A DNA stretch of 64,000 nucleotides from an uncultured Paracoccaceae bacterium (GTDB lineage Bacteria > Pseudomonadota > Alphaproteobacteria > Rhodobacterales > Rhodobacteraceae): assembly GCA_947489325.1 (NCBI GenBank), contig CANLDA010000001.1, positions 434,001 through 498,000 on the forward strand, written 5' to 3'. The notes under the pieces were generated by a model, which saw only the letters and a list, made by a program, of their open reading frames with translations, was not told the DNA's origin and did not search any database. Positions within the stretch are counted from its first letter, which is position 1; each line of letters begins with the position of its first letter. Both the position numbers and the translations under genes were made by a program. Positions 1-64,000 of this stretch are shown here, in pieces.

Positions 1-125
1 GGACGCCGCAATACATGCGCGTGCTGCCCGCCCTGGCAAGAATCACCTCGATCATTCGAGGAACCCGTTTGGGCAGTGGTACGCTTTTTGAAACTGAACC
101 AAACTAAGACAAGGGTCTGAGATTC

Positions 126-389
126 ATGGCAAATACTCCCCAAGCGAAGAAACGCGCCCGTCAGAACGAACGCCGTTTCGCCGTAAACAAAGCGCGTCGT
201 TCGCGTATCCGTACATATCTGCGCAAAGTCGAAGAAGCGATCGATTCTGGCGACAAGGCAGTGGCAACCGAAGCTTTGAAAGCTGCACAGCCAGAGCTGA
301 TGCGCGGCGTGACCAAAGGCGTTTTCCACAAGAACACAGCGTCGCGCAAAATGTCGCGCCTGTCGGCTCGCGTCAAAGCTCTCGCCTGA
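126..389 (+). CDS. rpsT: 30S ribosomal protein S20
   Basis: S20 binds 16S rRNA directly and helps assemble the small subunit. The 87-residue product has the usual family length, is rich in Lys and Arg, and opens with the typical basic start [17 protein letters not shown] followed by long helices with evenly spaced basic residues. An AAGGG ribosome binding site lies about ten bases before the ATG. The gene ends just before a strong terminator, so it is probably transcribed alone or as the last gene of an upstream unit; the 125 bases before it contain no recognisable coding sequence. rpsT next to dnaA is a normal arrangement in Rhodobacterales. Confidence 0.97.
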
Positions 390-415
390 GTTTTTTCCCC
401 GCAAGTCATTGAACA

Positions 416-449
416 AAAAGGCGCTGCTTCGGCAGCGCCTTTTCTTTTG
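416..449 (+). terminator. Rho-independent terminator of rpsT
   Basis: An eight-base perfect stem, GGCGCTGC at 420-427 and GCAGCGCC at 432-439, closes on a stable TTCG tetraloop and is followed by TTTTCTTTT. It sits 30 bases after the rpsT stop. Confidence 0.93.
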
Positions 450-615
450 CCGCAACTGCGAGAGATTCTTTTTCGCAAATCTCCGAGTCAAGTTCGAAGA
501 TCGGTTGCCCGAGCACTGTTGATGTTGCTAGTTTTGTCTTGCGATTCACATCGCCGTCGGGGGGACAGACACCAAAACAGCACGCTTTTATCAGCAGAGC
601 TACATCTCATTTGGT

Positions 616-634
616 GAACAACTTAAAGTTGTTC
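616..634. repeat. Perfect 19-base palindrome upstream of dnaA
   Basis: GAACAACTT at 616-624 and AAGTTGTTC at 626-634 are exact reverse complements around a single A. Such symmetry suits a dimeric repressor or activator. It is followed by TTTTG, so a weak hairpin (GAACAAC/GTTGTTC, five-base loop) is an alternative reading. It is not the direct-repeat GTTC-N7-GTTC SOS box of alphaproteobacteria. Confidence 0.5.
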
Positions 635-781
635 TTTTGCGCGTGAATTCGCGCATAGGCTGTTCATACTGCTCGCACATTCAGTGCGTGATACTTTTGC
701 CAATCCGTTGGGCCTGCGCCCATCGGTGTTGGGTATTATGTGTCACTGCTCTGGGGGGAAATGTACGAGAATGCGGTTGTG

Positions 782-847
782 ACGACGTCAAAGGGGAGGA
801 CGTCGTACAGGGAATCGTCGGGAATGGGACCATGGGCCGAGAGGCCC
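782..847 (+). promoter_or_regulatory. Two hairpins in the dnaA leader
   Basis: ACGACGTC at 782-789 pairs with GACGTCGT at 799-806 around a nine-base loop that itself contains AAAGGGGAG. A second hairpin, GGGCC at 834-838 and GGCCC at 843-847, closes on a GAGA (GNRA-type) tetraloop. The second ends 32 bases before the dnaA ATG. Neither has a following T-run, so they look like leader structure or binding sites rather than terminators. Confidence 0.4.
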
Positions 848-879
848 TAGTAAGACAAATGATGCGGAATCGGGGACGT

Positions 880-2253
880 ATGACACAAGAACTATGGGGC
901 GCGTTACAGCAGGATCTGCTTAAGACTGTTGGCCAAAACAATTATAAGACGTGGATTGAACCACTCGAATTTGCAAACCTGACAGACGGTGTTGCAACCT
1001 TTCATGTCCCAACAAATTTTGTAGGCAACTATGTGTCGCAGAATTTTGGTGATCTGATCGTGCATCGCATGGCAACTGCAGGTGAAAACGTGATGCGCGT
1101 GCATTTCCGTGTTGCCGCGAATGGCAGCAAAGCAAAGCCAGCCATGAAATCCGCAGCGACAAGCATTAATGCCTCAGATGCGATCACGACAACACACACA
1201 CACAAGGAAACGCTTCCTGGTGCGCCTTTGGACCCGCGTTTCACCTTCAACACCTTCATTGTCGGCAAGCCAAACGAATTGGCCAACGCTGCTGCGCGCC
1301 GTGTGGCCGAAGGTGGACCCGTCACCTTTAATCCGCTGTTTCTGTATGGCGGTGTCGGTTTGGGTAAAACCCACCTCATGCATGCCATTGCGTGGGAATT
1401 GCAGGTCCATCGCCCTGACTTGAACGTGCTGTATCTGTCGGCTGAACAATTCATGTATCGCTTTGTTCAGGCTCTGCGGGATCGCAAAATGATGGATTTC
1501 AAAGAACTGTTCCGCTCTGTCGATGTTCTGATGGTGGATGACGTTCAATTCATCGCAGGCAAAGACAGCACCCAAGAGGAGTTCTTTCACACGTTCAACG
1601 CGCTTGTGGACCAGAACAAACAGATCATCATTTCCGCAGATCGCGCGCCCGGCGAGATCAAGGATCTTGAAGACCGCATCAAATCTCGTTTGCAATGTGG
1701 TCTGGTTGTGGATTTGCACCCAACGGATTACGAATTGCGCCTGGGCATTCTGCAATCCAAAGTCGACCAATACCGCACGCAATATCCTGAATTGCAATTG
1801 GCCGATGGTGTGCTTGAATTCCTTGCGCATCGCATTTCGACCAACGTCCGTGTGCTTGAGGGCGCTTTGACACGTCTTTTTGCTTTTGCATCGCTTGTGG
1901 GTCGCGAAATCACGATGGACCTGACACAAGATTGCCTGTCTGATGTGCTGCGCGCATCCGAGCGCAAAGTGTCGGTCGAGGAAATCCAACGTAAGGTCGC
2001 AGAGCATTACAACATCCGTCTGTCCGAAATGATCGGCCCCAAACGTGTGCGCACCTTTGCACGCCCACGTCAGGTGGCGATGTATCTGTGCAAGCAGCTA
2101 ACCAGCCGGTCTTTGCCAGAAATCGGCCGTCGATTTGGTGGGCGCGATCACACAACGGTCATGCATGGCGTGAAGCGCATCGAAGAGTTGCGCGCCGCGG
2201 ATGGGCAGATCGCAGAAGACCTTGAATTGTTGCGCCGCGCACTGGAAGCATAA
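880..2253 (+). CDS. dnaA: Chromosomal replication initiator protein DnaA
   Basis: DnaA is the AAA+ ATPase that binds DnaA boxes, opens the origin and loads the helicase; it can also regulate transcription. From the ATG at 880 the product is 457 residues. It begins MTQELWGALQQDLLKTVG, a typical domain I of this order. Walker A GGVGLGKT is at about 157-164, Walker B with the Asp pair at 220-221, and the DNA-binding signature GGRDHTTVMHGVKRI at about 420-434. The frame is open upstream to a TTG at 637, but that part is unlike DnaA; ATG 862 is a possible alternative. Domain II (about 75-120) is low in complexity and includes a CA dinucleotide run. Confidence 0.96.
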   Translation: MTQELWGALQQDLLKTVGQNNYKTWIEPLEFANLTDGVATFHVPTNFVGNYVSQNFGDLIVHRMATAGENVMRVHFRVAANGSKAKPAMKSAATSINASDAITTTHTHKETLPGAPLDPRFTFNTFIVGKPNELANAAARRVAEGGPVTFNPLFLYGGVGLGKTHLMHAIAWELQVHRPDLNVLYLSAEQFMYRFVQALRDRKMMDFKELFRSVDVLMVDDVQFIAGKDSTQEEFFHTFNALVDQNKQIIISADRAPGEIKDLEDRIKSRLQCGLVVDLHPTDYELRLGILQSKVDQYRTQYPELQLADGVLEFLAHRISTNVRVLEGALTRLFAFASLVGREITMDLTQDCLSDVLRASERKVSVEEIQRKVAEHYNIRLSEMIGPKRVRTFARPRQVAMYLCKQLTSRSLPEIGRRFGGRDHTTVMHGVKRIEELRAADGQIAEDLELLRRALEA

Positions 2254-2274
2254 GGTCAGATAATCACAGATAAT

Positions 2275-2303
2275 GCGGGTCCATTTGGGCCCGCTTTTCT
2301 TTT
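2275..2303 (+). terminator. Rho-independent terminator of dnaA
   Basis: GCGGGTCC at 2275-2282 pairs with GGGCCCGC at 2287-2294 (one G-T pair) around ATTT, followed by TTTTCTTTT. It separates dnaA from dnaN, so dnaN should have its own promoter in 2304-2400. Confidence 0.9.
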
Positions 2304-2408
2304 GCGGCCTTGACGCCCCCATCTTTACAGCCGACAAAAGCAAAAAAGTCTTGTGCCACTTGGGGAAACAGGTAGTTTGCCTATCCCGGCACTGCGGAGG
2401 AACTAGGT

Positions 2409-3527
2409 ATGAAGATCAGCATTGAACGCGGCACTTTGCTCAAGGCAGTTTCTCAAGCTCAATCAGTTGTTGAGCGGCGAAACACCATTCCGATCCTTGC
2501 AAATGTGTTGATCGAAGCCGAAGGCGACACGGCACAATTCCGCGCCACCGACCTAGATATCGAGGTCGTGGACAAGGCAAACGCTCATGTGGAGCGCGCA
2601 GGCGCAACCACGGTGTCAGCCACAACATTGCATGAAATCGTGCGCAAGCTGCCAGATGGCGCGCTTGTTACGCTATCCGACGACGGAACATCTGGTCGTC
2701 TGACAGTAGAGGCCGGGCGGTCGAATTTCTCTTTAGCAACGCTGCCAAAAGAGGATTTCCCGATCATGGCGTCCTCTGAATATCAATCAAACTTCTCAGC
2801 CCCTGCTGCAACGCTGCGCCGCCTGTTTGATAAATCCAAATTCGCGATCTCGACTGAAGAGACTCGGTATTATCTGAACGGCGTCTATATGCATATCTCC
2901 GATGCTGATGGCGGCAAGGTACTGCGCTGTGTGGCAACCGATGGTCATCGTCTGGCGCGCATTGATGCCGATCTGCCCGATGGGGCTGCGGATATGCCCG
3001 GCGTTATCGTGCCACGTAAAACCGTTGGTGAATTGCGCAAGCTACTGGACGACGACGAAATGCAAATCGCCGTAAGCGTCAGCGAAACCAAGGTGCGGTT
3101 TGCCACGCCTGACATTACCCTGACGTCCAAAGTGATCGATGGAACATTCCCGGACTACACGCGTGTTATTCCACAGGGCAACACTCGTAAACTCGAAGTG
3201 GATGCCAGCGATTTTGCCAAGGCCGTGGACCGTGTGGCAACAGTTTCATCCGAACGCTCTCGCGCCGTAAAACTGTCTTTGGACGAAGACCGCCTAATTC
3301 TGTCGGTCAACGCACCTGACAGCGGCGCCGCCGAAGAAGAGCTGGCCGTCGCCTATAATGATGAACGTCTGGAAATCGGTTTCAACGCGAAATACCTGCT
3401 GGAAATCGCCAGCCAAGTGGACCGCGAGAATGCTGTGTTCATGTTCAATTCAGCGGGCGATCCAACCCTGATGCGCGAAGGCAATGACACCACGGCGGTT
3501 TACGTTGTGATGCCAATGCGGGTTTGA
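2409..3527 (+). CDS. dnaN: DNA polymerase III sliding clamp (beta subunit)
   Basis: The beta clamp is a dimeric ring that tethers DNA polymerase III and other enzymes to DNA. The 372-residue product matches the family length and starts MKISIERGTLLKAVSQAQSV. It shows the three-fold clamp organisation, the conserved ATDGHRLA segment near residue 180, and ends in VYVVMPMRV, the usual C-terminal strand. A strong GGAGG site lies nine bases before the ATG. It lies between the dnaA terminator and recF, the common replication-gene order. Confidence 0.97.
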   Translation: MKISIERGTLLKAVSQAQSVVERRNTIPILANVLIEAEGDTAQFRATDLDIEVVDKANAHVERAGATTVSATTLHEIVRKLPDGALVTLSDDGTSGRLTVEAGRSNFSLATLPKEDFPIMASSEYQSNFSAPAATLRRLFDKSKFAISTEETRYYLNGVYMHISDADGGKVLRCVATDGHRLARIDADLPDGAADMPGVIVPRKTVGELRKLLDDDEMQIAVSVSETKVRFATPDITLTSKVIDGTFPDYTRVIPQGNTRKLEVDASDFAKAVDRVATVSSERSRAVKLSLDEDRLILSVNAPDSGAAEEELAVAYNDERLEIGFNAKYLLEIASQVDRENAVFMFNSAGDPTLMREGNDTTAVYVVMPMRV

Positions 3528-3582
3528 TTGGCCTGCGCCAATACCTGCGGCGCGCGTATTTTTAGAACAATGAAAGGGCGTC

Positions 3583-4695
3583 ATGGCGTCTTTGCATCTG
3601 ACAAGCCTGACGCTGTCGCATTTTCGTTCCCATAAAAAGGGCGCCTTGGTCTGTGACGGGCGCCCTATTGCCATTCATGGCCCCAATGGCGCAGGCAAAA
3701 CCAATGTGCTTGAGGCGGTATCGCTGTTTTCGCCCGGTCGCGGCATTCGCCGTGCAAGCGCCGAGGATATGACCCGCCGCCCCGAGGCAGTAGGTTGGAA
3801 GCTGTCGGGGTTGTTGCAGTCCCCTGCCGGGGTTCAGGAAATCGACATTCGTTCCCAACAGGGTGCTGCCCGACAAGTGCACATCAATGAAAAATCAGCC
3901 CCGCAGACACGGCTGGGCGAGGTGTGCCGCATTCTCTGGCTGGTCCCTGCGATGGACCGCTTGTGGATCGAAGGAGCCGAAGGGCGACGACGGTTTTTGG
4001 ATCGCATGGCGTTGAGCTTTTTTCCTGCCCACGCCGGGGCGTCTTTGACCTATGAAAAAGCCATGCGGGAACGAAATCGTCTGCTCAAGGATCAGATACG
4101 CGATCCGTCATGGTACGAGGCGCTGGAAACACAGATGGCGCTGGCCGCATGCGTGATACAGGCCAACCGGCAGGCAACTGTAAACCATTTGCGGGCCGCA
4201 CAGTCGGAAGCCACCACAGCCTTTCCTGTGGCAGAGTTGGATCTGGAGCAGGTTGAAGGTGCCATGCCTGAAACAGCGGATGATTTCCGATTTGCCTTTG
4301 CCGAGAGCCGCACGCGGGATTTGATGGCGGGACGCACCCTTGTGGGGCCGCATCGCAGTGATCTCTATGCCGCCTATGCGGCCAAAGGTGTTCCAGCATC
4401 GGAATGCTCGACTGGAGAACAGAAAGCGCTGTTGATTTCGCTTATCCTTGCCAATGCGCGGGCCTTGGCGGCCGATTTTGGCGCCCCTCCAATCCTGTTG
4501 TTGGATGAGGTTGCCGCCCACCTTGACCCCAACCGCCGCGCCGCGCTGTACGATGAGATTTGCACGCTTGGGGCGCAGGCGTGGATGACAGGGACGGAAC
4601 CTGCATTATTTGCAGATTTGGGCGATCGGGCGCAATATCTGCGCGTAACTGACAACGATGGTACAAGCCAGATCGACACAGGGATGCCCACATGA
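3583..4695 (+). CDS. recF: DNA replication and repair protein RecF
   Basis: RecF is an SMC-like ATPase that helps load RecA at single-strand gaps. The 370-residue product has Walker A GPNGAGKTNVLEAV at about residue 30-45, the ABC-type signature STGEQKALL near 270, and Walker B ILLLDEVAAHLDPNRR near 305, all as expected. It follows dnaN by 55 bases. Its stop overlaps the start of the next gene in ATGA, so the glyoxalase-like gene is translationally coupled to it. Confidence 0.95.
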   Translation: MASLHLTSLTLSHFRSHKKGALVCDGRPIAIHGPNGAGKTNVLEAVSLFSPGRGIRRASAEDMTRRPEAVGWKLSGLLQSPAGVQEIDIRSQQGAARQVHINEKSAPQTRLGEVCRILWLVPAMDRLWIEGAEGRRRFLDRMALSFFPAHAGASLTYEKAMRERNRLLKDQIRDPSWYEALETQMALAACVIQANRQATVNHLRAAQSEATTAFPVAELDLEQVEGAMPETADDFRFAFAESRTRDLMAGRTLVGPHRSDLYAAYAAKGVPASECSTGEQKALLISLILANARALAADFGAPPILLLDEVAAHLDPNRRAALYDEICTLGAQAWMTGTEPALFADLGDRAQYLRVTDNDGTSQIDTGMPT

Positions 4696-5114
4696 CCCCA
4701 CAACGCGTCACCCTGATCACGCTTGGTGTTTCTGACCTTGAGCGCGCAAAGGGGTTTTACACCGATCTTGGGTGGCTCCCGAAGCACGAGCTGGAAGGCG
4801 TGGTTTTTTATCAACTAAATGGTCTGGCACTGGGGCTGTTTGGGCGCGATGCCCTTGCCCACGATCAGGGCCGTCCAGATGCCACACTTGGCACAGGTGC
4901 GATGACCCTTGCGCAGAACTTCACCACCGAGGCCGAAGTGGATGACGCCTTTGATGCCGCTTTGACAGCAGGAGCAAGTGAACTTAAGCGACCAACCAAG
5001 GTCTTTTGGGGTGGCTACTCTGGGTATTACACCGACCCCGATGGGCACGTTTGGGAGGTCGCGATGAACCCCTTTTGGCCATTGTCTAAAGACGGCTCTC
5101 TTACTCTGCCCTGA
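4692..5114 (+). CDS. Glyoxalase/bleomycin-resistance (VOC) family protein
   Basis: A single-domain vicinal-oxygen-chelate fold protein of 140 residues. It starts with the classical first strand-helix (VTLITLGVSDLERAKGFYTDLGW) and ends with YYTDPDGHVWEVAMNP, where the Asp-Pro-Asp-Gly-His turn and the Glu are typical of the metal-binding half. The substrate cannot be read from the sequence; such proteins include lactoylglutathione lyases, dioxygenases and antibiotic-binding proteins. The ATGA overlap with recF means it is probably made together with RecF, although no functional link is known. Confidence 0.85.
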   Translation: MTPQRVTLITLGVSDLERAKGFYTDLGWLPKHELEGVVFYQLNGLALGLFGRDALAHDQGRPDATLGTGAMTLAQNFTTEAEVDDAFDAALTAGASELKRPTKVFWGGYSGYYTDPDGHVWEVAMNPFWPLSKDGSLTLP

Positions 5115-5262
5115 AGGTAAGGCTGGCCCTTCTGACAAGTCACAGATCTTGACCGGCGATACCCTATCTCAAGAGGCGAAATTCCGCGCCTTTCATCCGC
5201 AGGAAAATCGCCGCAATCGCGTGACATCCCCCCCGCTGTCCGTTATAAATTCCAGTGAATAA

Positions 5263-7695
<2,433 letters not shown>

Positions 7696-8033
7696 TTCTG
7701 CGTAAAATCCGCGGTATGTCCCCTAATTGATCCAGCTGTTTTACATTGGTAATTCGGCTGGATTACCTTTCTGCCTTTCGGGCAGATGGATGCCCCAGTA
7801 TTTGACCTCCAAACCTCAGGTCACCAAAAGCAAAAGCTCCCATCGCTTCCTGCCATTTAATCAGGCGCACCACAGAAAGCGCGTTGGCGAAGTGGGCGCA
7901 AGCATTGCATCTGGGTTTGTGCCCACATCCGGCAGGATCATCGCCCCGTTTTAGAAAGGTTCGTAAAACTTTGATTGACAGAATGGTTGGGCAGCCTACT
8001 TTTTGACAAACAAATTCTTATGCAAGAGGTCGA
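7696..8033. other. Intergenic region after gyrB, no gene seen
   Basis: The 338 bases between gyrB and the LysR gene contain one 75-codon open frame (7727-7954), which lacks a ribosome binding site and has no recognisable protein character. A hairpin just after gyrB (7730-7763) may end its transcript, and the promoter of the LysR gene should lie near the end of the stretch. Confidence 0.5.
7730..7763 (+). terminator. Possible gyrB terminator hairpin
   Basis: ATCCAGC at 7730-7736 pairs with GCTGGAT at 7757-7763. Inside, TTAC at 7741-7744 pairs with GTAA at 7749-7752 around ATTG, giving a two-part stem. The following sequence (TACCTTTCTG) is only weakly T-rich, so termination is uncertain. Confidence 0.35.
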
Positions 8034-9008
8034 ATGAGCCGTTCTTTGCAAACCCGGCTTAAACATCTGGGACCAAACGAATTATCCAAGCTGGAACCCG
8101 TTGGGTTTGACAGCAACAGAATGCGACGCAGTTTGCCGCCCTTACAAACGCTCGTCGCTTTCGAAGCGGCGGCCCGGTTGCGCAGCTTTACGTTGGCGGC
8201 CTCAGAACTGAACCTCACTCAGCCAGCTATTTCTCAACAGGTTAAACTTCTTGAAACGCGGCTTGGCGTGGCACTGTTTCGACGCAGCAACAATCAGATT
8301 GTTTTGACCGAACAGGGTGAATATTTTTCTGAAACCGTCGGTGAGATGCTCGATCATCTAAGCGAAAGCGTCCATGAACTGCGACCTGAAGGTGGGCGAA
8401 CATCCCTGACCGTCAGCTTGCTGCCGTCTTTTGCATCTACTTGGTTCGCAACGAGATCCGGGCGATTTACAGCGCACAACCCCACAATTGACTTGATCGC
8501 CTTATCCACGGTTGCACGAACCGAATTTGGTCAAGAAGGTGCAGATGTTGCGATCCGTTGGGGGTCCGGGGGATCGAGTGACCTTTATGAAGAAAAACTT
8601 TTAGAGGAAACCCACCTGCTGGTGGCATCAACACAGATTGCCACATCTTTGGGCGAGGCTCCGTCTTTGGAGGATCTCAAAGGAGTGCCATTTGTTCACG
8701 ACACCAATTTCAGCGAATGGCGCGCAGTGATTGAGTCGAATGGAGGCAATCCTGATGACTTTGATCGAGGGCAGTATTTTGGGGACGCCAGCGCGTCACT
8801 GACGGCCATCGTTTCCGGGCACGGCGTTGGTGTTGTACGTGATGTGGTGGCTGGCCATCTGCTGAAAACTGGACAATTGGTCCGGCTGCCTTTCAAATCT
8901 GTCAAAGGGCCGCATTCATATTTCTTTTTGTGTCCAAAAGGTCGAATAGATCAACCAAGGGTACAGGCTTTTTTGTCTTGGTTGCGGTCAGAGGTGCAAT
9001 ACGCATAA
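8034..9008 (+). CDS. LysR family transcriptional regulator, GcvA-like
   Basis: A 324-residue LysR-type regulator. The winged helix-turn-helix is at about residues 34-92 (FEAAARLRSFTLAASELN, then LTQPAISQQVKLLE), followed by a periplasmic-binding-protein-like effector domain. The form is closest to the GcvA/AmpR branch. I chose 8034 because AAGAGGT lies five bases before it; the internal ATG at 8121 has no such site. It stands 96 bases upstream of a co-oriented monooxygenase-dehydrogenase set and may regulate it, which is inference from position only. Confidence 0.9.
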   Translation: MSRSLQTRLKHLGPNELSKLEPVGFDSNRMRRSLPPLQTLVAFEAAARLRSFTLAASELNLTQPAISQQVKLLETRLGVALFRRSNNQIVLTEQGEYFSETVGEMLDHLSESVHELRPEGGRTSLTVSLLPSFASTWFATRSGRFTAHNPTIDLIALSTVARTEFGQEGADVAIRWGSGGSSDLYEEKLLEETHLLVASTQIATSLGEAPSLEDLKGVPFVHDTNFSEWRAVIESNGGNPDDFDRGQYFGDASASLTAIVSGHGVGVVRDVVAGHLLKTGQLVRLPFKSVKGPHSYFFLCPKGRIDQPRVQAFLSWLRSEVQYA

Positions 9009-9104
9009 GTATTTCTTTGCCAACACCCAAGGATTCATCATTTGGACAAGGCGCATATCTCGGGGACACTCTGTGCAACGCAACGCAGGCACGGAGATCC
9101 AAAG

Positions 9105-10166
9105 ATGGAGTTTTCCCTTTTCAATCTGATGACCAAACCTGTGGATGGATCAAGCCACGCAGATGTGTTTCAGCAGATGCGCACCATGACGCAAATGGTG
9201 GATGACGCAGGATTTGATGTGGCGTGGTTTGCTGAACATCATTTGTCCAACTATTGCATTTCGCCCTCCCCTCTTATGACCACCGCCCATATGGCAGGTC
9301 AGACCAAGCGCATAAAGTTAGGCCCCGCCGTTGTAGTGTTACCCTTTTACGAGCCTCTCCGACTGGTCGAAGATATCTGCCTGACAGATCAACTGACCGA
9401 AGGGCGGTTGGTTCTGGGATTGGGCACAGGGTATCAGCCGCGCGAATTCAGAAAGTTCGGATTTGAGATCAATGATCGCCTGAGGCGTGGCCTAGAAATT
9501 TGGGACTGTATCGAACAGGGCGTTTATAATGGCACCGTCAATTACCATGGAGAGCATATTCAGATTGACGATGCCGCCCTGTCCATTGCGCCACGCCAAG
9601 ATCGCATACGCACATTCGCAGTCGGCAATGCCCCAGAAATGCGACAAAAAATGATTGATTATAAGGCGGAAACCCTGACGACACCTGCCCTTGGCCCCAA
9701 CACAATTGTTGAAATGGCGCGCGGACTTTACAAAGAAACACGCGCAGAAAATGGGTTAAGCGGTGATACCTTTCCATTTGCTGTGCAGCGGTATGTCTAT
9801 GTGGCAAAAGATAAGACCGATGCTCGCGCTGCCGCTGAACAGGTGCTGATCCACGCCCGTATGGCCAACAACATGCGCAGGCCAGATCCGCTTATGCAGG
9901 GGGCTGATTTGCAAATCGTCCCATTTGAAAACGAACCGGACATCGACACCATTCTGGAGCGTGCAATTATCGGCGATGTCCAAGAGGTAACACGCCGTAT
10001 CGTTGCCGAAGCACGAGAGTTCGGCATCACCCATCTGAGTGTTTTCATGCAGATCGCATCCATTCCATTTGCCAATACGTTGCGATCGCTAGACCTGTTC
10101 TGCGATCAGGTGATGCCTGCCGTAAAGACAGCCCTTGAGACAGACAAATCGGGGCTGCCATCATGA
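9105..10166 (+). CDS. Luciferase-like flavin-dependent monooxygenase
   Basis: An LLM-class TIM-barrel oxidoreductase of 353 residues using reduced flavin and oxygen. It opens EFSLFNLMTKPVDG and contains the FAEHHLSNY segment near residue 45 and LVLGLGTGYQPREF near 105, both typical of bacterial luciferase-type alkanal and dibenzothiophene-like monooxygenases. The start at 9105 has GGAG eight bases upstream; a start at 9042 would only add 21 unlike residues. The gene overlaps the next dehydrogenase by four bases (ATGA), so both are translated together. Its substrate is unknown. Confidence 0.85.
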   Translation: MEFSLFNLMTKPVDGSSHADVFQQMRTMTQMVDDAGFDVAWFAEHHLSNYCISPSPLMTTAHMAGQTKRIKLGPAVVVLPFYEPLRLVEDICLTDQLTEGRLVLGLGTGYQPREFRKFGFEINDRLRRGLEIWDCIEQGVYNGTVNYHGEHIQIDDAALSIAPRQDRIRTFAVGNAPEMRQKMIDYKAETLTTPALGPNTIVEMARGLYKETRAENGLSGDTFPFAVQRYVYVAKDKTDARAAAEQVLIHARMANNMRRPDPLMQGADLQIVPFENEPDIDTILERAIIGDVQEVTRRIVAEAREFGITHLSVFMQIASIPFANTLRSLDLFCDQVMPAVKTALETDKSGLPS

Positions 10167-10954
10167 GCGCGCCCAACTTTTCACTGGCTGGAAAAACGAT
10201 CCTTATAACCGGTGCTGCACGTGGATTAGGGGCAGCAATGGCTGAAACATGCGCAGCACAAGGTGCGCAGATATGCCTGCAGGATTTGAATGCCGAAGGG
10301 GTTCACGCCACAGCCGACGCATTCCGGGCCAAAGGATACAACGTTACGACCACCGCATTCGATCTGACCGATTTTGCAGCCTGTGAGGCATGGATCAAAG
10401 ACAGCGCCGCCCAAAACGGTGGCATATGGGGTCTGATCAACAACGCCGGAATTACCAATCATGGACATGTCACAGATCAGACCGTTGATGATTATCGCTC
10501 GATCTACGATCTGCACGTCTTTGCGCCCTTTGTTTTGGCGCGCGAGGCAGGGAAGATCATGCAGCTAAACCCCGGCCCGCAACGTGGTCGCATCGTTTCA
10601 GTTTCATCAATTGCCGCGACGCACCCACGCCCCGGCATCGGCAACTACGCTTCGTCCAAGGCGGCGATTGCGGGATTAACCCGCTCGCTTGCTGCGGATT
10701 TTGGGGCAAACGGAATTTGTGCCAATGCCATCGCGCCGGGGTATGTGCTGACGGAAATGAATCGCAAAATTCTAAGCGATGATGCTTTTGTGCGAAGAAT
10801 TGAAAACCGCACCCCTGCCGCGCGGTGGGCCGATCCAGCCGAAATCGCCGCTCCGGTGGCATTCCTGATGTCCGAGGCCTCGTCCTATATCAACGGGCAA
10901 CTGCTGGCAGTGGACGGCGGCATGAATGCCTTTTTACAATCAAACGAGGCGTAG
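10163..10954 (+). CDS. Short-chain dehydrogenase/reductase
   Basis: A classical SDR of 263 residues: cofactor motif TGAARGLGAA near residue 17, NNAG near 93, catalytic Ser in VSVSSIAA and YASSKAA with the Tyr-x3-Lys pair near 163. The C-terminal NGQLLAVDGGM is standard. It is coupled by ATGA to the flavin monooxygenase upstream, and four bases separate it from a second SDR. The trio suggests oxidation of a small carbonyl or alcohol substrate, but which one cannot be read. Confidence 0.9.
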   Translation: MSAPNFSLAGKTILITGAARGLGAAMAETCAAQGAQICLQDLNAEGVHATADAFRAKGYNVTTTAFDLTDFAACEAWIKDSAAQNGGIWGLINNAGITNHGHVTDQTVDDYRSIYDLHVFAPFVLAREAGKIMQLNPGPQRGRIVSVSSIAATHPRPGIGNYASSKAAIAGLTRSLAADFGANGICANAIAPGYVLTEMNRKILSDDAFVRRIENRTPAARWADPAEIAAPVAFLMSEASSYINGQLLAVDGGMNAFLQSNEA

Positions 10955-10958
10955 AATT

Positions 10959-11762
10959 ATGAAACGACTGGAAGGCCGGGTTGCCTTAATCACAGGGGCC
11001 GGTTCGATGAGTGGCGGTCTTGGCAATGGCAAGGCCACAGCCATTCGACTGGCACAGGAAGGTGCCGCCATTTGCGCGCTTGATTTGCATTTGGATGCAG
11101 CCGAAGAAACCTGTGATCTTATCCGCGCAGAGAACGGAAGAGCCCATGCCATTGCCGCCAATGTCACAGATGAAGCACAAATAATGGCGGCCGTAGCAGA
11201 ATGTCTCGGGATATTTGGGCAAATCAACATTTTGCAGAACAACGTAGGGATACTCAAATCCGGTGGAGCGATGGATACAACTGTCGCGGATTGGGAGTTA
11301 CTGACAAATGTGAACATGAAGGCCGTCTTTCTGCCGACCAAACATGTCCTACCGCATTTCATGGAGCGCGGCACAGGCGTAGTTACAAATATGTCATCCA
11401 TTGCCGGGCAACGATATCTGGGGGCCCCTTATATCGGGTATAACGCCACCAAAGGCTCTATCATTGCCTATACCCGAAATCTTGCGGCCGAGGTCGCGCC
11501 ATACGGCATTCGTGCCAATGCCATTTTGCCGGGCTTTATCGACACGCCGATGGCCCGAGATGTGACAGAACAAGCATCAGACGACCCTGATGCAATAGAT
11601 TGGAACGCTCTGGATCAACAACGCGCTAAGCGTGTTCCACTGGGTCGTGTTGGCACGCCTTGGGATGTTGCCAACGCGGCGGTCTTTCTGGCCAGCGACG
11701 AAGCCTCTTACATCACAGGAACTGAAATCACGGTCGATGGTGGTGTGTCTTGTCGGGTATAA
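10959..11762 (+). CDS. Short-chain dehydrogenase/reductase
   Basis: A 267-residue SDR starting at the ATG at 10959, with GAGG about ten bases upstream. Its cofactor loop carries an insertion (TGAGSMSGGLGNGKA), seen in some SDRs of catabolic operons, then NNVG, SSIAGQR, YNATKGS and TGTEITVDGGV. It shares the same operon as the monooxygenase and first SDR. The frame extends back to 10926 inside the previous gene, but that start has no ribosome site. Substrate unknown. Confidence 0.88.
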   Translation: MKRLEGRVALITGAGSMSGGLGNGKATAIRLAQEGAAICALDLHLDAAEETCDLIRAENGRAHAIAANVTDEAQIMAAVAECLGIFGQINILQNNVGILKSGGAMDTTVADWELLTNVNMKAVFLPTKHVLPHFMERGTGVVTNMSSIAGQRYLGAPYIGYNATKGSIIAYTRNLAAEVAPYGIRANAILPGFIDTPMARDVTEQASDDPDAIDWNALDQQRAKRVPLGRVGTPWDVANAAVFLASDEASYITGTEITVDGGVSCRV

Positions 11763-11915
11763 GATTAGGCCAGCCAGCGCACCGCAAATCAGAGATCAAC
11801 CCAAAAATCCGATGAAAAGCCGTCCCTCTTCCAATCTGATGAAAACTCGTATATGGCCCCATGCATCTGAGACGTGATGCCTTTGACCCCGGGCGCATGA
11901 ATAAAGATTGGGGTC

Positions 11916-11972
11916 GGCGGCAATGGGGCCGCCATTTCAAAACGGGAGACCCGGAGGGCCGGGAGTGCTCCC
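11916..11972 (+). promoter_or_regulatory. Structured leader of pnp
   Basis: Two hairpins precede pnp. GGCGGC (11916-11921) pairs with GCCGCC (11928-11933). A longer one has outer arms GGGAG (11944-11948) and CTCCC (11968-11972) and an inner stem CCCGG (11950-11954) with CCGGG (11959-11963). No T-run follows. PNPase in enterobacteria controls its own mRNA through a leader hairpin cut by RNase III; whether this is equivalent is inference. Apart from this, the 225-base gap 11763-11987 shows nothing recognisable. Confidence 0.45.
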
Positions 11973-11987
11973 ATCTAGGATATACTG

Positions 11988-14129
11988 ATGTTTACAGTAA
12001 GCAAAAAATCAATGCAGTGGGGCGAAGAAACCCTCACTCTGGAATCGGGCAAGGTTGCCCGTCAGGCGGATGGCTCTGTCATCGCCACTTTGGGTGAAAC
12101 TTCGGTCATGGCGAACGTGACCTTTGCAAAGAAACCCAAGCCCGGTCAGGATTTCTTTCCTCTGACCGTACACTACCAAGAAAAATACTATGCTGCGGGC
12201 AAAGTCCCCGGTGGTTTCTTTAAGCGCGAAGCGCGCCCAACTGAAAAAGAAACCCTGACAGCGCGCCTGATCGACCGTCCGATCCGCCCTCTGTTTGTTG
12301 ATGGCTTCAAACACGAAGTTCTGGTGATGTGCACCGTTCTGAGCCACGACCTTGTAAACGACCCTGACATGGTTGCCATGATCGCCGCATCCGCTGCGCT
12401 GACCATTTCTGGTGCACCGTTCATGGGCCCAATCGCCGCAGCGCGTGTTGGCTTTGAAGATGGCGAATATGTTCTAAACCCAACCGTTGACGACATGCAT
12501 GACCTGCGCAACAATCCTGATCAACGCCTTGATCTGGTTGTCGCTGGCACCAAAGACGCCGTCATGATGGTGGAATCCGAAGCATACGAACTGAGCGAAG
12601 CAGAAATGCTGGGCGCAGTTAAATTTGCTCATGACGCAGTCCAACCAGTTATCGATCTGATCATTGATCTGGCCGAAGATTGTGCAAAAGAGCCCTTCAA
12701 CTTTGTAGCACCAGAATACAGCGACCTGTTCGCTGCTGTAAAAGCTGCTGGCGAAGAGCAAATGCGCGCGGCATTCGCAATCACCGACAAACAAGAGCGC
12801 ACCTCGGCGGTTTCCGCTGCTCGCACCGATATCCTTGCTGCTCTGAGCGAAGAGCAACAGGAAGATGCGAACCTTGGTTCAGCTCTGAAAAAACTCGAAG
12901 CGTCGATCCTGCGTGGCGACGTTGTAAAAACCGGCAAGCGGATTGATGGTCGTTCGACCACTGAAATCCGTGAAATCGTTTGCCAGACTGGCCTGCTGCC
13001 TCGTACGCATGGTTCAGCTTTGTTCACACGTGGCGAAACCCAAGGTCTGGTTGTGACCACTCTGGGCACCGGCGACGACGAGCAAATGATCGACGCGCTG
13101 CACGGCACGTATCGTTCGAACTTTATGCTGCACTATAACTTCCCTCCTTATTCGGTCGGTGAAGTTGGTCGTGTGGGTGGACCCGGACGTCGTGAAATCG
13201 GCCACGGTAAACTGGCATGGCGTGCACTTCAGGCTGTTCTGCCTGCGGCAACAGATTTCCCATACACTGTACGTCTGGTGTCAGAAATCACTGAATCAAA
13301 CGGGTCGTCTTCTATGGCGTCAGTTTGTGGTGGATCTCTGTCAATGATGGATGCGGGTGTTCCGTTGAAATCGGCAGTTGCTGGTGTGGCAATGGGTCTG
13401 ATCCTTGAAGATGACGGATCATACGCGATCTTGTCTGACATTTTGGGCGACGAAGACCACCTTGGCGATATGGATTTCAAAGTAGCAGGTACCGAAAACG
13501 GCATCACTTCGCTGCAAATGGACATCAAAATCGCAGGCATCACCCCGGACATCATGGAAAAAGCTTTGGCACAAGCCAAAGACGGCCGCATGCATATCCT
13601 GAGTGAAATGGGCAAATCGATCTCTGGCGCAGCAGAATTCTCTGTTCACGCACCACGTATCGAAACCATGCAAATCCCAACCGACAAGATCCGTGAAGTT
13701 ATCGGTTCTGGCGGTAAGGTCATCCGCGAAATCGTGGAAGTGTCCGGTGCCAAGGTCGACATCAACGACGAAGGCGTGATCAAAATCGCCTCGCCAAATG
13801 GTGACTCGATCAAAAAAGCATACGACATGATCTATTCGATCGTGGCAGAGCCAGAAGAAGGCAAAGTTTACGATGGTAAAGTTGTAAAGATCGTCGACTT
13901 TGGAGCTTTTGTGAATTTCTTTGGCAAGCGCGACGGCCTGGTGCACGTATCCCAGATCGAAAACCGCCGCCTGAACCATCCTTCGGATGTTCTCAAGGAA
14001 GGTCAGGACGTTAAGGTTAAGTTGCTGGGCTTTGACGATCGCGGCAAGGTTCGCCTGTCGATGAAAATCGTTGATCAGGAAACTGGCGAAGAAATCTCTC
14101 CTGAGAAAAAAGAAGACAAAGCAGACTAA
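11988..14129 (+). CDS. pnp: Polyribonucleotide nucleotidyltransferase (PNPase)
   Basis: PNPase degrades RNA 3' to 5' with phosphate and is a degradosome component. The 713-residue product has two RNase PH-like domains, the second with [15 protein letters not shown] near 400 and the [15 protein letters not shown] segment near 445, then a KH domain with GSGG near 572-575 and an S1 domain from about 628 ([15 protein letters not shown]). Length and domain order are normal. AGGA precedes the ATG. In many alphaproteobacteria rpsO lies directly upstream; here it does not. Confidence 0.97.
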
Positions 14130-14154
14130 CCCCTGCTCATCTTTCTAAGATTCA

Positions 14155-14185
14155 GGCCTCGGCAGACATGCCGGGGCCTTTTTTT
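14155..14185 (+). terminator. Rho-independent terminator of pnp
   Basis: GGCCTCGGCA (14155-14164) pairs with TGCCGGGGCC (14169-14178), one G-T pair, around GACA, followed by seven T. Confidence 0.95.
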
Positions 14186-14296
14186 ATGCCTAACGTTTCT
14201 GTGTTTCCACGTGATTGAAGAAAACTCGAACACAGGTGTTTTCCTTGTAACGACCCGCTGTTCGGGCGTTCTGATTTATGAACAAAGGAAACACAC

Positions 14297-14992
14297 ATGG
14301 CCATCAAACATCTTCTCGCCGCGTCAGTTCTTGCTGCAGCAACGGCAGGCACTGCCTCTGCCCAAGACACCGGGCTAAGCGGTCTTTATTTTCACGGCTT
14401 CGTTGGGGGCAACTACCTTGGCGATGCGGATTACACTGGCCTCATTGGCGGCAGTCCCAATTCCGTTGATACCGACTATGACTTTGGTGGCAGCATCGGT
14501 GGCGCCATTGGTTGGGATATCAACCGCTGGAGCACCGACAAGATCGGCAGCCGGTTTGAAGTCTCCCTGAGCTATGCAAACAATGACGTCGACAGCACCG
14601 ATTTCTCCGGGAATGGCGCAGGCAATGAGGCGAATACAACAGGCGATACAAGCACAACCGCCTTGCACGCCAACCTGCTGTGGGATTTCAAGAACAGCGG
14701 TCGTTTCACCCCTTACGCGGGTCTTGGCGCCGGGATTGCCTATGTCGATCAGGACATCACCTATGGTCCGGGCGTTCGCCTAAACGAAAGTGACACTGTG
14801 TTTTCCGTACAGGCCATTGCCGGGGTGTCCTATGCTTTGAACAACACCACCGACCTGACATTAGATGCCCGGTATTCGCGTGCGTTTGATGCAGAAACCC
14901 GCCGCCTGAACCCCGCTGGTGTATCAACAGGTGATGTTCAGGACGATCTGGAAAATCTCAGCATCAATGTCGGTGTACGGTTCCGGTTCTAA
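14297..14992 (+). CDS. Outer-membrane beta-barrel protein (OmpA/opacity-like porin fold)
   Basis: A 231-residue secreted protein: signal peptide about 1-22 (MAIKHLLAASVLAAATAGTA, cut after SAQ), then amphipathic strands such as LYFHGFVGGNYLG and FTPYAGLGAGIAYVD, alternating with loops rich in Asp, Asn and Thr. It ends VGVRFRF; a C-terminal Phe is the usual outer-membrane insertion signal. It resembles the small eight-stranded barrel family. AAAGGAAA gives a good ribosome site. It lies alone between the pnp terminator and a convergent barrel-like gene only five bases away. Confidence 0.8.
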   Translation: MAIKHLLAASVLAAATAGTASAQDTGLSGLYFHGFVGGNYLGDADYTGLIGGSPNSVDTDYDFGGSIGGAIGWDINRWSTDKIGSRFEVSLSYANNDVDSTDFSGNGAGNEANTTGDTSTTALHANLLWDFKNSGRFTPYAGLGAGIAYVDQDITYGPGVRLNESDTVFSVQAIAGVSYALNNTTDLTLDARYSRAFDAETRRLNPAGVSTGDVQDDLENLSINVGVRFRF

Positions 14993-14996
14993 GCAA

Positions 14997-16622
14997 TCAT
15001 TGCCCCAACAAGAGGGTGGCTCCAAATGCCACCTTCACATCATCCTGTGACACCAATGTCCCAAGACCATAGCGGCTGATGGCGTTGGTGGCATGTACAT
15101 CCAGATGCACAGGTGCCCCGGGGATGTGATAGCGCACGCCAGCCGCCCAAACCGTGTCCTGATCTTCAGACACCGGGGTTACTTCGCCAATGACCTCAAA
15201 CCCTTTGGCAAAACCATAGTTCACCCCAAGGCCAAGACCATAAAGACGGGTATCCCCCCAAGCTGCGAACTTTGGAACGGCAGACCATACCAATTGATCG
15301 TTGGCTTTATAACTAACAGGCACATCCAGATAGAGAACACCGGTCAACCCATCGCTGGTGTCGCGACCCAGCATCGGATGCACAGATACAGACACCGGGC
15401 TGCCGTTGTTTTGGTCCAACAGGCGCAGCTTGGCCCCAATCCAATACCGCGTATCAAAATTTGGCACCAAATCACCGGCAACAACGCTGCCATCATCCGA
15501 AGGTTGCTCTACAATCAACTCAGCCTGAAAATCATAATCCGGCGCGATGATCAAAGCACCGCCCGCATTGTCATCATCCCCATAAAACGCGCTCAGCTGC
15601 ACCGCTCTCGGAGAAATCGTGTCGGCAGAAGACAATGTAAACCCATCAAGCTGTAGCGATGCATTGCGCGGTGTCTGTGGCTCTGACTGAATACCGCGAT
15701 AGTTTGAACGATAGTTCGGACCATTACCCGGAGTATAAGTCACCGTTGCCCCAACCATTGTGATATCCCCGTCGGGAAAAAACGGCAGAATGCTTGTGGC
15801 CGGAGTTGTGCCGAACCCGTTGGTGGCAAACACATTCAGCGCCGTCTTGGGGGAAACATTAAACTGCGTGCCAACAGTCCAGACAGGTTCGCGTTCGATA
15901 CTGCGTGTGCTGGAAATCGCGTTGCCCCCAGACAAAGGCGTGTTGACATGACCATAGGCCAGCCAACGCTCATTTGGCTTCCAAGTGGCCCCAACACCGA
16001 CATAGGTCACACTGCCAAAATATTCGATTCCATTGATGTCGTCCGGGAATATGGACACACCGGGCGTCAAATGGAATTGCAACTGATCCGATGCCTTATA
16101 GGTGATCGGCAATTGCAACGCCCCAATCAGATGCTGATCATCAGGGCCCGGATCTGTGCCAAACAATGCGGATTCAAAGCCCAGCAATTCCAACGATCCC
16201 AATGCTGAAATCGCCCAGCGATCATTTTCGATAAACTGATACTTGGCTTGCGCGCTGATTGTGTAAAACTTGCTGTCCGGACTTGTACCCAAGATCGGTG
16301 CGCCCGGAGGGTCCTGAAAATATTGAATACCCGCGCCAAGCTGCAACCGGTCCGTCGCACCCCATTCGATGCCGCCATAATAAATCTGGTTCCCGGTGCC
16401 GGTGGTCGAATGCCCCGGCTCTGTCTGGTGACTGCCGACATGCAGACGTACGGCGCCTTTCGACAGCACATTACCTGTGGTGAAATTCACCCCACCGTCA
16501 GGATGAGATTCCAAAGGTGCCCCCGTTGCACCATCAGCCCAGACTTGTCCTGCAAGTGCGCTGGATACCATCAGCGCCACACCACACCGCATCAAAATTG
16601 AGTTGGCTTGAAAATGATACAT
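14997..16622 (-). CDS. Predicted outer-membrane beta-barrel protein of unknown function
   Basis: I do not recognise a named family. From the ATG at 16622 the product has 541 residues and a signal sequence running to about residue 30 (hydrophobic MRCGVALMVSSALAG then QVWA). The rest alternates short aromatic and hydrophobic strands with polar turns, for example IYYGGIEWGATDRLQLGAG and LYGLGLGVNYGFAKGFEVI, as in large outer-membrane channels or transporters. GGAG ten bases upstream supports this start; a TTG at 16640 and an ATG at 16592 are alternatives. It converges with the small barrel gene. No partner gene hints at its cargo. Confidence 0.6.
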   Translation of the reverse strand: MYHFQANSILMRCGVALMVSSALAGQVWADGATGAPLESHPDGGVNFTTGNVLSKGAVRLHVGSHQTEPGHSTTGTGNQIYYGGIEWGATDRLQLGAGIQYFQDPPGAPILGTSPDSKFYTISAQAKYQFIENDRWAISALGSLELLGFESALFGTDPGPDDQHLIGALQLPITYKASDQLQFHLTPGVSIFPDDINGIEYFGSVTYVGVGATWKPNERWLAYGHVNTPLSGGNAISSTRSIEREPVWTVGTQFNVSPKTALNVFATNGFGTTPATSILPFFPDGDITMVGATVTYTPGNGPNYRSNYRGIQSEPQTPRNASLQLDGFTLSSADTISPRAVQLSAFYGDDDNAGGALIIAPDYDFQAELIVEQPSDDGSVVAGDLVPNFDTRYWIGAKLRLLDQNNGSPVSVSVHPMLGRDTSDGLTGVLYLDVPVSYKANDQLVWSAVPKFAAWGDTRLYGLGLGVNYGFAKGFEVIGEVTPVSEDQDTVWAAGVRYHIPGAPVHLDVHATNAISRYGLGTLVSQDDVKVAFGATLLLGQ

Positions 16623-16757
16623 CGGCCTAAATCTCCGCAATTCTACAGTAAGGTGAAAAGGTGCAATCCAAGATTGCGTCCAGAATTTTCAACAGACTAT
16701 TGAATTCTGCTCAAAACGGCCAGAGCATTTCTGAAGCAAGCAAAATATTGCGGGTTT

Positions 16758-17237
16758 TCACGGTACGCGATAAAAACAGTATCTTTCAGGCGCCACCGAA
16801 AGAGGGCCACGAACGACATCAAACCCCATCAACGGCTGGCTTGATGCAATCACTCCACCCGAGATCATGACACCCGCAATTGCCATACTCAGGCGCATAG
16901 CTTCAGCGACATCCCTGGCTTTGTCGCCAAAACCAAAATCATAATGTGCAAAGGAAACCTGTACGCCTAGTTGTACCATTTTGCCCAACATCTCGGAGGC
17001 TTCGCCTTGCAAAAAATCCGACACTGGCGGCACACACGAAGGATGACAATTCATCCCGCGATCAATGATCCAAATTCGGCGATCTGGCAGAATTTGTCGG
17101 AGATGATCATAGGTGCGCCCATTTCCAAGACCCAACTCTAACACATCACCAGACATGTCCCTAATTTCAGCCGCAGCCCATTCCAGACCGTCTTTTTGGG
17201 CTGCAAGGCGTCGCATCATACTTTCTAGGCGGCTCAT
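16758..17237 (-). CDS. Small class I SAM-dependent methyltransferase-like protein (Methyltransf_17 type)
   Basis: A 159-residue protein with the S-adenosylmethionine-binding motif I as VLELGLGNGRTYDHLR near residues 32-47. It lacks the extra C-terminal parts of larger methyltransferases. It is clearly a paralogue of the protein at 33217-33708: both begin MSRL and share the ELGLGNGRTYDHLR block and a C-terminal VMISGG/IMVSSD-like strand. It is the last gene of the minus-strand glycan operon, 13 bases after the deacetylase gene. The substrate is unknown; a sugar or lipid intermediate of the operon is a guess from context. Confidence 0.7.
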   Translation of the reverse strand: MSRLESMMRRLAAQKDGLEWAAAEIRDMSGDVLELGLGNGRTYDHLRQILPDRRIWIIDRGMNCHPSCVPPVSDFLQGEASEMLGKMVQLGVQVSFAHYDFGFGDKARDVAEAMRLSMAIAGVMISGGVIASSQPLMGFDVVRGPLSVAPERYCFYRVP

Positions 17238-17250
17238 GGATTCTCGTCTC

Positions 17251-17994
17251 TTACTTTAATGCCCAAACAATGGTTGGCCCTTCGCGCAACTCGCTTAGGA
17301 ATTGCCTGCTAAAATCCCAAATCGCGGCGTCATGAACAAGGTGGTGGGTCAAATACCCCAAAGGTTCCGATGCATCCGTGATTCCGCTGCGACGATCCTG
17401 CAAAAGCTGCACCGTGCGTGCGATCAAATGTTCTGGCCTCACAAGGCCACGCGTTGTTTTCCATGCAATCGGGTCCACATGCGTATTGATGTTTTCCAAT
17501 CCGGGCACATCTTCGATCTGACGACGTGGCAAATACGTTGAAATGGCACGATATCCTTGCGCTGCAAACATCGGTAGATAGGCCGGATCAACCCGGTTCC
17601 AAGGCGGCACAAAAATCGGGCAAAGATTCGCGCCAAACAAATCAGTCATCTTTTCAAACCCGCTGGCGATATCCTTTTGCACGGCTTGTTTGTCTCGAAC
17701 GGCACCGAATTCTGCCTTTTTCAAAGCAGGTGGCGAATGGTTGACATGCGCCCAACCATGCACCAACGGGATCAAGTGATCGCTTCCTTGCACCGTTTCC
17801 TTCAAACCATCTGTGGCATGCGCCGGGATAATCGCAAGATGCACGGGCACTCCAACCTCTTGGGACAGGGCAATCAAATGCTCCAGCTCGGGCGTATGGC
17901 CCACCGCATCATCATCCCGCCACCAAATCGGAATTTGGCGCTCCTCTGCTCGCCAAATCGCAAGTTCTGCGCGTAAAGGGGTCCAGTCAATCAT
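17251..17994 (-). CDS. Polysaccharide-deacetylase-like protein
   Basis: A 247-residue protein of the NodB-like carbohydrate esterase fold. The metal-binding Asp motif is WWRDDDAVG near residue 27 and the His pair is in LVHGWAHVNHSPP near 80; FVPPWNRVDPAY near 130 matches the conserved third motif. No signal peptide is seen, so it probably acts in the cytoplasm on a sugar precursor or lipid-linked sugar. I chose the start at 17994 because it overlaps the upstream stop as ATGA like its neighbours; 18000 is an in-frame alternative. It lies in an operon of glycosyltransferases. Confidence 0.8.
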   Translation of the reverse strand: MIDWTPLRAELAIWRAEERQIPIWWRDDDAVGHTPELEHLIALSQEVGVPVHLAIIPAHATDGLKETVQGSDHLIPLVHGWAHVNHSPPALKKAEFGAVRDKQAVQKDIASGFEKMTDLFGANLCPIFVPPWNRVDPAYLPMFAAQGYRAISTYLPRRQIEDVPGLENINTHVDPIAWKTTRGLVRPEHLIARTVQLLQDRRSGITDASEPLGYLTHHLVHDAAIWDFSRQFLSELREGPTIVWALK

Positions 17995-19115
17995 CGGCAT
18001 GCCACCATCTGTTCCGCAATCTTCACGGCTTGTGCCGCACCCTCAAAGTTTATCGCACTTGTATCACGCGGCGGAGCGGACAGCACTGCATTCACAGCCT
18101 CTGTCAAACGCGGCCCACTCAATTCCTGTGATGTTATGATTTCAATCCCGGCAAGAGTGTTCAACGCGGCCGCGCGCAGGGTTTGCTCCACTTCGCTGCC
18201 ATCATCAAACGGCACGATCACCGCAGGGATACCCGCCTGCAACACATCCATCGCGGTGTTATAGCCGCACATGCTGATGGACAGTTTCGCCTGCCCTAGC
18301 AAAGCACGAAAATCGGCTCGCACAGGTTCGACAGTCACATTATCTGGTGCTTGGGTTTGCAATGTGACAATGCGATCCGCAGCTTGCGCACCCCCGACCA
18401 AAATGCGCCACGTCAGATCAGATTGACGCGCGGCCTCTATGGCGACAGCAAACAAAGATGCGCCAACATCACCGCCTCCGGCGCTTACCAGAACTTCGCC
18501 TTTTGCCCCGTCACTCGCATCGGGCAACATTGGCGCAACGAAACCTGTGTATTTCAGCAGCGGACGCATTTCATCCGTGACCGGCCAACTGACATCCAAA
18601 GATACGATGTGAGGGTCTGAATGCACCAAAACACCATCATAATAATCTGCCAGGATCGCCGCGCATCGATCGGCTTTTTTGGGCTTTGATGGGGGTGCAA
18701 GAATGTCGCGGATCGATGCCAGAACCACAGGTTTAGGCGCCATCTGCGTGGTTGCATCAAGTAATGTCAGAAACTCTGTCGAAAGGCTGCGCCGCCCAAA
18801 TGGGAAAAGTTCCGTGATCACCAAATCAGGCGATATTTGCGTCAACGCCTGGACAATGGCTGCGCTACGCGCTGTCAAATACGCTATGTCCGCCTCCTGT
18901 CCGTTTGGCATGAGCAAGCGTGTGAAATGCACATCCGACGCCAGCGGTGGCAATTGGATCAAAGGCACGCCGTCCGTATTCAAGTGCGGTGCAGCCCCGC
19001 CGCCAGACACAACATGCGCCTCATGGCCCTGCGCAATAAACGCACGCGCTAAGGTCAATGCCCGCGCCAGATGCCCGGTGCCAAGCAGATGCGTGACGGC
19101 AATCAAAACCTTCAT
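17991..19115 (-). CDS. Glycosyltransferase, GT28/MurG-like fold
   Basis: The product, 374 residues from the ATG at 19115, begins MKVLIAVTHLLGTGHLARAL; the GTGH loop is typical of MurG and UGT-type GT-B enzymes. The C-terminal half has VSAGGGDVG near 195 and SMCGYNTAMDVLQAGIPAV near 290, the donor-nucleotide site. It has no signal peptide. The start overlaps the histidine phosphatase stop (ATGA) and its own stop overlaps the deacetylase start. It is related in architecture to the first gene of this operon (22010-23233), so the two may act in series on one glycan. Confidence 0.8.
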   Translation of the reverse strand: MKVLIAVTHLLGTGHLARALTLARAFIAQGHEAHVVSGGGAAPHLNTDGVPLIQLPPLASDVHFTRLLMPNGQEADIAYLTARSAAIVQALTQISPDLVITELFPFGRRSLSTEFLTLLDATTQMAPKPVVLASIRDILAPPSKPKKADRCAAILADYYDGVLVHSDPHIVSLDVSWPVTDEMRPLLKYTGFVAPMLPDASDGAKGEVLVSAGGGDVGASLFAVAIEAARQSDLTWRILVGGAQAADRIVTLQTQAPDNVTVEPVRADFRALLGQAKLSISMCGYNTAMDVLQAGIPAVIVPFDDGSEVEQTLRAAALNTLAGIEIITSQELSGPRLTEAVNAVLSAPPRDTSAINFEGAAQAVKIAEQMVACR

Positions 19116-19696
19116 ACAGCGCGCTTTTCCAGCCGGATTTGATCTGGCCATGGGGTCATTTTGCCATTTTCAATCTCGACAACAAACAAGCGATTGCGCT
19201 TCACCGCAAAAGGGGCCGGGCCATCAAAATCCCACCCATGTGCCCGCGCAAGGATCATTCGCATAATCCCGATGTGACACACGGCAACAGTATCTTCGCG
19301 CAACCCATGCATCCACGGCTCAAGACGCGCCCAAACCTCAGCCGGGCTTTCACCATTGGGAGGGCGATACTCCCATCCCCAGTTTTCAATATCGCGAAAT
19401 CCAGATTGAGGGTCATCTTTCAGGATTTTACCCTCTTTACCTTCCCAATCGCCCCAATTCATTTCAATCAAAGCAGGATCAGTTGCCGGGGTGCGATCGG
19501 CAATAATCTTAGCCGTATCAAAGGCGCGCTTCAACGGGCTGGACACCAATGCGGCATTCCCCCAATCACCCGGCAATTTTTGCATCGCCAATTCGGCGCG
19601 CGCTTGGTCATCAAGCGCTATATCAGTACGCCCCTGAATGCGCCCAGCGCGGTTCCAATGTGTGTGCCCGTGTCGGATCATAGCTAATCGGATCAT
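19112..19696 (-). CDS. Histidine phosphatase family protein (phosphoglycerate-mutase-like)
   Basis: A 194-residue phosphohydrolase. The catalytic RHG sits at residues 8-10 (MIRLAMIRHGHTHWN); the acid/base and second His appear in WGDWEGKEG near 80 and AVCHIGIMRM near 143. It lacks a signal peptide. The gene is coupled by four-base overlaps to the glycosyltransferase genes on both sides, so it probably removes a phosphate from a sugar phosphate or a phosphorylated glycan intermediate. A housekeeping cobalamin-phosphatase (CobC) role is unlikely in this setting. Confidence 0.85.
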   Translation of the reverse strand: MIRLAMIRHGHTHWNRAGRIQGRTDIALDDQARAELAMQKLPGDWGNAALVSSPLKRAFDTAKIIADRTPATDPALIEMNWGDWEGKEGKILKDDPQSGFRDIENWGWEYRPPNGESPAEVWARLEPWMHGLREDTVAVCHIGIMRMILARAHGWDFDGPAPFAVKRNRLFVVEIENGKMTPWPDQIRLEKRAV

Positions 19697-20763
19697 GTGT
19701 TACCTTTCAAAAGCGGCTCCAGGGACTGTCGCAATGTTGCCTGCCCACTTGGTAGCAAGTGGCGGGATTTGACCAATGTACGTGCGGCCAATGATGCCTC
19801 TTCGCGACGCTCCCGATCCCGCAACAGCAGATCAATACGCCCTGCCACCGCCTCAGGACGACCCACGGCAACCATTGCCTCGGGTGGTAAAACATCCTCG
19901 ATGCCTGGGCGATACTCCGCGATAACCGGCAATCCAGCAGCCTGCGCCTCCAGATAAACCATGCCAAAGGCTTCGTTTACACCGGGCCACAGAAAAAGTG
20001 ATGCATTGTGATAGGCCCGCGCCATCCCTTCGGCATCCAGTTGCCCCAGATAAGTGACATGGTCCTTCATCGGCGCAAAAAGCGTCTCTATTTCAGGGCG
20101 TGCAGGGCCATCGCCTGCAATATGCAACTGCCACCCTGATGTTTGTAAAAACGGCAACGTCCGCGCAATGGCCTGATACGAAGCAAACTTGTCCCCCTGC
20201 CGCATCATCCCCGCCGCAAGGATCACAGGCCCCGTAGGTACAGCCATTGTCCCCAGTTCTGCGCGCATCAGAAAGGGATTTAGTTTGACGACCTGTTGTC
20301 CGGCAGGAGCCCGCGCCAATAAGGCCTGCCCGTCTTGTTGTGTAAAATAGAAGATCACATCTGCTGCATCGCTGGCAATCTCGGCAGCGCGGGCGAATTG
20401 GTCCCACCGCCCCCCAAACCGTTTCAACGCACGGGTGGATTCAATTAACACATATGGAATACCCAAGGCCTGACTGACCGCAGGCCCAATCAGATCCGGC
20501 GCTTTATAATAGTTATGATAAGTGACCCAGATATCCCAACCGCCCTTGGCAATCAGGCGCGCAGCCTCTGCTTGGGCGAAATCTGTCAGACGCTGCTGGA
20601 CCTCGGTGTCACCTACCCCATCACGCAACCGCAATTCTGAAACCAGATCAACCTGCCCAAGCCCGCCCAAGGCCTGCACCAACGACCGCGCAACGGTTCT
20701 GTCCCCCGATGGCGTTGGATGCTCAGGTGATTTCATCGGCGCATAAAATGCAATCGACGTCAT
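19693..20763 (-). CDS. Glycosyltransferase family 4
   Basis: A 356-residue GT-B fold enzyme. The C-terminal half carries LHIAGDGPARPEIE near 215 and GVNEAFGMVYLEAQAAGLPVI near 260, where the two Glu of the EX7E motif contact the nucleotide sugar. It has an excellent ribosome site, GGAGGAA, seven bases before ATG. It lies 17 bases after the previous glycosyltransferase gene and overlaps the phosphatase gene by four bases. Donor and acceptor cannot be read. Confidence 0.88.
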   Translation of the reverse strand: MTSIAFYAPMKSPEHPTPSGDRTVARSLVQALGGLGQVDLVSELRLRDGVGDTEVQQRLTDFAQAEAARLIAKGGWDIWVTYHNYYKAPDLIGPAVSQALGIPYVLIESTRALKRFGGRWDQFARAAEIASDAADVIFYFTQQDGQALLARAPAGQQVVKLNPFLMRAELGTMAVPTGPVILAAGMMRQGDKFASYQAIARTLPFLQTSGWQLHIAGDGPARPEIETLFAPMKDHVTYLGQLDAEGMARAYHNASLFLWPGVNEAFGMVYLEAQAAGLPVIAEYRPGIEDVLPPEAMVAVGRPEAVAGRIDLLLRDRERREEASLAARTLVKSRHLLPSGQATLRQSLEPLLKGNT

Positions 20764-20780
20764 CTATTCCTCCTTGCCCT

Positions 20781-22013
20781 TTATCTTGTCTCAAGCATCC
20801 TTTGGAGGCGGGTATCAAGCTGCGCAATGCCCGGCTCCATCACAAACTCAGTGCGCAAACGATCATAGGCCGCATCAGCCAAACACCCGCGCAAATCCGC
20901 ATCTGCCGACAACATAACCATCGCATCCGCTAAGGCCGTAGGATCATCCTTAGACAAGATGCCATGGATGCCTGTGTCGATAAATTCAGGAATTGCAGAG
21001 ACGGGCGTCGACAAGATCGTCAGCTTTTGCGACGCGGCCTCCATCAACACATTTGGCAGGCCATCCCGGTCCCCATCTGCCGCTATTCGACTGGGCAGGA
21101 TAAACACGTCCGATTGGCGCAGTGCCTCGATCACCTCGGGTTGATCACAAGCCCCACGCCACGTCAGCCGATGGGCAACACCTGCATGTTCGGCCTGCGC
21201 CAACAGCGCATCCTTAAGACCGCCACCACCGATATGCGTCCATTGCCAATCCAGATCATCTGGCAGCAGGCCAAAGGCTGCTATGAGACGATCAAAACCC
21301 TTTTTCTCGACCAGACGCCCAACGGACAAAAACCGAATAGGGCCATCATGTGCCTCTTTTTCTGGTGGCGCAGGAAAACGCGACAGATCAAGCCCGTGAT
21401 AGATCAATTCGACCCGATCCGGTGTATCTGCAAGATCTTTCAAATGCTGCGCGCCAAACCCGGTGCAGGTTGCCAGAAATGCACACCCATAGTGCGCTTG
21501 CGCCAATTTCTCGCGTTTTTCCCAGTCTGGCGTTGTCCAGATGTCTTTGGCGTGGGCCGATACACTCCAGGGCATGCCTCTCATAATCGCCGCATAGCGC
21601 GCAACGGATCCTGGGGTGTGCATGAAATGTGCATAAAAAGCATCCACATCACGCGGCAATTCAGTCGCCAACACACAGGCCTGCCCAAACCGCCGTCCGC
21701 GGTTGCTGGTACGATCCCGCTTGTAATCCTGCATCCACACCTTGAGAGAGGTCCAAAACCCCTTGCGCACCATAGATCGCAACATACCGCGCAACACGCG
21801 TATAGGTTCCTGATACAGATATTCCGGCAGGTAGATGACAGGCGCCTTAACGCGATCATGCAGCGGATGACGCTTTTTGTCGGTTGGAAAGCGCAGCGAC
21901 CAGATTTCCAGCTCATAGCCACGTTCCTCCAGTGCAACCAATTCCTGCGCAATGAAGGTTTCGGATAAGCGTGGCCAGCCTTTTATGACAATGGCAAGCT
22001 TACCCTTTCTCAT
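20781..22013 (-). CDS. Glycosyltransferase family 4 (colanic-acid WcaL-like)
   Basis: A 410-residue GT4 enzyme. The start MRKGKLAIVIKGWPRLSETF is typical of the WcaL/ExpE group, with SETFI marking the acceptor side. The donor side has FLSVGRLVEKKGFDRLIAA near 235 and SRIAADGDRDGLPNVLMEAA near 320, the EX7E-like region with a D-for-E first position common in this group. The gene is coupled by ATGA to the first gene of the operon. It probably adds a hexose to a surface polysaccharide or glycolipid. Confidence 0.88.
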   Translation of the reverse strand: MRKGKLAIVIKGWPRLSETFIAQELVALEERGYELEIWSLRFPTDKKRHPLHDRVKAPVIYLPEYLYQEPIRVLRGMLRSMVRKGFWTSLKVWMQDYKRDRTSNRGRRFGQACVLATELPRDVDAFYAHFMHTPGSVARYAAIMRGMPWSVSAHAKDIWTTPDWEKREKLAQAHYGCAFLATCTGFGAQHLKDLADTPDRVELIYHGLDLSRFPAPPEKEAHDGPIRFLSVGRLVEKKGFDRLIAAFGLLPDDLDWQWTHIGGGGLKDALLAQAEHAGVAHRLTWRGACDQPEVIEALRQSDVFILPSRIAADGDRDGLPNVLMEAASQKLTILSTPVSAIPEFIDTGIHGILSKDDPTALADAMVMLSADADLRGCLADAAYDRLRTEFVMEPGIAQLDTRLQRMLETR

Positions 22014-23233
22014 GAACCGGTCTTTCGTCCCAGTAAGGTTTGAACCCGATCGGACACGTAATCCAACCCCCCAAGCAAGCCCTCAAAAAAGGCCTCGGAT
22101 GGGGGTTTTTGATTTGGCAGATTGCGGATGGCTGCGATCATCGCATCCGTGGTCAACCCATCCCGATGTTCATCCAGAATGCGCACAAGGCCCAATTCTT
22201 CGGCGCGACTCGCGCGGATATACTGTTCTTTGCGCGGCTTTGTGCGCGGCACAATGACGGCAGGTTTGTCAAAGGACAGAACCTCGCAGAAGGTGTTATA
22301 GCCGCCCATCGACACAACGCCCTGTGCCCCAACGATGAGATTTTCAATCCGGCTGTCAAAACCAACCGCATGCACCCGACCGTTCAGGCGCTCTACGCGT
22401 TCTTCGAATTCAGCACGCTGCGCGCCTGACAGGAATGGGCCATAGACGAGCACCGCAGGAGGTCCAAGATCGACATCTTTTTCATAGGCAGACAGCACCA
22501 GATTCACCATACTGGCCCCATCGCCGCCGCCACCTGGTGTGATTAGGATATATGGCTCAGCGTCGGTATCCGGTGCTTGGCTTTCCTCAAAAGCCTCTCG
22601 ATGCAAATACCCTGTGTAATGCATACGTGCCTGTGTTTGCACCGACAGATCAAGCCCCGCAGTTGGGTCATAAATCGATTGCAATCCATAGACCCAAATT
22701 TCATCGTAATAGGTTTCTGCAGCCTCTTTAGCACCCTTACGATCCCATTCGGCGGCCAACACTTCTGGGCTGTCCAGAACATCACGCAAACCAAGAATAA
22801 GTTTGGCCCGCCCCTGTTCACGCAGCCAATCCAAGGCCGGTAACAATTCTCCGCGAAATCCGGTTGGTTCCTTGTCCACGACAACGATGTCGGGATCGAA
22901 ATGCTCGGTTGCGGATTTAATCAATCCAGCGCGCAACGCAGTGGTTTCATCAATGTCCAGACCCAGCGTTTCAGAAACATATGACCCATCCGGCGTCTTG
23001 GTCACACCCGGAAGGCGAATATGGTCAACACGTTCCGGGAACGTAAACCGCCCTGCAACCGGTGATCCTGTCAGGATAATTGCAGAAATCTCAGGATCTG
23101 CGGCCGTTATCGCGCTGGCAAGCGCGCGTGATCGGCGCAAATGGCCAAGACCAAAGGTGTCATGACTGTAAAACAACACGCGCGGCGCACGGTTGCTGAC
23201 ATCAGATGGCAAGTTGTCGGTTTTTTCGACCAA
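22010..23233 (-). CDS. Glycosyltransferase, GT28/MurG-like, first gene of glycan operon
   Basis: The product of about 407 residues has an N-terminal GT-B motif FYSHDTFGLGHLRRSRAL near 22-40 and a C-terminal donor site with ITPGGGGDGASMV near 225 and VSMGGYNTFCEVLSFDKPAVI near 310. It resembles nucleotide-sugar enzymes of the MurG/Alg14-13 type, but with a long insertion carrying YDEIWVYG. The start is uncertain: 23233 is a TTG with GAGG very close. It is the first gene of the minus-strand operon, divergent from the MscS gene, so its promoter should lie in 23234-23636. Confidence 0.75.
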   Translation of the reverse strand: MVEKTDNLPSDVSNRAPRVLFYSHDTFGLGHLRRSRALASAITAADPEISAIILTGSPVAGRFTFPERVDHIRLPGVTKTPDGSYVSETLGLDIDETTALRAGLIKSATEHFDPDIVVVDKEPTGFRGELLPALDWLREQGRAKLILGLRDVLDSPEVLAAEWDRKGAKEAAETYYDEIWVYGLQSIYDPTAGLDLSVQTQARMHYTGYLHREAFEESQAPDTDAEPYILITPGGGGDGASMVNLVLSAYEKDVDLGPPAVLVYGPFLSGAQRAEFEERVERLNGRVHAVGFDSRIENLIVGAQGVVSMGGYNTFCEVLSFDKPAVIVPRTKPRKEQYIRASRAEELGLVRILDEHRDGLTTDAMIAAIRNLPNQKPPSEAFFEGLLGGLDYVSDRVQTLLGRKTGS

Positions 23234-23636
23234 AGCCTAGCCTCATTCCCGCGTCCCGAAATCCCTTCGGTTAGCGAGCTCCCCTTTTCTTTCGGGGCAT
23301 TGTCATTTTCTGACGGCTCCCGATGCCCCTGTCACTTGTTGATGCCATATTTGGCACCGCCAAGCGCGTTGACCTTACCCTTTCCATTGCCCCGCCTACA
23401 AGCAAATGGTCAACCCAAATTTGCACAGAACCGGAATTGTAGCGATCTTTTCAGACAATGGATGCAATTTAGCCTCCGACATCATGGTCTGAGACTGCGC
23501 TGGCTTCTGGCAGGTGACTGTGACAACGCTCTTGAGACAACTCGATAAACTACAATCACAAGCTGGTGTATCAATTGCTCTGAAAGCCAATTTCAGCTAG
23601 GCCTTAGGGGAAACTACAGACAAAACGAGTGCTTAT
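23234..23636. promoter_or_regulatory. Divergent intergenic region, glycan operon / mscS
   Basis: These 403 bases lie between divergent genes and should carry both promoters. I see no supported gene. A GC-rich imperfect hairpin, CCCC at 23281-23284 with GGGG about ten bases later, is the only obvious structure; no known riboswitch is recognised. Confidence 0.4.
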
Positions 23637-26024
23637 ATGCCAATGCGTGTTCTCAAGCTGTTCTTAATCTGCACCCTCTTTCTGATGACACCCTTAGTTG
23701 CCTTTGCGCAGGAAACGACAAGCGGGGGGTATGGTGCGGTCGATGCTGATGAGTTGGCAAAAGCATTGGAAAAGGCGTCCCAAGGTGGCGTCAACATGAT
23801 CGTCATCGAAACTGGCGCACAACCCGCGGCAGAGGCCGCTGACGTAGAAAGCACTGAAACCTCAGGCGATCAGGGATATGATGGGGCTTATGTGATCGGC
23901 AAGCCCAAGGGGACAGAAACCCTGATGCGTGCCCAAACTGAAATTGAAGAATTCCGCCACACTTTGGGTACCCGTCTTGCGGCACTTCCAGCGGCATTCA
24001 ACGAGGTTCAATTCATTTTGCGCGCCTCAAGTCCTACGGGCGAAATTTTCGAATTTGCTCGTATTGCTCTGTGGGCTGTCCTGCTGTTCGTTATCGGGGC
24101 GATTGTCGAACATCAGATATATGGACGTCGTTTTGCCATCCATTTCGTAAGACCGCGCATCCAAGAAAACCCCAAGGGTTACGCCGAAAAGATGCCTTTC
24201 CTACTTTTCCGGTTTTTCATGGGGATGATCGGTGTTGCGGTTTCTATGTTGACAGCGTTCATCATTGGATCGCTGGTATTTGGCACACAGGAAGACACCG
24301 CCATAAAATTCACGATCGTGGTGATCAATGTCGGATATCTGGCCCTTCGCATGGTATCGCTGATCTGGCGATTAATCCTGACACCTTATCTTTGCCAATA
24401 CCGCATTCCAAAATTTTCCACCAAAGATGCAAAGCGGCTCTATTACTGGCTATGTGGCGTGGCAACGTTGGACATCTTGGCGCTTATGTTCAGCATCTGG
24501 ATCAGCGAACTGGGCCTGAATTACGACGTGTACGCCATCATGACCATGCTGTTTGGCTTGTCCATTTCAGTGTTGAACATCGCAATGGTCCTGATCAACC
24601 GTCGCGCTATTTCCCGCGCAATGCGCAATGGACGTGGCAGGGATGAAACCAGCGTTCTCACCCGACTGTTCACGAAGGTTTGGGTGCCTGCGGTCATCAC
24701 CTATATCACGTTCGCATGGTTTGAACTGTCCTTTGACCTTGTGCTGGAACGCCCAATTTCCGTCCCTCTGATCGCCGGGGCCTATGGCATCATCATTTCG
24801 ATTATCGTGGTGTATGCCTGCATCAATTACGTGATCGAAAGCTATTTCAAACGTTACAACGCCATGCGAGCATTGTCCCAGGCCGCGTCAGAAACGGATG
24901 AAAACGACACACCCACCGAGGGTGCGATGGAAGCCGTTGAAGAACAAGAAATGGTGCATCGTTCCAATCTGAATTCCTTTGAAGATTTGGCCCGCCGTGT
25001 GTCCGGCATTCTTGCTATGGTTGCGGGCATCTGGGCCTGTATCACCATCTGGGGCGCAAACGCGATGATACCTGACACCTTGCCCCTTCAATCCCTTCAA
25101 GATGTCATGGTGATCCTGTTCATCGGCTATATCACCTATCACACCTTTCGGATCTGGGTTGATAACAAGATCCAAGAGGAACAAGGCGAGATTGTAGAGG
25201 TCGAACTTGGCGATGAAGGCGGCGCGGCCGGGGCCAGCCGTCTGGCAACTCTGCTGCCTTTGTTTCGAAACTTCATTCTGGTGATCATCGTGGTCACGAT
25301 TACGCTGATTGTTCTGCTGGAACTTGGCGTCAACGTCAGCCCACTGTTTGCTGGTGCTGGTGTGGTCGGTCTGGCCATTGGTTTTGGTGCTCAAAGCCTT
25401 GTACGTGACATCTTTTCCGGAGCATTCTTTTTGTTTGATGACGCCTTTCGCAAAGGCGAATACATCGACATCGGGGACGTGAAAGGCACCGTTGAGAAAA
25501 TTTCCGTACGCTCGTTCCAATTGCGTCACCATCTTGGGCCGCTCCACACCATCCCCTTTGGCGAAATTCAATTCCTGACAAACTATTCTCGTGATTGGGT
25601 TATGATGAAGCTGCCCTTGCGCGTCACCTATGACACCGACGTGGAAAAGGTACGCAAAATGATCAAAAAACTGGGTCAGGAATTGCTGAACGATCCGGTG
25701 ATTGGCGAAAATTTCTTGCAACCTTTGAAATCACAGGGGGTTATTGAAATGCAGGACAGCGCCATGATTATCCGTGTGAAATTCATGACCAAGCCTGGGG
25801 ATCAGTGGTTGATACGCAAAAAGGTTTTTCAGGAAATTCGTGATCTGTTTGAACGCGAAGGTGTCAAGTTTGCGCACCGTGAGGTCACGGTCCGGCTGGC
25901 TGATACAAACACGGATGAAATGACGAAAGAGCAAAAGCAAGCCGCCGCCGCTGCCAGTCATGCTGCATTGGCCGAAGAAGGTCTACTTGAAGGGATGCCG
26001 GATAACGGAGGCGATGATCGCTGA
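23637..26024 (+). CDS. Large MscS-family mechanosensitive channel
   Basis: A 795-residue channel protein, much longer than the 286-residue E. coli MscS. It has a signal peptide (about 1-24, ending AFAQ), a periplasmic part with helical ERAQTEIEEFRHTLGTRL-like character, about ten membrane helices between 140 and 560, and a polar acidic loop near 418-440. The MscS domain begins near 566 (VSPLFAGAGVVGLAIGFGAQ is the pore helix, then SLVRDIFSGAFFLFDD), followed by the beta domain and cytoplasmic cage. It releases solutes on osmotic downshock. The C-terminus ends in an Ala- and Gly-rich tail. Confidence 0.9.
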   Translation: MPMRVLKLFLICTLFLMTPLVAFAQETTSGGYGAVDADELAKALEKASQGGVNMIVIETGAQPAAEAADVESTETSGDQGYDGAYVIGKPKGTETLMRAQTEIEEFRHTLGTRLAALPAAFNEVQFILRASSPTGEIFEFARIALWAVLLFVIGAIVEHQIYGRRFAIHFVRPRIQENPKGYAEKMPFLLFRFFMGMIGVAVSMLTAFIIGSLVFGTQEDTAIKFTIVVINVGYLALRMVSLIWRLILTPYLCQYRIPKFSTKDAKRLYYWLCGVATLDILALMFSIWISELGLNYDVYAIMTMLFGLSISVLNIAMVLINRRAISRAMRNGRGRDETSVLTRLFTKVWVPAVITYITFAWFELSFDLVLERPISVPLIAGAYGIIISIIVVYACINYVIESYFKRYNAMRALSQAASETDENDTPTEGAMEAVEEQEMVHRSNLNSFEDLARRVSGILAMVAGIWACITIWGANAMIPDTLPLQSLQDVMVILFIGYITYHTFRIWVDNKIQEEQGEIVEVELGDEGGAAGASRLATLLPLFRNFILVIIVVTITLIVLLELGVNVSPLFAGAGVVGLAIGFGAQSLVRDIFSGAFFLFDDAFRKGEYIDIGDVKGTVEKISVRSFQLRHHLGPLHTIPFGEIQFLTNYSRDWVMMKLPLRVTYDTDVEKVRKMIKKLGQELLNDPVIGENFLQPLKSQGVIEMQDSAMIIRVKFMTKPGDQWLIRKKVFQEIRDLFEREGVKFAHREVTVRLADTNTDEMTKEQKQAAAAASHAALAEEGLLEGMPDNGGDDR

Positions 26025-26037
26025 TCTTACTGGATGA

Positions 26038-27066
26038 TCAAGGTTGGCGTTCGGCCTCGATCATCCCTGCTGCGCAGGCACTGACCTCTGCAATATCAGC
26101 AACACTTGCCAATAAACCGCCAGTTTCGGCACGCGCCAGAGCTGCACGGCGCAGGGCCATGACCCGTGCGCGTGGACTGGCCAAAAACTTGCCTTGCGGG
26201 ATCACCTCTTCCAGGGGGCTATCAAGACGAATGATTTCAAAGTACCCGCCACTCAGCGCCAGCATTGTCATGGCACAAGCCCGTTCTCCGTCAACACATT
26301 CCGCCGAACACAACGACGCAATCGGACGAGTGGCCTCGGCCGTCAAAACCCAATCAGCCACGGTATCATAATGGGCGTTCAGGGGAGATACCTTCCCAAA
26401 TCCCCATCCCAGCGCAAGCAATCCAGCCATTTCGCGGGTGTCCGTATCATCAGAATCAAGCGTTGCCACGTCTACATTCAAAATATGCGCAAGTGCTGCA
26501 AGCCCGTCGCCACGTGGGCGTGATGGCCCCGCTAGATATTCTACATAAGGTCGCAGTTCATCCAGTACAGCACCATCTTCCAGCAACGCGGCGCGCAGCT
26601 CATCCGACCCATAGAGGGCTGCAATACGTGTGGGACGATCCGTCGCCTGAATTTCCCCTGCTTCCGTCAGTGCCACAATCAAATCCGGGGACACTTCGGC
26701 ACGATTGGCCGCAAGCAACAGCTTGGCAAGCGTATCGCCTTCTTCCTCGGCCAACACCCGCAGCCAGCTTTTGGAGAAGGTGTCACCCAGCTTGGTCTGG
26801 CGAAACAACTGTCGCGCCTCATCTCGTGACAACCCAAGACGAAAAGTAGAAGGTCCGCGATCAAGTGTTTCAATCCGCGCCAATAAAAGCCGCGCCTGAC
26901 GATGCCCATTTTGTGCCAATTCAGAAAGGGTTGTTAGGCTCTTTTCGTCATTACCGGAAAGCCACGCCGTTACCGATGTCGAAAAGCGTGCGTCATCCAG
27001 TGTCTGCGCATATGCGGCAGCACCAAAAGTCAACATCAGCGTTGCCGCAATAGTGCGCAGCTTCAT
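26038..27066 (-). CDS. Secreted protein of unknown function
   Basis: I do not recognise a family. The 342-residue product has a clear signal peptide (MKLRTIAATLMLTFGAAAYA, cut before QTLDD). The mature part is helical and Ala/Leu rich with repeated short helices such as ALTTLSELAQNGHRQARLLL-like segments, which recalls Sel1/TPR-type solenoids, but no clear repeat unit can be fixed. It is probably periplasmic. It lies 47 bases after the last permease gene of the peptide transporter and on the same strand, so it may be the final gene of that operon. Confidence 0.6.
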   Translation of the reverse strand: MKLRTIAATLMLTFGAAAYAQTLDDARFSTSVTAWLSGNDEKSLTTLSELAQNGHRQARLLLARIETLDRGPSTFRLGLSRDEARQLFRQTKLGDTFSKSWLRVLAEEEGDTLAKLLLAANRAEVSPDLIVALTEAGEIQATDRPTRIAALYGSDELRAALLEDGAVLDELRPYVEYLAGPSRPRGDGLAALAHILNVDVATLDSDDTDTREMAGLLALGWGFGKVSPLNAHYDTVADWVLTAEATRPIASLCSAECVDGERACAMTMLALSGGYFEIIRLDSPLEEVIPQGKFLASPRARVMALRRAALARAETGGLLASVADIAEVSACAAGMIEAERQP

Positions 27067-27113
27067 TCAGGTCCCCTTTCGGGATCGTAAGGCTCTTGAA
27101 CTTACCTTCGGGT

Positions 27114-28265
27114 CTATGCCCGGTTCGGGTCAAGAGCATCACGTAAACCATCCCCAAAGAAATTAAAGGCCAAAACGACAACAATGATCGGTAACATGGG
27201 AATTGCTGTCCATGGGTAAATCTCAATGCTCGCTAAGTTCTGCGCATCATTCAACATCACACCCCAACTGACAGCAGGTGCGCGCAGACCCAGGCCAAGG
27301 AATGACAGCGCGGTTTCCCCGAGGATCATCGCCGGAATCGACAAAGTCGCCGAGGCAATCAAATGTGACAAGAAATTAGGAAGCAAATGCTTGCGGATTA
27401 CGCGGCTAGGTTTGGCCCCCATCATTTCTGCCGCCTTCACGAATTCTTCTTCGCGCAATGACAGAAACTTTGACCGTACGGCCCGTGCCAATCCCGGCCA
27501 ATCCAGAATGCCCAGAATGATTGATATGATAAAGAACACTGACACTGGTCCCCAATGGCTTGGCACCGCAGCAGAAAGCGCAAGCCAAAGTGGCAATTCC
27601 GGCAACGATCGTAGAATTTCAATCACGCGATTGATAATCCAATCCAGAAAACCGCCGAAATACCCCGCGATAGAGCCTAATATGATACCAATAAGAAAAG
27701 ATACCGTGATCCCGACAAGCCCCACAGTCAGAGACAACTGCGCCCCATACATGATGCGCGAAAAGACATCCCGCCCCAACCTATCAGAGCCCCAGAAAAA
27801 CACTGTCGCCCCTTCAGGTGCGCAAACCAGATGCGTATCAGACGGAATAAATCCCAGTAGGTTATATTTCCCGCCTTCGCAAAAAAATGAAAGCTTGGCC
27901 GGGTTTTTGCGATCTTGTTCATAAATCCAGCGGAAGTTGACCTGATCCACCTCTGCCGTAATGGGATAAACATAAGGGCCGATGAATTCGCCCTCATGAA
28001 ATAGGCGCACCATTTGCGGCGGGGCATAGAGATGAAATGCGTTGCGCTCATTCGGCGTATAAGGGGACAGGAACCCCGCAAACGGCAACATGAAATACGA
28101 CAATAAAAGGAATATCGCCGAAGCCAGTCCCAGCTTGTGTTGTCGAAACCGGCGAAACACCAAACGCCAATTGGGAACATCCAAATCCTTATCGCGGATT
28201 TCGGAAATGTCCTCGCCCGTATATGGGGCATCATCAACAAAGCGACCATCAGGCAGAATGCTCAT
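27114..28265 (-). CDS. Oligopeptide ABC transporter permease, YejE/OppC-like
   Basis: A 383-residue inner-membrane permease. After a cytoplasmic start and first helix (residues about 45-68) it has a long periplasmic loop of roughly 90 residues containing the two Cys near FCEGGKYN and VCAPEG, typical of the YejE type, then the binding-protein-dependent permease domain with the EAA loop VKAAEMMGAKPSRVIRKHLL near 285. Its start overlaps the DppB-like gene by four bases. It is the last permease of the four-part importer. Confidence 0.9.
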   Translation of the reverse strand: MSILPDGRFVDDAPYTGEDISEIRDKDLDVPNWRLVFRRFRQHKLGLASAIFLLLSYFMLPFAGFLSPYTPNERNAFHLYAPPQMVRLFHEGEFIGPYVYPITAEVDQVNFRWIYEQDRKNPAKLSFFCEGGKYNLLGFIPSDTHLVCAPEGATVFFWGSDRLGRDVFSRIMYGAQLSLTVGLVGITVSFLIGIILGSIAGYFGGFLDWIINRVIEILRSLPELPLWLALSAAVPSHWGPVSVFFIISIILGILDWPGLARAVRSKFLSLREEEFVKAAEMMGAKPSRVIRKHLLPNFLSHLIASATLSIPAMILGETALSFLGLGLRAPAVSWGVMLNDAQNLASIEIYPWTAIPMLPIIVVVLAFNFFGDGLRDALDPNRA

Positions 28266-29293
28266 TTTGCGCGCCCCCCAAACCGAATGCGCGGATCAAG
28301 CAGCGCCAATAAAACATCTGAAATTAACGTACCAAACAACGTCAGAAGTGCCACGAACATCAACACGAAACCGGCCAGAAATTGATCTTGCGATTTAAGC
28401 GCCTGCAACAACACCGGGCCAATGGTCTGAAGACCCAACACCACCGACACCAGAACCGACCCCGACACCAAGGCAGGCAACAGCGTGCCGATGTCCGCCA
28501 CAAACGGGTTAAACGCGACACGCAGGGGGTATTTCTTCAACATCGCTGGTGGGGCCATCCCTTTGGCAAGCGCCGTTTCAACATAGGGTTTGGCCAGCTC
28601 ATCCAGCATATTCGCGCGCAGGCGCTGCATCATGCCCGCAGCACCTGACGTGCCAATGACGAACGTCGGAATGATCAGATGCACAAGGATTGACCACATC
28701 TTATCAAAGCTCATCGGTTCACCCTCGTACACTGGGTCCATAAGGCCACCGATCGGTAGATTTAGGTATTTGTGCCCGTAATAAAACAGGATCAAGGCCA
28801 GCAAAAAGTTGGGCGTTGCAAGCCCCAGATATCCGACAAAAGCAGAGGTATAATCCACCCATGTCTTTGACTTGGCCGCCGCCAGCACGCCCAGCGGCAA
28901 TGCCACGGCATACACAAACAAAACCGCCGCCAGATTGACCAGAACCGTCAGCCAAAGCGCCTCGCCCACGATATCGGCGACAGGTTCATCAAACTCAAAG
29001 GACCAGCCAAAATCCCCCTGAAGCATCCCAGAGAAACCTTGTGGACCTTCAGAAAACCCCATCCAGATCAGGTATTGCTCCCAAATTGGGCGATCTAACG
29101 CATATTCCTGCCGCAGGAATTCGGCCTTGGCGACGCCTGCCTCTTGTCCAGTTGCACGCAATTCATTGATTTGATTGGACAGATAATCACCGGGCGGCAG
29201 GTTGATGATCACAAAGATCAACGCCGACACCACCACCAAGGTCGCCAGCATGGTCAGAAGACGAAAGAAAGCATACCGTAAAATCGCCATCAT
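28262..29293 (-). CDS. Oligopeptide ABC transporter permease, YejB/DppB-like
   Basis: A 343-residue permease with six predicted membrane helices. It opens with the family-typical MAILRYAFFRLLTMLATLVV helix, followed by a periplasmic loop with REYALDRPIWEQY-like features and the EAA loop VETALAKGMAPPAMLKKYPL near 245. It forms the transport channel with the YejE-like subunit. The start at 29293 overlaps the stop of the binding-protein gene as ATGA. Confidence 0.9.
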   Translation of the reverse strand: MMAILRYAFFRLLTMLATLVVVSALIFVIINLPPGDYLSNQINELRATGQEAGVAKAEFLRQEYALDRPIWEQYLIWMGFSEGPQGFSGMLQGDFGWSFEFDEPVADIVGEALWLTVLVNLAAVLFVYAVALPLGVLAAAKSKTWVDYTSAFVGYLGLATPNFLLALILFYYGHKYLNLPIGGLMDPVYEGEPMSFDKMWSILVHLIIPTFVIGTSGAAGMMQRLRANMLDELAKPYVETALAKGMAPPAMLKKYPLRVAFNPFVADIGTLLPALVSGSVLVSVVLGLQTIGPVLLQALKSQDQFLAGFVLMFVALLTLFGTLISDVLLALLDPRIRFGGRAK

Positions 29294-31191
29294 TCGTCCT
29301 CGCTTGCAAAGAAGAACTCATCCGGGCGATGGATGCCGAAATGCGCGCCCGGATCCCATGCCCATATGGCATCTTCTGGCACATTGCGCAGCATTCTGTT
29401 CACGACCACCGGCTGGGGCGCTCCGCTGAGAATACCAATGCCAAACACCTGTTGAGCGTGAATATCGACCATCTTTTGCCAGCATTCACGACGCAGGTTT
29501 TCATCGGTTGTGCCTGCCCATGTCTGTGCAAGCCGCATCAGTTCCTTGGCGGCATCCAAATCAGGTTCTTCACCTGCCTCACCGTGGGTTTGATAATATT
29601 GCCCCCACATCGGCCAGGCAAAAAATTCCTGCTGATGGGGCGCCATGTATTCGGGGCGCGTGTATTGTTGGGGCAAACCATTGTCCCAACCATACCAAAC
29701 CCCGGCCATCGTCACCCCGGAATAGATCCGATTGCGCAAAATGTCGCGCTCCAGCGGGCGCATCACCAGCTTTATTCCGATTTCACGCCACGTATCGGTG
29801 ATGATTTGCAGCGCGTTTTCAACTTCTTGTCGCTCTCCCGCGGTTTCCACGATAAACCACGCAGGGCGTCCATCAGGTAGCAAGCGAATGCCACTTTGGT
29901 CACGTTTGTCCAACCCCATATCATCCAAAAGCTGGTTGGCGAGATCCAGATCAAACTCGGCCCAGGCTTTGCGGTTTTCTTCTTTGAAAAACGGGCTGTC
30001 TGGTAACACGGTCATTGATCCCTCTTGGGCCAGACCAAAATACAGCGCGCGATTGATGATGCGCCGGTCAATCCCAAGAGATAAGGCACGCCGGAACCGC
30101 ACATCCCGCATAACATCACGCCAAACCGGATCTTTGAAATTCAGGTTTGGGTAAATCGCGATTTGTGAGGCCGTGCCATTTTGCCAAAGATAGGTTTTAT
30201 AGTTCCCTCCTTCGACCTCACCCTTTTTCAGGATCGCCACATCATTGAAATCAAGTCCGCGCGCCTGCAAGTCAGCCTCACCTGCGTTGGATTTGGCGGC
30301 AACCAACCCCGCACCGACAATCGTCATTTCCACGATATCAATATACGGCAATTGCACGCCGCGCGCATCAACCCGATGATAATACGGGTTTTTTACGAAC
30401 AAAAACCGACTTTTGGCTTTGGCCGTGGCATTGATCCATGGCTGAAGCGTGGGCAAGGCCGCGTTGTCAAATTTATAGAGGTTGTCGTATTTGTTATGCA
30501 GAGCAGCCCAACTACGCACCCGTTTCTTGCGCATGGTCGCCTTCAGATCATCCGCATCGGCATAAGAGGCGTGGAACTGTTTCAGATAATGCGCGGGCAT
30601 ATAAATGAAGGGGGGACGCGCCTGCGCCAGTGCCTGCAAAAAGTCAGGGTTCGGGGCGGACCATTCATAAATTACGGTTTGCGGGTCTGGAAAGCTGACC
30701 TTTGGCAGCTCACCGTTTACGCGTAGAAATTCCTCGGGGCCAGAAGGGGATAATTCCTCGTTATTGGTCACATCTTCCCACCAATACCGAAAAGCCTCTG
30801 AGGTAAACGGATGACCATCTGACCAACGGTGCCCTTTGCGCAGATGCAGGATGAATTTGCGTCCCTCAATCACCTCGACATCGTGCAGCACATCTGGTTT
30901 CAGTTCATAGTTTGCGTCATAGCCCACCAGTCGCGCATAGCCATAAACCACCATCTGCCGGATGTCCTTGGATCGCGCAACCATGGTACGAAGAGTGCCA
31001 CCCTGTTGACCGAACACACGTCCCTTGGCCTCTAGATCAATGACCGAAGGGTCGGCAGGCACACGCTCTGTGATTGGTGGCAGATTGCCAGAGGCGACCT
31101 CTGTTGCCCAGAATTCGCTTTCGACCAATTCGGCCCGCGCAACAGTCGCCGCCAACAGCGCAACCATCATAAAAAAGACTCTAACACCCAT
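29290..31191 (-). CDS. Peptide ABC transporter substrate-binding protein, SBP family 5
   Basis: A 633-residue periplasmic binding protein with a signal peptide at about 1-20 (MGVRVFFMMVALLAATVARA). The length and the ESEFWATEVASGNLPP start place it in the large YejA-like branch of family 5. Typical elements are LRKGHRWSDGHPFTSEAF near 140 and the FRRALSLGIDRRIINRAL segment near 365. It delivers peptides (in E. coli YejA also microcin C) to the permeases. The start overlaps the end of the ATPase gene by 11 bases. Confidence 0.9.
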   Translation of the reverse strand: MGVRVFFMMVALLAATVARAELVESEFWATEVASGNLPPITERVPADPSVIDLEAKGRVFGQQGGTLRTMVARSKDIRQMVVYGYARLVGYDANYELKPDVLHDVEVIEGRKFILHLRKGHRWSDGHPFTSEAFRYWWEDVTNNEELSPSGPEEFLRVNGELPKVSFPDPQTVIYEWSAPNPDFLQALAQARPPFIYMPAHYLKQFHASYADADDLKATMRKKRVRSWAALHNKYDNLYKFDNAALPTLQPWINATAKAKSRFLFVKNPYYHRVDARGVQLPYIDIVEMTIVGAGLVAAKSNAGEADLQARGLDFNDVAILKKGEVEGGNYKTYLWQNGTASQIAIYPNLNFKDPVWRDVMRDVRFRRALSLGIDRRIINRALYFGLAQEGSMTVLPDSPFFKEENRKAWAEFDLDLANQLLDDMGLDKRDQSGIRLLPDGRPAWFIVETAGERQEVENALQIITDTWREIGIKLVMRPLERDILRNRIYSGVTMAGVWYGWDNGLPQQYTRPEYMAPHQQEFFAWPMWGQYYQTHGEAGEEPDLDAAKELMRLAQTWAGTTDENLRRECWQKMVDIHAQQVFGIGILSGAPQPVVVNRMLRNVPEDAIWAWDPGAHFGIHRPDEFFFASEDE

Positions 31192-32977
31192 GGAAACGCA
31201 CCATATGACCGGTTTCTACCTCACGCAAAGGCGGAGCCTCTGCGCCACTAAACCGATAACCCTCGGGCCATGTATCGGGGCTGCCTGCGCCTTGCGCCAC
31301 AACCTGTAAATCAATCGGGCGGCCAATATCTGGTTCTGGTTGGGCAGCAATCAGCGCCTTGGTATAGGGATGCTGGGGGTTGAAAAACAACGCCTCAGGT
31401 GGGCCATATTCCACAACCAACCCCTGACGCATCACCGCAACCTCGTCCGCAATACGCGCCACCACAGCAAGGTCGTGACTGATGAACAGATAGGACAGGT
31501 TCAACCGATCCCGAATATCTTCGAGCAAGTTCAAGATTTGTTCTTGCACTGACACATCCAAAGCCGATGTCGGCTCATCACACACTAGGAACGTGGGATT
31601 CAGCATCAAAGCCCGCGCGATCGACAGACGCTGACGCTGGCCGCCGGAAAACGCATGCGGATAACGGGTCAACATATTCGGGCTGAGCCCCACCCATTTT
31701 AGGATCTCGGTCGCTCGATCCATTTGTTCAGACGCATTGCCGACACCATGAATTTCAAGCGGCTCTGTCAGTGCCTCTTTGACCCGCATGCGCGGGTTTA
31801 GGGTCGAATATGGGTCCTGAAACACCATCTGCGCCTTGCGTTGAAAATCGCGCCGCCCCATTTTATCCAAAGACTGCAGATCAATGGCCCGCCCGTCGCT
31901 GTCAGGGCGAAACAGAATGGTCGCTCCGGCATCTGCAGGCTCTGCGCCCAGCGCAATCCGTGCGCATGTGGTTTTGCCCGACCCGCTTTCGCCCACAACG
32001 GCAGTGATTTTACCGCGCTCTACCTCAAGATTTACACCGCGTACTGCATGCACAACAGTTTTGGGTGACCACGGTGCCGACCCCTTAAGGGTATAGGTTT
32101 TGGTCACATCCTTCATCTGCAAAATCAGATCACGGTCCGGTTCGGGCGGTGCCCAGACACAACCCTCTGGAATTTGCGGGGCGGCGGCAAACAGTTTTTT
32201 GGTATAACCATGCGCGGGTGCCACCAGCACCGCATCGGCACGTCCGGATTCCATCACCCGGCCACGGTTCATCACCGTCACCGTATCGGCCATATTGGCC
32301 ACCACGCCCAAATCATGGGTGACCAGAATGACGGACATATCCGTTTCTTTTTGGATGTCCTTGATCAGACCCAAAACCTGCGCTTGCGTGGTGACATCAA
32401 GGGCCGTCGTTGGTTCATCCGCAATCAGCAACTCTGGTTCAGCCACAATCGCCATGGCGATCATCGCGCGTTGGCGCATCCCACCGGACAGTTCAAACGG
32501 ATAGGATTTCCACACCCGTTCTGGATCGGGAAAACCAACCCTTTCAAAAGTCTCTAATACCTTTTTCTTTGCTTTTGCGCCGCCACCCTTGCCATGCAAG
32601 CGCAACACCTCAACCACCTGATTGCCAATGCGATGCAGTGGTGACAAGGATCTCATGGGTTCCTGAAAGATCATTGAAATCTGATCGCCGCGCACATCAC
32701 ACATCTGCCGTGTGGTCAGATTCATGATGTCCAGTGGTCCATTGCGTCCCTGAAACCGCACCGCCCCAGCGCGCACCTGTGCCACCTGCGGCAAAAGACG
32801 CATCGCCGCGCGACAACTGAGCGTTTTGCCAGAACCGCTTTCTCCGACAAGCGCCAACGTCTCGCCCTTTTGGACAGAAAAACTGACGTCATCTACAACG
32901 GGTGCAGCACCACCAAAACCGATGCTCAACCCTTCTACTTCCAGCAATGCCGTCACGTTATGGTCCCTGTCTGCCAC
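31181..32977 (-). CDS. Peptide ABC transporter ATP-binding protein, fused YejF-like
   Basis: A 598-residue protein with two complete ABC ATPase domains in one chain. Each has Walker A GESGSGKT (near 38 and 328), a signature (ELSGGMRQRAMIAMA near 165; FSGGQRQRLSIARAL near 438) and Walker B (LLIADEPTTALD; FLVCDEPTSALD). The short linker ends with the second Opp-type domain and C-terminal oligopeptide-binding extension (FFNPQHPYTKALIAAQP). It powers the importer and is the first gene of the operon; 239 bases upstream (32978-33216) hold its promoter and no other gene. Confidence 0.93.
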   Translation of the reverse strand: MADRDHNVTALLEVEGLSIGFGGAAPVVDDVSFSVQKGETLALVGESGSGKTLSCRAAMRLLPQVAQVRAGAVRFQGRNGPLDIMNLTTRQMCDVRGDQISMIFQEPMRSLSPLHRIGNQVVEVLRLHGKGGGAKAKKKVLETFERVGFPDPERVWKSYPFELSGGMRQRAMIAMAIVAEPELLIADEPTTALDVTTQAQVLGLIKDIQKETDMSVILVTHDLGVVANMADTVTVMNRGRVMESGRADAVLVAPAHGYTKKLFAAAPQIPEGCVWAPPEPDRDLILQMKDVTKTYTLKGSAPWSPKTVVHAVRGVNLEVERGKITAVVGESGSGKTTCARIALGAEPADAGATILFRPDSDGRAIDLQSLDKMGRRDFQRKAQMVFQDPYSTLNPRMRVKEALTEPLEIHGVGNASEQMDRATEILKWVGLSPNMLTRYPHAFSGGQRQRLSIARALMLNPTFLVCDEPTSALDVSVQEQILNLLEDIRDRLNLSYLFISHDLAVVARIADEVAVMRQGLVVEYGPPEALFFNPQHPYTKALIAAQPEPDIGRPIDLQVVAQGAGSPDTWPEGYRFSGAEAPPLREVETGHMVRFHGC

Positions 32978-33216
32978 GCTGCGCGGGTCTTATGACGGAA
33001 ATGGTGTAGGTTTTGTGACATGACTTCCATAACCATTCCGCCCCCTTGCGTCAGTCAAACATCATTTACGCTGCCCTTCAAGCAACACAAAATTGTGTCT
33101 GCCAAGTTGCGCATAACACAACAATGTGATGCCATCCTGTAAATTCGCCGTGAACAAGGTTAGCCACGAATCTCTATACGCTATGTCATCAAGGTAAACA
33201 TAACCCGAGGTCTTCA

Positions 33217-33708
33217 ATGAGCCGACTAGATATTTTCATCAATCGCATGGTGTCCCAACGCGCCTGTATTGATTTTGCACTCACCGAAACCGCACAGATG
33301 AATGGACCAGTTTTCGAGTTGGGCTTGGGGAATGGCCGCACCTATGATCACCTGCGCGACGGCGCAGGAGAGCAAACGGTTTTTGTTTTTGAACGCGCGG
33401 TTGCCTCTAATCCCGCCTCCACCCCGCCCGATGACATGATCATTCTGGGTGACGTCATGGAAACTCTGCCTCAGGCGCTTGAACGATTTGGGCCAGCAGC
33501 CCGTTTTATTCACGCCGATCTTGGCGGTCACAACCTTGAAAAAAACGATAAATTCGCGCGGGCAATTTCACCCTTAGTGGAGCCGCTACTGGCAGTTGGC
33601 GGCATTATGGTATCCAGCGACCAAATGTATTTTGATCATCTACGCGAAATGACTTTGCCGGAAGGTGCGGTTGATGGGCGGTGTTTTGTATATCAACGCA
33701 TGGCCTGA
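33217..33708 (+). CDS. Small class I SAM-dependent methyltransferase-like protein (Methyltransf_17 type)
   Basis: A 163-residue protein with SAM-binding motif I as VFELGLGNGRTYDHLR near residues 32-47 and an acidic FERAV after the second strand. It is a paralogue of the gene at 16758-17237, sharing start, motif and overall length. GAGG precedes the ATG. It is the first plus-strand gene ahead of the lipid operon, with a 2H-phosphoesterase-like gene between. The acceptor molecule is unknown. Confidence 0.7.
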   Translation: MSRLDIFINRMVSQRACIDFALTETAQMNGPVFELGLGNGRTYDHLRDGAGEQTVFVFERAVASNPASTPPDDMIILGDVMETLPQALERFGPAARFIHADLGGHNLEKNDKFARAISPLVEPLLAVGGIMVSSDQMYFDHLREMTLPEGAVDGRCFVYQRMA

Positions 33709-33752
33709 TAAGACGCGTGGGCACATCTGATTTTCCACGTGGCAAGGCTCTG

Positions 33753-34439
33753 ATGCAGTTCAAACGATATGCCATATATTACACGGCACCACCTGGCCCA
33801 TTGGCAGATTGGGGTGCACGTTGGTTGGGTTGGGATGTTGCCACAGGGTGCTCACGCGCGCATTTTGATTTACCCGATTTATCCGTTTCATCTGAAGACC
33901 TGACAAAAGATCCACGTCGATATGGGTTTCATGCGACCCTGAAGTCGCCATTTAGGCTGGCACCCGATACCACTGTGGATGACCTGCAATCCGCTTTGAT
34001 GGATTTTTGCGCCAGCCATCGGGCCGCTTCTACAGACGGATTAGAACTCTCGCGGCTTGGCCGCTTTCTGGCACTTACACCTGTTGGGGACATCACGGCG
34101 ATCAGATCACTTGCGGCAACTATCGTACGTGAATTTGACATATTTCGCGCAGCGCCCACCGATGCCGAACTGACCAAACGCCTTTCGGCAAACCTGCGTC
34201 CCAGCCAGCGCAGCAATGTCATGGCATGGGGATATCCATTCGTCATGGATGACTTTCGGTTTCACATAACCCTGACCTCTCGCCTGCCCAAAGCACAGAT
34301 CGCCGCAGTTCAGACCGCGTTACAAGCGATGCTTGAACCTGTCTTGCCTACCGCGTTTTCCATTGATGCCCTTACTTTGGTGGGTGAAGATGGAGACGGA
34401 AATTTTCATGTAATCAGCCGCAACTCGCTGTCTTGTTGA
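33753..34439 (+). CDS. DUF1045 protein, 2H-phosphoesterase-like
   Basis: From the ATG at 33753 (AAGG upstream) the product is 228 residues, beginning MQFKRYAIYYTAPPGPLADW as in DUF1045 proteins. Two His-x-Thr motifs of the 2H phosphoesterase superfamily are visible: GFHATLKSPF near residue 50 and FHITLTS near 170. DUF1045 genes usually stand in phosphonate (phn) operons, where a role in phosphoribosyl metabolism is assumed. No phosphonate gene is near; it is followed instead by the inositol and sphingoid lipid genes, so a cyclic or lipid phosphodiester substrate is worth considering. Confidence 0.75.
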   Translation: MQFKRYAIYYTAPPGPLADWGARWLGWDVATGCSRAHFDLPDLSVSSEDLTKDPRRYGFHATLKSPFRLAPDTTVDDLQSALMDFCASHRAASTDGLELSRLGRFLALTPVGDITAIRSLAATIVREFDIFRAAPTDAELTKRLSANLRPSQRSNVMAWGYPFVMDDFRFHITLTSRLPKAQIAAVQTALQAMLEPVLPTAFSIDALTLVGEDGDGNFHVISRNSLSC

Positions 34440-34550
34440 TACCTCACTCATAGACATCCCCGCCAAATTATGATGGGTTCACGCAAGAGGTTTGGCCATA
34501 ACGGCTCTCATTTTTTAGAAAAACCGGAAAACATAGGGTGGAGCGCATTT

Positions 34551-35774
34551 ATGAAGCAATCGCAGTCAAGTTTTGCTGCATTCGCTGAACGCAGATTCCG
34601 CCTAAGCGGGAAGGCCCTGATCGAAAACGGCCATCCTTACTTTGTGCCCACTGATGCGCTTGAGAACGCGTCAGATACTTGGCCCGACGGATACCTAAGC
34701 ATCGCGCATTATGACTATCTTGGGCTGGCGCATGACCCACGGGTCACACAGGCCGCCAAGGATGCGATTGATAATCATGGCACCGGGGTCGGCGCATCGC
34801 GACTGGTGGGAGGCGAACGGCTTGCCCACCGCGCGCTAGAGGATGCACTCGCCGAATTCCTGAATGTTGGGGCCGTATTGTCCATGATCTCGGGGTATCT
34901 GACCAACGTGTCTTTGATCAGTCATGTCATGGGGCCACGGGATCTTGTACTTGCGGACGAGCTTGCACATAATTCTATCGTTCTTGGCGGAAAATGTGGG
35001 AAGTTTGATTACAAAACCTTCCAACACAATGACCTGAACGACCTGGAACGCATCATGGATGACGTCGCAGATCAATATCACCGTGTCCTGATCGTGACCG
35101 AAGGTCTGTTTTCCATGGATGGGGACGTTACCGATCTGCCGCGTATTCTTGACATCAAAGAAAAACACGATGCCTGGCTTTTGCTGGACGAGGCGCATTC
35201 CTATGGTGTTTTGGGCACCACTGGCCGGGGGCTGTGCGAGCATTACGGCATTGATCCCGCACGGATTGAATTGACCGTGGGCACCTTATCCAAAAGCTTC
35301 TCTTCTTCGGGGGGCTTTATTTGTGCCTCGGCTGAGGTCATCGAATGGCTGCGCTTTACCTTATCCGGCTTTGTCTATTCCGTCGGATTGTCGCCCGCGA
35401 CCGTAGCGTCAGCGCACGCGGCGCTTGATGTGTTGCGAAATGAACCTGAACGCGTCACCCGCCTTCGATCCAATTCTCTCAAATTCCTAACCAAAGCGCG
35501 CGATGCCGGGCTGAACACCGGTTCAGCCATTGGAGAGGCCGTCATCCCAGTCTTGTTCAAAACGCCCGAAGATTGTGTCTTTGTGGCCGAACATCTGATG
35601 AATATGGGCATTTATGCCCCGCCAATCATCCACGTTGGTGTTCCCAAGGATTTGCCTCGCATCCGGTTCTTTCTGTCTGCCTTGCACACTGAGAATGACA
35701 TTGATCGTGTTATCTCTGAAATCCTTACTGCGCTGTCACACCTTCAATCCCAGCACCGAATTGGCGCCGAATGA
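34551..35774 (+). CDS. spt: Alpha-oxoamine synthase, probable serine palmitoyltransferase
   Basis: A PLP enzyme of 407 residues that would condense an amino acid with an acyl thioester, here most likely serine with a long-chain acyl group to give 3-ketosphinganine. Typical family elements are GTGVGASRLVGGE near 82, His 140 in DELAHNS (stacks on PLP), DEAHSYG at 213-219 and the Schiff-base Lys 248 in TLSKSFSSSGG. I chose 34551 because GGAG lies seven bases upstream; 34470 would add 27 atypical residues. Family members include KBL, BioF and ALA synthase; the choice of serine palmitoyltransferase leans on the adjacent ketosphinganine-reductase-like gene. It starts a ten-gene unit. Confidence 0.8.
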   Translation: MKQSQSSFAAFAERRFRLSGKALIENGHPYFVPTDALENASDTWPDGYLSIAHYDYLGLAHDPRVTQAAKDAIDNHGTGVGASRLVGGERLAHRALEDALAEFLNVGAVLSMISGYLTNVSLISHVMGPRDLVLADELAHNSIVLGGKCGKFDYKTFQHNDLNDLERIMDDVADQYHRVLIVTEGLFSMDGDVTDLPRILDIKEKHDAWLLLDEAHSYGVLGTTGRGLCEHYGIDPARIELTVGTLSKSFSSSGGFICASAEVIEWLRFTLSGFVYSVGLSPATVASAHAALDVLRNEPERVTRLRSNSLKFLTKARDAGLNTGSAIGEAVIPVLFKTPEDCVFVAEHLMNMGIYAPPIIHVGVPKDLPRIRFFLSALHTENDIDRVISEILTALSHLQSQHRIGAE

Positions 35775-36385
35775 TGCGCTTTTGGGTCATTGGTTGTTTT
35801 TATTCCGCATTGTTTGTGTTTGGGCTTATATCTCAGGGCGCGTTTGCAGGGGCCGATTTACAATTTGATACATACAAAACCACCGCTACCATCCCGCGTG
35901 CCAGACAGGAATTTCCAGTTCCCAAGGACCCGGATCAGGTGTTTTACATTCAGCGGTCGTTGAATTCAAACACCGTGGTCTATGCAGCGCAGTTTGATCG
36001 CAATGGCGTATTGAAAACGGCTCATTCGATACGTCCCTATTGGCGGCGCTTTGATACGGATGCACGGATCAAGCCGCTTAAGTGGGTGGAAAACGCCTTT
36101 GCCTATGGTGTTGAATCCAAACGTGACCCTACAACCAACCATCACAACGTCACTTTCAAGGCTTTATCTCAGATCTCGGCTCAACTCCGCCAGAGCGGAC
36201 CTAATCAAGCTGCTCTTTGGACACGGCTTGAAGGTCGCGACCTACGCCTTGAATATGCATTTCTAGATCTTGATGAGACAGGCCTCGTTCCCAAGGTCGC
36301 ACGCCTTCGGCTATACGGCACAGACCCGGATTCGGGTTTGGTCTATACCTATGTTTTTTCCGTTTCCGGTGGAGAGTTCCAATAA
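35771..36385 (+). CDS. DUF4833-like secreted protein
   Basis: A 204-residue protein with a signal peptide (hydrophobic WVIGCFYSALFVFGLISQ, cut near AFAGA). The mature part has FYIQRSLNSNTVVYAAQF near 58, then a YWRRFD and an AYGVESK segment, which matches my memory of DUF4833. Function is not known. It overlaps the serine palmitoyltransferase-like gene as ATGA and abuts the inositol-phosphate synthase gene with no gap, so it is made together with lipid-synthesis enzymes although it should sit in the periplasm. A role in handling or modifying the exported lipid is inference. Confidence 0.6.
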   Translation: MMRFWVIGCFYSALFVFGLISQGAFAGADLQFDTYKTTATIPRARQEFPVPKDPDQVFYIQRSLNSNTVVYAAQFDRNGVLKTAHSIRPYWRRFDTDARIKPLKWVENAFAYGVESKRDPTTNHHNVTFKALSQISAQLRQSGPNQAALWTRLEGRDLRLEYAFLDLDETGLVPKVARLRLYGTDPDSGLVYTYVFSVSGGEFQ

Positions 36386-37492
36386 ATGACCGCATCTAAA
36401 ATACGCACAGCCATTATTGGCGTCGGCAATTGCGCGTCTTCGCTGATCCAAGGCGTTTCCTATTGCCGTGAACTGGGGGACGAGGCCGTAGGCGTTAGTT
36501 TCCCCGATCTTGCCGGTTACCGCCCCGCTGATATTGAGTTGGTGGCTGGTTTTGACGTGGACGCCCGCAAGGTAGGTCGCACGTTAGGAGAGGCCGCATT
36601 GGCCGAACCAAATTGCACCGAAGTGTTTTTTACCAATCTGTCCGACCAATCCGCACGGGTTTTACGCGGGCCTGATTTGGATGGCGTTTCGGCCCATATG
36701 TTAAACCAACCACAGGATCGCTCCTTTCGTCTGTCTCAGGAGCCTGCCTTGAACAAACAGGGGGTGGTGGATGCATTGCGCGCTGTAAAAGCCGAAGTCA
36801 TGGTTATCTTTTTGCCTGTTGGGTCACAAAGAGCCGTCGAATTTTATGCCGAATGCGCTCTAGAGGCAGGCTGTGCCGTGGTGAATGGTATACCGGTTTT
36901 TATCGCCTCAAACGCAGCGTGGGCCGCACGGTTCAAGGCTGCAGGTGTTCCAATTCTGGGGGATGATTTTAAGGCGCAATTGGGGGCCACCATCGTTCAT
37001 CGCACCCTGACCAATCTGGCCGAAATGCGCGGCGTGAAAATCGACCGCACCTATCAGTTGAATGTGGGCGGCAACACCGACTTTCTGAACATGTCGGATA
37101 TGGATCGCCTTGCAACCAAGCGTGAATCCAAAACCGAAGCCGTGCAATCCGCCATGAATGAACGTCTGGAAACAGAAGATATCCGCATAGGACCCTCAGA
37201 CTATGTGCCATGGCTAAATGACCGCAAGGTCGCCTATATCCGCCTAGAGGGTCGCCTGTTTGGTGGCGCACGCACAAATATCGAATTACGCTTGGACGTC
37301 GAAGACAGCCCCAACGCCGCTGCAGAGGCCATGGCCGGAATTCGTTGCGCCCGTATTGCGCTGGATCGTGGGCTGGCCGGACCGATCAACGCGGCCTCTT
37401 CGTTTTTGTTCAAACACCCGCCGATACAGATCGAAGACACCGATGCCCATGACGCCTTGCTGAAATTTGCCCAAGGCACCGAGGATCTGTGA
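36386..37492 (+). CDS. ino1: Inositol-3-phosphate synthase
   Basis: The enzyme turns glucose 6-phosphate into 1L-myo-inositol 1-phosphate (inositol 3-phosphate) with NAD. The 368-residue length and motifs fit the short actinobacterial/archaeal type: IIGVGNCASSLIQG near 10-23 (NAD loop), GDDFKAQLGATIVHRTL near 192, QLNVGGNTDFLNM near 224 and KRESKTEAVQ near 246 with the catalytic Lys residues. Inositol phosphate made in bacteria usually goes into inositol lipids or osmolytes; the CDP-alcohol phosphotransferase at the end of the same unit favours lipids. The stop overlaps the next start (TGATG). Confidence 0.93.
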   Translation: MTASKIRTAIIGVGNCASSLIQGVSYCRELGDEAVGVSFPDLAGYRPADIELVAGFDVDARKVGRTLGEAALAEPNCTEVFFTNLSDQSARVLRGPDLDGVSAHMLNQPQDRSFRLSQEPALNKQGVVDALRAVKAEVMVIFLPVGSQRAVEFYAECALEAGCAVVNGIPVFIASNAAWAARFKAAGVPILGDDFKAQLGATIVHRTLTNLAEMRGVKIDRTYQLNVGGNTDFLNMSDMDRLATKRESKTEAVQSAMNERLETEDIRIGPSDYVPWLNDRKVAYIRLEGRLFGGARTNIELRLDVEDSPNAAAEAMAGIRCARIALDRGLAGPINAASSFLFKHPPIQIEDTDAHDALLKFAQGTEDL

Positions 37493-38298
37493 TGCAACGC
37501 GCGGCCTTTGTCACCGGTGGCTCTAGTGGCATAGGTCTTGAGGTGGCGCGTCTCTTTGCCCGACAAGGGCGGGATGTGGCGTTGTTTGCGCGCGACCTTG
37601 AAAAATTGGAAGCCGCACGCGCGTCTCTATTGGTTTCTGCACCGAACGTCCGGGTGACATGCCATCCTGTTAACGTTGTGGACACCGATGCGCTGACCAC
37701 GGCACTGCAACAGGCAATAGACCTGTTGGGCATCCCAGACCGTGCCGTCGCCAGCGCAGGTATCGCCATTCCCGGGCTGTTTGCTGAACAACCTCTGTCG
37801 CTCCATCATGATCACATGCAGACCAATTATTTTGGCAGCCTTACTTTTGTACATGCGCTTACTGAACAAATGGCAACCGCTGGCGGGGGGCGAATTGGAT
37901 TGGTCGCATCGGGTGCCGCGTTCTTTGGCATTCACGGCTATTCGGTCTATGCCCCCTCTAAATTCGCCCTACGCGGATTGGCAGAGGTTTTGCGCATAGA
38001 ACTTGCCCCTGCAAAAATCGGTGTGACCCTGTGCTATCCACCAGACACTGATACGCCTCAACTTGCATCCGAGAAGAAAACCAAACCCGCCGCTACGCGA
38101 AAGATCACCAAAGGGGGCGGATTGTGGCAGCCACAGGATGTTGCCCGTATTCTGGTCGCCGCCATGGACAAGAATAAATTCATTGCCGCACCGGGATTAC
38201 AGATGAAAGCACTTAATCTCTTTGGCAGCCTTGCGGCTCCGGCATTGCGGATTTGGCAAGGCCATATCTTGCGAAAATCTAAGGACGACACCTCGTGA
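37492..38298 (+). CDS. Short-chain dehydrogenase, 3-ketodihydrosphingosine reductase-like
   Basis: A 268-residue SDR: cofactor loop TGGSSGIG at about 8-15, catalytic Tyr 153 and Lys 157 in YSVYAPSK. After the active site it has YPPDTDTP at 182-189 followed by a Lys/Glu-rich stretch ending KTKP, a block I know from eukaryotic KDSR/Tsc10, which reduce 3-ketosphinganine to sphinganine with NADPH. The C-terminus is hydrophobic (LNLFGSLAAPALRIW), as for a membrane-attached enzyme. It directly follows ino1 (TGATG overlap) and shares a unit with the serine palmitoyltransferase-like gene, fitting the second step of sphingoid-base synthesis. Confidence 0.78.
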   Translation: MQRAAFVTGGSSGIGLEVARLFARQGRDVALFARDLEKLEAARASLLVSAPNVRVTCHPVNVVDTDALTTALQQAIDLLGIPDRAVASAGIAIPGLFAEQPLSLHHDHMQTNYFGSLTFVHALTEQMATAGGGRIGLVASGAAFFGIHGYSVYAPSKFALRGLAEVLRIELAPAKIGVTLCYPPDTDTPQLASEKKTKPAATRKITKGGGLWQPQDVARILVAAMDKNKFIAAPGLQMKALNLFGSLAAPALRIWQGHILRKSKDDTS

Positions 38299-39170
38299 TG
38301 CCAACGTCTGCCTCCTTGTCGATCTTTGCAGCCGCTTTGCTTCTTTTGGGATATGGCGTTGTTGTTTGCCTGTTGCTTTTTCCATCCACCCGCAAGGCAG
38401 GTCGGGACATCGTACCGGCATTGCTGTCAGCAACCCTAATCGCCATCGTGATTTTCGGCAGCTTTCTGATGGGCGGTGTGGTGTTGAAAGTCGCTCTTTT
38501 GGGATTGGCAGCACGCATTGGGTTTGAGGTTTGTTCTGTCTCTATTCCAGCGCAAAACCCATGGATTTTGAGTATTGGCCTAACCATGATCACCGCCACC
38601 TTACAATGGTGGGACCATCCGATGATAGGCATCGCGTTATGTGGTCTTTGGCTGATTGCCCTTGCCCGCGCAGTGCTAACACCGGGCACTCATGCAATCG
38701 CTCATCTTCTGATCTTTCCGGTCTTGCCCTTTTTACTATTTGCGATCAACGCAACCCACCCCGCAAACGCAGCGCTGTTTCTTGGGTGTTATATTCTGGT
38801 GGAAAGCTTTGACAGTTATGCGCTTTTGGCGGGGAAACTTTTTGGCCGCACGAAGGCCTTTCCCGTTCTCTCCCCGCGCAAAACCATCGAAGGGTTGCTT
38901 GGCGGCGCCGTGATGTTGCTCCTTACCGCGACTATTGCCGCCCTGATCCTTGGCTTGCCGATGGTTCAGACATTGGCCGTTACTGCGCTTGCCGGAATAC
39001 TGACTATTGCAGGCGATCTTGCAGCATCGCGTATAAAACGGCAGGCGGGTGTAAAGGACTTTCCAATCTTGATGAAACATCAGGGCGGTGTTCTGGATTC
39101 TTTGGACAGCTGGATTGCGGCAGGAGCGGGCCTTGGTCTCGTTCTGGTCATGCAGAGCACATTCTTTTAG
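38298..39170 (+). CDS. CdsA-like CDP-lipid synthase (cytidylyltransferase) with altered signature
   Basis: A 290-residue membrane protein with about eight helices. The C-terminal part carries the CdsA-type signature SRIKRQAGVKDF near 235, but where usual enzymes read P-G-H-G-G and D-R-x-D it reads K-H-Q-G-G and D-S-L-D. CdsA makes CDP-diacylglycerol from phosphatidate and CTP; this may be a paralogue with another lipid phosphate as substrate. It overlaps the reductase gene by one base and is nine bases before the LptF-like gene. A CDP-lipid donor is just what the phosphatidyltransferase at the end of this unit needs. Confidence 0.78.
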   Translation: MPTSASLSIFAAALLLLGYGVVVCLLLFPSTRKAGRDIVPALLSATLIAIVIFGSFLMGGVVLKVALLGLAARIGFEVCSVSIPAQNPWILSIGLTMITATLQWWDHPMIGIALCGLWLIALARAVLTPGTHAIAHLLIFPVLPFLLFAINATHPANAALFLGCYILVESFDSYALLAGKLFGRTKAFPVLSPRKTIEGLLGGAVMLLLTATIAALILGLPMVQTLAVTALAGILTIAGDLAASRIKRQAGVKDFPILMKHQGGVLDSLDSWIAAGAGLGLVLVMQSTFF

Positions 39171-39179
39171 GGTCACATC

Positions 39180-40295
39180 ATGCGTCTTTTCGGCCCTGTC
39201 ACCCGCGTCTTGCTTATGCCGACCTTGGTCCGCCTTTTGGGGTTGCTGGCCTTAGTCGAGGCTGTGTTTCTTGCCGAGAGCTTTCAGGGCCTGCTTGAAG
39301 TCACCCTTCGCTATGATGGCAGCCTGTGGGATGTGTTTCATCTGCTGGGGTATCGCGCGCCGGAGATTCTTGATCTTGCACTTGCGCTTGGCATTCTGGT
39401 GGCGGTGTATTTCACGGTATCTGATGCGCGCAATCGCGGAGAGCTGATCATCCTTGCCACAGCCACCGTTCCGTGGCGCCATGTCATAGGGTTTTGCCTC
39501 AAGCTCGGAGCCGTGGGCGCGATCATCAGTCTTATCGTCACCGCGTATCTGTTGCCATTGGCACGTTACCACGAACGCATCACCCTGGAACACCTGCGCA
39601 ATGATCACGTAACCGAACAAATCCTTGCAACAGGTCCGCGCCAAATCACGCAAACATTCGATGGCACGACCTTTATCGCCACCCCATCAGTCACAACAGA
39701 CAAAGAACGCGGACAATTGTTTGTCTTTAGCGCCCGCCCTAATGGATCTTGGCGTGCAGGCGTTTCGCAGGATTGGGACATTATTGCCCCTCAATCAGGT
39801 GAAATCTATAGCACAATTCTGAAGGACTTGCGCGCGTATGATCGGCCCACAGGAACCGGCAGCACAAAACATATCAGGGCAATCAACACCAACAGTGCGA
39901 CCATTGATTTTCACATGCGGGATGTGGCTCCTCCCCCGGATCACAGTCTGCGCAACAATGAACGCCCCATCCTTTTACTGGAACAAGCCCCAGATGATCA
40001 CAAACGCATTGCACATGCGGTTGGGCGCGCCTTGTTGGCCCCGGCTGCTGCGATATTGGCACTGTGCGCCGTGGTCTCCGCAGGCGCAGGCGTAAGCCGT
40101 TTTATCTCCCTGCCGCTCGCACTTCTTGCGGTTATGATGCTGGATGTGTTGGGCCGCAGTTTTCTTGGCAACATCACAAACGTGCCGTCTCTTGCGATCT
40201 ATGCTCTTGGTGCGTTGATCTATCTGTTGGGACCCATTGGATATGTTTATTGGCGCGGCGAACGTCTAATGGTGCCGGTCAGGGGGCGCGCGTGA
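39180..40295 (+). CDS. LptF/LptG family permease (LptF-like)
   Basis: A 371-residue inner-membrane protein. Three N-terminal helices (about 12-35, 57-80, 97-125), a periplasmic domain of about 150 residues, and three C-terminal helices (from about 270) match LptF/LptG, the permease halves that lift LPS out of the inner membrane for LptB2FG. The helix-2 region LGYRAPEILDLALALGILVAVY is typical. AGGG lies before the ATG. It is coupled with an LptG-like gene. Whether the pair is the general LPS exporter or a second one for the lipid of this operon is open. Confidence 0.82.
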   Translation: MRLFGPVTRVLLMPTLVRLLGLLALVEAVFLAESFQGLLEVTLRYDGSLWDVFHLLGYRAPEILDLALALGILVAVYFTVSDARNRGELIILATATVPWRHVIGFCLKLGAVGAIISLIVTAYLLPLARYHERITLEHLRNDHVTEQILATGPRQITQTFDGTTFIATPSVTTDKERGQLFVFSARPNGSWRAGVSQDWDIIAPQSGEIYSTILKDLRAYDRPTGTGSTKHIRAINTNSATIDFHMRDVAPPPDHSLRNNERPILLLEQAPDDHKRIAHAVGRALLAPAAAILALCAVVSAGAGVSRFISLPLALLAVMMLDVLGRSFLGNITNVPSLAIYALGALIYLLGPIGYVYWRGERLMVPVRGRA

Positions 40296-41398
40296 CATCC
40301 TCTGCACTGTTTGGCATCGCTGTACGTGGCGTTTTCTGGCAACACATGCGCAGCATCGGGTTCGTCATGTTTGTGCTGTTGGTCGTCGCCGTTTCCATAG
40401 ATTTGACCGAGAATCTTGACTCGCTTGGGGACAAAGCCCGCGAGACCGACAAACCCCTCGCACATATTTTGCTTCCCTATCTGGGGTATCGCACGGTTGA
40501 TATCGTCACCCGCCTGTTGCCGATGGCCTGCCTTGCTGGGGCATTTTTTGCGGAACTGATGCGACGGCAACGTTTGGAAGATGTGATTTATGCAGCAGCA
40601 GGAACATCCCCTGCACTGACCCTTTGGGCGTTGGTGTTGGTTGGTATCCTAACCGGAGGGATCCAAGCCACGCTTGAAGCCAAAATTCGCCCAGAGGCTG
40701 TGTTTCAACAAGTTGATCTTGGCGTCGGAAAATATGCACGCTGGTGGCATCCGCGTGAAACTGGATATCGCTGGTTCATAGATGGGGATAGGGCCCTTCG
40801 CGCGCGCGTTCTGGTGGGGCCTTCCCCGGAACTGAGGGATGCTACGCTTTTTGTTGGGATCATCCAACCCAACCTTGAAACATTGATCACCTCCCCCCGG
40901 GTTTCGCCCGGCAAGACACCCGGCACGTGGCAGTTTCACACAGCAGAGGTTTGGCAGCGCGGCATAGATGATACCTTGTCATCAACCAATGAAGACAGCT
41001 TTATGCTAAGTTTTCCACTTCTGGCCGAAGATTTGGAATATTTGGGCGTCGGCGCTTTCAATCTTCCTAAAAAGGCACTCAACACTCTGCGCACCACGGC
41101 AAGGGCAGAACGCAAGGCCGACATAGACACGGCCATCATGCGCCGCTTTACCGCTTTTTTGCTGCCCGGTGTGTTTATCCTTCTGGGGGCAAGCCTTGCC
41201 CAAAGCGGATACAAAGGACGCCTATTCGCACCTGCCCGCCTAATTGCATTGGCAGCGTTGGGGTATGTTTCTGTGGTGTCTGTCAAAGTCTTTTGGACAT
41301 TAGGAGAGTTTGCAACAGTATCCCCCTTGTTGGCCTGCATATTGCCGTTGGTATGGGCCTTGGTTTTAACGATCTGCTTACAGGTTCGGCGGTTTTGA
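40292..41398 (+). CDS. LptF/LptG family permease (LptG-like)
   Basis: A 368-residue partner permease starting at a GTG that overlaps the previous stop (GTGA). It has the same plan: helices near 12-32, 57-80 (LLPYLGYRTVDIVTRLLPMA region) and 95-118, a periplasmic beta-jellyroll-like part (about 130-270) and helices from about 285 to the end. An in-frame opening further upstream lies inside the LptF-like gene and is not used. With its neighbour it would form the LptFG heterodimer; no LptB or LptC gene is nearby. Confidence 0.82.
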   Translation: MTSSALFGIAVRGVFWQHMRSIGFVMFVLLVVAVSIDLTENLDSLGDKARETDKPLAHILLPYLGYRTVDIVTRLLPMACLAGAFFAELMRRQRLEDVIYAAAGTSPALTLWALVLVGILTGGIQATLEAKIRPEAVFQQVDLGVGKYARWWHPRETGYRWFIDGDRALRARVLVGPSPELRDATLFVGIIQPNLETLITSPRVSPGKTPGTWQFHTAEVWQRGIDDTLSSTNEDSFMLSFPLLAEDLEYLGVGAFNLPKKALNTLRTTARAERKADIDTAIMRRFTAFLLPGVFILLGASLAQSGYKGRLFAPARLIALAALGYVSVVSVKVFWTLGEFATVSPLLACILPLVWALVLTICLQVRRF

Positions 41399-41417
41399 CA
41401 GATGCGAACATCCTGAC

Positions 41418-42536
41418 ATGAAGATAATACAGATAAGCCCTTATGTCATGTCCCGCCCCGGCGGAGTGCAGACCCATGTCAGGGATTTGTCGTCATGGCT
41501 GACCAACCAAGGCCACGAGGTGCAGATTATTGCACCGCATGGGCCGATACCGGTTTCAGATATCCGGACATTGGGGCGATATCGGAACGTCACCCTGCAT
41601 GGCACCCGTTTTGAACTCAGTATCGCATCTGCCAAGGACTTGCGCCGCGTAACGGAAGAAGTGCACGCATGGGGGGCCGAAGTTGTGCACCTTCACACCC
41701 CGTGGACACCATTGATGCCTTGGCAACTGTGGCGTCGCTTGCGCCTGCCCTCTGTTGCCACATTCCATGCAACCTTGCCCACCTCGACACGATTTGACCC
41801 TATTGATGGTTTCCTGCGCGGGGCTGCGCGGTATTTCAACAAACGTCTGGCGCATGTGGTGGTGCCCTCATTCGCCCCGCAACGCCAATGGAAGGACATG
41901 GGGATCACCCCACCCCCAGGCATTTTGCCCCCCACCATCAACCTTGCGAAATGGCGCACTGCCAGAGACACAAAAGCGCCATCAGATAAACCGTTGCATG
42001 TGGTTTACATGGGGCGACTGGAGGCCCGCAAAGGTGTCGATGTTTTGCTGGATGCATGGCCTACCATTGCCAAGGCCCTGCCTGCGTCCCAACTAACCAT
42101 CGCAGGCGATGGCGAACAGCGCGCAGGCATCGCAATACGTGCCGCGCACATGCCGGGCCACAACATTTCACTTATCCCGCCCCCGTCTGATCAAGAGGCC
42201 CCCGCATTGATCGCCAGCGCCGATTTTTTCGCCGCCCCTGCCACCCATGGTGAAAGTTTTGGGTTGGTCCTGATAGAGGCTATGGCCGCAGGCGCCCTTC
42301 CGGTTGCGGCACATAATCCCGGCTTTGCCACTGTTCTGACCGGACCGGGACAGGAATTATTGGTCCCACCAAAAGATGCACAGGCGTTAGCGCAAAAGAT
42401 CATTTCATTGGCACAGGATCGCGCGCACCTTGAAAACCTGAAACATTGGGCACAGAGCCACGCCCAGACATTTGATGTGACACAAGTTGGCCCGCACTAT
42501 GTTGATCTTTACAAATCAGCGATTGAATCAAGGTGA
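41418..42536 (+). CDS. Glycosyltransferase family 4, PimA-like
   Basis: A 372-residue GT-B enzyme. Its start MKIIQISPYVMSRPGGVQTH and the nucleotide-binding ATHGESFGLVLIEAMAAG, with Glu 279 and Glu 287 (EX7E), closely recall PimA, the mycobacterial mannosyltransferase that glycosylates phosphatidylinositol. VVYMGRLEARKGVDVLLDA near 195 is the usual hinge. Between the lipid exporter genes and a CDP-alcohol phosphotransferase, a role in adding a sugar to an inositol lipid is a fair inference. The acceptor could also be a plain glycolipid. Stop overlaps the next start (GTGA). Confidence 0.78.
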   Translation: MKIIQISPYVMSRPGGVQTHVRDLSSWLTNQGHEVQIIAPHGPIPVSDIRTLGRYRNVTLHGTRFELSIASAKDLRRVTEEVHAWGAEVVHLHTPWTPLMPWQLWRRLRLPSVATFHATLPTSTRFDPIDGFLRGAARYFNKRLAHVVVPSFAPQRQWKDMGITPPPGILPPTINLAKWRTARDTKAPSDKPLHVVYMGRLEARKGVDVLLDAWPTIAKALPASQLTIAGDGEQRAGIAIRAAHMPGHNISLIPPPSDQEAPALIASADFFAAPATHGESFGLVLIEAMAAGALPVAAHNPGFATVLTGPGQELLVPPKDAQALAQKIISLAQDRAHLENLKHWAQSHAQTFDVTQVGPHYVDLYKSAIESR

Positions 42537-44119
42537 CAGCAGGTCAATATACCCCTGCACAAAGAGGGCACATAACCGTGGCAACTGGCGATCTGGTGAT
42601 TTCGGCCGATTTCGGCACTTCGGGTGTCAAGGTCGGTGTGGTTGATGCTGATCTGAATATTCTTGCCAAAACCGTGGAAACCTATCCTCTGCATCTGGCC
42701 TCAGGTGGGATGGCAGAACAAAACCCACAAGATTGGTGGGAGGCGCTGATCCGTGCCATTCGCACATTACAACAAGACATTCCCGATTTACGCAACCGCG
42801 TGTCTGCGCTGGCTTTTTGCAGTCAGATTTGCGGGGTGATCTGTGTAGATGATAATGGCACCCCTTTGCGGCCTTGTCTCACATGGCTGGATAAACGCGC
42901 GGCAGCTCTGGGACGTTCTTTGATCGGTGGCTTTCCACAGGTGCATGGGTATCAACTTGGTAAATTGGTAAAATGGTTACGGCATGCAAATGGCGCACCT
43001 GCAAAAAACGGGATGGACCCAACCGCAAAGATCCTGTGGATCATGCAGAACGAACCCGATACTTTTGCAAAAACGCGGTGGGTTCTGGATGTCAAAGACT
43101 GGCTGGTTCATTGCGCCACAAGTACGTTCACCACCTCACCCGAAAGCGCCAATCTGACGTGGTTGATGGACACGCGCAAGGGGCGCGAGGGCTGGTCATC
43201 TACTCTGGCAAAGATGGCCGGAATTTCACTGGACCGCCTCCCCCCCATCATTCAGGGAACAGATGTGGTTGGCACATTGACCCCACGCGCAGCAACGGAT
43301 CTTGGGTTGCCTCAGGGTGTGAAGGTCATGGGCGGCACCTGTGATGTTACCGCCGCAGCCCTTGGATCAGGTGCAGTACAGGATGGAGAACTACACATTT
43401 CGGCCGCAACCAGTGCTTGGATCGCAGGTTTCTTTCCCTCTCGCCGCCTCAGCGTGCCGCATGCCTATGCAACAATCACAAGCAGTCTGAATTTTCGCCC
43501 TTTGCTGATCGCCTCACAGGAAAACGCCGGGTCTGCCTTAGACTGGGCAATGAAAATGACCGCTGGCACGGAATCCGGTGAAACAATAGCGACAGCATTT
43601 GACACGCCTGACCTTCCTCAGACGGATGACCCTTATTTTCTGCCTTGGCTGGCAGGTGAACGCGTCCCGGTTGATGATGACGCGCTGCGCGGGGGGCTTC
43701 ATGGTTTGGCCCTGCATCATGATGCAAATGCCATTCGGCGTGCCGCACTTGAAGGCGTCGCATTAAATCTGACTTGGGCATATGAAAAAGTCATCCGCGA
43801 AAAAGGCGCGCGCGCAGATGGGCCGCTGATAATGGTCGGAGGGGCTGCACAAAATCCACGATTAGTGCAAATGTTGTCGGATTGTTTAAATCGCGATATT
43901 CACGTTGGCGAGGCACAATTTGCCGGTGTACTGGGGACCGCGACGCTGGCGACACCAGCATTGGGTTGGAGCACCACACCAGAGGCTGCCGCCCAACGCC
44001 TGAAAACCCGTGTCAGTGCAAACTACCGCCCTAACCCAGAGCGTGTGGCCGCCCTGAATGCACGCAAAACGCAACTGAAAAAAATACGCAAACACATCCT
44101 GCGCAGCTATGCGAGATAA
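42533..44119 (+). CDS. FGGY-family carbohydrate kinase
   Basis: A 528-residue kinase of the xylulokinase/glycerol-kinase family. The ATP phosphate loop is ADFGTSGVKVGVVDAD near residue 24, the catalytic region contains WLDKRAA near 120, and GGTCDVTAAALGSGAV near 265 and MVGGAAQNPRLVQML near 440 mark the adenosine site. Substrate cannot be read; sugars, sugar alcohols and inositol-related polyols are all possible. The GTG at 42533 is coupled to the glycosyltransferase stop; a GTG at 42578 with AGAGGG upstream is an alternative start. Its place in a lipid operon is unusual for this family. Confidence 0.85.
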   Translation: MTAGQYTPAQRGHITVATGDLVISADFGTSGVKVGVVDADLNILAKTVETYPLHLASGGMAEQNPQDWWEALIRAIRTLQQDIPDLRNRVSALAFCSQICGVICVDDNGTPLRPCLTWLDKRAAALGRSLIGGFPQVHGYQLGKLVKWLRHANGAPAKNGMDPTAKILWIMQNEPDTFAKTRWVLDVKDWLVHCATSTFTTSPESANLTWLMDTRKGREGWSSTLAKMAGISLDRLPPIIQGTDVVGTLTPRAATDLGLPQGVKVMGGTCDVTAAALGSGAVQDGELHISAATSAWIAGFFPSRRLSVPHAYATITSSLNFRPLLIASQENAGSALDWAMKMTAGTESGETIATAFDTPDLPQTDDPYFLPWLAGERVPVDDDALRGGLHGLALHHDANAIRRAALEGVALNLTWAYEKVIREKGARADGPLIMVGGAAQNPRLVQMLSDCLNRDIHVGEAQFAGVLGTATLATPALGWSTTPEAAAQRLKTRVSANYRPNPERVAALNARKTQLKKIRKHILRSYAR

Positions 44120-44122
44120 CTG

Positions 44123-44731
44123 ATGATTGATGGCCTGATAAAAAACAAAATCGACCCTATGTGGGAAAGCCTGTCCACCCCCTTGATCAACCGCGGTTGG
44201 TCCCCCAATCAGGTGACATTCGCCGGGTTGGGCCTGATCTGCCTGTTTTCACTGCTGTATCTTTGGCATCAGATCGATTGGCTCTATGGCATCACGCTGA
44301 TCTTTGCCTTTGCTTTTGACGCACTGGACGGGGCCGTTGCGCGGCGGCGCAATATGGCAACCAAGGCAGGGGGGTATTTTGACGCCATGGTCGATCGCTA
44401 TCAGGATCTTGCTGTGCTGGCAGCGATTGCCTTTGTGCATGATCTTTGGGTGTTGGCCTTGGTGGGGTTTTCCGGAGCGATCATCACCAGCTATGCCAAG
44501 GCACGCACAGCGATTGAAATGCCCATCAGCAATGAAAACTGGCCTGATTTGTTTGAACGCTTAGAGCGTATCGTTTTCATATGCGCGATGCTTTTGCTAT
44601 CAGGATTATTGGGAACATGGGTTGTCACCTCAGGCCTTGTGATTTTTGCCGTGCTTGCCCACGGCACTGCATTACAACGATGCCGCCGCGCCACTCAGAT
44701 GTTACAGGCCGAAGATCAACGAGAGCGTTGA
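44123..44731 (+). CDS. CDP-alcohol phosphatidyltransferase, probable inositol-phosphate lipid synthase
   Basis: A 202-residue membrane enzyme with about six helices. The family motif is complete: D66-x2-D69-G-x2-A-R74-x8-G83-x3-D87-x3-D91, the two-metal site. The last Asp is followed by RYQD, like the DRYxD form seen in archaetidylinositol- and phosphatidylinositol-phosphate synthases. It would join inositol phosphate, made by the ino1 product of this unit, to a CDP-activated lipid and release CMP. Phosphatidylglycerophosphate or phosphatidylserine synthases share the motif, so the substrate is inferred from context. It is the last gene of the unit, three bases after the kinase gene. Confidence 0.85.
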   Translation: MIDGLIKNKIDPMWESLSTPLINRGWSPNQVTFAGLGLICLFSLLYLWHQIDWLYGITLIFAFAFDALDGAVARRRNMATKAGGYFDAMVDRYQDLAVLAAIAFVHDLWVLALVGFSGAIITSYAKARTAIEMPISNENWPDLFERLERIVFICAMLLLSGLLGTWVVTSGLVIFAVLAHGTALQRCRRATQMLQAEDQRER

Positions 44732-45465
44732 CGCCACATCCAGATCACCAAATCCACAACGTGCAGCCCAAGATAGACAAGAAACGTGGAAATCAGCGCG
44801 ATTTCAGTCCAGACATAAAGCTGCAAAAGCGCATAGCTCCCCTTCAGGGGGCCAACATCTTTCAACAAGAACAGACCCAGATAGATAATGGCCATCCCTA
44901 CGGGCACCCACATAAGACGTGCGCGCATCTTGTTCATTTCTGGCAGGGTAATGCCCGGCACTTGGTACGGAAGGCGACATAGATATCCCGCCGCCGTCCC
45001 AGCAGCCAACACCGAAAACCCCTGCGCAAAGAAGAACAAATAACTGCCACCCATATGCAGATCATTGTAATCTGGAAACCGATACTGACTGAGGATGATC
45101 ATTCCGACACAGGCCCCAAACTGGACCAATGCCCAAAACACAAACAACCCATTTGCCCAATGGCGTGACACCACGCCATCCTGCCAGTTGCGCCGCAAAT
45201 CGCGATAAAGGATCAAAATGATCGCGCCAACGGCCACAAACAAAACCGGGGCGCAAATCAACATCCAATTGGCGAATGGCTCTCCTATGGCAGGATCAGA
45301 TATTGCGCGGCTGATGGTGGGGGGCTGTTGAGCAACATAGTCCGGATGCCCCTGAATAAACAGATACCGCGCCTGATAGATGAGAAAATTGATCACACAC
45401 ACGACAAAGACAGTGCACATGACGGTAATCGCCACAAAACCCGTCAATCTAATCCTGCGTGCCAT
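44716..45465 (-). CDS. Six-helix membrane protein, possibly Frag1/DRAM/Sfk1-like
   Basis: A 249-residue integral membrane protein from the ATG at 45465, with helices at about 10-31, 65-87, 105-127, 142-164, 182-203 and 211-242. The first loop carries PTISRAISDPAIGEPF, which recalls the loop of the Frag1/DRAM/Sfk1 family, whose eukaryotic members act in lipid handling; my recognition is weak. The gene converges with the phosphotransferase gene (16-base overlap) and follows the N-demethylase gene by about 80 bases on the same strand, so it may belong to either neighbourhood. No function assigned. Confidence 0.5.
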   Translation of the reverse strand: MARRIRLTGFVAITVMCTVFVVCVINFLIYQARYLFIQGHPDYVAQQPPTISRAISDPAIGEPFANWMLICAPVLFVAVGAIILILYRDLRRNWQDGVVSRHWANGLFVFWALVQFGACVGMIILSQYRFPDYNDLHMGGSYLFFFAQGFSVLAAGTAAGYLCRLPYQVPGITLPEMNKMRARLMWVPVGMAIIYLGLFLLKDVGPLKGSYALLQLYVWTEIALISTFLVYLGLHVVDLVIWMWRQRSR

Positions 45466-45548
45466 TCCGTGTCCTGCTCGTCTATACCAAGGCAATCACT
45501 CAGCCCTGTTATGGAATTATTTTCCGCAAAACTCCACAGCTTCACAAA

Positions 45549-47576
45549 TCACACAAAGGCACAAATTCGCATCGCATCCAACATGGCAGCATGGATGTTT
45601 CGCGACGTAACTGCATCACCAACACGTGCCAAATCATACCCACCCTCGGGGTTAAGGCTGTGAAATGGATTGCGTCCCTCAATCAAATCCAATGGGTTTA
45701 ACTGCCCGTGATTGCGCGCACCCTCTTTGAGATCGTGGTACAGCGCATCCATGGGGGTGGTGCCCGCCTCGAACAATACATAATCCACTTCGTACTCGGT
45801 CTCCTGCCCGGTCAACACATGGCGCAATGTGGCGCATTTGCGATTGCCGCACGCCTCTACCCGCGCCAGTTCCTGCAAACAGGTAAACTGCACGCCTGCC
45901 CCCGCTAAATCACGAAGCGCCACGGCAGAGGTGGTCGGACCCAGATCATGCAGCAAACCGCGATCAGGCGTCACCAAATGCACCGAATGCCCCGCACGCG
46001 CCATGACATCAGCAGCAACCGCTGCAGGATGATCACCCGTTTCATCAAGCAACAATATCTCACCCGTTGCACGAACTTCACCTGACAGAACATCCCGTGC
46101 AGTCTGTACCAGATGCGCACCTTCAACCTCTGGAACCTCCGCCCAGCCGCCGGTTGCCACCACCACCACATCCGGGGACAGTGCCAAAACATCGCCTGCC
46201 TCGGCATAGGTGTTGAGACGCAAATCAACGCCCAGCGCCGTCACCTCATTGATCAACCAATCCACCACACCCCAAATCTGACGGCGAGTCATGCCCTTGG
46301 CCGCCAAATTAATCTGCCCACCCAGACGATCCGATGCCTCCAGCAATGTCACGTCATGACCCCGCAAGGCAGACACCCGCGCCGCCTCAAGCCCACCGGG
46401 GCCACCTCCGACCACAACCACGCGTTTCTGTTGATCGGCGGAGGACACAACATGCGGCAAGGTTTGTTCGCGCCCCATGGCCACATTGTGCCCACAGACA
46501 GCAGGCTTGCCTTGATTGACGCGATCCACACAGTACCCAAGACCAACGCAGGGGCGAATGCGTTCTTCGTCACCCGCCTGCAATTTTGTTACCAAATGCG
46601 GATCGGCAATATGGGCGCGGGTCATGCCCACCAGATCAACGTGTCCTTCGGCCACTGCATGACGCGCGGTGGCGATATCAGCAATGCCCCCAGCATGAAG
46701 AATGGGCAGTTCAACCGCTTGCCGAATTCGCCCAGCCACGCCCAAATGCGGTGCGGCAGGCAGGCCCATGGGACGCACCCATTCCGCCAATCCCAGATCA
46801 TCATATGGCGCACCTGCCATGATGTTCAAAAGATCAACTTGCCCTGATTTATCCAAAATAATCGCCGCATCCACACAATCATCTGCGGTTTGCCCACCTT
46901 CGGTCAGCTCGTCCCCGGTCATCCGAACGGACACCACAAAATCTGGACCAGTCACGGCACGCACCGCCTCCAGAACCTGCAATGTCAAACGCATCCTATT
47001 TTCTATGGAACCGCCATACTCATCGTCACGATGATTGACCAAAGGTGACAAAAATTGCCCCAACAAATGCGAATGCGACAGGATTTCGATGCCATCAAAG
47101 CCACCACGGTGAACCCGGGCAGCCGCGGCCGCAAAATCCTCAACAATTCGCGCGATATCCTCAGGCTCCATCGCCTTGGGATAGGCCCTGTGCGCCCGCT
47201 CACGTACACCCGACGGGGCCACAACCGGCAGCCAATTCCCATCATCCCACGCAGTACGTCGTCCCATATGAGTGATCTGACACATCACCGCAGCCCCGTG
47301 GGCGTGCACCCCATCTGTGAGTCGTTGGAACCACGGCACAATGCTGTCGTCGCCGGCGTAAAGTTGACCAAAAACCGAAGGGCTGTCTGGCGCGATGTTG
47401 GTAGAACCACCAATCATCGTCAACGCCACACCACCCTTGGCCTTTTCCTCATGATACAGCCGATAGCGATCCTTTGGGTGACCGTTTTCCACAAAATTCG
47501 GCGCATGTGCTGTGCTAACGATGCGATTACGCAATGTAAGATGCTTGAGATGAAACGGTGAAAAGAGTTCAGTCAT
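45549..47576 (-). CDS. FMN/FAD oxidoreductase, StcD-like N-methylproline demethylase
   Basis: A 675-residue protein of the trimethylamine-dehydrogenase/2,4-dienoyl-CoA-reductase type: an old-yellow-enzyme barrel (1-370, with GFDGIEILSHSHLLGQFLSP near 160), an iron-sulphur segment, and an FAD/NAD part with VVVGGGPGGLEAARVSALRG near 400. Length and the segment CVGLGYCVDR match StcD, which removes the last N-methyl group from N-methylproline in stachydrine catabolism. Only three Cys are visible, spaced C-x5-C-x11-C, rather than the four of dienoyl-CoA reductase. With the betaine epimerase and hydroxyproline genes nearby, an N-methyl(hydroxy)proline substrate is likely. Confidence 0.8.
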   Translation of the reverse strand: MTELFSPFHLKHLTLRNRIVSTAHAPNFVENGHPKDRYRLYHEEKAKGGVALTMIGGSTNIAPDSPSVFGQLYAGDDSIVPWFQRLTDGVHAHGAAVMCQITHMGRRTAWDDGNWLPVVAPSGVRERAHRAYPKAMEPEDIARIVEDFAAAAARVHRGGFDGIEILSHSHLLGQFLSPLVNHRDDEYGGSIENRMRLTLQVLEAVRAVTGPDFVVSVRMTGDELTEGGQTADDCVDAAIILDKSGQVDLLNIMAGAPYDDLGLAEWVRPMGLPAAPHLGVAGRIRQAVELPILHAGGIADIATARHAVAEGHVDLVGMTRAHIADPHLVTKLQAGDEERIRPCVGLGYCVDRVNQGKPAVCGHNVAMGREQTLPHVVSSADQQKRVVVVGGGPGGLEAARVSALRGHDVTLLEASDRLGGQINLAAKGMTRRQIWGVVDWLINEVTALGVDLRLNTYAEAGDVLALSPDVVVVATGGWAEVPEVEGAHLVQTARDVLSGEVRATGEILLLDETGDHPAAVAADVMARAGHSVHLVTPDRGLLHDLGPTTSAVALRDLAGAGVQFTCLQELARVEACGNRKCATLRHVLTGQETEYEVDYVLFEAGTTPMDALYHDLKEGARNHGQLNPLDLIEGRNPFHSLNPEGGYDLARVGDAVTSRNIHAAMLDAMRICAFV

Positions 47577-47697
47577 CTCTTTTAGGTCCTATCGCTGAAA
47601 TCACGTCAGAGCGCTGTATTTAACAGTCGAAGGGAAAAGAGACGACGCTACTTTTAAAAGAACGCCTTTCGTTACATGTTTTGCGACATCGGCATCG

Positions 47698-48066
47698 TCA
47701 CTTGCATTTCTTTGCATCCATTACCGCCTGCGACGCGTCACGGCGAACTTCTGCGTCTTTGACCACCTCGGCGCTCACCTGGGTTGCTGTTCCAAGGTCG
47801 ACACCACCTGCTTGCTTCAGCAGACCGCCAAGCGCCTTCATTCCATCGCTTTTCTTACCGCTACCCGCCGTTTTAGTCGCCTTTTTATTAACCTTTTTAA
47901 GGCTGCGACAGTTTTGTTTGGCATATTTCACAAGCAAATTGTCGTAACGCTGCTGCCATGCCGCGTCATACCCCATCTCTTTACCAGATTTCAGGTCCAG
48001 ACCAGTACTCGCCCAAACCGGCGTCATCAGCAATGCCAAACAAACTGTTCCAACTAGTGCACGCAT
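47698..48066 (-). CDS. Small secreted Lys-rich protein of unknown function
   Basis: A 122-residue protein with a signal peptide (MRALVGTVCLALLMTPVWAS). The mature part is strongly basic in the middle (LKKVNKKATKTAGSGKK) and has three Cys, one of them (KKCK) two residues from the C-terminus. GGGGG lies a few bases before the ATG at 48066; the frame opens further upstream but without such support. It stands between the methyltransferase and demethylase genes with about 120 bases on each side, so it may have its own promoter. I do not recognise it. Confidence 0.55.
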   Translation of the reverse strand: MRALVGTVCLALLMTPVWASTGLDLKSGKEMGYDAAWQQRYDNLLVKYAKQNCRSLKKVNKKATKTAGSGKKSDGMKALGGLLKQAGGVDLGTATQVSAEVVKDAEVRRDASQAVMDAKKCK

Positions 48067-48184
48067 AAGAACCCCCAATAACATTTCAATAATATGCGGC
48101 AACGATAACAATACAAATGCGATTCTGGCAAATGAACACAAGTCGTAAGGATCTCCTCATATTGGGGTCACTTATAAACGGATG

Positions 48185-49741
48185 TCAGTATTCCTGATTA
48201 AGTTCGTCACTCGCAGGAATTTCAAGTTCCCGGCGCGCAATGTAATCCAACAGCGCCTCGTTCTTAGCAGGATCAAGCATCGGCTCCTGATATTCACCCA
48301 ACAGTTTCTTGGCATGCTTTAAGGCGCGTTCAGTGATTTCTACACTGCCTTCGGCAATCCATTGTTCGATCGAATTATTGTCAAACATATCTGGCATAAA
48401 GAACGCGGATTGAAAGTTTTCCTGCGTGTGCGGATGGCCAAGGTAATGCCCGCCGGGGCCAATGTCTGATACGGCAGAAATTGCTTCATCAAAGTCATCC
48501 CAATTTACGCCACTGCCCATACGATGCGCCATTGCGCATTGTTCTGCATCCACAATAAACTTGGCTACTGAACAGTGCATTCCGGCCTCATTCCAGCCTG
48601 CACTGTGCCAAATATAATTTGCACCTGCATGCATCACTGCCGACAATGTCGTTGCCGATTCATACCCGGCCTGCGCATCAAAGGTTTTTGCCCCTCCCAA
48701 TGTATTGGACGTACGCCATGGCACCCCGTAATGCCGTGCCATCTGACCAATCATGAAATTCATCATGCTGATTTCTGGCGTGCCCGCCATAGGGGCACCC
48801 GATTTCATTGATACCGACGACAGGTAATGTCCATAGATCGCAGGCGCGCCTTTGCGGATAACCTGCGTATAGGCCAGCGCGCTCAACGCCTCGGCGTTCA
48901 ACTGCGCCACAGAGGCAGCCACAGAGGCAGGAGTGTTGGCCCCACCCAAAACAAAAGGAGAGCACAACACAGGCTGATTGCGTCGGGAAAATGCCCGCAG
49001 CGCACCCAACATAGTTTCATCCCACACCAGTGGACTGTTGCCGTTACAGTTTCCGGTGGTGACAGGGTGATCCTCAAGGAAATCTTCGCCAAACAAGATG
49101 GCGCACATATCCAAAACGTCTTCGGCATTTTTGGGGCTGGTGGTCATACCCATGAAGGTTTTGTCCGAATAGCGCATGGACGAATAGGTAATGCGCAAAT
49201 GACGTTGCGAAATGGGATGATCATATGGTTCCACAATATGGTGCGCACTGGAATGCATCGCAGGCATCATATGCGCCAACTTGTGAAACATCGCGAGGTC
49301 ATCCAGCGTCGGGTTACGACGCACATCCTCAAGGTCGCGCAGGAACGGTGCACCTGTCATGGGCACAAAGATCGAATTTCGCCCCCCCAAACGCACATTC
49401 TTTTTCGGATCACGCGCATGATAGGTAAAATCGCTGGGGATGGTGGCAATCAGCTCACGTACCAACCCGCGATCCAGATAAACGGTTTCGTCCACAACTT
49501 TGGCACCAACCCGTTTCCAATCCTCGATCGCTATGGCATCGCGAAAATGCACACCCACATTTTCCAGAATATCCATGGATGCATTGTCGATCCGTTCAAC
49601 CTGCGATCCATCCATGATTTCGCACAGCGGCAAAGTGTTCTTCAGCCCGGGCAACATATCAAATTGTGGGGCACTGCGCAGCGCACGGCGGGCGGCACGG
49701 CCACCAGAACGAGAACGAGGCAAAGTGGGTGCGTCTGTCAT
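48185..49741 (-). CDS. MttB-like (trimethylamine methyltransferase family) protein, non-pyrrolysine
   Basis: A 518-residue protein of the MttB family, which moves a methyl group from a quaternary or tertiary amine to a corrinoid protein. Segments such as DASMDILENVGVHF-like near 55, MTGAPFLRD near 130 and TTSNTLGGAKTFDAQAGYES-like near 350 are family-typical. The frame is uninterrupted with no in-frame amber codon, so it is the common non-pyrrolysine form, whose members include glycine-betaine, proline-betaine and carnitine demethylases. No corrinoid protein gene is nearby. It is divergent from tetR. Confidence 0.85.
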   Translation of the reverse strand: MTDAPTLPRSRSGGRAARRALRSAPQFDMLPGLKNTLPLCEIMDGSQVERIDNASMDILENVGVHFRDAIAIEDWKRVGAKVVDETVYLDRGLVRELIATIPSDFTYHARDPKKNVRLGGRNSIFVPMTGAPFLRDLEDVRRNPTLDDLAMFHKLAHMMPAMHSSAHHIVEPYDHPISQRHLRITYSSMRYSDKTFMGMTTSPKNAEDVLDMCAILFGEDFLEDHPVTTGNCNGNSPLVWDETMLGALRAFSRRNQPVLCSPFVLGGANTPASVAASVAQLNAEALSALAYTQVIRKGAPAIYGHYLSSVSMKSGAPMAGTPEISMMNFMIGQMARHYGVPWRTSNTLGGAKTFDAQAGYESATTLSAVMHAGANYIWHSAGWNEAGMHCSVAKFIVDAEQCAMAHRMGSGVNWDDFDEAISAVSDIGPGGHYLGHPHTQENFQSAFFMPDMFDNNSIEQWIAEGSVEITERALKHAKKLLGEYQEPMLDPAKNEALLDYIARRELEIPASDELNQEY

Positions 49742-49846
49742 CTGCGGATCTCCGATAAGTTTCGTTAAATAAGACAGCCCAACAAGTGATTCACATGCAG
49801 CATAGCGAATTATCCTGACAGATTACGACGCACATGACTTTCATAG

Positions 49847-49875
49847 TGTCGCAAAATCACTGAAATAATGTCGCA
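49847..49875. repeat. Direct repeat TGTCGCA in the mttB-like/tetR spacer
   Basis: TGTCGCA occurs at 49847-49853 and 49869-49875, 22 bases apart, about two helical turns on the same face. The second copy overlaps the first codons of tetR. It could be a regulator site in the divergent promoter region 49742-49867, but seven-base repeats are also common by chance. Confidence 0.25.
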
Positions 49876-50473
49876 CTTTGACGAACAAGGGTACAATGAT
49901 CGTTCTACCCTCTTATTCATGCAAGACACAAAAGCACGTATCGCCCAAAATCTGGATGCCCAATTCGCCGAAATGGGATTTGCCATTCCCGGCGTGGATG
50001 CATTGCGTCAGGGTGCAGATGTCTCCTTACGCACACTTTACAAATACTATCCCAGCCGCGAGGCTATGATCACCGGCGCGTTAGAGTATCGCAATGAAGT
50101 ATATCTAAGTTGGATTTCCGGCGGGCCACCATCGGGGCAAGCGCATATTCTGCACATCTTTCACCGTCTGGGCGAATGGCTGATCAAAGGGGCAAACAAC
50201 GGATGTTTGTTCCTCAATGCTTTGGCAGCATACCCAGAGGTGTCCAGCGTGCGTCAGATGGCAGAACACCACAAAGAATGTGTTCGCGCAGAGTTTGCCC
50301 GCCGCCTGCACCATGTTGCACCAACCGTCGACGCCAATGCACTGGCTGAAACACTGCTGATCATCCACGAAGGCCAAACCGATACGGCCATGACACGCGA
50401 TCCGAACACCGCCACAGATGCCGCGCTGAGATTGGCGCGCGCACTTTTGATTGCTGAAGGAATTCCTGAATGA
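49868..50473 (+). CDS. TetR family transcriptional regulator
   Basis: A 201-residue regulator. The helix-turn-helix lies at about residues 30-65 (GVDALRQGADVSLRTLYKYYPSREAMI), where LYKYYPSREAMI is the hallmark end of the TetR DNA-binding domain. The C-terminal part would bind an unknown ligand. The start is uncertain between 49868 and 49919, neither having a good ribosome site. It leads a six-gene operon (overlap ATGA with the next gene) and is divergent from the mttB-like gene, so it may control both. Confidence 0.88.
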   Translation: MSHFDEQGYNDRSTLLFMQDTKARIAQNLDAQFAEMGFAIPGVDALRQGADVSLRTLYKYYPSREAMITGALEYRNEVYLSWISGGPPSGQAHILHIFHRLGEWLIKGANNGCLFLNALAAYPEVSSVRQMAEHHKECVRAEFARRLHHVAPTVDANALAETLLIIHEGQTDTAMTRDPNTATDAALRLARALLIAEGIPE

Positions 50474-51561
50474 TCCCTGACACCATGCATGCTGTACAGC
50501 TGACCGGACATGGCGGTATTGACGCGCTTGTCTATCGCACTGACCTGCCTGTTCCCAAACCCAACGCGGGCGAGGTGCTGATCCGCGTGACCGCTGCCGG
50601 TATCAACAACACTGACATCAATACCCGCATCGGGTGGTACTCTAAAGCGGTGACCACCGACACCGAAGCCGGCGGTGCCGACGGATTTGAAACGGTCAAT
50701 GATAACGACGCAAGTTGGTCCGGTATTCCGCTCAGCTTTCCTCGCATTCAAGGGGCCGATGCCTGTGGTGTGATAGAAGCCGTGGGCGATGGGGTGGATC
50801 CAAGTCGCATCGGGCAGCGCGTTCTGGTGCAAACCATCCAACCCATTCGTAACGGCAAACCCTTTACATGCATCACCTTTGGCAGCGAATGCGATGGAGG
50901 GTTTGCCCAATACACCGTGGCGAAATCCGAATTCACCCATGCCGTAAATTGCGACTGGTCTGATGCTGAACTTGCCTCTCTCCCTTGCGCCTATTCAACA
51001 GCCGAAAACATGTTGCACAGGGCCAATGTTTGCGCAGAACGCGTGCTGATCACAGGCGCATCGGGTGGGGTTGGATCGGCTGCGGTACAATTGTGCAAAC
51101 GACGCGGCGCGACAGTGATTGCCATGTCCTCCCCTAACAAGGCCGACGACGTTTACGCCCTTGGTGCCGATCAAGTGTTGGATCGAAATGCAGATATTAT
51201 TACCAAATTAGGCAGGAATAGTGTCGATATTGTCATTGATTTGGTAGCTGGTCCAAAATGGCCGGACCTGCTTGAGGTTCTGCGCCGGGGCGGACGATAT
51301 GCCACCGCTGGTGCCATCGCAGGCCCCATCACGGAACTGGATGTACGCACGCTTTACCTCAAAGATTTGTCTCTGTTCGGCTCTACCTTTCAGGCAGACG
51401 AAGTGTTTCCGAATCTTGTCTCTTATGTGGAAAGAGGAGAAATCCGCCCAGCGCTGGCTGCAACCTATCCTCTGTCCGACATTGCCAAGGCGCAACAAGA
51501 TTTTCTTGAGAAAAAGCACACCGGAAAACTGGTTCTAATTCCGCCGCAGGTAACGTCATGA
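50470..51561 (+). CDS. Medium-chain dehydrogenase/quinone-oxidoreductase-like protein
   Basis: A 363-residue MDR-superfamily enzyme: GroES-like half at the N-terminus and Rossmann fold with [20 protein letters not shown] near 195. The Cys/His residues of the catalytic zinc site are not evident, so it looks like the zinc-less NADPH:quinone reductase or enoyl reductase branch. It overlaps tetR upstream and the epimerase-like gene downstream by four bases each. Its place suggests reduction of an unsaturated or keto intermediate in the same catabolic route, but this is only context. Confidence 0.8.
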
Positions 51562-52658
51562 AAATAGCAGAAATTCATATCTATCAGCACGACCTTCCAG
51601 TCAAAAACGGGCCATATACAATGGCCAATGCACAGGTTTGGGCGTTGGACACGACATTGGTCAAAATCGTCACTAACACAGGGCAAATCGGTTGGGGAGA
51701 GACCTGCCCCGTTGGTCCAACCTATGCCGAAGCTCACGCCAAAGGTGCCCGCGCCGCCCTGATGGAAATGGCACCGGGGTTGATCGGTGTAGAATGCCTT
51801 CCGCTCGCAATTCATCGTGCCATGAACGGTCTGTTGAATGGGCACAACTATGCCAAGGCCGCGATTGATATCGCCGTGCATGATGCCTTGGGCAAGGCGC
51901 TGAACATGTCGGTTGCCGATCTGTTGGGTGGCGCCGTCACCGATCGCGTGCCATCCTATTATGCAACTGGCGTCGGCACCCCAGACGACATTGCAAAACT
52001 GGCCCGTGCCAAACGTGACGAAGGATACCCCCGCCTGCAAATCAAGGTCGGAGGTCGCCCGGTTGAAATCGACATCGCTGTTCTGCGCAAAGTTTGGGAG
52101 GCCGTCGGTGGCACCGTGCGCTTGGCCGTGGATGGTAACCGGGGCTGGACCACACGCGATGCCCTGCGCGTCAGCCGCGAATGCGCCGACATTCCTTTCA
52201 TCATGGAACAGCCCTGCAACACCATCGACGAGCTGCGCCAAATCCGCCCACAAATCCATCATGGCATGTACATGGACGAAAACGCCGTTGACCTGCCTAC
52301 GGTAATCACTGCGACAGGCACCGGGTTGGTGGACGGCTTTGGCATGAAGGTCACCCGCATCGGCGGCCTGCATCCCATGACAACCTTTCGCAACATGTGT
52401 GAGGCGCGCAATCTGCCTCACACATGTGACGACAGCTGGGGCGGCGACATCATCGCCGCTGCCTGCACCCACGTTGGGGCCACAGTAAAACCCAATCTGC
52501 TTGAGGGGGTCTGGATTGCAGGCCCATATATTGAGGGGCATTATGATCATGAGTGCGGTGTGGAAGTCGTGGGCGGCCACATTGCCCTTCCCAAAGGTTC
52601 CGGCCTTGGCATCACCCCAGATGAAACCCTGTTTGGCGCACCTGTCGCATCCTTCTGA
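51558..52658 (+). CDS. hpbD: Enolase-superfamily enzyme, 4-hydroxyproline betaine 2-epimerase-like
   Basis: A 366-residue MR/MLE-type enzyme. The two acid/base lysines are Lys 163 (QIKVGG) and Lys 264 (GMKVTRIGG), and the metal ligands Asp 192 (DGNRGW), Glu 217 (MEQPC) and Asp 240 (MDENA). The start [31 protein letters not shown] and [13 protein letters not shown] segments agree closely with my memory of HpbD from Pelagibaca bermudensis, which epimerises trans-4-hydroxy-L-proline betaine at C2. A related proline-betaine racemase activity is possible. It is followed nine bases later by a second family member. Confidence 0.75.
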
Positions 52659-52667
52659 AGGCTTCTC

Positions 52668-53792
52668 ATGAAAATCGCAAAGATCGACCTTTATCAACTT
52701 GATCTGCCCTATGCGGGCGGCACGTATGAATTGTCCGGTGGGCGCACCTACAGCAGCTTTGACGGCAGCTTTGTATGCATCACCACCGATTGCGGCATCG
52801 AAGGCTGGGGCGAATCCACCCCATTTGGTCCCAATTACATCGCCGCACATGGCTTGGGCGCTCGTTCAGGCATCACGGAAATCGCACCACACCTATTGGG
52901 CCGTGATCCCCGAGCGGTGGATCGCATCAATGACACGATGGATATGGCCTTAACCGGGCACAATCACGCCAAGGCCGCACTGGATGCCGCATGTTGGGAC
53001 ATCTTCGGAAAATCAGTAAACATGCCCGTCTGCGAATTGTTAGGCGGAGGGACTGGCCACCGCCTGCCAACCATTTCATCAATCTATGCAGGCTCGCCTG
53101 AGGATATGCGCGCCCGCATCGCATCACATCGCGCCAAAGGATACATGGGCCATTCTATCAAAGTAGGCGCAACACAGGCCGAAGGCGGTCCTGCATTGGA
53201 CGCCGAGCGCATTGCCGCATCGCTGGCAGATCGCAAACCCGGTGAATTTTTCCTTGTGGATGCCAACGGTGGCCTGACACCAGAAACTGCCCTGCGCATG
53301 TTGCGCGCCCTGCCCGACGGGCTGGATTTCGCCCTAGAGGCCCCTTGCGCCACCTGGCGCGAAACCATGTCTTTACGGCAGCGATGCAATGTTCCGATTA
53401 TTGTGGACGAGTTGGCCCAACTGGATGAAGACATCGCCCTAATTGTTGCCAATGACATGGCCGATGGCATTGGGTTGAAAATCACCAAGGCCGGGGGCCT
53501 TACCCATGCCCGCCGCCAACGTGACATGTGTCGAGCCGCAGGTCTCACGATGAGCGTTCAGGATACCGTAGGATCAACCATCGCCTTTGCCGCGATCACC
53601 CATTTGGGCGCAACCGTCCCAACCCATCTGTTACGCTGCATCCTTGATACCCGCGACATGGTCGCCCTTGAAACCGCACAATTTGACGCGCCGGTTCTGG
53701 ATGGCGGCGTCCTGCCACCAAACGCGCCGGGACTGGGCATCACAATTAACCGTGCCCTTTTCCCAAAACCACTCGCCACATGGGAGGCATAA
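52668..53792 (+). CDS. Enolase-superfamily enzyme, cis-3-hydroxy-L-proline dehydratase-like
   Basis: A 374-residue MR/MLE-type enzyme with Lys 165 (SIKVGA), Asp 198 (VDANGG), Glu 224 (EAPCATW), Asp 247 (VDELAQ) and Lys 271 (GLKITKAGG). The start LYQLDLPYAGGTYELSGGR and the SVQDTVGS segment match what I recall of the cis-3-hydroxy-L-proline dehydratase of Labrenzia aggregata, which yields delta1-pyrroline-2-carboxylate. It is distinct in sequence from the epimerase-like neighbour, so this is not a recent duplication. TAATG overlap couples it to the next SDR gene. Confidence 0.72.
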   Translation: MKIAKIDLYQLDLPYAGGTYELSGGRTYSSFDGSFVCITTDCGIEGWGESTPFGPNYIAAHGLGARSGITEIAPHLLGRDPRAVDRINDTMDMALTGHNHAKAALDAACWDIFGKSVNMPVCELLGGGTGHRLPTISSIYAGSPEDMRARIASHRAKGYMGHSIKVGATQAEGGPALDAERIAASLADRKPGEFFLVDANGGLTPETALRMLRALPDGLDFALEAPCATWRETMSLRQRCNVPIIVDELAQLDEDIALIVANDMADGIGLKITKAGGLTHARRQRDMCRAAGLTMSVQDTVGSTIAFAAITHLGATVPTHLLRCILDTRDMVALETAQFDAPVLDGGVLPPNAPGLGITINRALFPKPLATWEA

Positions 53793-54523
53793 TGGACTTC
53801 ACCGGAAAAACAGCCCTCGTCACAGGTGCCGCTGGCGGTATCGGTCAGGCCATCACCCGCTTGCTGCGTGAACAAGGCGCCAAAGTTGCCGCTGCTGATC
53901 GCGACACATCCATGATTCAGGCGGATGCCCATCTGCCCGGTGACCTGCTGGATCCCACCTATGCCAACGTTCTACCCGCGCGGGCAGCAGAGGCACTTGG
54001 CGGGTTGGATATCGTTATCAACAATGCAGGTGTTATTACGCGTGGCTCTGTCACTGAAACGTCTGATGACGATTGGTCTCTTTCGCTTGGTGTCAACGTC
54101 GAGGCCCCCTTTCGCATCTGCCGCGCGGCCATTCCCATCATGGCACAAGGTGGCGGTGGCGCCATTGTCAACACGGCCTCGTGCTGGGGTCTGCGTCCCG
54201 GCCCCAATCATGCGGTTTACTGCATGACCAAGGCCGCCATCGCATCCCTCACCCAATGCATGGGGCATGACCATGCCCACCAAGGCATCCGCATCAATGC
54301 CGTCTGCCCGAATGAAGTGAATACTCCAATGTTGCGCAGCGGCTTTGAAAAACGTGGGTTTGATCCGGATACCGCTATTGCAGAACTCGGAAAAACTGTT
54401 CCGCTGGGGCGTATCGCAGAACCCGAAGACATTGCTGATGTGGTGCTGTTTCTTGCCTCAGACGCGGCGCGCTATATGTGCGGTACTTTGGTCGAAGTGA
54501 ACGGAGGAAAACCCGTCACATGA
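53792..54523 (+). CDS. Short-chain dehydrogenase/reductase
   Basis: A 243-residue SDR from the ATG at 53792, with GGAGG six bases upstream. Visible are TGAAGGIGQA near 12, NNAG near 75, NTASCWG near 130 and the Tyr-x3-Lys pair in YCMTKAA near 147, then CGTLVEVNGGK at the C-terminus. It sits between the dehydratase-like gene and another SDR in one operon. It could oxidise a ring hydroxyl or reduce a pyrroline; the sequence does not decide. Confidence 0.88.
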   Translation: MDFTGKTALVTGAAGGIGQAITRLLREQGAKVAAADRDTSMIQADAHLPGDLLDPTYANVLPARAAEALGGLDIVINNAGVITRGSVTETSDDDWSLSLGVNVEAPFRICRAAIPIMAQGGGGAIVNTASCWGLRPGPNHAVYCMTKAAIASLTQCMGHDHAHQGIRINAVCPNEVNTPMLRSGFEKRGFDPDTAIAELGKTVPLGRIAEPEDIADVVLFLASDAARYMCGTLVEVNGGKPVT

Positions 54524-55254
54524 TACGCTTTGAAAACAAAGTCGCCCTTGTCACAGGTGGGCGCAGCGGCATTGGTCAGGCCATAGCCCAACGCCTGCGT
54601 GACGAAGGCGCTCATGTCTTTACCGCCCAGCGCGGAGAAGATCTAGATTTCGACTCTATTCCTGCGAATTTCGATAATTTCAGCACCCCTAGTCAGGTGA
54701 TAAATACGCTGATTGAACAAGCCGGAAAGCTCGACATATTGGTGAATAATGCTGGCATGATGCAAGAGGCACCCATCGAAGATATGTCCGTTGATGATTG
54801 GCAGCGCTCTCTGGCCGTCAACCTCACAGCGCCTTTCCTGCTGATACAAGCAGCCCTGCCACATCTGCGTAAAACCCGCGGCAATATCGTCAACATAGGC
54901 TCTATAGAAGGGCTTGGCAGCAACCCAGGGCACGCTGCCTATTGTGCGTCCAAAGCAGGTCTGCACGGCCTGACCCGCGCCGTCGCAGTGGACCATGGCC
55001 ACGAGGGCATTCGATGCAACGCGGTGGCGCCGGGCTGGATTGACACAGACCTGAACGTCGACTTCATAGACAGCATGGACGACCCCGCAGCCTTTCGCCG
55101 CGATATCGGGAAAATCCACCCTGTTAACCGCACAGGCCACCCCAAAGAAGTCGCCGCACTGGTTGCCTTTCTCGCCGCCGAAGAATCCGCTTTCATCACA
55201 GGGCAAATCTATACTGTCGATGGTGGTCGCATGGCAAAACTAAGCCTTCCATAA
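54520..55254 (+). CDS. Short-chain dehydrogenase/reductase
   Basis: A 244-residue SDR from the ATG at 54520, overlapping the previous stop as ATGA, with GGAGG about twelve bases upstream. TGGRSGIGQA near 12, NNAGMMQEA near 78, NIGSIEG and YCASKAG near 143 give the catalytic set; the end TGQIYTVDGGR is standard. It is the last gene of the TetR-led operon. The following 80 bases to the convergent FAD gene show no clear terminator. Substrate unknown. Confidence 0.88.
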   Translation: MIRFENKVALVTGGRSGIGQAIAQRLRDEGAHVFTAQRGEDLDFDSIPANFDNFSTPSQVINTLIEQAGKLDILVNNAGMMQEAPIEDMSVDDWQRSLAVNLTAPFLLIQAALPHLRKTRGNIVNIGSIEGLGSNPGHAAYCASKAGLHGLTRAVAVDHGHEGIRCNAVAPGWIDTDLNVDFIDSMDDPAAFRRDIGKIHPVNRTGHPKEVAALVAFLAAEESAFITGQIYTVDGGRMAKLSLP

Positions 55255-55335
55255 ACCGCTTTTTCTCAGGACTATAACCCGGGCCGCCCACTCCCAGCGA
55301 AGAAGGACCATAAGGGACTGATGAGCGGTACCGGA

Positions 55336-56676
55336 TCACTCCTTACCTGACCGCCACTCTTTCCACATCAAATATGTATTGGCCCCCAACGCCGCAAATG
55401 GCTCTGGTGGCAACTTCACTGGCGCATCCTGCCCAAGGAAGTGATCCGCAATGTCAGACTTGCCTTGCGTCACAAGTTCCGCCACGCCCATCCCCTGCAA
55501 CGTCCCTCGTGCGGTTCCCAGACCATTTTGACAACAGGCTGCAAACACACCTTCATCCAACTCACCAAACGCAGCGACACCATTGCGGCTTAAACACAGC
55601 ATGCCGCCCCAGCGATGCTCCATCTTCACATCCGGCAAATGGGGAAAGCGTTCTTTGAATTTGCGATCATGAACCCACCCGGCGTTGCGCAACCTGATAT
55701 GCGTGCTTTCGATCGACGGATGAAAACTCGAACACGTTCGGATCAATATACGATCCCCATAACTTCCCGAGATTCGTCGTACTGAGGTGCCCAGTGGATC
55801 AGCGGGTGTTACCCCCCAACACGCCTGTCCCCCCAAAACCTTGATCTCTTCTGCGTTCAGCGGTGCCGTCATCGAGGCATACAGACAAATATGCATCAAA
55901 CGACGTTGAAAGAACCCAAAGCTTTCCACATGCCCATTGTTGGCCAGAATAATCTTGCCAGTCGACACTGTCGCCTTGGGTGTTTGGATCAACCAACCGC
56001 CTGTTTGTTTTTCAAACCCTGTGACGGGGCTGTTTTCATATACATTCACCTTTGAGGTCAAATCCGATGACAGCGCCCGAATATAGCCAGCTGGCTGCAA
56101 CATCACCGTCCCCGGCGTGTAAAGCCCGGACGTATAATGCGGACTACCTGTCAGCTCTCTAACCTGTTTTTGATCCATCAAGGTGTGGCTTTCACCCAAC
56201 CGGCCCAAATGTCCAGCATAGTCCCGATTGTGCCTATCACCGGCAGGTGTTGCAGCTGCGTTGATCTTACCGCTTGGATCAAACACCTCGTCGCTTAACC
56301 CGCTCTCGGTCGCAAACTCTTGGGCAAAGCCAATGGCACGGCGATTCAACGAAATCGTCGCCCGGTCAGCATCCAACCCATCCCCGGCATAATTGTCCGA
56401 TGACAGATCATGCGGCAAGTCGATCATGAACCCCGAGTTGCGCCCGGCCGAACTTTCGGCGAATCTTCCAGCTTCTAGCACGACTACCTTCAGAGAAGGA
56501 TCAATCTGATGCAACCGGCGTGCAGCGCTCAGGCCCGCGAACCCGCCGCCAACAATGGTGACATCAGCGGTTTGTGGGTTTTCCAGAACGGGCAGACTAT
56601 TTTGAGTCGGCAGGATGGCATTCCACCCGGCCGCACCCAGTTGCCGCGGTAATTTTTTGGCCGTGTAGGTCGTCAC
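55336..56676 (-). CDS. FAD-dependent amine/amino acid oxidoreductase (DAO family)
   Basis: A 446-residue flavoprotein. The FAD-binding loop VTIVGGGFAGLSAARRL is near 39-55 and SSAGRNSGFMIDLPHDL near 85 is typical of the PuuB-like branch. It oxidises a secondary or primary amine. Placed at the end of a GntR, DapA-like, aldehyde-dehydrogenase operon and next to hydroxyproline enzymes, it may be the D-hydroxyproline oxidase/dehydrogenase step (HypF/HypO role) giving delta1-pyrroline-4-hydroxy-2-carboxylate. A gamma-glutamylputrescine oxidase-like activity is the main alternative. The start overlaps the aldehyde dehydrogenase stop by four bases. Confidence 0.78.
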   Translation of the reverse strand: MTTYTAKKLPRQLGAAGWNAILPTQNSLPVLENPQTADVTIVGGGFAGLSAARRLHQIDPSLKVVVLEAGRFAESSAGRNSGFMIDLPHDLSSDNYAGDGLDADRATISLNRRAIGFAQEFATESGLSDEVFDPSGKINAAATPAGDRHNRDYAGHLGRLGESHTLMDQKQVRELTGSPHYTSGLYTPGTVMLQPAGYIRALSSDLTSKVNVYENSPVTGFEKQTGGWLIQTPKATVSTGKIILANNGHVESFGFFQRRLMHICLYASMTAPLNAEEIKVLGGQACWGVTPADPLGTSVRRISGSYGDRILIRTCSSFHPSIESTHIRLRNAGWVHDRKFKERFPHLPDVKMEHRWGGMLCLSRNGVAAFGELDEGVFAACCQNGLGTARGTLQGMGVAELVTQGKSDIADHFLGQDAPVKLPPEPFAALGANTYLMWKEWRSGKE

Positions 56677-58172
56677 TCCACCGCCTCATCTGCATCATCC
56701 GCTAAATCAATCCAGATGGTTTTCAGTTGCGTGTACTGATCATGTGCGTGAACTGAATTGTCACGCCCCCCAAATCCGGATTGTTTAAATCCACCAAATG
56801 GTGTGGTGATGTCACCTTCGCCAAAACTGTTAACAGTCACTGTTCCGGCTCGAATGGCACGTGCACCGCGAATGGCGCGTTTGACATTTGAGGTAAAGAT
56901 CGACGCAGCCAAACCATATTGAGTGTCATTAGCTATGGCGATTGCCTCATCAAAACTGGCCACTTCGATCACGGACAAGACTGGGCCGAAAATTTCGTCG
57001 CGCGCCAGTTGGTGATCATTTCCAGAAACCTCAACAACCGTTGCCTCGACATGAGTGCCGCCATGCGCCGCGCCCCCCAGAACGACGTTCTCCGCCTTGT
57101 CCAGATACCCGCAGACCTTGTCAAAATGCGCTTTGGATACAAGTGCGCCCATCCGGGTTTCCGGGTCCAACGGATCACCAACATTCCAGTGGCGGGCATG
57201 TGCGGTGATGCGATCCAACAGCTCTGCCTTTACATTTTTGTGCACGATCAAACGCGACGTGGCGGAACAGTTTTCCCCCATATTCCAGAACGCGCCATTG
57301 ACGATATGCTGAGCAACCATATCGATGTTTTCAGCATCATCCATCACGACACAAGGGTTCTTGCCCCCCATTTCCAGAACGACTTCTTTGGCGTTGCTTT
57401 CTGCAGAATACGTCAGGAATCGTTTGCCAGTCACAGTGGACCCCGTGAAAGACACCATGTCGATATCCATGTGGCGACCGATGGGTTCACCCACCTCGGC
57501 GCCACCACCTGTAACGACATTCAGAACGCCCTTGGGCAATCCGGCCTCTGCCGCCAGTTCCGCCACGCGCAACGCCGTCAAAGAGGTTTCTTCGGCAGGT
57601 TTCACCACCACCGAACAACCGGCCGCCAGCGCAGGGCCGATTTTCCATGCCAGCATCAACAATGGAAAATTCCAAGGCAGCACGAGTCCAACCACGCCAA
57701 TAGGTTCACGCACCACCATGGCGATATGGTCATCAGATGCAGGGCTGACCTGATCGTAAATCTTGTCGATCGCCTCGGCATGCCATTTCAGACAATGGAT
57801 GGTTTCTGGAATGTCCACGATTTCACAATCAAGAATGGTTTTACCACTGTCGATGCTTTCCATCACGGCCAATTCACGCGCATTGCGTGTCAGCAATTTG
57901 CACAGACGGATCAGCACATCCTTACGCGCGGACGGGTGCATACGGCTCCAACGACCATCCTCAAACGCCTCGCGGGCCTTGGCGACAGCAAAATCCACGT
58001 CGCCCTGATCGCAGGCCGCAACCTCTGCCAGCTTTGCGCCCGTGGCCGGGTTCACGGTTGTGAATGTCTTGCCCGACGCCGCCGGACGATACCCGCCATC
58101 GATATAGGCATTGGTCGGCAAAATCAGATCGGCGGCGATGGCTGCGTATTCTTCTTGGGTCAACAGGTCCAT
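56673..58172 (-). CDS. NAD(P)-dependent aldehyde dehydrogenase
   Basis: A full-length, 499-residue aldehyde dehydrogenase. The catalytic Glu 267 (LEMGGKNP) and Cys 302 (GENCSATSR) are in place, as are PWNFP near 166 and the GSTVTGKR cofactor loop near 244. In hydroxyproline catabolism an enzyme of this family oxidises 2-oxoglutarate semialdehyde to 2-oxoglutarate (HypH role), which fits the DapA-like neighbour; a betaine-aldehyde or gamma-glutamyl-aminobutyraldehyde substrate is also possible from sequence alone. Five bases separate it from the DapA-like gene. Confidence 0.85.
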   Translation of the reverse strand: MDLLTQEEYAAIAADLILPTNAYIDGGYRPAASGKTFTTVNPATGAKLAEVAACDQGDVDFAVAKAREAFEDGRWSRMHPSARKDVLIRLCKLLTRNARELAVMESIDSGKTILDCEIVDIPETIHCLKWHAEAIDKIYDQVSPASDDHIAMVVREPIGVVGLVLPWNFPLLMLAWKIGPALAAGCSVVVKPAEETSLTALRVAELAAEAGLPKGVLNVVTGGGAEVGEPIGRHMDIDMVSFTGSTVTGKRFLTYSAESNAKEVVLEMGGKNPCVVMDDAENIDMVAQHIVNGAFWNMGENCSATSRLIVHKNVKAELLDRITAHARHWNVGDPLDPETRMGALVSKAHFDKVCGYLDKAENVVLGGAAHGGTHVEATVVEVSGNDHQLARDEIFGPVLSVIEVASFDEAIAIANDTQYGLAASIFTSNVKRAIRGARAIRAGTVTVNSFGEGDITTPFGGFKQSGFGGRDNSVHAHDQYTQLKTIWIDLADDADEAVE

Positions 58173-58177
58173 GTCTC

Positions 58178-59095
58178 TTATCCTTCTGCCTGAATGTCTG
58201 CGATGGTCTTTTTCAAAACGCGGATCACCTGTTCCAGCGCCCGTTTGTCATCTTTATTCAACCCCTTTAGCGGCGGGCGCATTGGGCCGGTGTCGATGCC
58301 GGTCATGGTGACACCATGTTTGATGCATTGGATGAACTTACCGCCCTGTTCCAACACGCGCATCAGTGGCATCATTGCCGACATGATGCGACGTCCTTTG
58401 TCAAAGTTTCCTTCGACAGCACAGGCCTGATACAGCGCAACATGTTCTTCTGGCAAAAAGTTGGATCCTCCGCAAACCCAGCTGCGCGCGCCCCATGCAA
58501 AGAATTCCAACGCCTGATCATCCATGCCACATGACATCTGAATATGCGGATAATCCCGCGCCAACAAATGCACGCGATTGATGTCACCAGAGCTTTCCTT
58601 GATTGCGCAAATATTGCGACTGCGACCGACGCGATCCAGAAACTCCTCACCCATGTGCACGCCCATGCGGCCAGGATAGTTATAGAGCATCACAGGCAAG
58701 TTCGCCGCTTTATCAATCGCCAGGGCATTCAGTGCATTTTCACGCTCAGTTGGCACAGAATACGGCGGGGTTGCCAACAAAATCGCATCGGCCCCCATGT
58801 CCCGCGCGCCTGTGGCCAACGCCATGGAATCCGGTGTCATCATCGCGCCGGTGCCTACAATCAGCGGCAAACGTCCCTTAGTTTGATCTTTCGTGAACCG
58901 TGCAATTTCAAGGCGCTCCTGAACAGTCTGCGCATAGTTCTCACCGGTCGAACCACCTGAAATCAGGCCATTCACGCCTTTGTCTATCAGGTTCTCGATC
59001 ACATCAGACAAAGCATCCCAATTGACACTTTGGTCCTCGTTAAAGGGGGTAACCACAGGGGTATATATCCCTTCGAATTTGAAAATCGGTGTCAT
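58178..59095 (-). CDS. DapA-family lyase, possible 1-pyrroline-4-hydroxy-2-carboxylate deaminase
   Basis: A 305-residue TIM-barrel Schiff-base enzyme. GGSTGE near 47-52, Tyr 138/140 in MLYNYPGR and the Schiff-base Lys 166 in AIKESSGD are all present. True dihydrodipicolinate synthases are a little shorter and lie elsewhere; in catabolic operons this family includes the HypD deaminase, which converts pyrroline-4-hydroxy-2-carboxylate to 2-oxoglutarate semialdehyde. The aldehyde dehydrogenase and FAD genes behind it fit that route. I chose the ATG at 59095; the frame opens further upstream, overlapping gntR. Confidence 0.8.
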   Translation of the reverse strand: MTPIFKFEGIYTPVVTPFNEDQSVNWDALSDVIENLIDKGVNGLISGGSTGENYAQTVQERLEIARFTKDQTKGRLPLIVGTGAMMTPDSMALATGARDMGADAILLATPPYSVPTERENALNALAIDKAANLPVMLYNYPGRMGVHMGEEFLDRVGRSRNICAIKESSGDINRVHLLARDYPHIQMSCGMDDQALEFFAWGARSWVCGGSNFLPEEHVALYQACAVEGNFDKGRRIMSAMMPLMRVLEQGGKFIQCIKHGVTMTGIDTGPMRPPLKGLNKDDKRALEQVIRVLKKTIADIQAEG

Positions 59096-59102
59096 GTTTT
59101 CC

Positions 59103-59813
59103 TCATGCTGAGTTCTGGCGCGAGACCGTACCCAATGGCACATCCAACCCCGCAGGCATTACAAAAAGTTCGATCTGATCTCGCGATAGATTCCAATGAT
59201 CATCTGCCAAACGCGCAGCGGCGATGTCATCGCCTGCCTCAATCGCCGCAATGATGGCGTCGTGCTGATCCGATGCATCCGACACGTTACGCGCCATTCG
59301 ATCATCGCGCGGGCGGTAAAACGTCATCGAAATACGGGCGTGGTCAATCAACAGACGTTGAAAGCTGGGCAAAAGATAAACGTTGTCCGCCATCTCTCCG
59401 GTGACTTCGTGAAATCGATTATTGGCCAGCGCGCGGTCTTCGGCTGATCCTGACCGAAGGGATGCCTTGAAATCCTCTTGCGCAGCCTTCAATTTCACAA
59501 TCTGATCCGGACGCGCATTTTTGGCAGCCAAGCGCAAGACAGCCCCATAAATCATTGGGGCGGTCAGAAAGAAATCGCGCAAGCTGGTGTGGCTCATCTC
59601 AGAGACTCGCGCACCACGATTTTCGCGCAGATCAACATATCCTTCACCCGCCAACTGGCGAAACACTTCACGCAATGGAGTACGCGACAAAGCAAACTCA
59701 TCTGAAAGCGCCGTTTCATCCAGATCACTTCCGGGGCGCAACGCCATCGTCAGGACACGTTGGCGAATCGCGTCATAAAGGGCTGTTTTCCTTGATTTAG
59801 AGTCTTCTTTCAC
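59103..59813 (-). CDS. GntR family regulator, FCD subgroup
   Basis: A 236-residue regulator. The winged helix is at about residues 10-75 (LRPGSDLDETALSDEFALSRTP then LREVFRQLAGEGYV) and the all-helical FCD ligand domain follows, with acidic and His metal-binding residues in NNRFHE near 128, SDQHDAI near 182 and LADDHWN near 205. It is the first gene of the operon with the DapA-like, aldehyde dehydrogenase and FAD genes, seven bases before the DapA-like start. The palindromes at 59859-59881 are likely its operators. Confidence 0.9.
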   Translation of the reverse strand: MKEDSKSRKTALYDAIRQRVLTMALRPGSDLDETALSDEFALSRTPLREVFRQLAGEGYVDLRENRGARVSEMSHTSLRDFFLTAPMIYGAVLRLAAKNARPDQIVKLKAAQEDFKASLRSGSAEDRALANNRFHEVTGEMADNVYLLPSFQRLLIDHARISMTFYRPRDDRMARNVSDASDQHDAIIAAIEAGDDIAAARLADDHWNLSRDQIELFVMPAGLDVPLGTVSRQNSA

Positions 59814-59858
59814 AGAATTTCATTCTCTCGTTGGTGGGTGCATTTCACTGCTTCATTG

Positions 59859-59881
59859 CACAAAATACATTTTGTGTACAA
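59859..59881. promoter_or_regulatory. Candidate operator between gntR and the GlxA-type gene
   Basis: CACAAAA (59859-59865) and TTTTGTG (59870-59876) are exact reverse complements around TACA. Overlapping it, TTGTGTACAA (59872-59881) has the TTGT-N2-ACAA form of FCD-type GntR sites. It lies about 46 bases before the gntR start and near the divergent gene, as an autoregulatory operator would. Confidence 0.55.
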
Positions 59882-59942
59882 TTAATATTTGCAATTCACT
59901 AAATTTATTATAGGACAGGATTTCTTTCCTGATCTGCATTAT

Positions 59943-60929
59943 ATGCAGTCACGAATATCCTCCTACACTCGGCAGATGGCCATGCAACGCACCCAACACT
60001 TCGTTTTCCTTCTTGTTCAGGATTTTTCGCATATAGCGTTTTCCTGCGCGGTCGAACCATTGCGCATCGCCAATCTGGTGAGTGGTAAGGATTTGTATTC
60101 CTGGGCTTTCGCGTCTGAGAATGGGGAAACGGCCACCTGTTCAAACGGGTCCGTCACCTTGGTACATCATGATTTTGATGACATCCCCAAATGTGACCGC
60201 CTGTTTGTTTTGTCGGGCATTGATGTGGCCAAACATATAGATGCAAAACTGCTTGGCGCTATCCGCCGCGAACGCACCCGTACGGAAATTGGAGCCCTGT
60301 GTTCAGGGGCGCTTGTGTTGGCCAAGGCGGGGATGCTGGAAGGCTGTAAAGCCGCAATCCACTGGCAATTTCACGACGGATTCATGGAAGAATTCCCAGA
60401 GATCAATCTGGTCAGCAATGTCTTCGTCGCAGATGATAAATACATCACTGCATCGGGTGGCACCGCAACAGCAGATCTGATCTTGCACATGATTGAAACC
60501 ACTCACGGCGCAGACCTTGCCATCGAAGTGGCCGACCAGATGGTCTACAACGCCGTCCGTGATGCAAGTGCCGAACAACGCGTATCACTGCAATCTCGCA
60601 AGGGCATCCGCAACCCCCACCTGACGCGCGCCATTCAGATCATGACAGACAACATTGAAACGCCAATGTCGCCCGCATTGATCGCCGAAGACATCGGCAT
60701 TTCCACGCGACAGCTGGAACGCCTATTTGGGAGGCACCTGAATTGTTCACCAAAAAAATACTATGTGGATCTCCGCCTGCATCGTGCGCGTAATCTGCTG
60801 ATACAGACGGAAAAATCAGTCACAGAAATCGCTTTTGCCAGCGGCTTTGAAAGCCCCGGACATTTCGCCCGGGTGTATCGTGCACAATTTGGCATCACGC
60901 CAACACAGCAGCAAAACAAGATCACTTGA
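59943..60929 (+). CDS. GlxA family transcriptional regulator (PfpI-like domain plus AraC HTH)
   Basis: From the ATG at 59943 the product is 328 residues; ATG 59976 is nearly as likely and no start has a clear ribosome site. The N-terminal half is a DJ-1/PfpI-like domain (FVFLLVQDFSHIAFSCAVEP; IGALCSGALVLAKAG with the Cys of the nucleophile elbow), the C-terminal 100 residues a double AraC helix-turn-helix ending FASGFESPGHFARVYRAQFG. This family contains the regulators of carnitine, betaine and arginine catabolism (CdhR, GbdR, ArgR). Divergent from the GntR operon, it may respond to a betaine or hydroxyproline derivative. Confidence 0.85.
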   Translation: MQSRISSYTRQMAMQRTQHFVFLLVQDFSHIAFSCAVEPLRIANLVSGKDLYSWAFASENGETATCSNGSVTLVHHDFDDIPKCDRLFVLSGIDVAKHIDAKLLGAIRRERTRTEIGALCSGALVLAKAGMLEGCKAAIHWQFHDGFMEEFPEINLVSNVFVADDKYITASGGTATADLILHMIETTHGADLAIEVADQMVYNAVRDASAEQRVSLQSRKGIRNPHLTRAIQIMTDNIETPMSPALIAEDIGISTRQLERLFGRHLNCSPKKYYVDLRLHRARNLLIQTEKSVTEIAFASGFESPGHFARVYRAQFGITPTQQQNKIT

Positions 60930-61434
60930 CCGGAAAGGCAACCCGGAACTGAACCGTTTCCATACCCGGGTTGGTGCTGTCCAACCCTGCGTTTGATCGA
61001 TGATCATAACTTAGGCCGTAACGAACGCCATTTCGGGCCTCCCAGCCCAGCTCGATCCCCGAACGAAATTCAATAACATGACCCAAATCTGGTCCGTCGC
61101 CTTCGGCATACAGCCCTTGCATAGCGTGCAATTGCATGTAGGTGCGTGGCGAAAATTGATATGTCCAATTGGCACCGAAGCCGATCCAAGCAGATCCATC
61201 AGTGGTAACAGAAGCGCCAATCACCGGTTGAAACGGCCCGAACGCATGCCCAAGTTCGTAGCGAACATAAATTTCTTCGCTGATGCTGTTTTCTTGAAAC
61301 TGAACATCGCCAGCGGAAATTGCAAATCGCGCTTGTTGGTCGTTACGCGCCAAACATCCATCGTTTCCGCAATGCGACAGACCCATATCAGTCAAGCCTG
61401 CAATCAAAAACAAAACCCCAAATGTACCGTCCAT
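60922..61434 (-). CDS. PagL-like lipid A 3-O-deacylase / acyloxyacyl hydrolase
   Basis: A 170-residue outer-membrane protein. It begins with a hydrophobic stretch that serves as a signal sequence, then beta-strands (IYVRYELGHAFGPFQPVIG, AWIGFGANWTYQF). The C-terminal YDHRSNAGLDSTNPGME holds the family motif: catalytic His and Ser in HRSNAG and the NPG plus Glu of the triad. PagL removes the 3-O-linked acyl chain of lipid A at the outer membrane. The start at 61434 has AGGGG six bases upstream. It converges with the regulator gene (8-base overlap). A 233-base gap follows upstream (61441-61673) with no gene seen. Confidence 0.75.
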   Translation of the reverse strand: MDGTFGVLFLIAGLTDMGLSHCGNDGCLARNDQQARFAISAGDVQFQENSISEEIYVRYELGHAFGPFQPVIGASVTTDGSAWIGFGANWTYQFSPRTYMQLHAMQGLYAEGDGPDLGHVIEFRSGIELGWEARNGVRYGLSYDHRSNAGLDSTNPGMETVQFRVAFPVK

Positions 61435-61673
61435 CGTCATCCCCTAATGATTCTTGGCAAGTCTACTCAATGGATTAGGACCTGCATAGGAAACAAATTT
61501 GCACGTCAATATGTGCATTTCATGCGCAACAATTTCGCATCACCTTCCAAAAATGCGTTTCGTCCACGCACGCAGTCAGATTTTAGTTGACCGAATTACC
61601 GCACTGGGATTGTGATCACTCAGAAACATCAACTTCGGCAAGCTTCGCAACTTGCCCACATGAAAGTAAAGCC

Positions 61674-62513
61674 ATGCAACGCAAGCTGTTGGTCATCGTG
61701 TTGGACGGGGTTCCATGGAAAAACTGGAACCTGTTTGGCAACCTCGAAGGATGGGTGGATTCAGGCGAGGCCCGCAAATGGAAGATGCGCTCTGTGCTGC
61801 CCTCCACCTCGGCAAGCTGTTATGCCTCTATTCACACAGGTGTTGCCCCTGCGGCGCATGGGGTGACGGGAAACGACAACGTTTTTCGTATCAATATGCC
61901 CGACATCTTCAGCGAACTGCGCAAGGCTGGCAGCAAGACCGGGGCGGTGACGCATTCCTTTTGGTCAGAGTTTTTCAATCGCTCGCCTTTTGATCCGGTG
62001 CACGATCTGGAATATGATGAACCTGACAGTGACACGATCAACCACGGCCGCTTTCACACGATGAGCGGGTACAATATGATCAATCAGGCCACCCCGGCGG
62101 ATGCCGATCTGTTTGCCACGCTCACCATGTTGACCGAACGATTTGGCATTGATTACGGCATCCTGCACACCTGCACACTGGATTCCCTTGGCCATCGCTT
62201 CCGGCATGATTGCTATGAAATGGACAATTCCATTTTTCACCTTGATGAAAAGCTTGCGCAATACATCACACGTTGGCGCAATGCCGGGTATGAGATCATT
62301 GTCACCGCAGATCACGGCCAAAACGACCGGGGCCACCATGGCGGCCGCAGTACCGAAGAACAGGATTTCGCGTTTTACTATTTTGGGGATGCCGAAGGAC
62401 CAGAAGCCGATACCCTGCTGGACCAACGCCAGTTGGCCCCAACAGTATTACGCCTGATGGGGGCAGATATTCCTGACACCATGCAGGCCGAACCATTCCT
62501 GCGTCTGCCTTAA
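61674..62513 (+). CDS. Alkaline-phosphatase-fold phosphodiesterase/nucleotide pyrophosphatase family protein
   Basis: A 279-residue metal-dependent hydrolase from the ATG at 61674. The first metal ligand is Asp 11 (VIVLDGVPWKNW), the nucleophile lies in PSTSASCYASIHTG near 44-46, and ADHGQNDRGHHGGRSTEEQ near 205 carries the Asp-His pair and second His of the two-zinc site. No signal peptide, so cytoplasmic. The family cleaves phosphodiesters, pyrophosphates or phosphonates; the substrate is not known. It converges with the RNA methyltransferase gene, overlapping four bases. Confidence 0.82.
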   Translation: MQRKLLVIVLDGVPWKNWNLFGNLEGWVDSGEARKWKMRSVLPSTSASCYASIHTGVAPAAHGVTGNDNVFRINMPDIFSELRKAGSKTGAVTHSFWSEFFNRSPFDPVHDLEYDEPDSDTINHGRFHTMSGYNMINQATPADADLFATLTMLTERFGIDYGILHTCTLDSLGHRFRHDCYEMDNSIFHLDEKLAQYITRWRNAGYEIIVTADHGQNDRGHHGGRSTEEQDFAFYYFGDAEGPEADTLLDQRQLAPTVLRLMGADIPDTMQAEPFLRLP

Positions 62514-63625
62514 GGCAACGGTTTGGTCTGATACAAACGCACCTTCAGCCCGCCATGTGGCACGGGCGGGCCGGGGGGCAAAAAGGGCAATCCCGTCGCG
62601 CGGGCAAGTCCGCCTTCGGTGGTTACAATTCCCACGCGCCAGCCAGAAAATCTCTCGGCGAATACCTTTCCCATTGATCCATGCAGCGCATACAGCAGCT
62701 TTTTGTTTCCGATGCGCGCACCATATGGCGGGTTGATGATAACCAATCCGGGCGGGCCGTCTGGCCGTTCCACATCGCCAACGGCGCAATTGTGGAAATT
62801 GGTGCGCTCTGAAACCCCGGCACGTTCGGCGTTGGCCGTAGCCATGCGGATGGCGCCGGTGTCACGATCTGACCCGAAAAATCGCGCGTTAGGCTCTGTT
62901 CTTGGCCCCATGCGACGCAAATCAGCAAAGGTCGACGCATCAAAGGACGCAAAACTTTCAAAGGCAAAGTTGCGCGAGCGTCCCGCCTGCATCCCTGTCG
63001 CAATCTCTGCTGCTTCAATTGGGAATGTTCCTGATCCGCACATCGGATCCAATACGGGCTCTTGTCCCGTATACCCGCAGGACCGCAAAAACAGCGCAGC
63101 CAAGGTTTCACGCATAGGAGCCTTGCCCACCGCCTCTTTGTGGCCGCGTTTGTGCAAGGATTCACCTGAGGTGTCCAAACTGATGGTACAGAAATTGTCT
63201 TCGATGCGCACCTTCACACACAGCGCAGCATCTTTTGCCACCTCGACCTTAAGCTCCTCACGCAGCGCGGTTTCAATACGTTGTGTGGCTGCCCCAGCAT
63301 GATAGATTTTCGAACGCCGACAGGTCACTTCGACCCGCACAGGCACATCAGAACGCAAGGTCTTGGCCCATGGGAATTTGCGCGATCGTTTATCAAGCTG
63401 CGCAAGATGGAACACAGGAAAGGCCCCAAGGCGCACCAGCACCCGCGTCGCACCGCGCAATTCCAAATTCGCGCGCCAGATGTCCGGCCATGTGCCTGTC
63501 ATCTCGACCCCACCGGGCACAGCCGTTGCATCCGCAAACCCGGTCTCTTGCGCCTCGGCGCACAGCATATCCTCTAGCCCAGGAAAGGCCGTCAGAAACA
63601 CATCCATTTTATCTGTATTTTCCAT
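62510..63625 (-). CDS. THUMP-domain class I RNA methyltransferase, RlmL/YpsC-like
   Basis: A 371-residue methyltransferase: ferredoxin-like/THUMP part at about 1-150 (VFLTAFPGLEDMLCAEAQETG, then QRIETALREE), then the Rossmann domain with DPMCGSGTFPIEAAEIATG near 185 and the NPPYGARIG catalytic motif near 290 typical of N2-guanine methylation. It corresponds to the first half of RlmL, which methylates G2445 of 23S rRNA. Starts at 63625 and 63607 are both possible; an extension to 63673 is less likely. Confidence 0.85.
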   Translation of the reverse strand: MENTDKMDVFLTAFPGLEDMLCAEAQETGFADATAVPGGVEMTGTWPDIWRANLELRGATRVLVRLGAFPVFHLAQLDKRSRKFPWAKTLRSDVPVRVEVTCRRSKIYHAGAATQRIETALREELKVEVAKDAALCVKVRIEDNFCTISLDTSGESLHKRGHKEAVGKAPMRETLAALFLRSCGYTGQEPVLDPMCGSGTFPIEAAEIATGMQAGRSRNFAFESFASFDASTFADLRRMGPRTEPNARFFGSDRDTGAIRMATANAERAGVSERTNFHNCAVGDVERPDGPPGLVIINPPYGARIGNKKLLYALHGSMGKVFAERFSGWRVGIVTTEGGLARATGLPFLPPGPPVPHGGLKVRLYQTKPLP

Positions 63626-63680
63626 TAGGCCTGCATAGCTGGCCGCGCATCCCAAGTAAAACCCGGAACACATAAAAGAA

Positions 63681-63709
63681 TGGGGTCGCGGAAATCACCC
63701 GCGACCCCA
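63681..63709 (-). terminator. Terminator of the class III aminotransferase gene
   Basis: TGGGGTCGCGG (63681-63691) pairs exactly with CCGCGACCCCA (63699-63709), loop seven bases. Read on the minus strand it is followed by TTCTTTTATG, and it stands six bases after the aminotransferase stop. Confidence 0.85.
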
Positions 63710-63714
63710 AAGAT

Positions 63715-64000
63715 TTATCCCAGAACTGTTTTCACAGCCCGCGCAGTAGCAGCGACGATTGTGTCTGCCTCTTCTCGGGTCAGACAGAACGGCGGCGCAA
63801 AGCCAAGAATATCGCCCTGTGGCATGGCCCGCGCAATGACCTTATCCTGTTTCAGCAATGTCGCCGATACCTGTGGGCCGATCTTATCCGCCGCATCAAA
63901 GAACGTACGGCTGTCACGGTCTTTTACGAACTCCACCGCACACAGCATGCCTTCGCCCCGAATATCGCCAACATGCACATGATCGCCCAGCGCATCCTGC
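63715..64000 (-). CDS. Class III (omega) aminotransferase, C-terminal part, cut by window edge
   Basis: Only the last 94 residues or so are inside the window; the frame stays open to base 64000. GDHVHVGDIRGEGMLCAVEF and GDILGFAPPFCLTREEAD are typical of the C-terminal small domain of aspartate/pyruvate-dependent class III aminotransferases, the G-EG and PP-L turns around the cofactor phosphate. Such enzymes use amines such as taurine, putrescine or beta-alanine with PLP; the substrate cannot be told from this fragment. A strong terminator follows. Confidence 0.85.
   Translation of the reverse strand, partial: QDALGDHVHVGDIRGEGMLCAVEFVKDRDSRTFFDAADKIGPQVSATLLKQDKVIARAMPQGDILGFAPPFCLTREEADTIVAATARAVKTVLG

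Follow-up and report, generated by a model that had tools for sequence, protein, structure and literature searches.

Which lipid is made, and perhaps exported, by an operon that holds sphingoid, inositol and LptF/LptG-type genes side by side? Within the window (the whole stretch of 64,000 nucleotides that was analysed), ten genes on the plus strand are joined by 4-base overlaps or by gaps of 0-19 bases, as found by an open-frame check (Table 1). In our estimate the chances are about even that this operon makes a glycosylated inositol-phosphate sphingolipid and exports it with its own LptFG pair, a product predicted here from the genes alone. The sequence-only reading had described a tight co-directional block of ten genes and had named their families. 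Frames and junctions were found where it had put them, and a Pfam domain search agreed on the families (Aminotran_1_2, DUF4833, Inos-1-P_synth, adh_short, CTP_transf_1, LptF_LptG twice, GT4, FGGY_N/C and CDP-OH_P_transf). The longest frame of g3 opens at 34470, while its homologues begin at the ATG at 34551, the start already proposed. The locus had been drawn from 33217 to 44731; this holds for 34551-44731 but not for 33217-34439, whose genes (Methyltransf_17 and DUF1045) are outside the conserved set. The Methyltransf_17 gene was near the set in 2 of 9 relatives of the order and in 2 of the 80 loci of a contig scan, and the DUF1045 gene in none of the 9.

Table 1. Genes of the operon and the convergent neighbour gm1 (positions in the window; junction with the next gene in bases).
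Gene	Position	Strand	Assignment	Junction	Evidence
g3	34551..35774	+	SPT-like PLP acyltransferase of the AOS family, in a subclade of its own that has an HNS motif	overlap 4	PDB/NCBIfam scores, alignment, tree
g4	35771..36385	+	DUF4833 protein, N-terminal signal/anchor segment, beta-rich fold	gap 0	PF16117, AF2 model
g5	36386..37492	+	Ino1, myo-inositol-3-phosphate synthase	overlap 4	1gr0 match
g6	37489..38298	+	SDR, 3-ketosphinganine-reductase-like	overlap 4	TSC10 (8jat) match
g7	38295..39170	+	diverged CdsA-like CTP transferase	gap 9	4q2g match
g8	39180..40295	+	LptF-like permease, additional copy	overlap 4	LptF_LptG domain
g9	40292..41398	+	LptG-like permease, additional copy	gap 19	LptF_LptG domain
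g10	41418..42536	+	GT4 glycosyltransferase, PimA-like	overlap 4	PDB matches
g11	42533..44119	+	FGGY carbohydrate kinase, XylB-like	gap 3	Pfam/NCBIfam domains
g12	44123..44731	+	CDP-alcohol phosphotransferase, inositol-phosphate-accepting (PIP/archaetidylinositol-phosphate synthase) type		signature and arginines
gm1	44716..45495	-	convergent membrane protein with six helices; its orthologues in relatives are Frag1/PGAP2-like and lie next to g12		41% identity to L020 orthologue

The host bacterium is related to marine Shimia. In a sample of 244 genomes of the order, its own included, g3 (E<=1e-170) and g12 (E<=1e-12) were present in the same 10 genomes, again counting its own. Conservation of the ten-gene order, proposed earlier as a check, was observed in eight of the nine other g12-bearing genomes, where g3-g12 are collinear, with at least one extra gene between g9 and g10 in three of these eight. 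The order is also kept in Stappiaceae and Hyphomicrobiales, and g3-g9 were collinear in 19 of the 80 AOS loci found by scanning genome contigs, a set that overlaps the order-level sample. The clustering of g3-g12 exceeds chance. Counting against our reading, genome G799 (locus L046) has a g3 that is 58% identical and no g12, and three genomes (G087, plus the ones that contain loci L039 and L071) have the gene set divided between separate places.

The inositol steps were assigned as follows. g5 was similar over its full length to the characterised inositol-3-phosphate synthase 1gr0 (343.5 bits, E 1.4e-101), in keeping with its earlier naming as Ino1, and fell under the NCBIfam mycothiol_INO1 cut-off (380.5/638 bits). 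g12 carries the signature D..DG..AR...G...D...D, with D66, D69, G70, A73, R74, G83, D87 and D91 invariant in an 11-sequence alignment. Its R146/R149 (RxxR) and R186 (QR), invariant in the same 11 rows, align with the arginines of PIP synthases, of which R153 and R191 in the R. salmoninarum enzyme serve the phosphate of inositol phosphate. Scores for g12 were 121.1 bits (cut-off 180) with the archaetidylinositol phosphate synthase model and 83.5 bits (cut-off 170) with PIPSynth, below both NCBIfam cut-offs, which counts against our reading. The PgsA and PssA models gave 22.5 and 19.8 bits, also below their cut-offs, so that g12 sided, as had been predicted, with the inositol-phosphate enzymes rather than with PgsA or PssA. 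For g10, the only two PDB matches under 1e-12 were PimA (126 bits), the relative suggested before. g7 matched the phosphatidate cytidylyltransferase 4q2g with 50.2 bits; the arginine of the CdsA signature DRxD is S, I, V or T in all 26 aligned rows, which counts against the sphingolipid reading. Also counting against it, a Pfam search of the operon recognised neither a ceramide or sphingoid kinase nor a PIP phosphatase, PgpA family included. Among solved proteins, g5, g12 and g10 are closest to those of the mycobacterial PI/PIM pathway (Ino1, PgsA1/PIP synthase, PimA); 1gr0 and 6h53 are mycobacterial structures. That pathway is not known to include sphingoid genes or Lpt export.

The operon might serve two lipids, with g5, g7, g12 and g10 making a diacylglycerol-based glycosylated phosphatidylinositol (PIM-like), g3 and g6 a separate sphingoid lipid, and LptFG exporting one or both, because PIP synthases, which g12 resembles, use CDP-diacylglycerol and PimA acts on phosphatidylinositol. 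Bacteroides, moreover, forms PI-DAG en route to its inositol sphingolipid, the operon has no kinase to provide g7 with a phosphosphingoid substrate, and G799 keeps g3 without g12. Against this, the genes interlock within a single operon, and g3 and g12 occurred only together among the 244 genomes at the thresholds used; we consider two lipids a serious but unlikely alternative.

The best solved relatives of g3 were SPTs (223.8 bits, versus 188 for KBL and 183 for BioF in a PDB sequence search). Against this, g3 was below every curated SPT cut-off of NCBIfam (276.7/500, 274.7/640 and 201.3/670 bits). The features of the AOS fold (PLP lysine K248, stacking H140 and DEAH D213-H216) were invariant in 86 of 86 rows of the g3 clade, which makes up 86 of the 92 alignment rows and stood apart in the tree from all six reference enzymes. 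HNS is present in 85 of these 86 rows, while all six references carry HAS. The free tree set the clade beside ALAS (support 50/22), not with SPT, and constraining it with two SPT references (p-AU 0.175), KBL (0.125) or BioF (0.184) was rejected in no case. The genome itself has only three AOS genes at E<=1e-5, g3 included. Since it encodes a separate KBL (634 bits) and a separate ALAS (666 bits), both over their cut-offs, g3 is neither of these; for BioF, which the tree does not reject, the gene neighbourhood speaks against the identity. g6 is a classical SDR and falls on the KDSR side, as proposed, judged by its best solved relative alone rather than by a tree (TSC10, 8jat, 93.1 bits; next 70.5).

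The GNAT gene adjoining the curated SPT of genome G255 had a homologue in 36 of the 80 AOS loci, in 22 of them next to a desaturase gene, of which the one member scanned had a sphingolipid delta-4 desaturase domain. Such sister-clade neighbourhoods, with CerS-like and sphingolipid-desaturase genes, favour the SPT identity of g3. It is improbable, in our view, that g3 is not an SPT, its clade using some other amino acid or acyl donor for the condensation, and that the product is an inositol glycolipid whose backbone is a different amino-alcohol or a ketone: the isolation of the clade in the tree, its HNS motif and the missed SPT cut-offs would fit this, as would the frames of about 2,500 codons that lie open beside remoter members (L092, L098), but SPTs are the best PDB relatives of g3, g6 is closest to TSC10, and the CerS-like genes and desaturases recur as just described.

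The 36 loci with a GNAT homologue fall outside the 20 inositol-type loci, and two of them (L046 and L052) also hold Ino1. The query was the gene beside the G255 SPT, taken for CerS from its position and a weak GNAT match. The missing N-acyltransferase, it had been suggested, may lie elsewhere; for this known GNAT type, single-protein and profile searches of the genome found no homologue, while they did find the positive controls (G255 in the former, G803 and G804 in the latter). We therefore rejected a canonical ceramide route in this genome. No such gene was found in 17 (the present genome among them) of the 18 genomes of this kind, a new observation that counts against our reading. A domain search of the operon found no Epimerase-type reductase or ACP gene; in G255, the SPT adjoins an Epimerase-family gene and a 98-codon gene, putatively CerR and ACP.

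Concerning export, g8 and g9 both have the LptF_LptG domain, with three helices, a periplasmic stretch and three further helices, and score far under the LPS-export equivalog cut-offs (69.8/230 and 66.4/240 bits). Four LptF_LptG copies were counted in each of five genomes whose locus includes the pair, versus two in two relatives without the cluster. The pair is thus additional to another one, which agrees with the dedicated pair put forward by the sequence-only reading. Against dedicated export, genome G382 has the biosynthetic set, yet two LptF_LptG genes in its whole genome. Speaking for our reading, five Rhizomicrobium-type loci that lack Ino1 also have LptFG and DUF4833 genes close to AOS genes. 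The AF2 model of g4 (PF16117, 90.2 bits) is beta-rich, with a mean pLDDT of 91.8. Foldseek found no PDB fold match for it at E<=0.001, leaving an LptC/LptA-like jellyroll unsupported. In a phylum sample of 299 genomes, DUF4833 was present in 3, each of which has this gene set, and no mention of it was found among the matches listed in the open-licence literature.

gm1 lay outside the span of the earlier reading, yet it is joined to the set in most relatives and belongs to the conserved gene set, a new finding. Its orthologue at L020 clears the PF10277 cut-off of 30.3 bits (46.7), as do those at L025 (44.8), L016 (34.7) and L133 (34.0), while those at L077, L014 and L134 fall below it and gm1 itself has no Pfam match. 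A structure search with gm1 gave no PDB or viral match at E<=0.001 and a sequence search of the PDB no match of note, so its link to PGAP2 comes from the Pfam matches of its orthologues only.

The mechanism that we propose starts from observed family membership, key residues, operon structure, conservation and the additional LptFG pair; we infer every substrate, the union of sphingoid and inositol moieties in one molecule, and export. g3 would form 3-ketosphinganine by condensing serine and an acyl thioester, and g6 would reduce this product to sphinganine; N-acylation by a further enzyme may follow. g5 would convert glucose 6-phosphate to inositol 3-phosphate, g7 would turn a phospholipid of the diacylglycerol or sphingoid type into a CDP-lipid, and g12 would join this to inositol phosphate. 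An unlinked phosphatase would remove the extra phosphate, g10 would add a sugar onto the inositol, and gm1 may take part in lipid remodelling. g8 and g9, with an LptB encoded elsewhere, would pull the lipid out of the inner membrane, periplasmic g4 perhaps being an accessory to this extraction. The gene-by-gene agreement of the solved relatives (SPT, TSC10, Ino1, PIP synthase, PimA, CdsA) supports this scheme. Plants and fungi are the best-known sources of sugar-capped inositol sphingolipids, and the plan of the proposed lipid would be comparable to that of their GIPCs. Cwh43 puts ceramide on GPI anchors. Distinctly improbable, though conceivable, is a GIPC-like pathway unlike every known one, with a new SPT clade, no ceramide synthase of a known type but either a novel N-acyltransferase or a sphingoid product left un-acylated, gm1 as a PGAP2/Cwh43-like membrane protein that would exchange or re-acylate the lipid part of an inositol phospholipid, as Cwh43 does, and dedicated LptFG and DUF4833 export.

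The loci of relatives add genes for a nucleotidyltransferase, a second CDP-alcohol phosphotransferase, a Stealth protein and an ABC exporter (PvdE-like), which is new here. The second phosphotransferase was rejected as an inositol-phosphate enzyme because both PIP-synthase arginines are absent. If the first three of these genes and the FGGY kinase were the main pathway, the end product would be a lipid-anchored surface glycopolymer or phosphopolyol and the window a reduced form, but this is highly improbable: those three genes are missing from the locus in the window and in five Shimia-group loci (L014, L015, L017-L019), the best match to the nucleotidyltransferase in the genome itself is only 26% identical, and the operon has no polymerase or capsule exporter.

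We compared the operon with described systems. Among bacteria, it is in Bacteroidetes that inositol sphingolipid genes have been elucidated, where BT_1522-BT_1526 of Bacteroides thetaiotaomicron form an inositol lipid cluster and Bacteroides contains phosphoinositol dihydroceramide (PMC9246714). Like that cluster, in an organism that also makes sphingolipids, the operon has an Ino1-type synthase and a PIP-synthase-type CDP-alcohol phosphotransferase; unlike it, as described there, the operon lacks a BT_1525-type PgpA-family PIP phosphatase and includes SPT-like, KDSR-like, GT4 and CdsA-like genes and LptFG (PMC9246714). The alternative cluster of Prevotella and B. vulgatus (NTP transferase, CDP-alcohol phosphotransferase and HAD hydrolase, in the same account) resembles the loci of relatives, where an NTP transferase and a second CDP-alcohol phosphotransferase lie beside Ino1; it differs in its HAD hydrolase, found in none of the genes scanned here, and the locus of the window has neither extra gene (PMC9246714). 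In Caulobacter crescentus (CC_1168-CC_1152), second copies LptC2/F2/G2 beside sphingolipid genes have been proposed to transport sphingolipids (PMC11324152). Compared by description, both loci have an SPT or SPT-like gene, a CdsA-domain gene, a CDP-alcohol phosphotransferase and a second LptF and LptG; by the same partial description, which mentions no Ino1, ours differs in having Ino1 and a KDSR-like reductase and in lacking AcpR, AasR, an Epimerase-type CerR, CerS and ceramide kinase (PMC11324152). The locus is a variation on known bacterial sphingolipid clusters and a member of neither the Bacteroides nor the Caulobacter type.

Among the matches listed in the open-licence literature, none describes this gene set for Rhodobacterales. 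A Novosphingobium strain made a lipid consistent with phosphoinositol dihydroceramide, yet has no homologues of either Bacteroidetes cluster (PMC9246714), so that the alphaproteobacterial genes for inositol sphingolipids are an open question. The operon is a candidate for such a gene set, in culturable strains, of which Shimia sagamensis DSM 29734 (locus L036) is one that carries it. The route of sphingolipids to the outer membrane is stated as not known (PMC11324152); because synthesis, glycosylation and an extra LptFG pair lie in one operon, this transport can be tested directly by deletion.

The GC content of the operon (54.1%) and of the window (53.6%) gave no sign of a foreign origin. Scans of the window for tRNA and Rfam families found no matches, and a promoter/terminator scan, not drawn on here, returned 5 promoter-like sites (9.2 expected) and 17 terminator-like sites (13.9 expected).

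The sequence-only reading had proposed that a compact locus of the window makes a glycosylated inositol lipid, possibly ceramide-based, with its own export pair. The locus proved to be real and conserved, and this view was mostly upheld. In this 4.0-Mb genome the operon comprises ten genes, whose predicted families were confirmed with Pfam and NCBIfam: an AOS-family enzyme resembling serine palmitoyltransferase (SPT; g3), a DUF4833 protein (g4), Ino1 (g5), a KDSR-like SDR (g6), a CdsA-like enzyme (g7), LptF- and LptG-like proteins (g8 and g9), a PimA-like GT4 glycosyltransferase (g10), an FGGY kinase (g11), and an inositol-phosphate-type CDP-alcohol phosphotransferase (g12). The two leading genes that had been included in the span are mostly not conserved with the operon.

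Coordinates of the operon, its surroundings, and features of related loci (L-numbers)
Feature	Location	Strand	Remark
Operon g3-g12	window 34551-44731	+	genes overlap by 4 bases or lie 0-19 bases apart
gm1, membrane protein gene	window 44716-45495	minus	convergent; 16-base overlap with g12 end
Two leading genes	window 33217-34439
DUF1045/2H phosphoesterase-like gene	window 33681-34439		just ahead of operon; there in 0 of 9 relatives
MttB-family trimethylamine methyltransferase-like gene	window 48185-49741
Nucleotidyltransferase and second CDP-alcohol phosphotransferase genes	L016:11307-12822	opposite strands	inside operon
Same pair	L020:10187-11690	opposite strands	inside operon
Same pair	L021:10276-11753	opposite strands	inside operon
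GNAT gene of G255	L114:3206-4354		fourth after curated SPT, past LptF/LptG
AOS, GNAT, and delta-4 desaturase-like genes in a row	L055:9998-13567
Large open frame, then AOS gene	L092:2208-11170		Roseibium
Large open frame, then AOS gene	L098:2355-12061		Rhizobium
ThDP-dependent enzyme and class V aminotransferase genes	L120:12166-14450		G758; ahead of AOS gene

The phosphotransferase g12 was present in 10 of the 244 genomes of the order, the window's genome included (4 of 101 genera), and in 4 of 289 genomes of a class sample, where the window's genome and G001 recur and the match in G443 is weak (34% identical), with an Ino1 gene about 1.6 kb off. A g3 search at E ≤ 1e-170 matched precisely these 10 of the 244 genomes; three further ones had only AOS genes of 44-47% identity. 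The genes g3-g12 were collinear in eight of the nine other g12 genomes, of which three have additional genes between g9 and g10. G087 is the exception: g11-g12 lie about 62 kb away from g3, and the remaining operon genes were not found in the intervening stretch. Scanning contigs with the g3 alignment gave at least 80 named loci, which overlap with the order and class samples, so that the counts are not additive. Among the matches listed, g3-g9 were in order in 19 of 80 AOS loci, and one locus (L077, Siculibacillus) contained a rearranged set. Inositol-type loci include those of Shimia species, Pseudopelagicola, Rhodobacter MAGs, Stappia stellulata, Hongsoonwoonella zoysiae, and a Mesorhizobium MAG. 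When ten genomes were tested for g12, nine contained it (one being again G087), and only that of L046 did not. In G758 and the genomes of L042-L045, it lay 1.7-3.2 kb past the first stretch; for L037 it was about 20 kb further on the same contig, and for L039 and L071 a separate contig carried it along with g11 and Stealth. In G382 (locus L025), from a different family of the class, the biosynthetic genes are in another order with ACP and ketoacyl-synthase genes nearby, and no LptFG or DUF4833 was found at the locus.

The operon very probably directs the synthesis of an inositol lipid. The score of g5 against a solved Ino1, presumably that of M. tuberculosis, was 343.5 bits. The best PDB relatives of the g12 profile were PIP synthases (62.6 bits), which we take to be mycobacterial; g12 scored below the curated NCBIfam cut-offs. 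Its CDP-alcohol signature is complete. Across 11 sequences, there was no variation in the RxxR motif or in the final arginine, which are assigned to the phosphate of inositol phosphate (PMC4634129). The expected likeness of g6 to KDSR was borne out by TSC10 being its best solved relative (93.1 bits; next, 70.5), and that of g10 to PimA by the fact that its sole two PDB matches below 1e-12 were PimA. The kinase g11 was closest to xylulokinases. CdsA-like g7 reached 50.2 bits with a solved CdsA, presumably from T. maritima; the arginine of DRxD, which we take to be the end of the CdsA signature and which shows in the alignment with that CdsA, was replaced in 26 of 26 rows examined, suggesting that its substrate may be other than phosphatidate.

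That the operon also directs sphingoid base synthesis appears likely, if less firmly so. The best PDB relatives of g3 were SPTs (223.8 bits), presumably from Sphingobacterium, followed by KBL (188) and BioF (183); in g3, the catalytic residues and the PLP lysine are conserved. The protein scored under every NCBIfam cut-off for SPT, KBL, BioF, and ALAS; the controls (ALAS and KBL of the same genome, G255 SPT, and E. coli BioF) scored over theirs. In a 92-row tree, g3 belonged to an 86-row clade that excluded all six references; an 18-row tree kept its clade (100/98), and its joining to SPT, KBL, or BioF was not rejected. HNS was found in 85 of the 86 clade rows, where the six references have HAS. 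A GNAT gene of G255 resembles, by its position past SPT and LptF/LptG, Caulobacter CC_1154, which is required for dihydroceramide and comes after LptF2/G2 (PMC11324152); from this position and a weak Pfam match, we infer that it would encode a ceramide synthase. Among the matches listed, homologues of this gene occurred in 36 of 80 AOS loci, with a strong desaturase homologue adjoining in 22 of 80; the one desaturase scanned, from Methylocapsa palsarum, contained a Lipid_DES sphingolipid delta-4 desaturase domain. The presence of GNAT and desaturase genes beside sister AOS genes suggests that the wider clade, g3 included, probably makes sphingoid bases.

The row of AOS, ceramide-synthase-like GNAT, and (by homology) delta-4 desaturase genes found in L055 recurs in L047-L051, L056-L062, L067, L069, L072, L073, L079-L082, and L093, in Beijerinckiaceae, Methylocystaceae, and related bacteria; these are candidate genes for bacterial sphingosine-type ceramides. 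In L092 and L098, a reading frame some 2,500 codons long precedes a wide-clade AOS gene with an adjoining SDR, possibly for a PKS-fed sphingoid-like natural product.

It had been suggested that the N-acyltransferase missing from the locus may lie elsewhere; no homologue of the G255 GNAT gene was found in the window's genome, either with a profile or in an earlier single-sequence search. None of the 20 inositol-type loci among the matches listed had one. The profile was run on 20 genomes, namely two positive controls and 18 with a full or partial inositol-type set (including G382, the split G087, and some MAGs, which may be incomplete). It matched both controls and one of the 18, G071, whose own sequence is part of the profile. 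Either N-acylation is performed by another enzyme or the product differs from an ordinary ceramide. L046 and L052 combine Ino1, AOS, and GNAT genes, the former in the genome devoid of g12.

The LptF/LptG pair is additional to another pair: all five genomes examined that have the pair at the locus contained four copies of PF03739, and two copies were found in G002 and G003 (relatives without the cluster), G382, and G255, whose only pair adjoins its SPT. The extra pairs scored 58-106 bits and the others 195-243. DUF4833 is rare: a phylum sample of 299 genomes had it in three, each of which carries the operon's gene set. The confident g4 model (pLDDT 91.8) begins with a hydrophobic segment at the N terminus, is beta-rich thereafter, and has no fold match in the PDB. 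LptF- and/or LptG-like genes together with DUF4833 were also present in five Rhizomicrobium-type AOS loci (L054, L064, L065, L070, and L078), in which no Ino1 was seen; this suggests that g4 belongs with LptFG. The same five loci hold SDR, AOS, and GNAT genes, with an ABC ATPase ahead of LptF/LptG in L065, and probably represent another sphingolipid synthesis-and-export locus.

Bacteroides makes PI-DAG via MIPS, PIP synthase, and PIP phosphatase; BT_1522 serves in making phosphoinositol dihydroceramide (PMC9246714). MIPS and PIP synthase are common to the operon, whereas the PgpA-family phosphatase is absent from it. A Caulobacter region groups SPT, a CdsA-domain protein, a CDP-alcohol phosphotransferase, and LptC2/F2/G2, for which sphingolipid transport was proposed, not studied (PMC11324152). 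By the membership tests run, the operon belongs to neither type; it resembles the two combined, plus PimA-like glycosylation. The chances are about even that the sphingoid and inositol parts end up in one exported glycolipid. Within the Roseobacter lipid and taxonomy literature, the word inositol does not occur in the accessible text of PMC8319176, and polar lipids were inferred from genes in PMC5770400; among open-licence papers, this gene set was found nowhere described in Rhodobacterales.

In its fullest form in relatives, the operon runs g3-g9, a nucleotidyltransferase (opposite strand), a second CDP-alcohol phosphotransferase, g10, a fatty-acid desaturase (in some), a Stealth protein (opposite strand), g11, and g12, followed in most by a Frag1-like gene and a PvdE-like ABC exporter, neither of which turned up within about 8-10 kb in Stappia. 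The nucleotidyltransferase and second phosphotransferase, the latter without the inositol-phosphate arginines of g12, resemble in kind putative alternative inositol-lipid genes of Prevotella (PMC9246714). The window carries a shorter form, with an FMN oxidoreductase gene next after gm1. In G758, the two genes ahead of the AOS gene form a pair of the kind used in phosphonate metabolism.

The gene gm1, kept beside g12 in most relatives, shares 41% identity with its L020 orthologue. PF10277 (Frag1/DRAM/Sfk1), of which PGAP2 is presumably a member, was matched by 12 of 14 aligned gm1 homologues at E ≤ 0.01; when seven were scanned singly, four passed the cut-off and three did not; gm1 gave no match. 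Yeast Cwh43, which is needed for the exchange of diacylglycerol for ceramide on GPI anchors, has an N-terminal part that corresponds to PGAP2 (PMC7125958, PMC10216265). The occurrence of a gm1-type membrane protein next to inositol-lipid and sphingoid genes is no more than suggestive. The MttB-family gene of the window lies near an FMN oxidoreductase gene.
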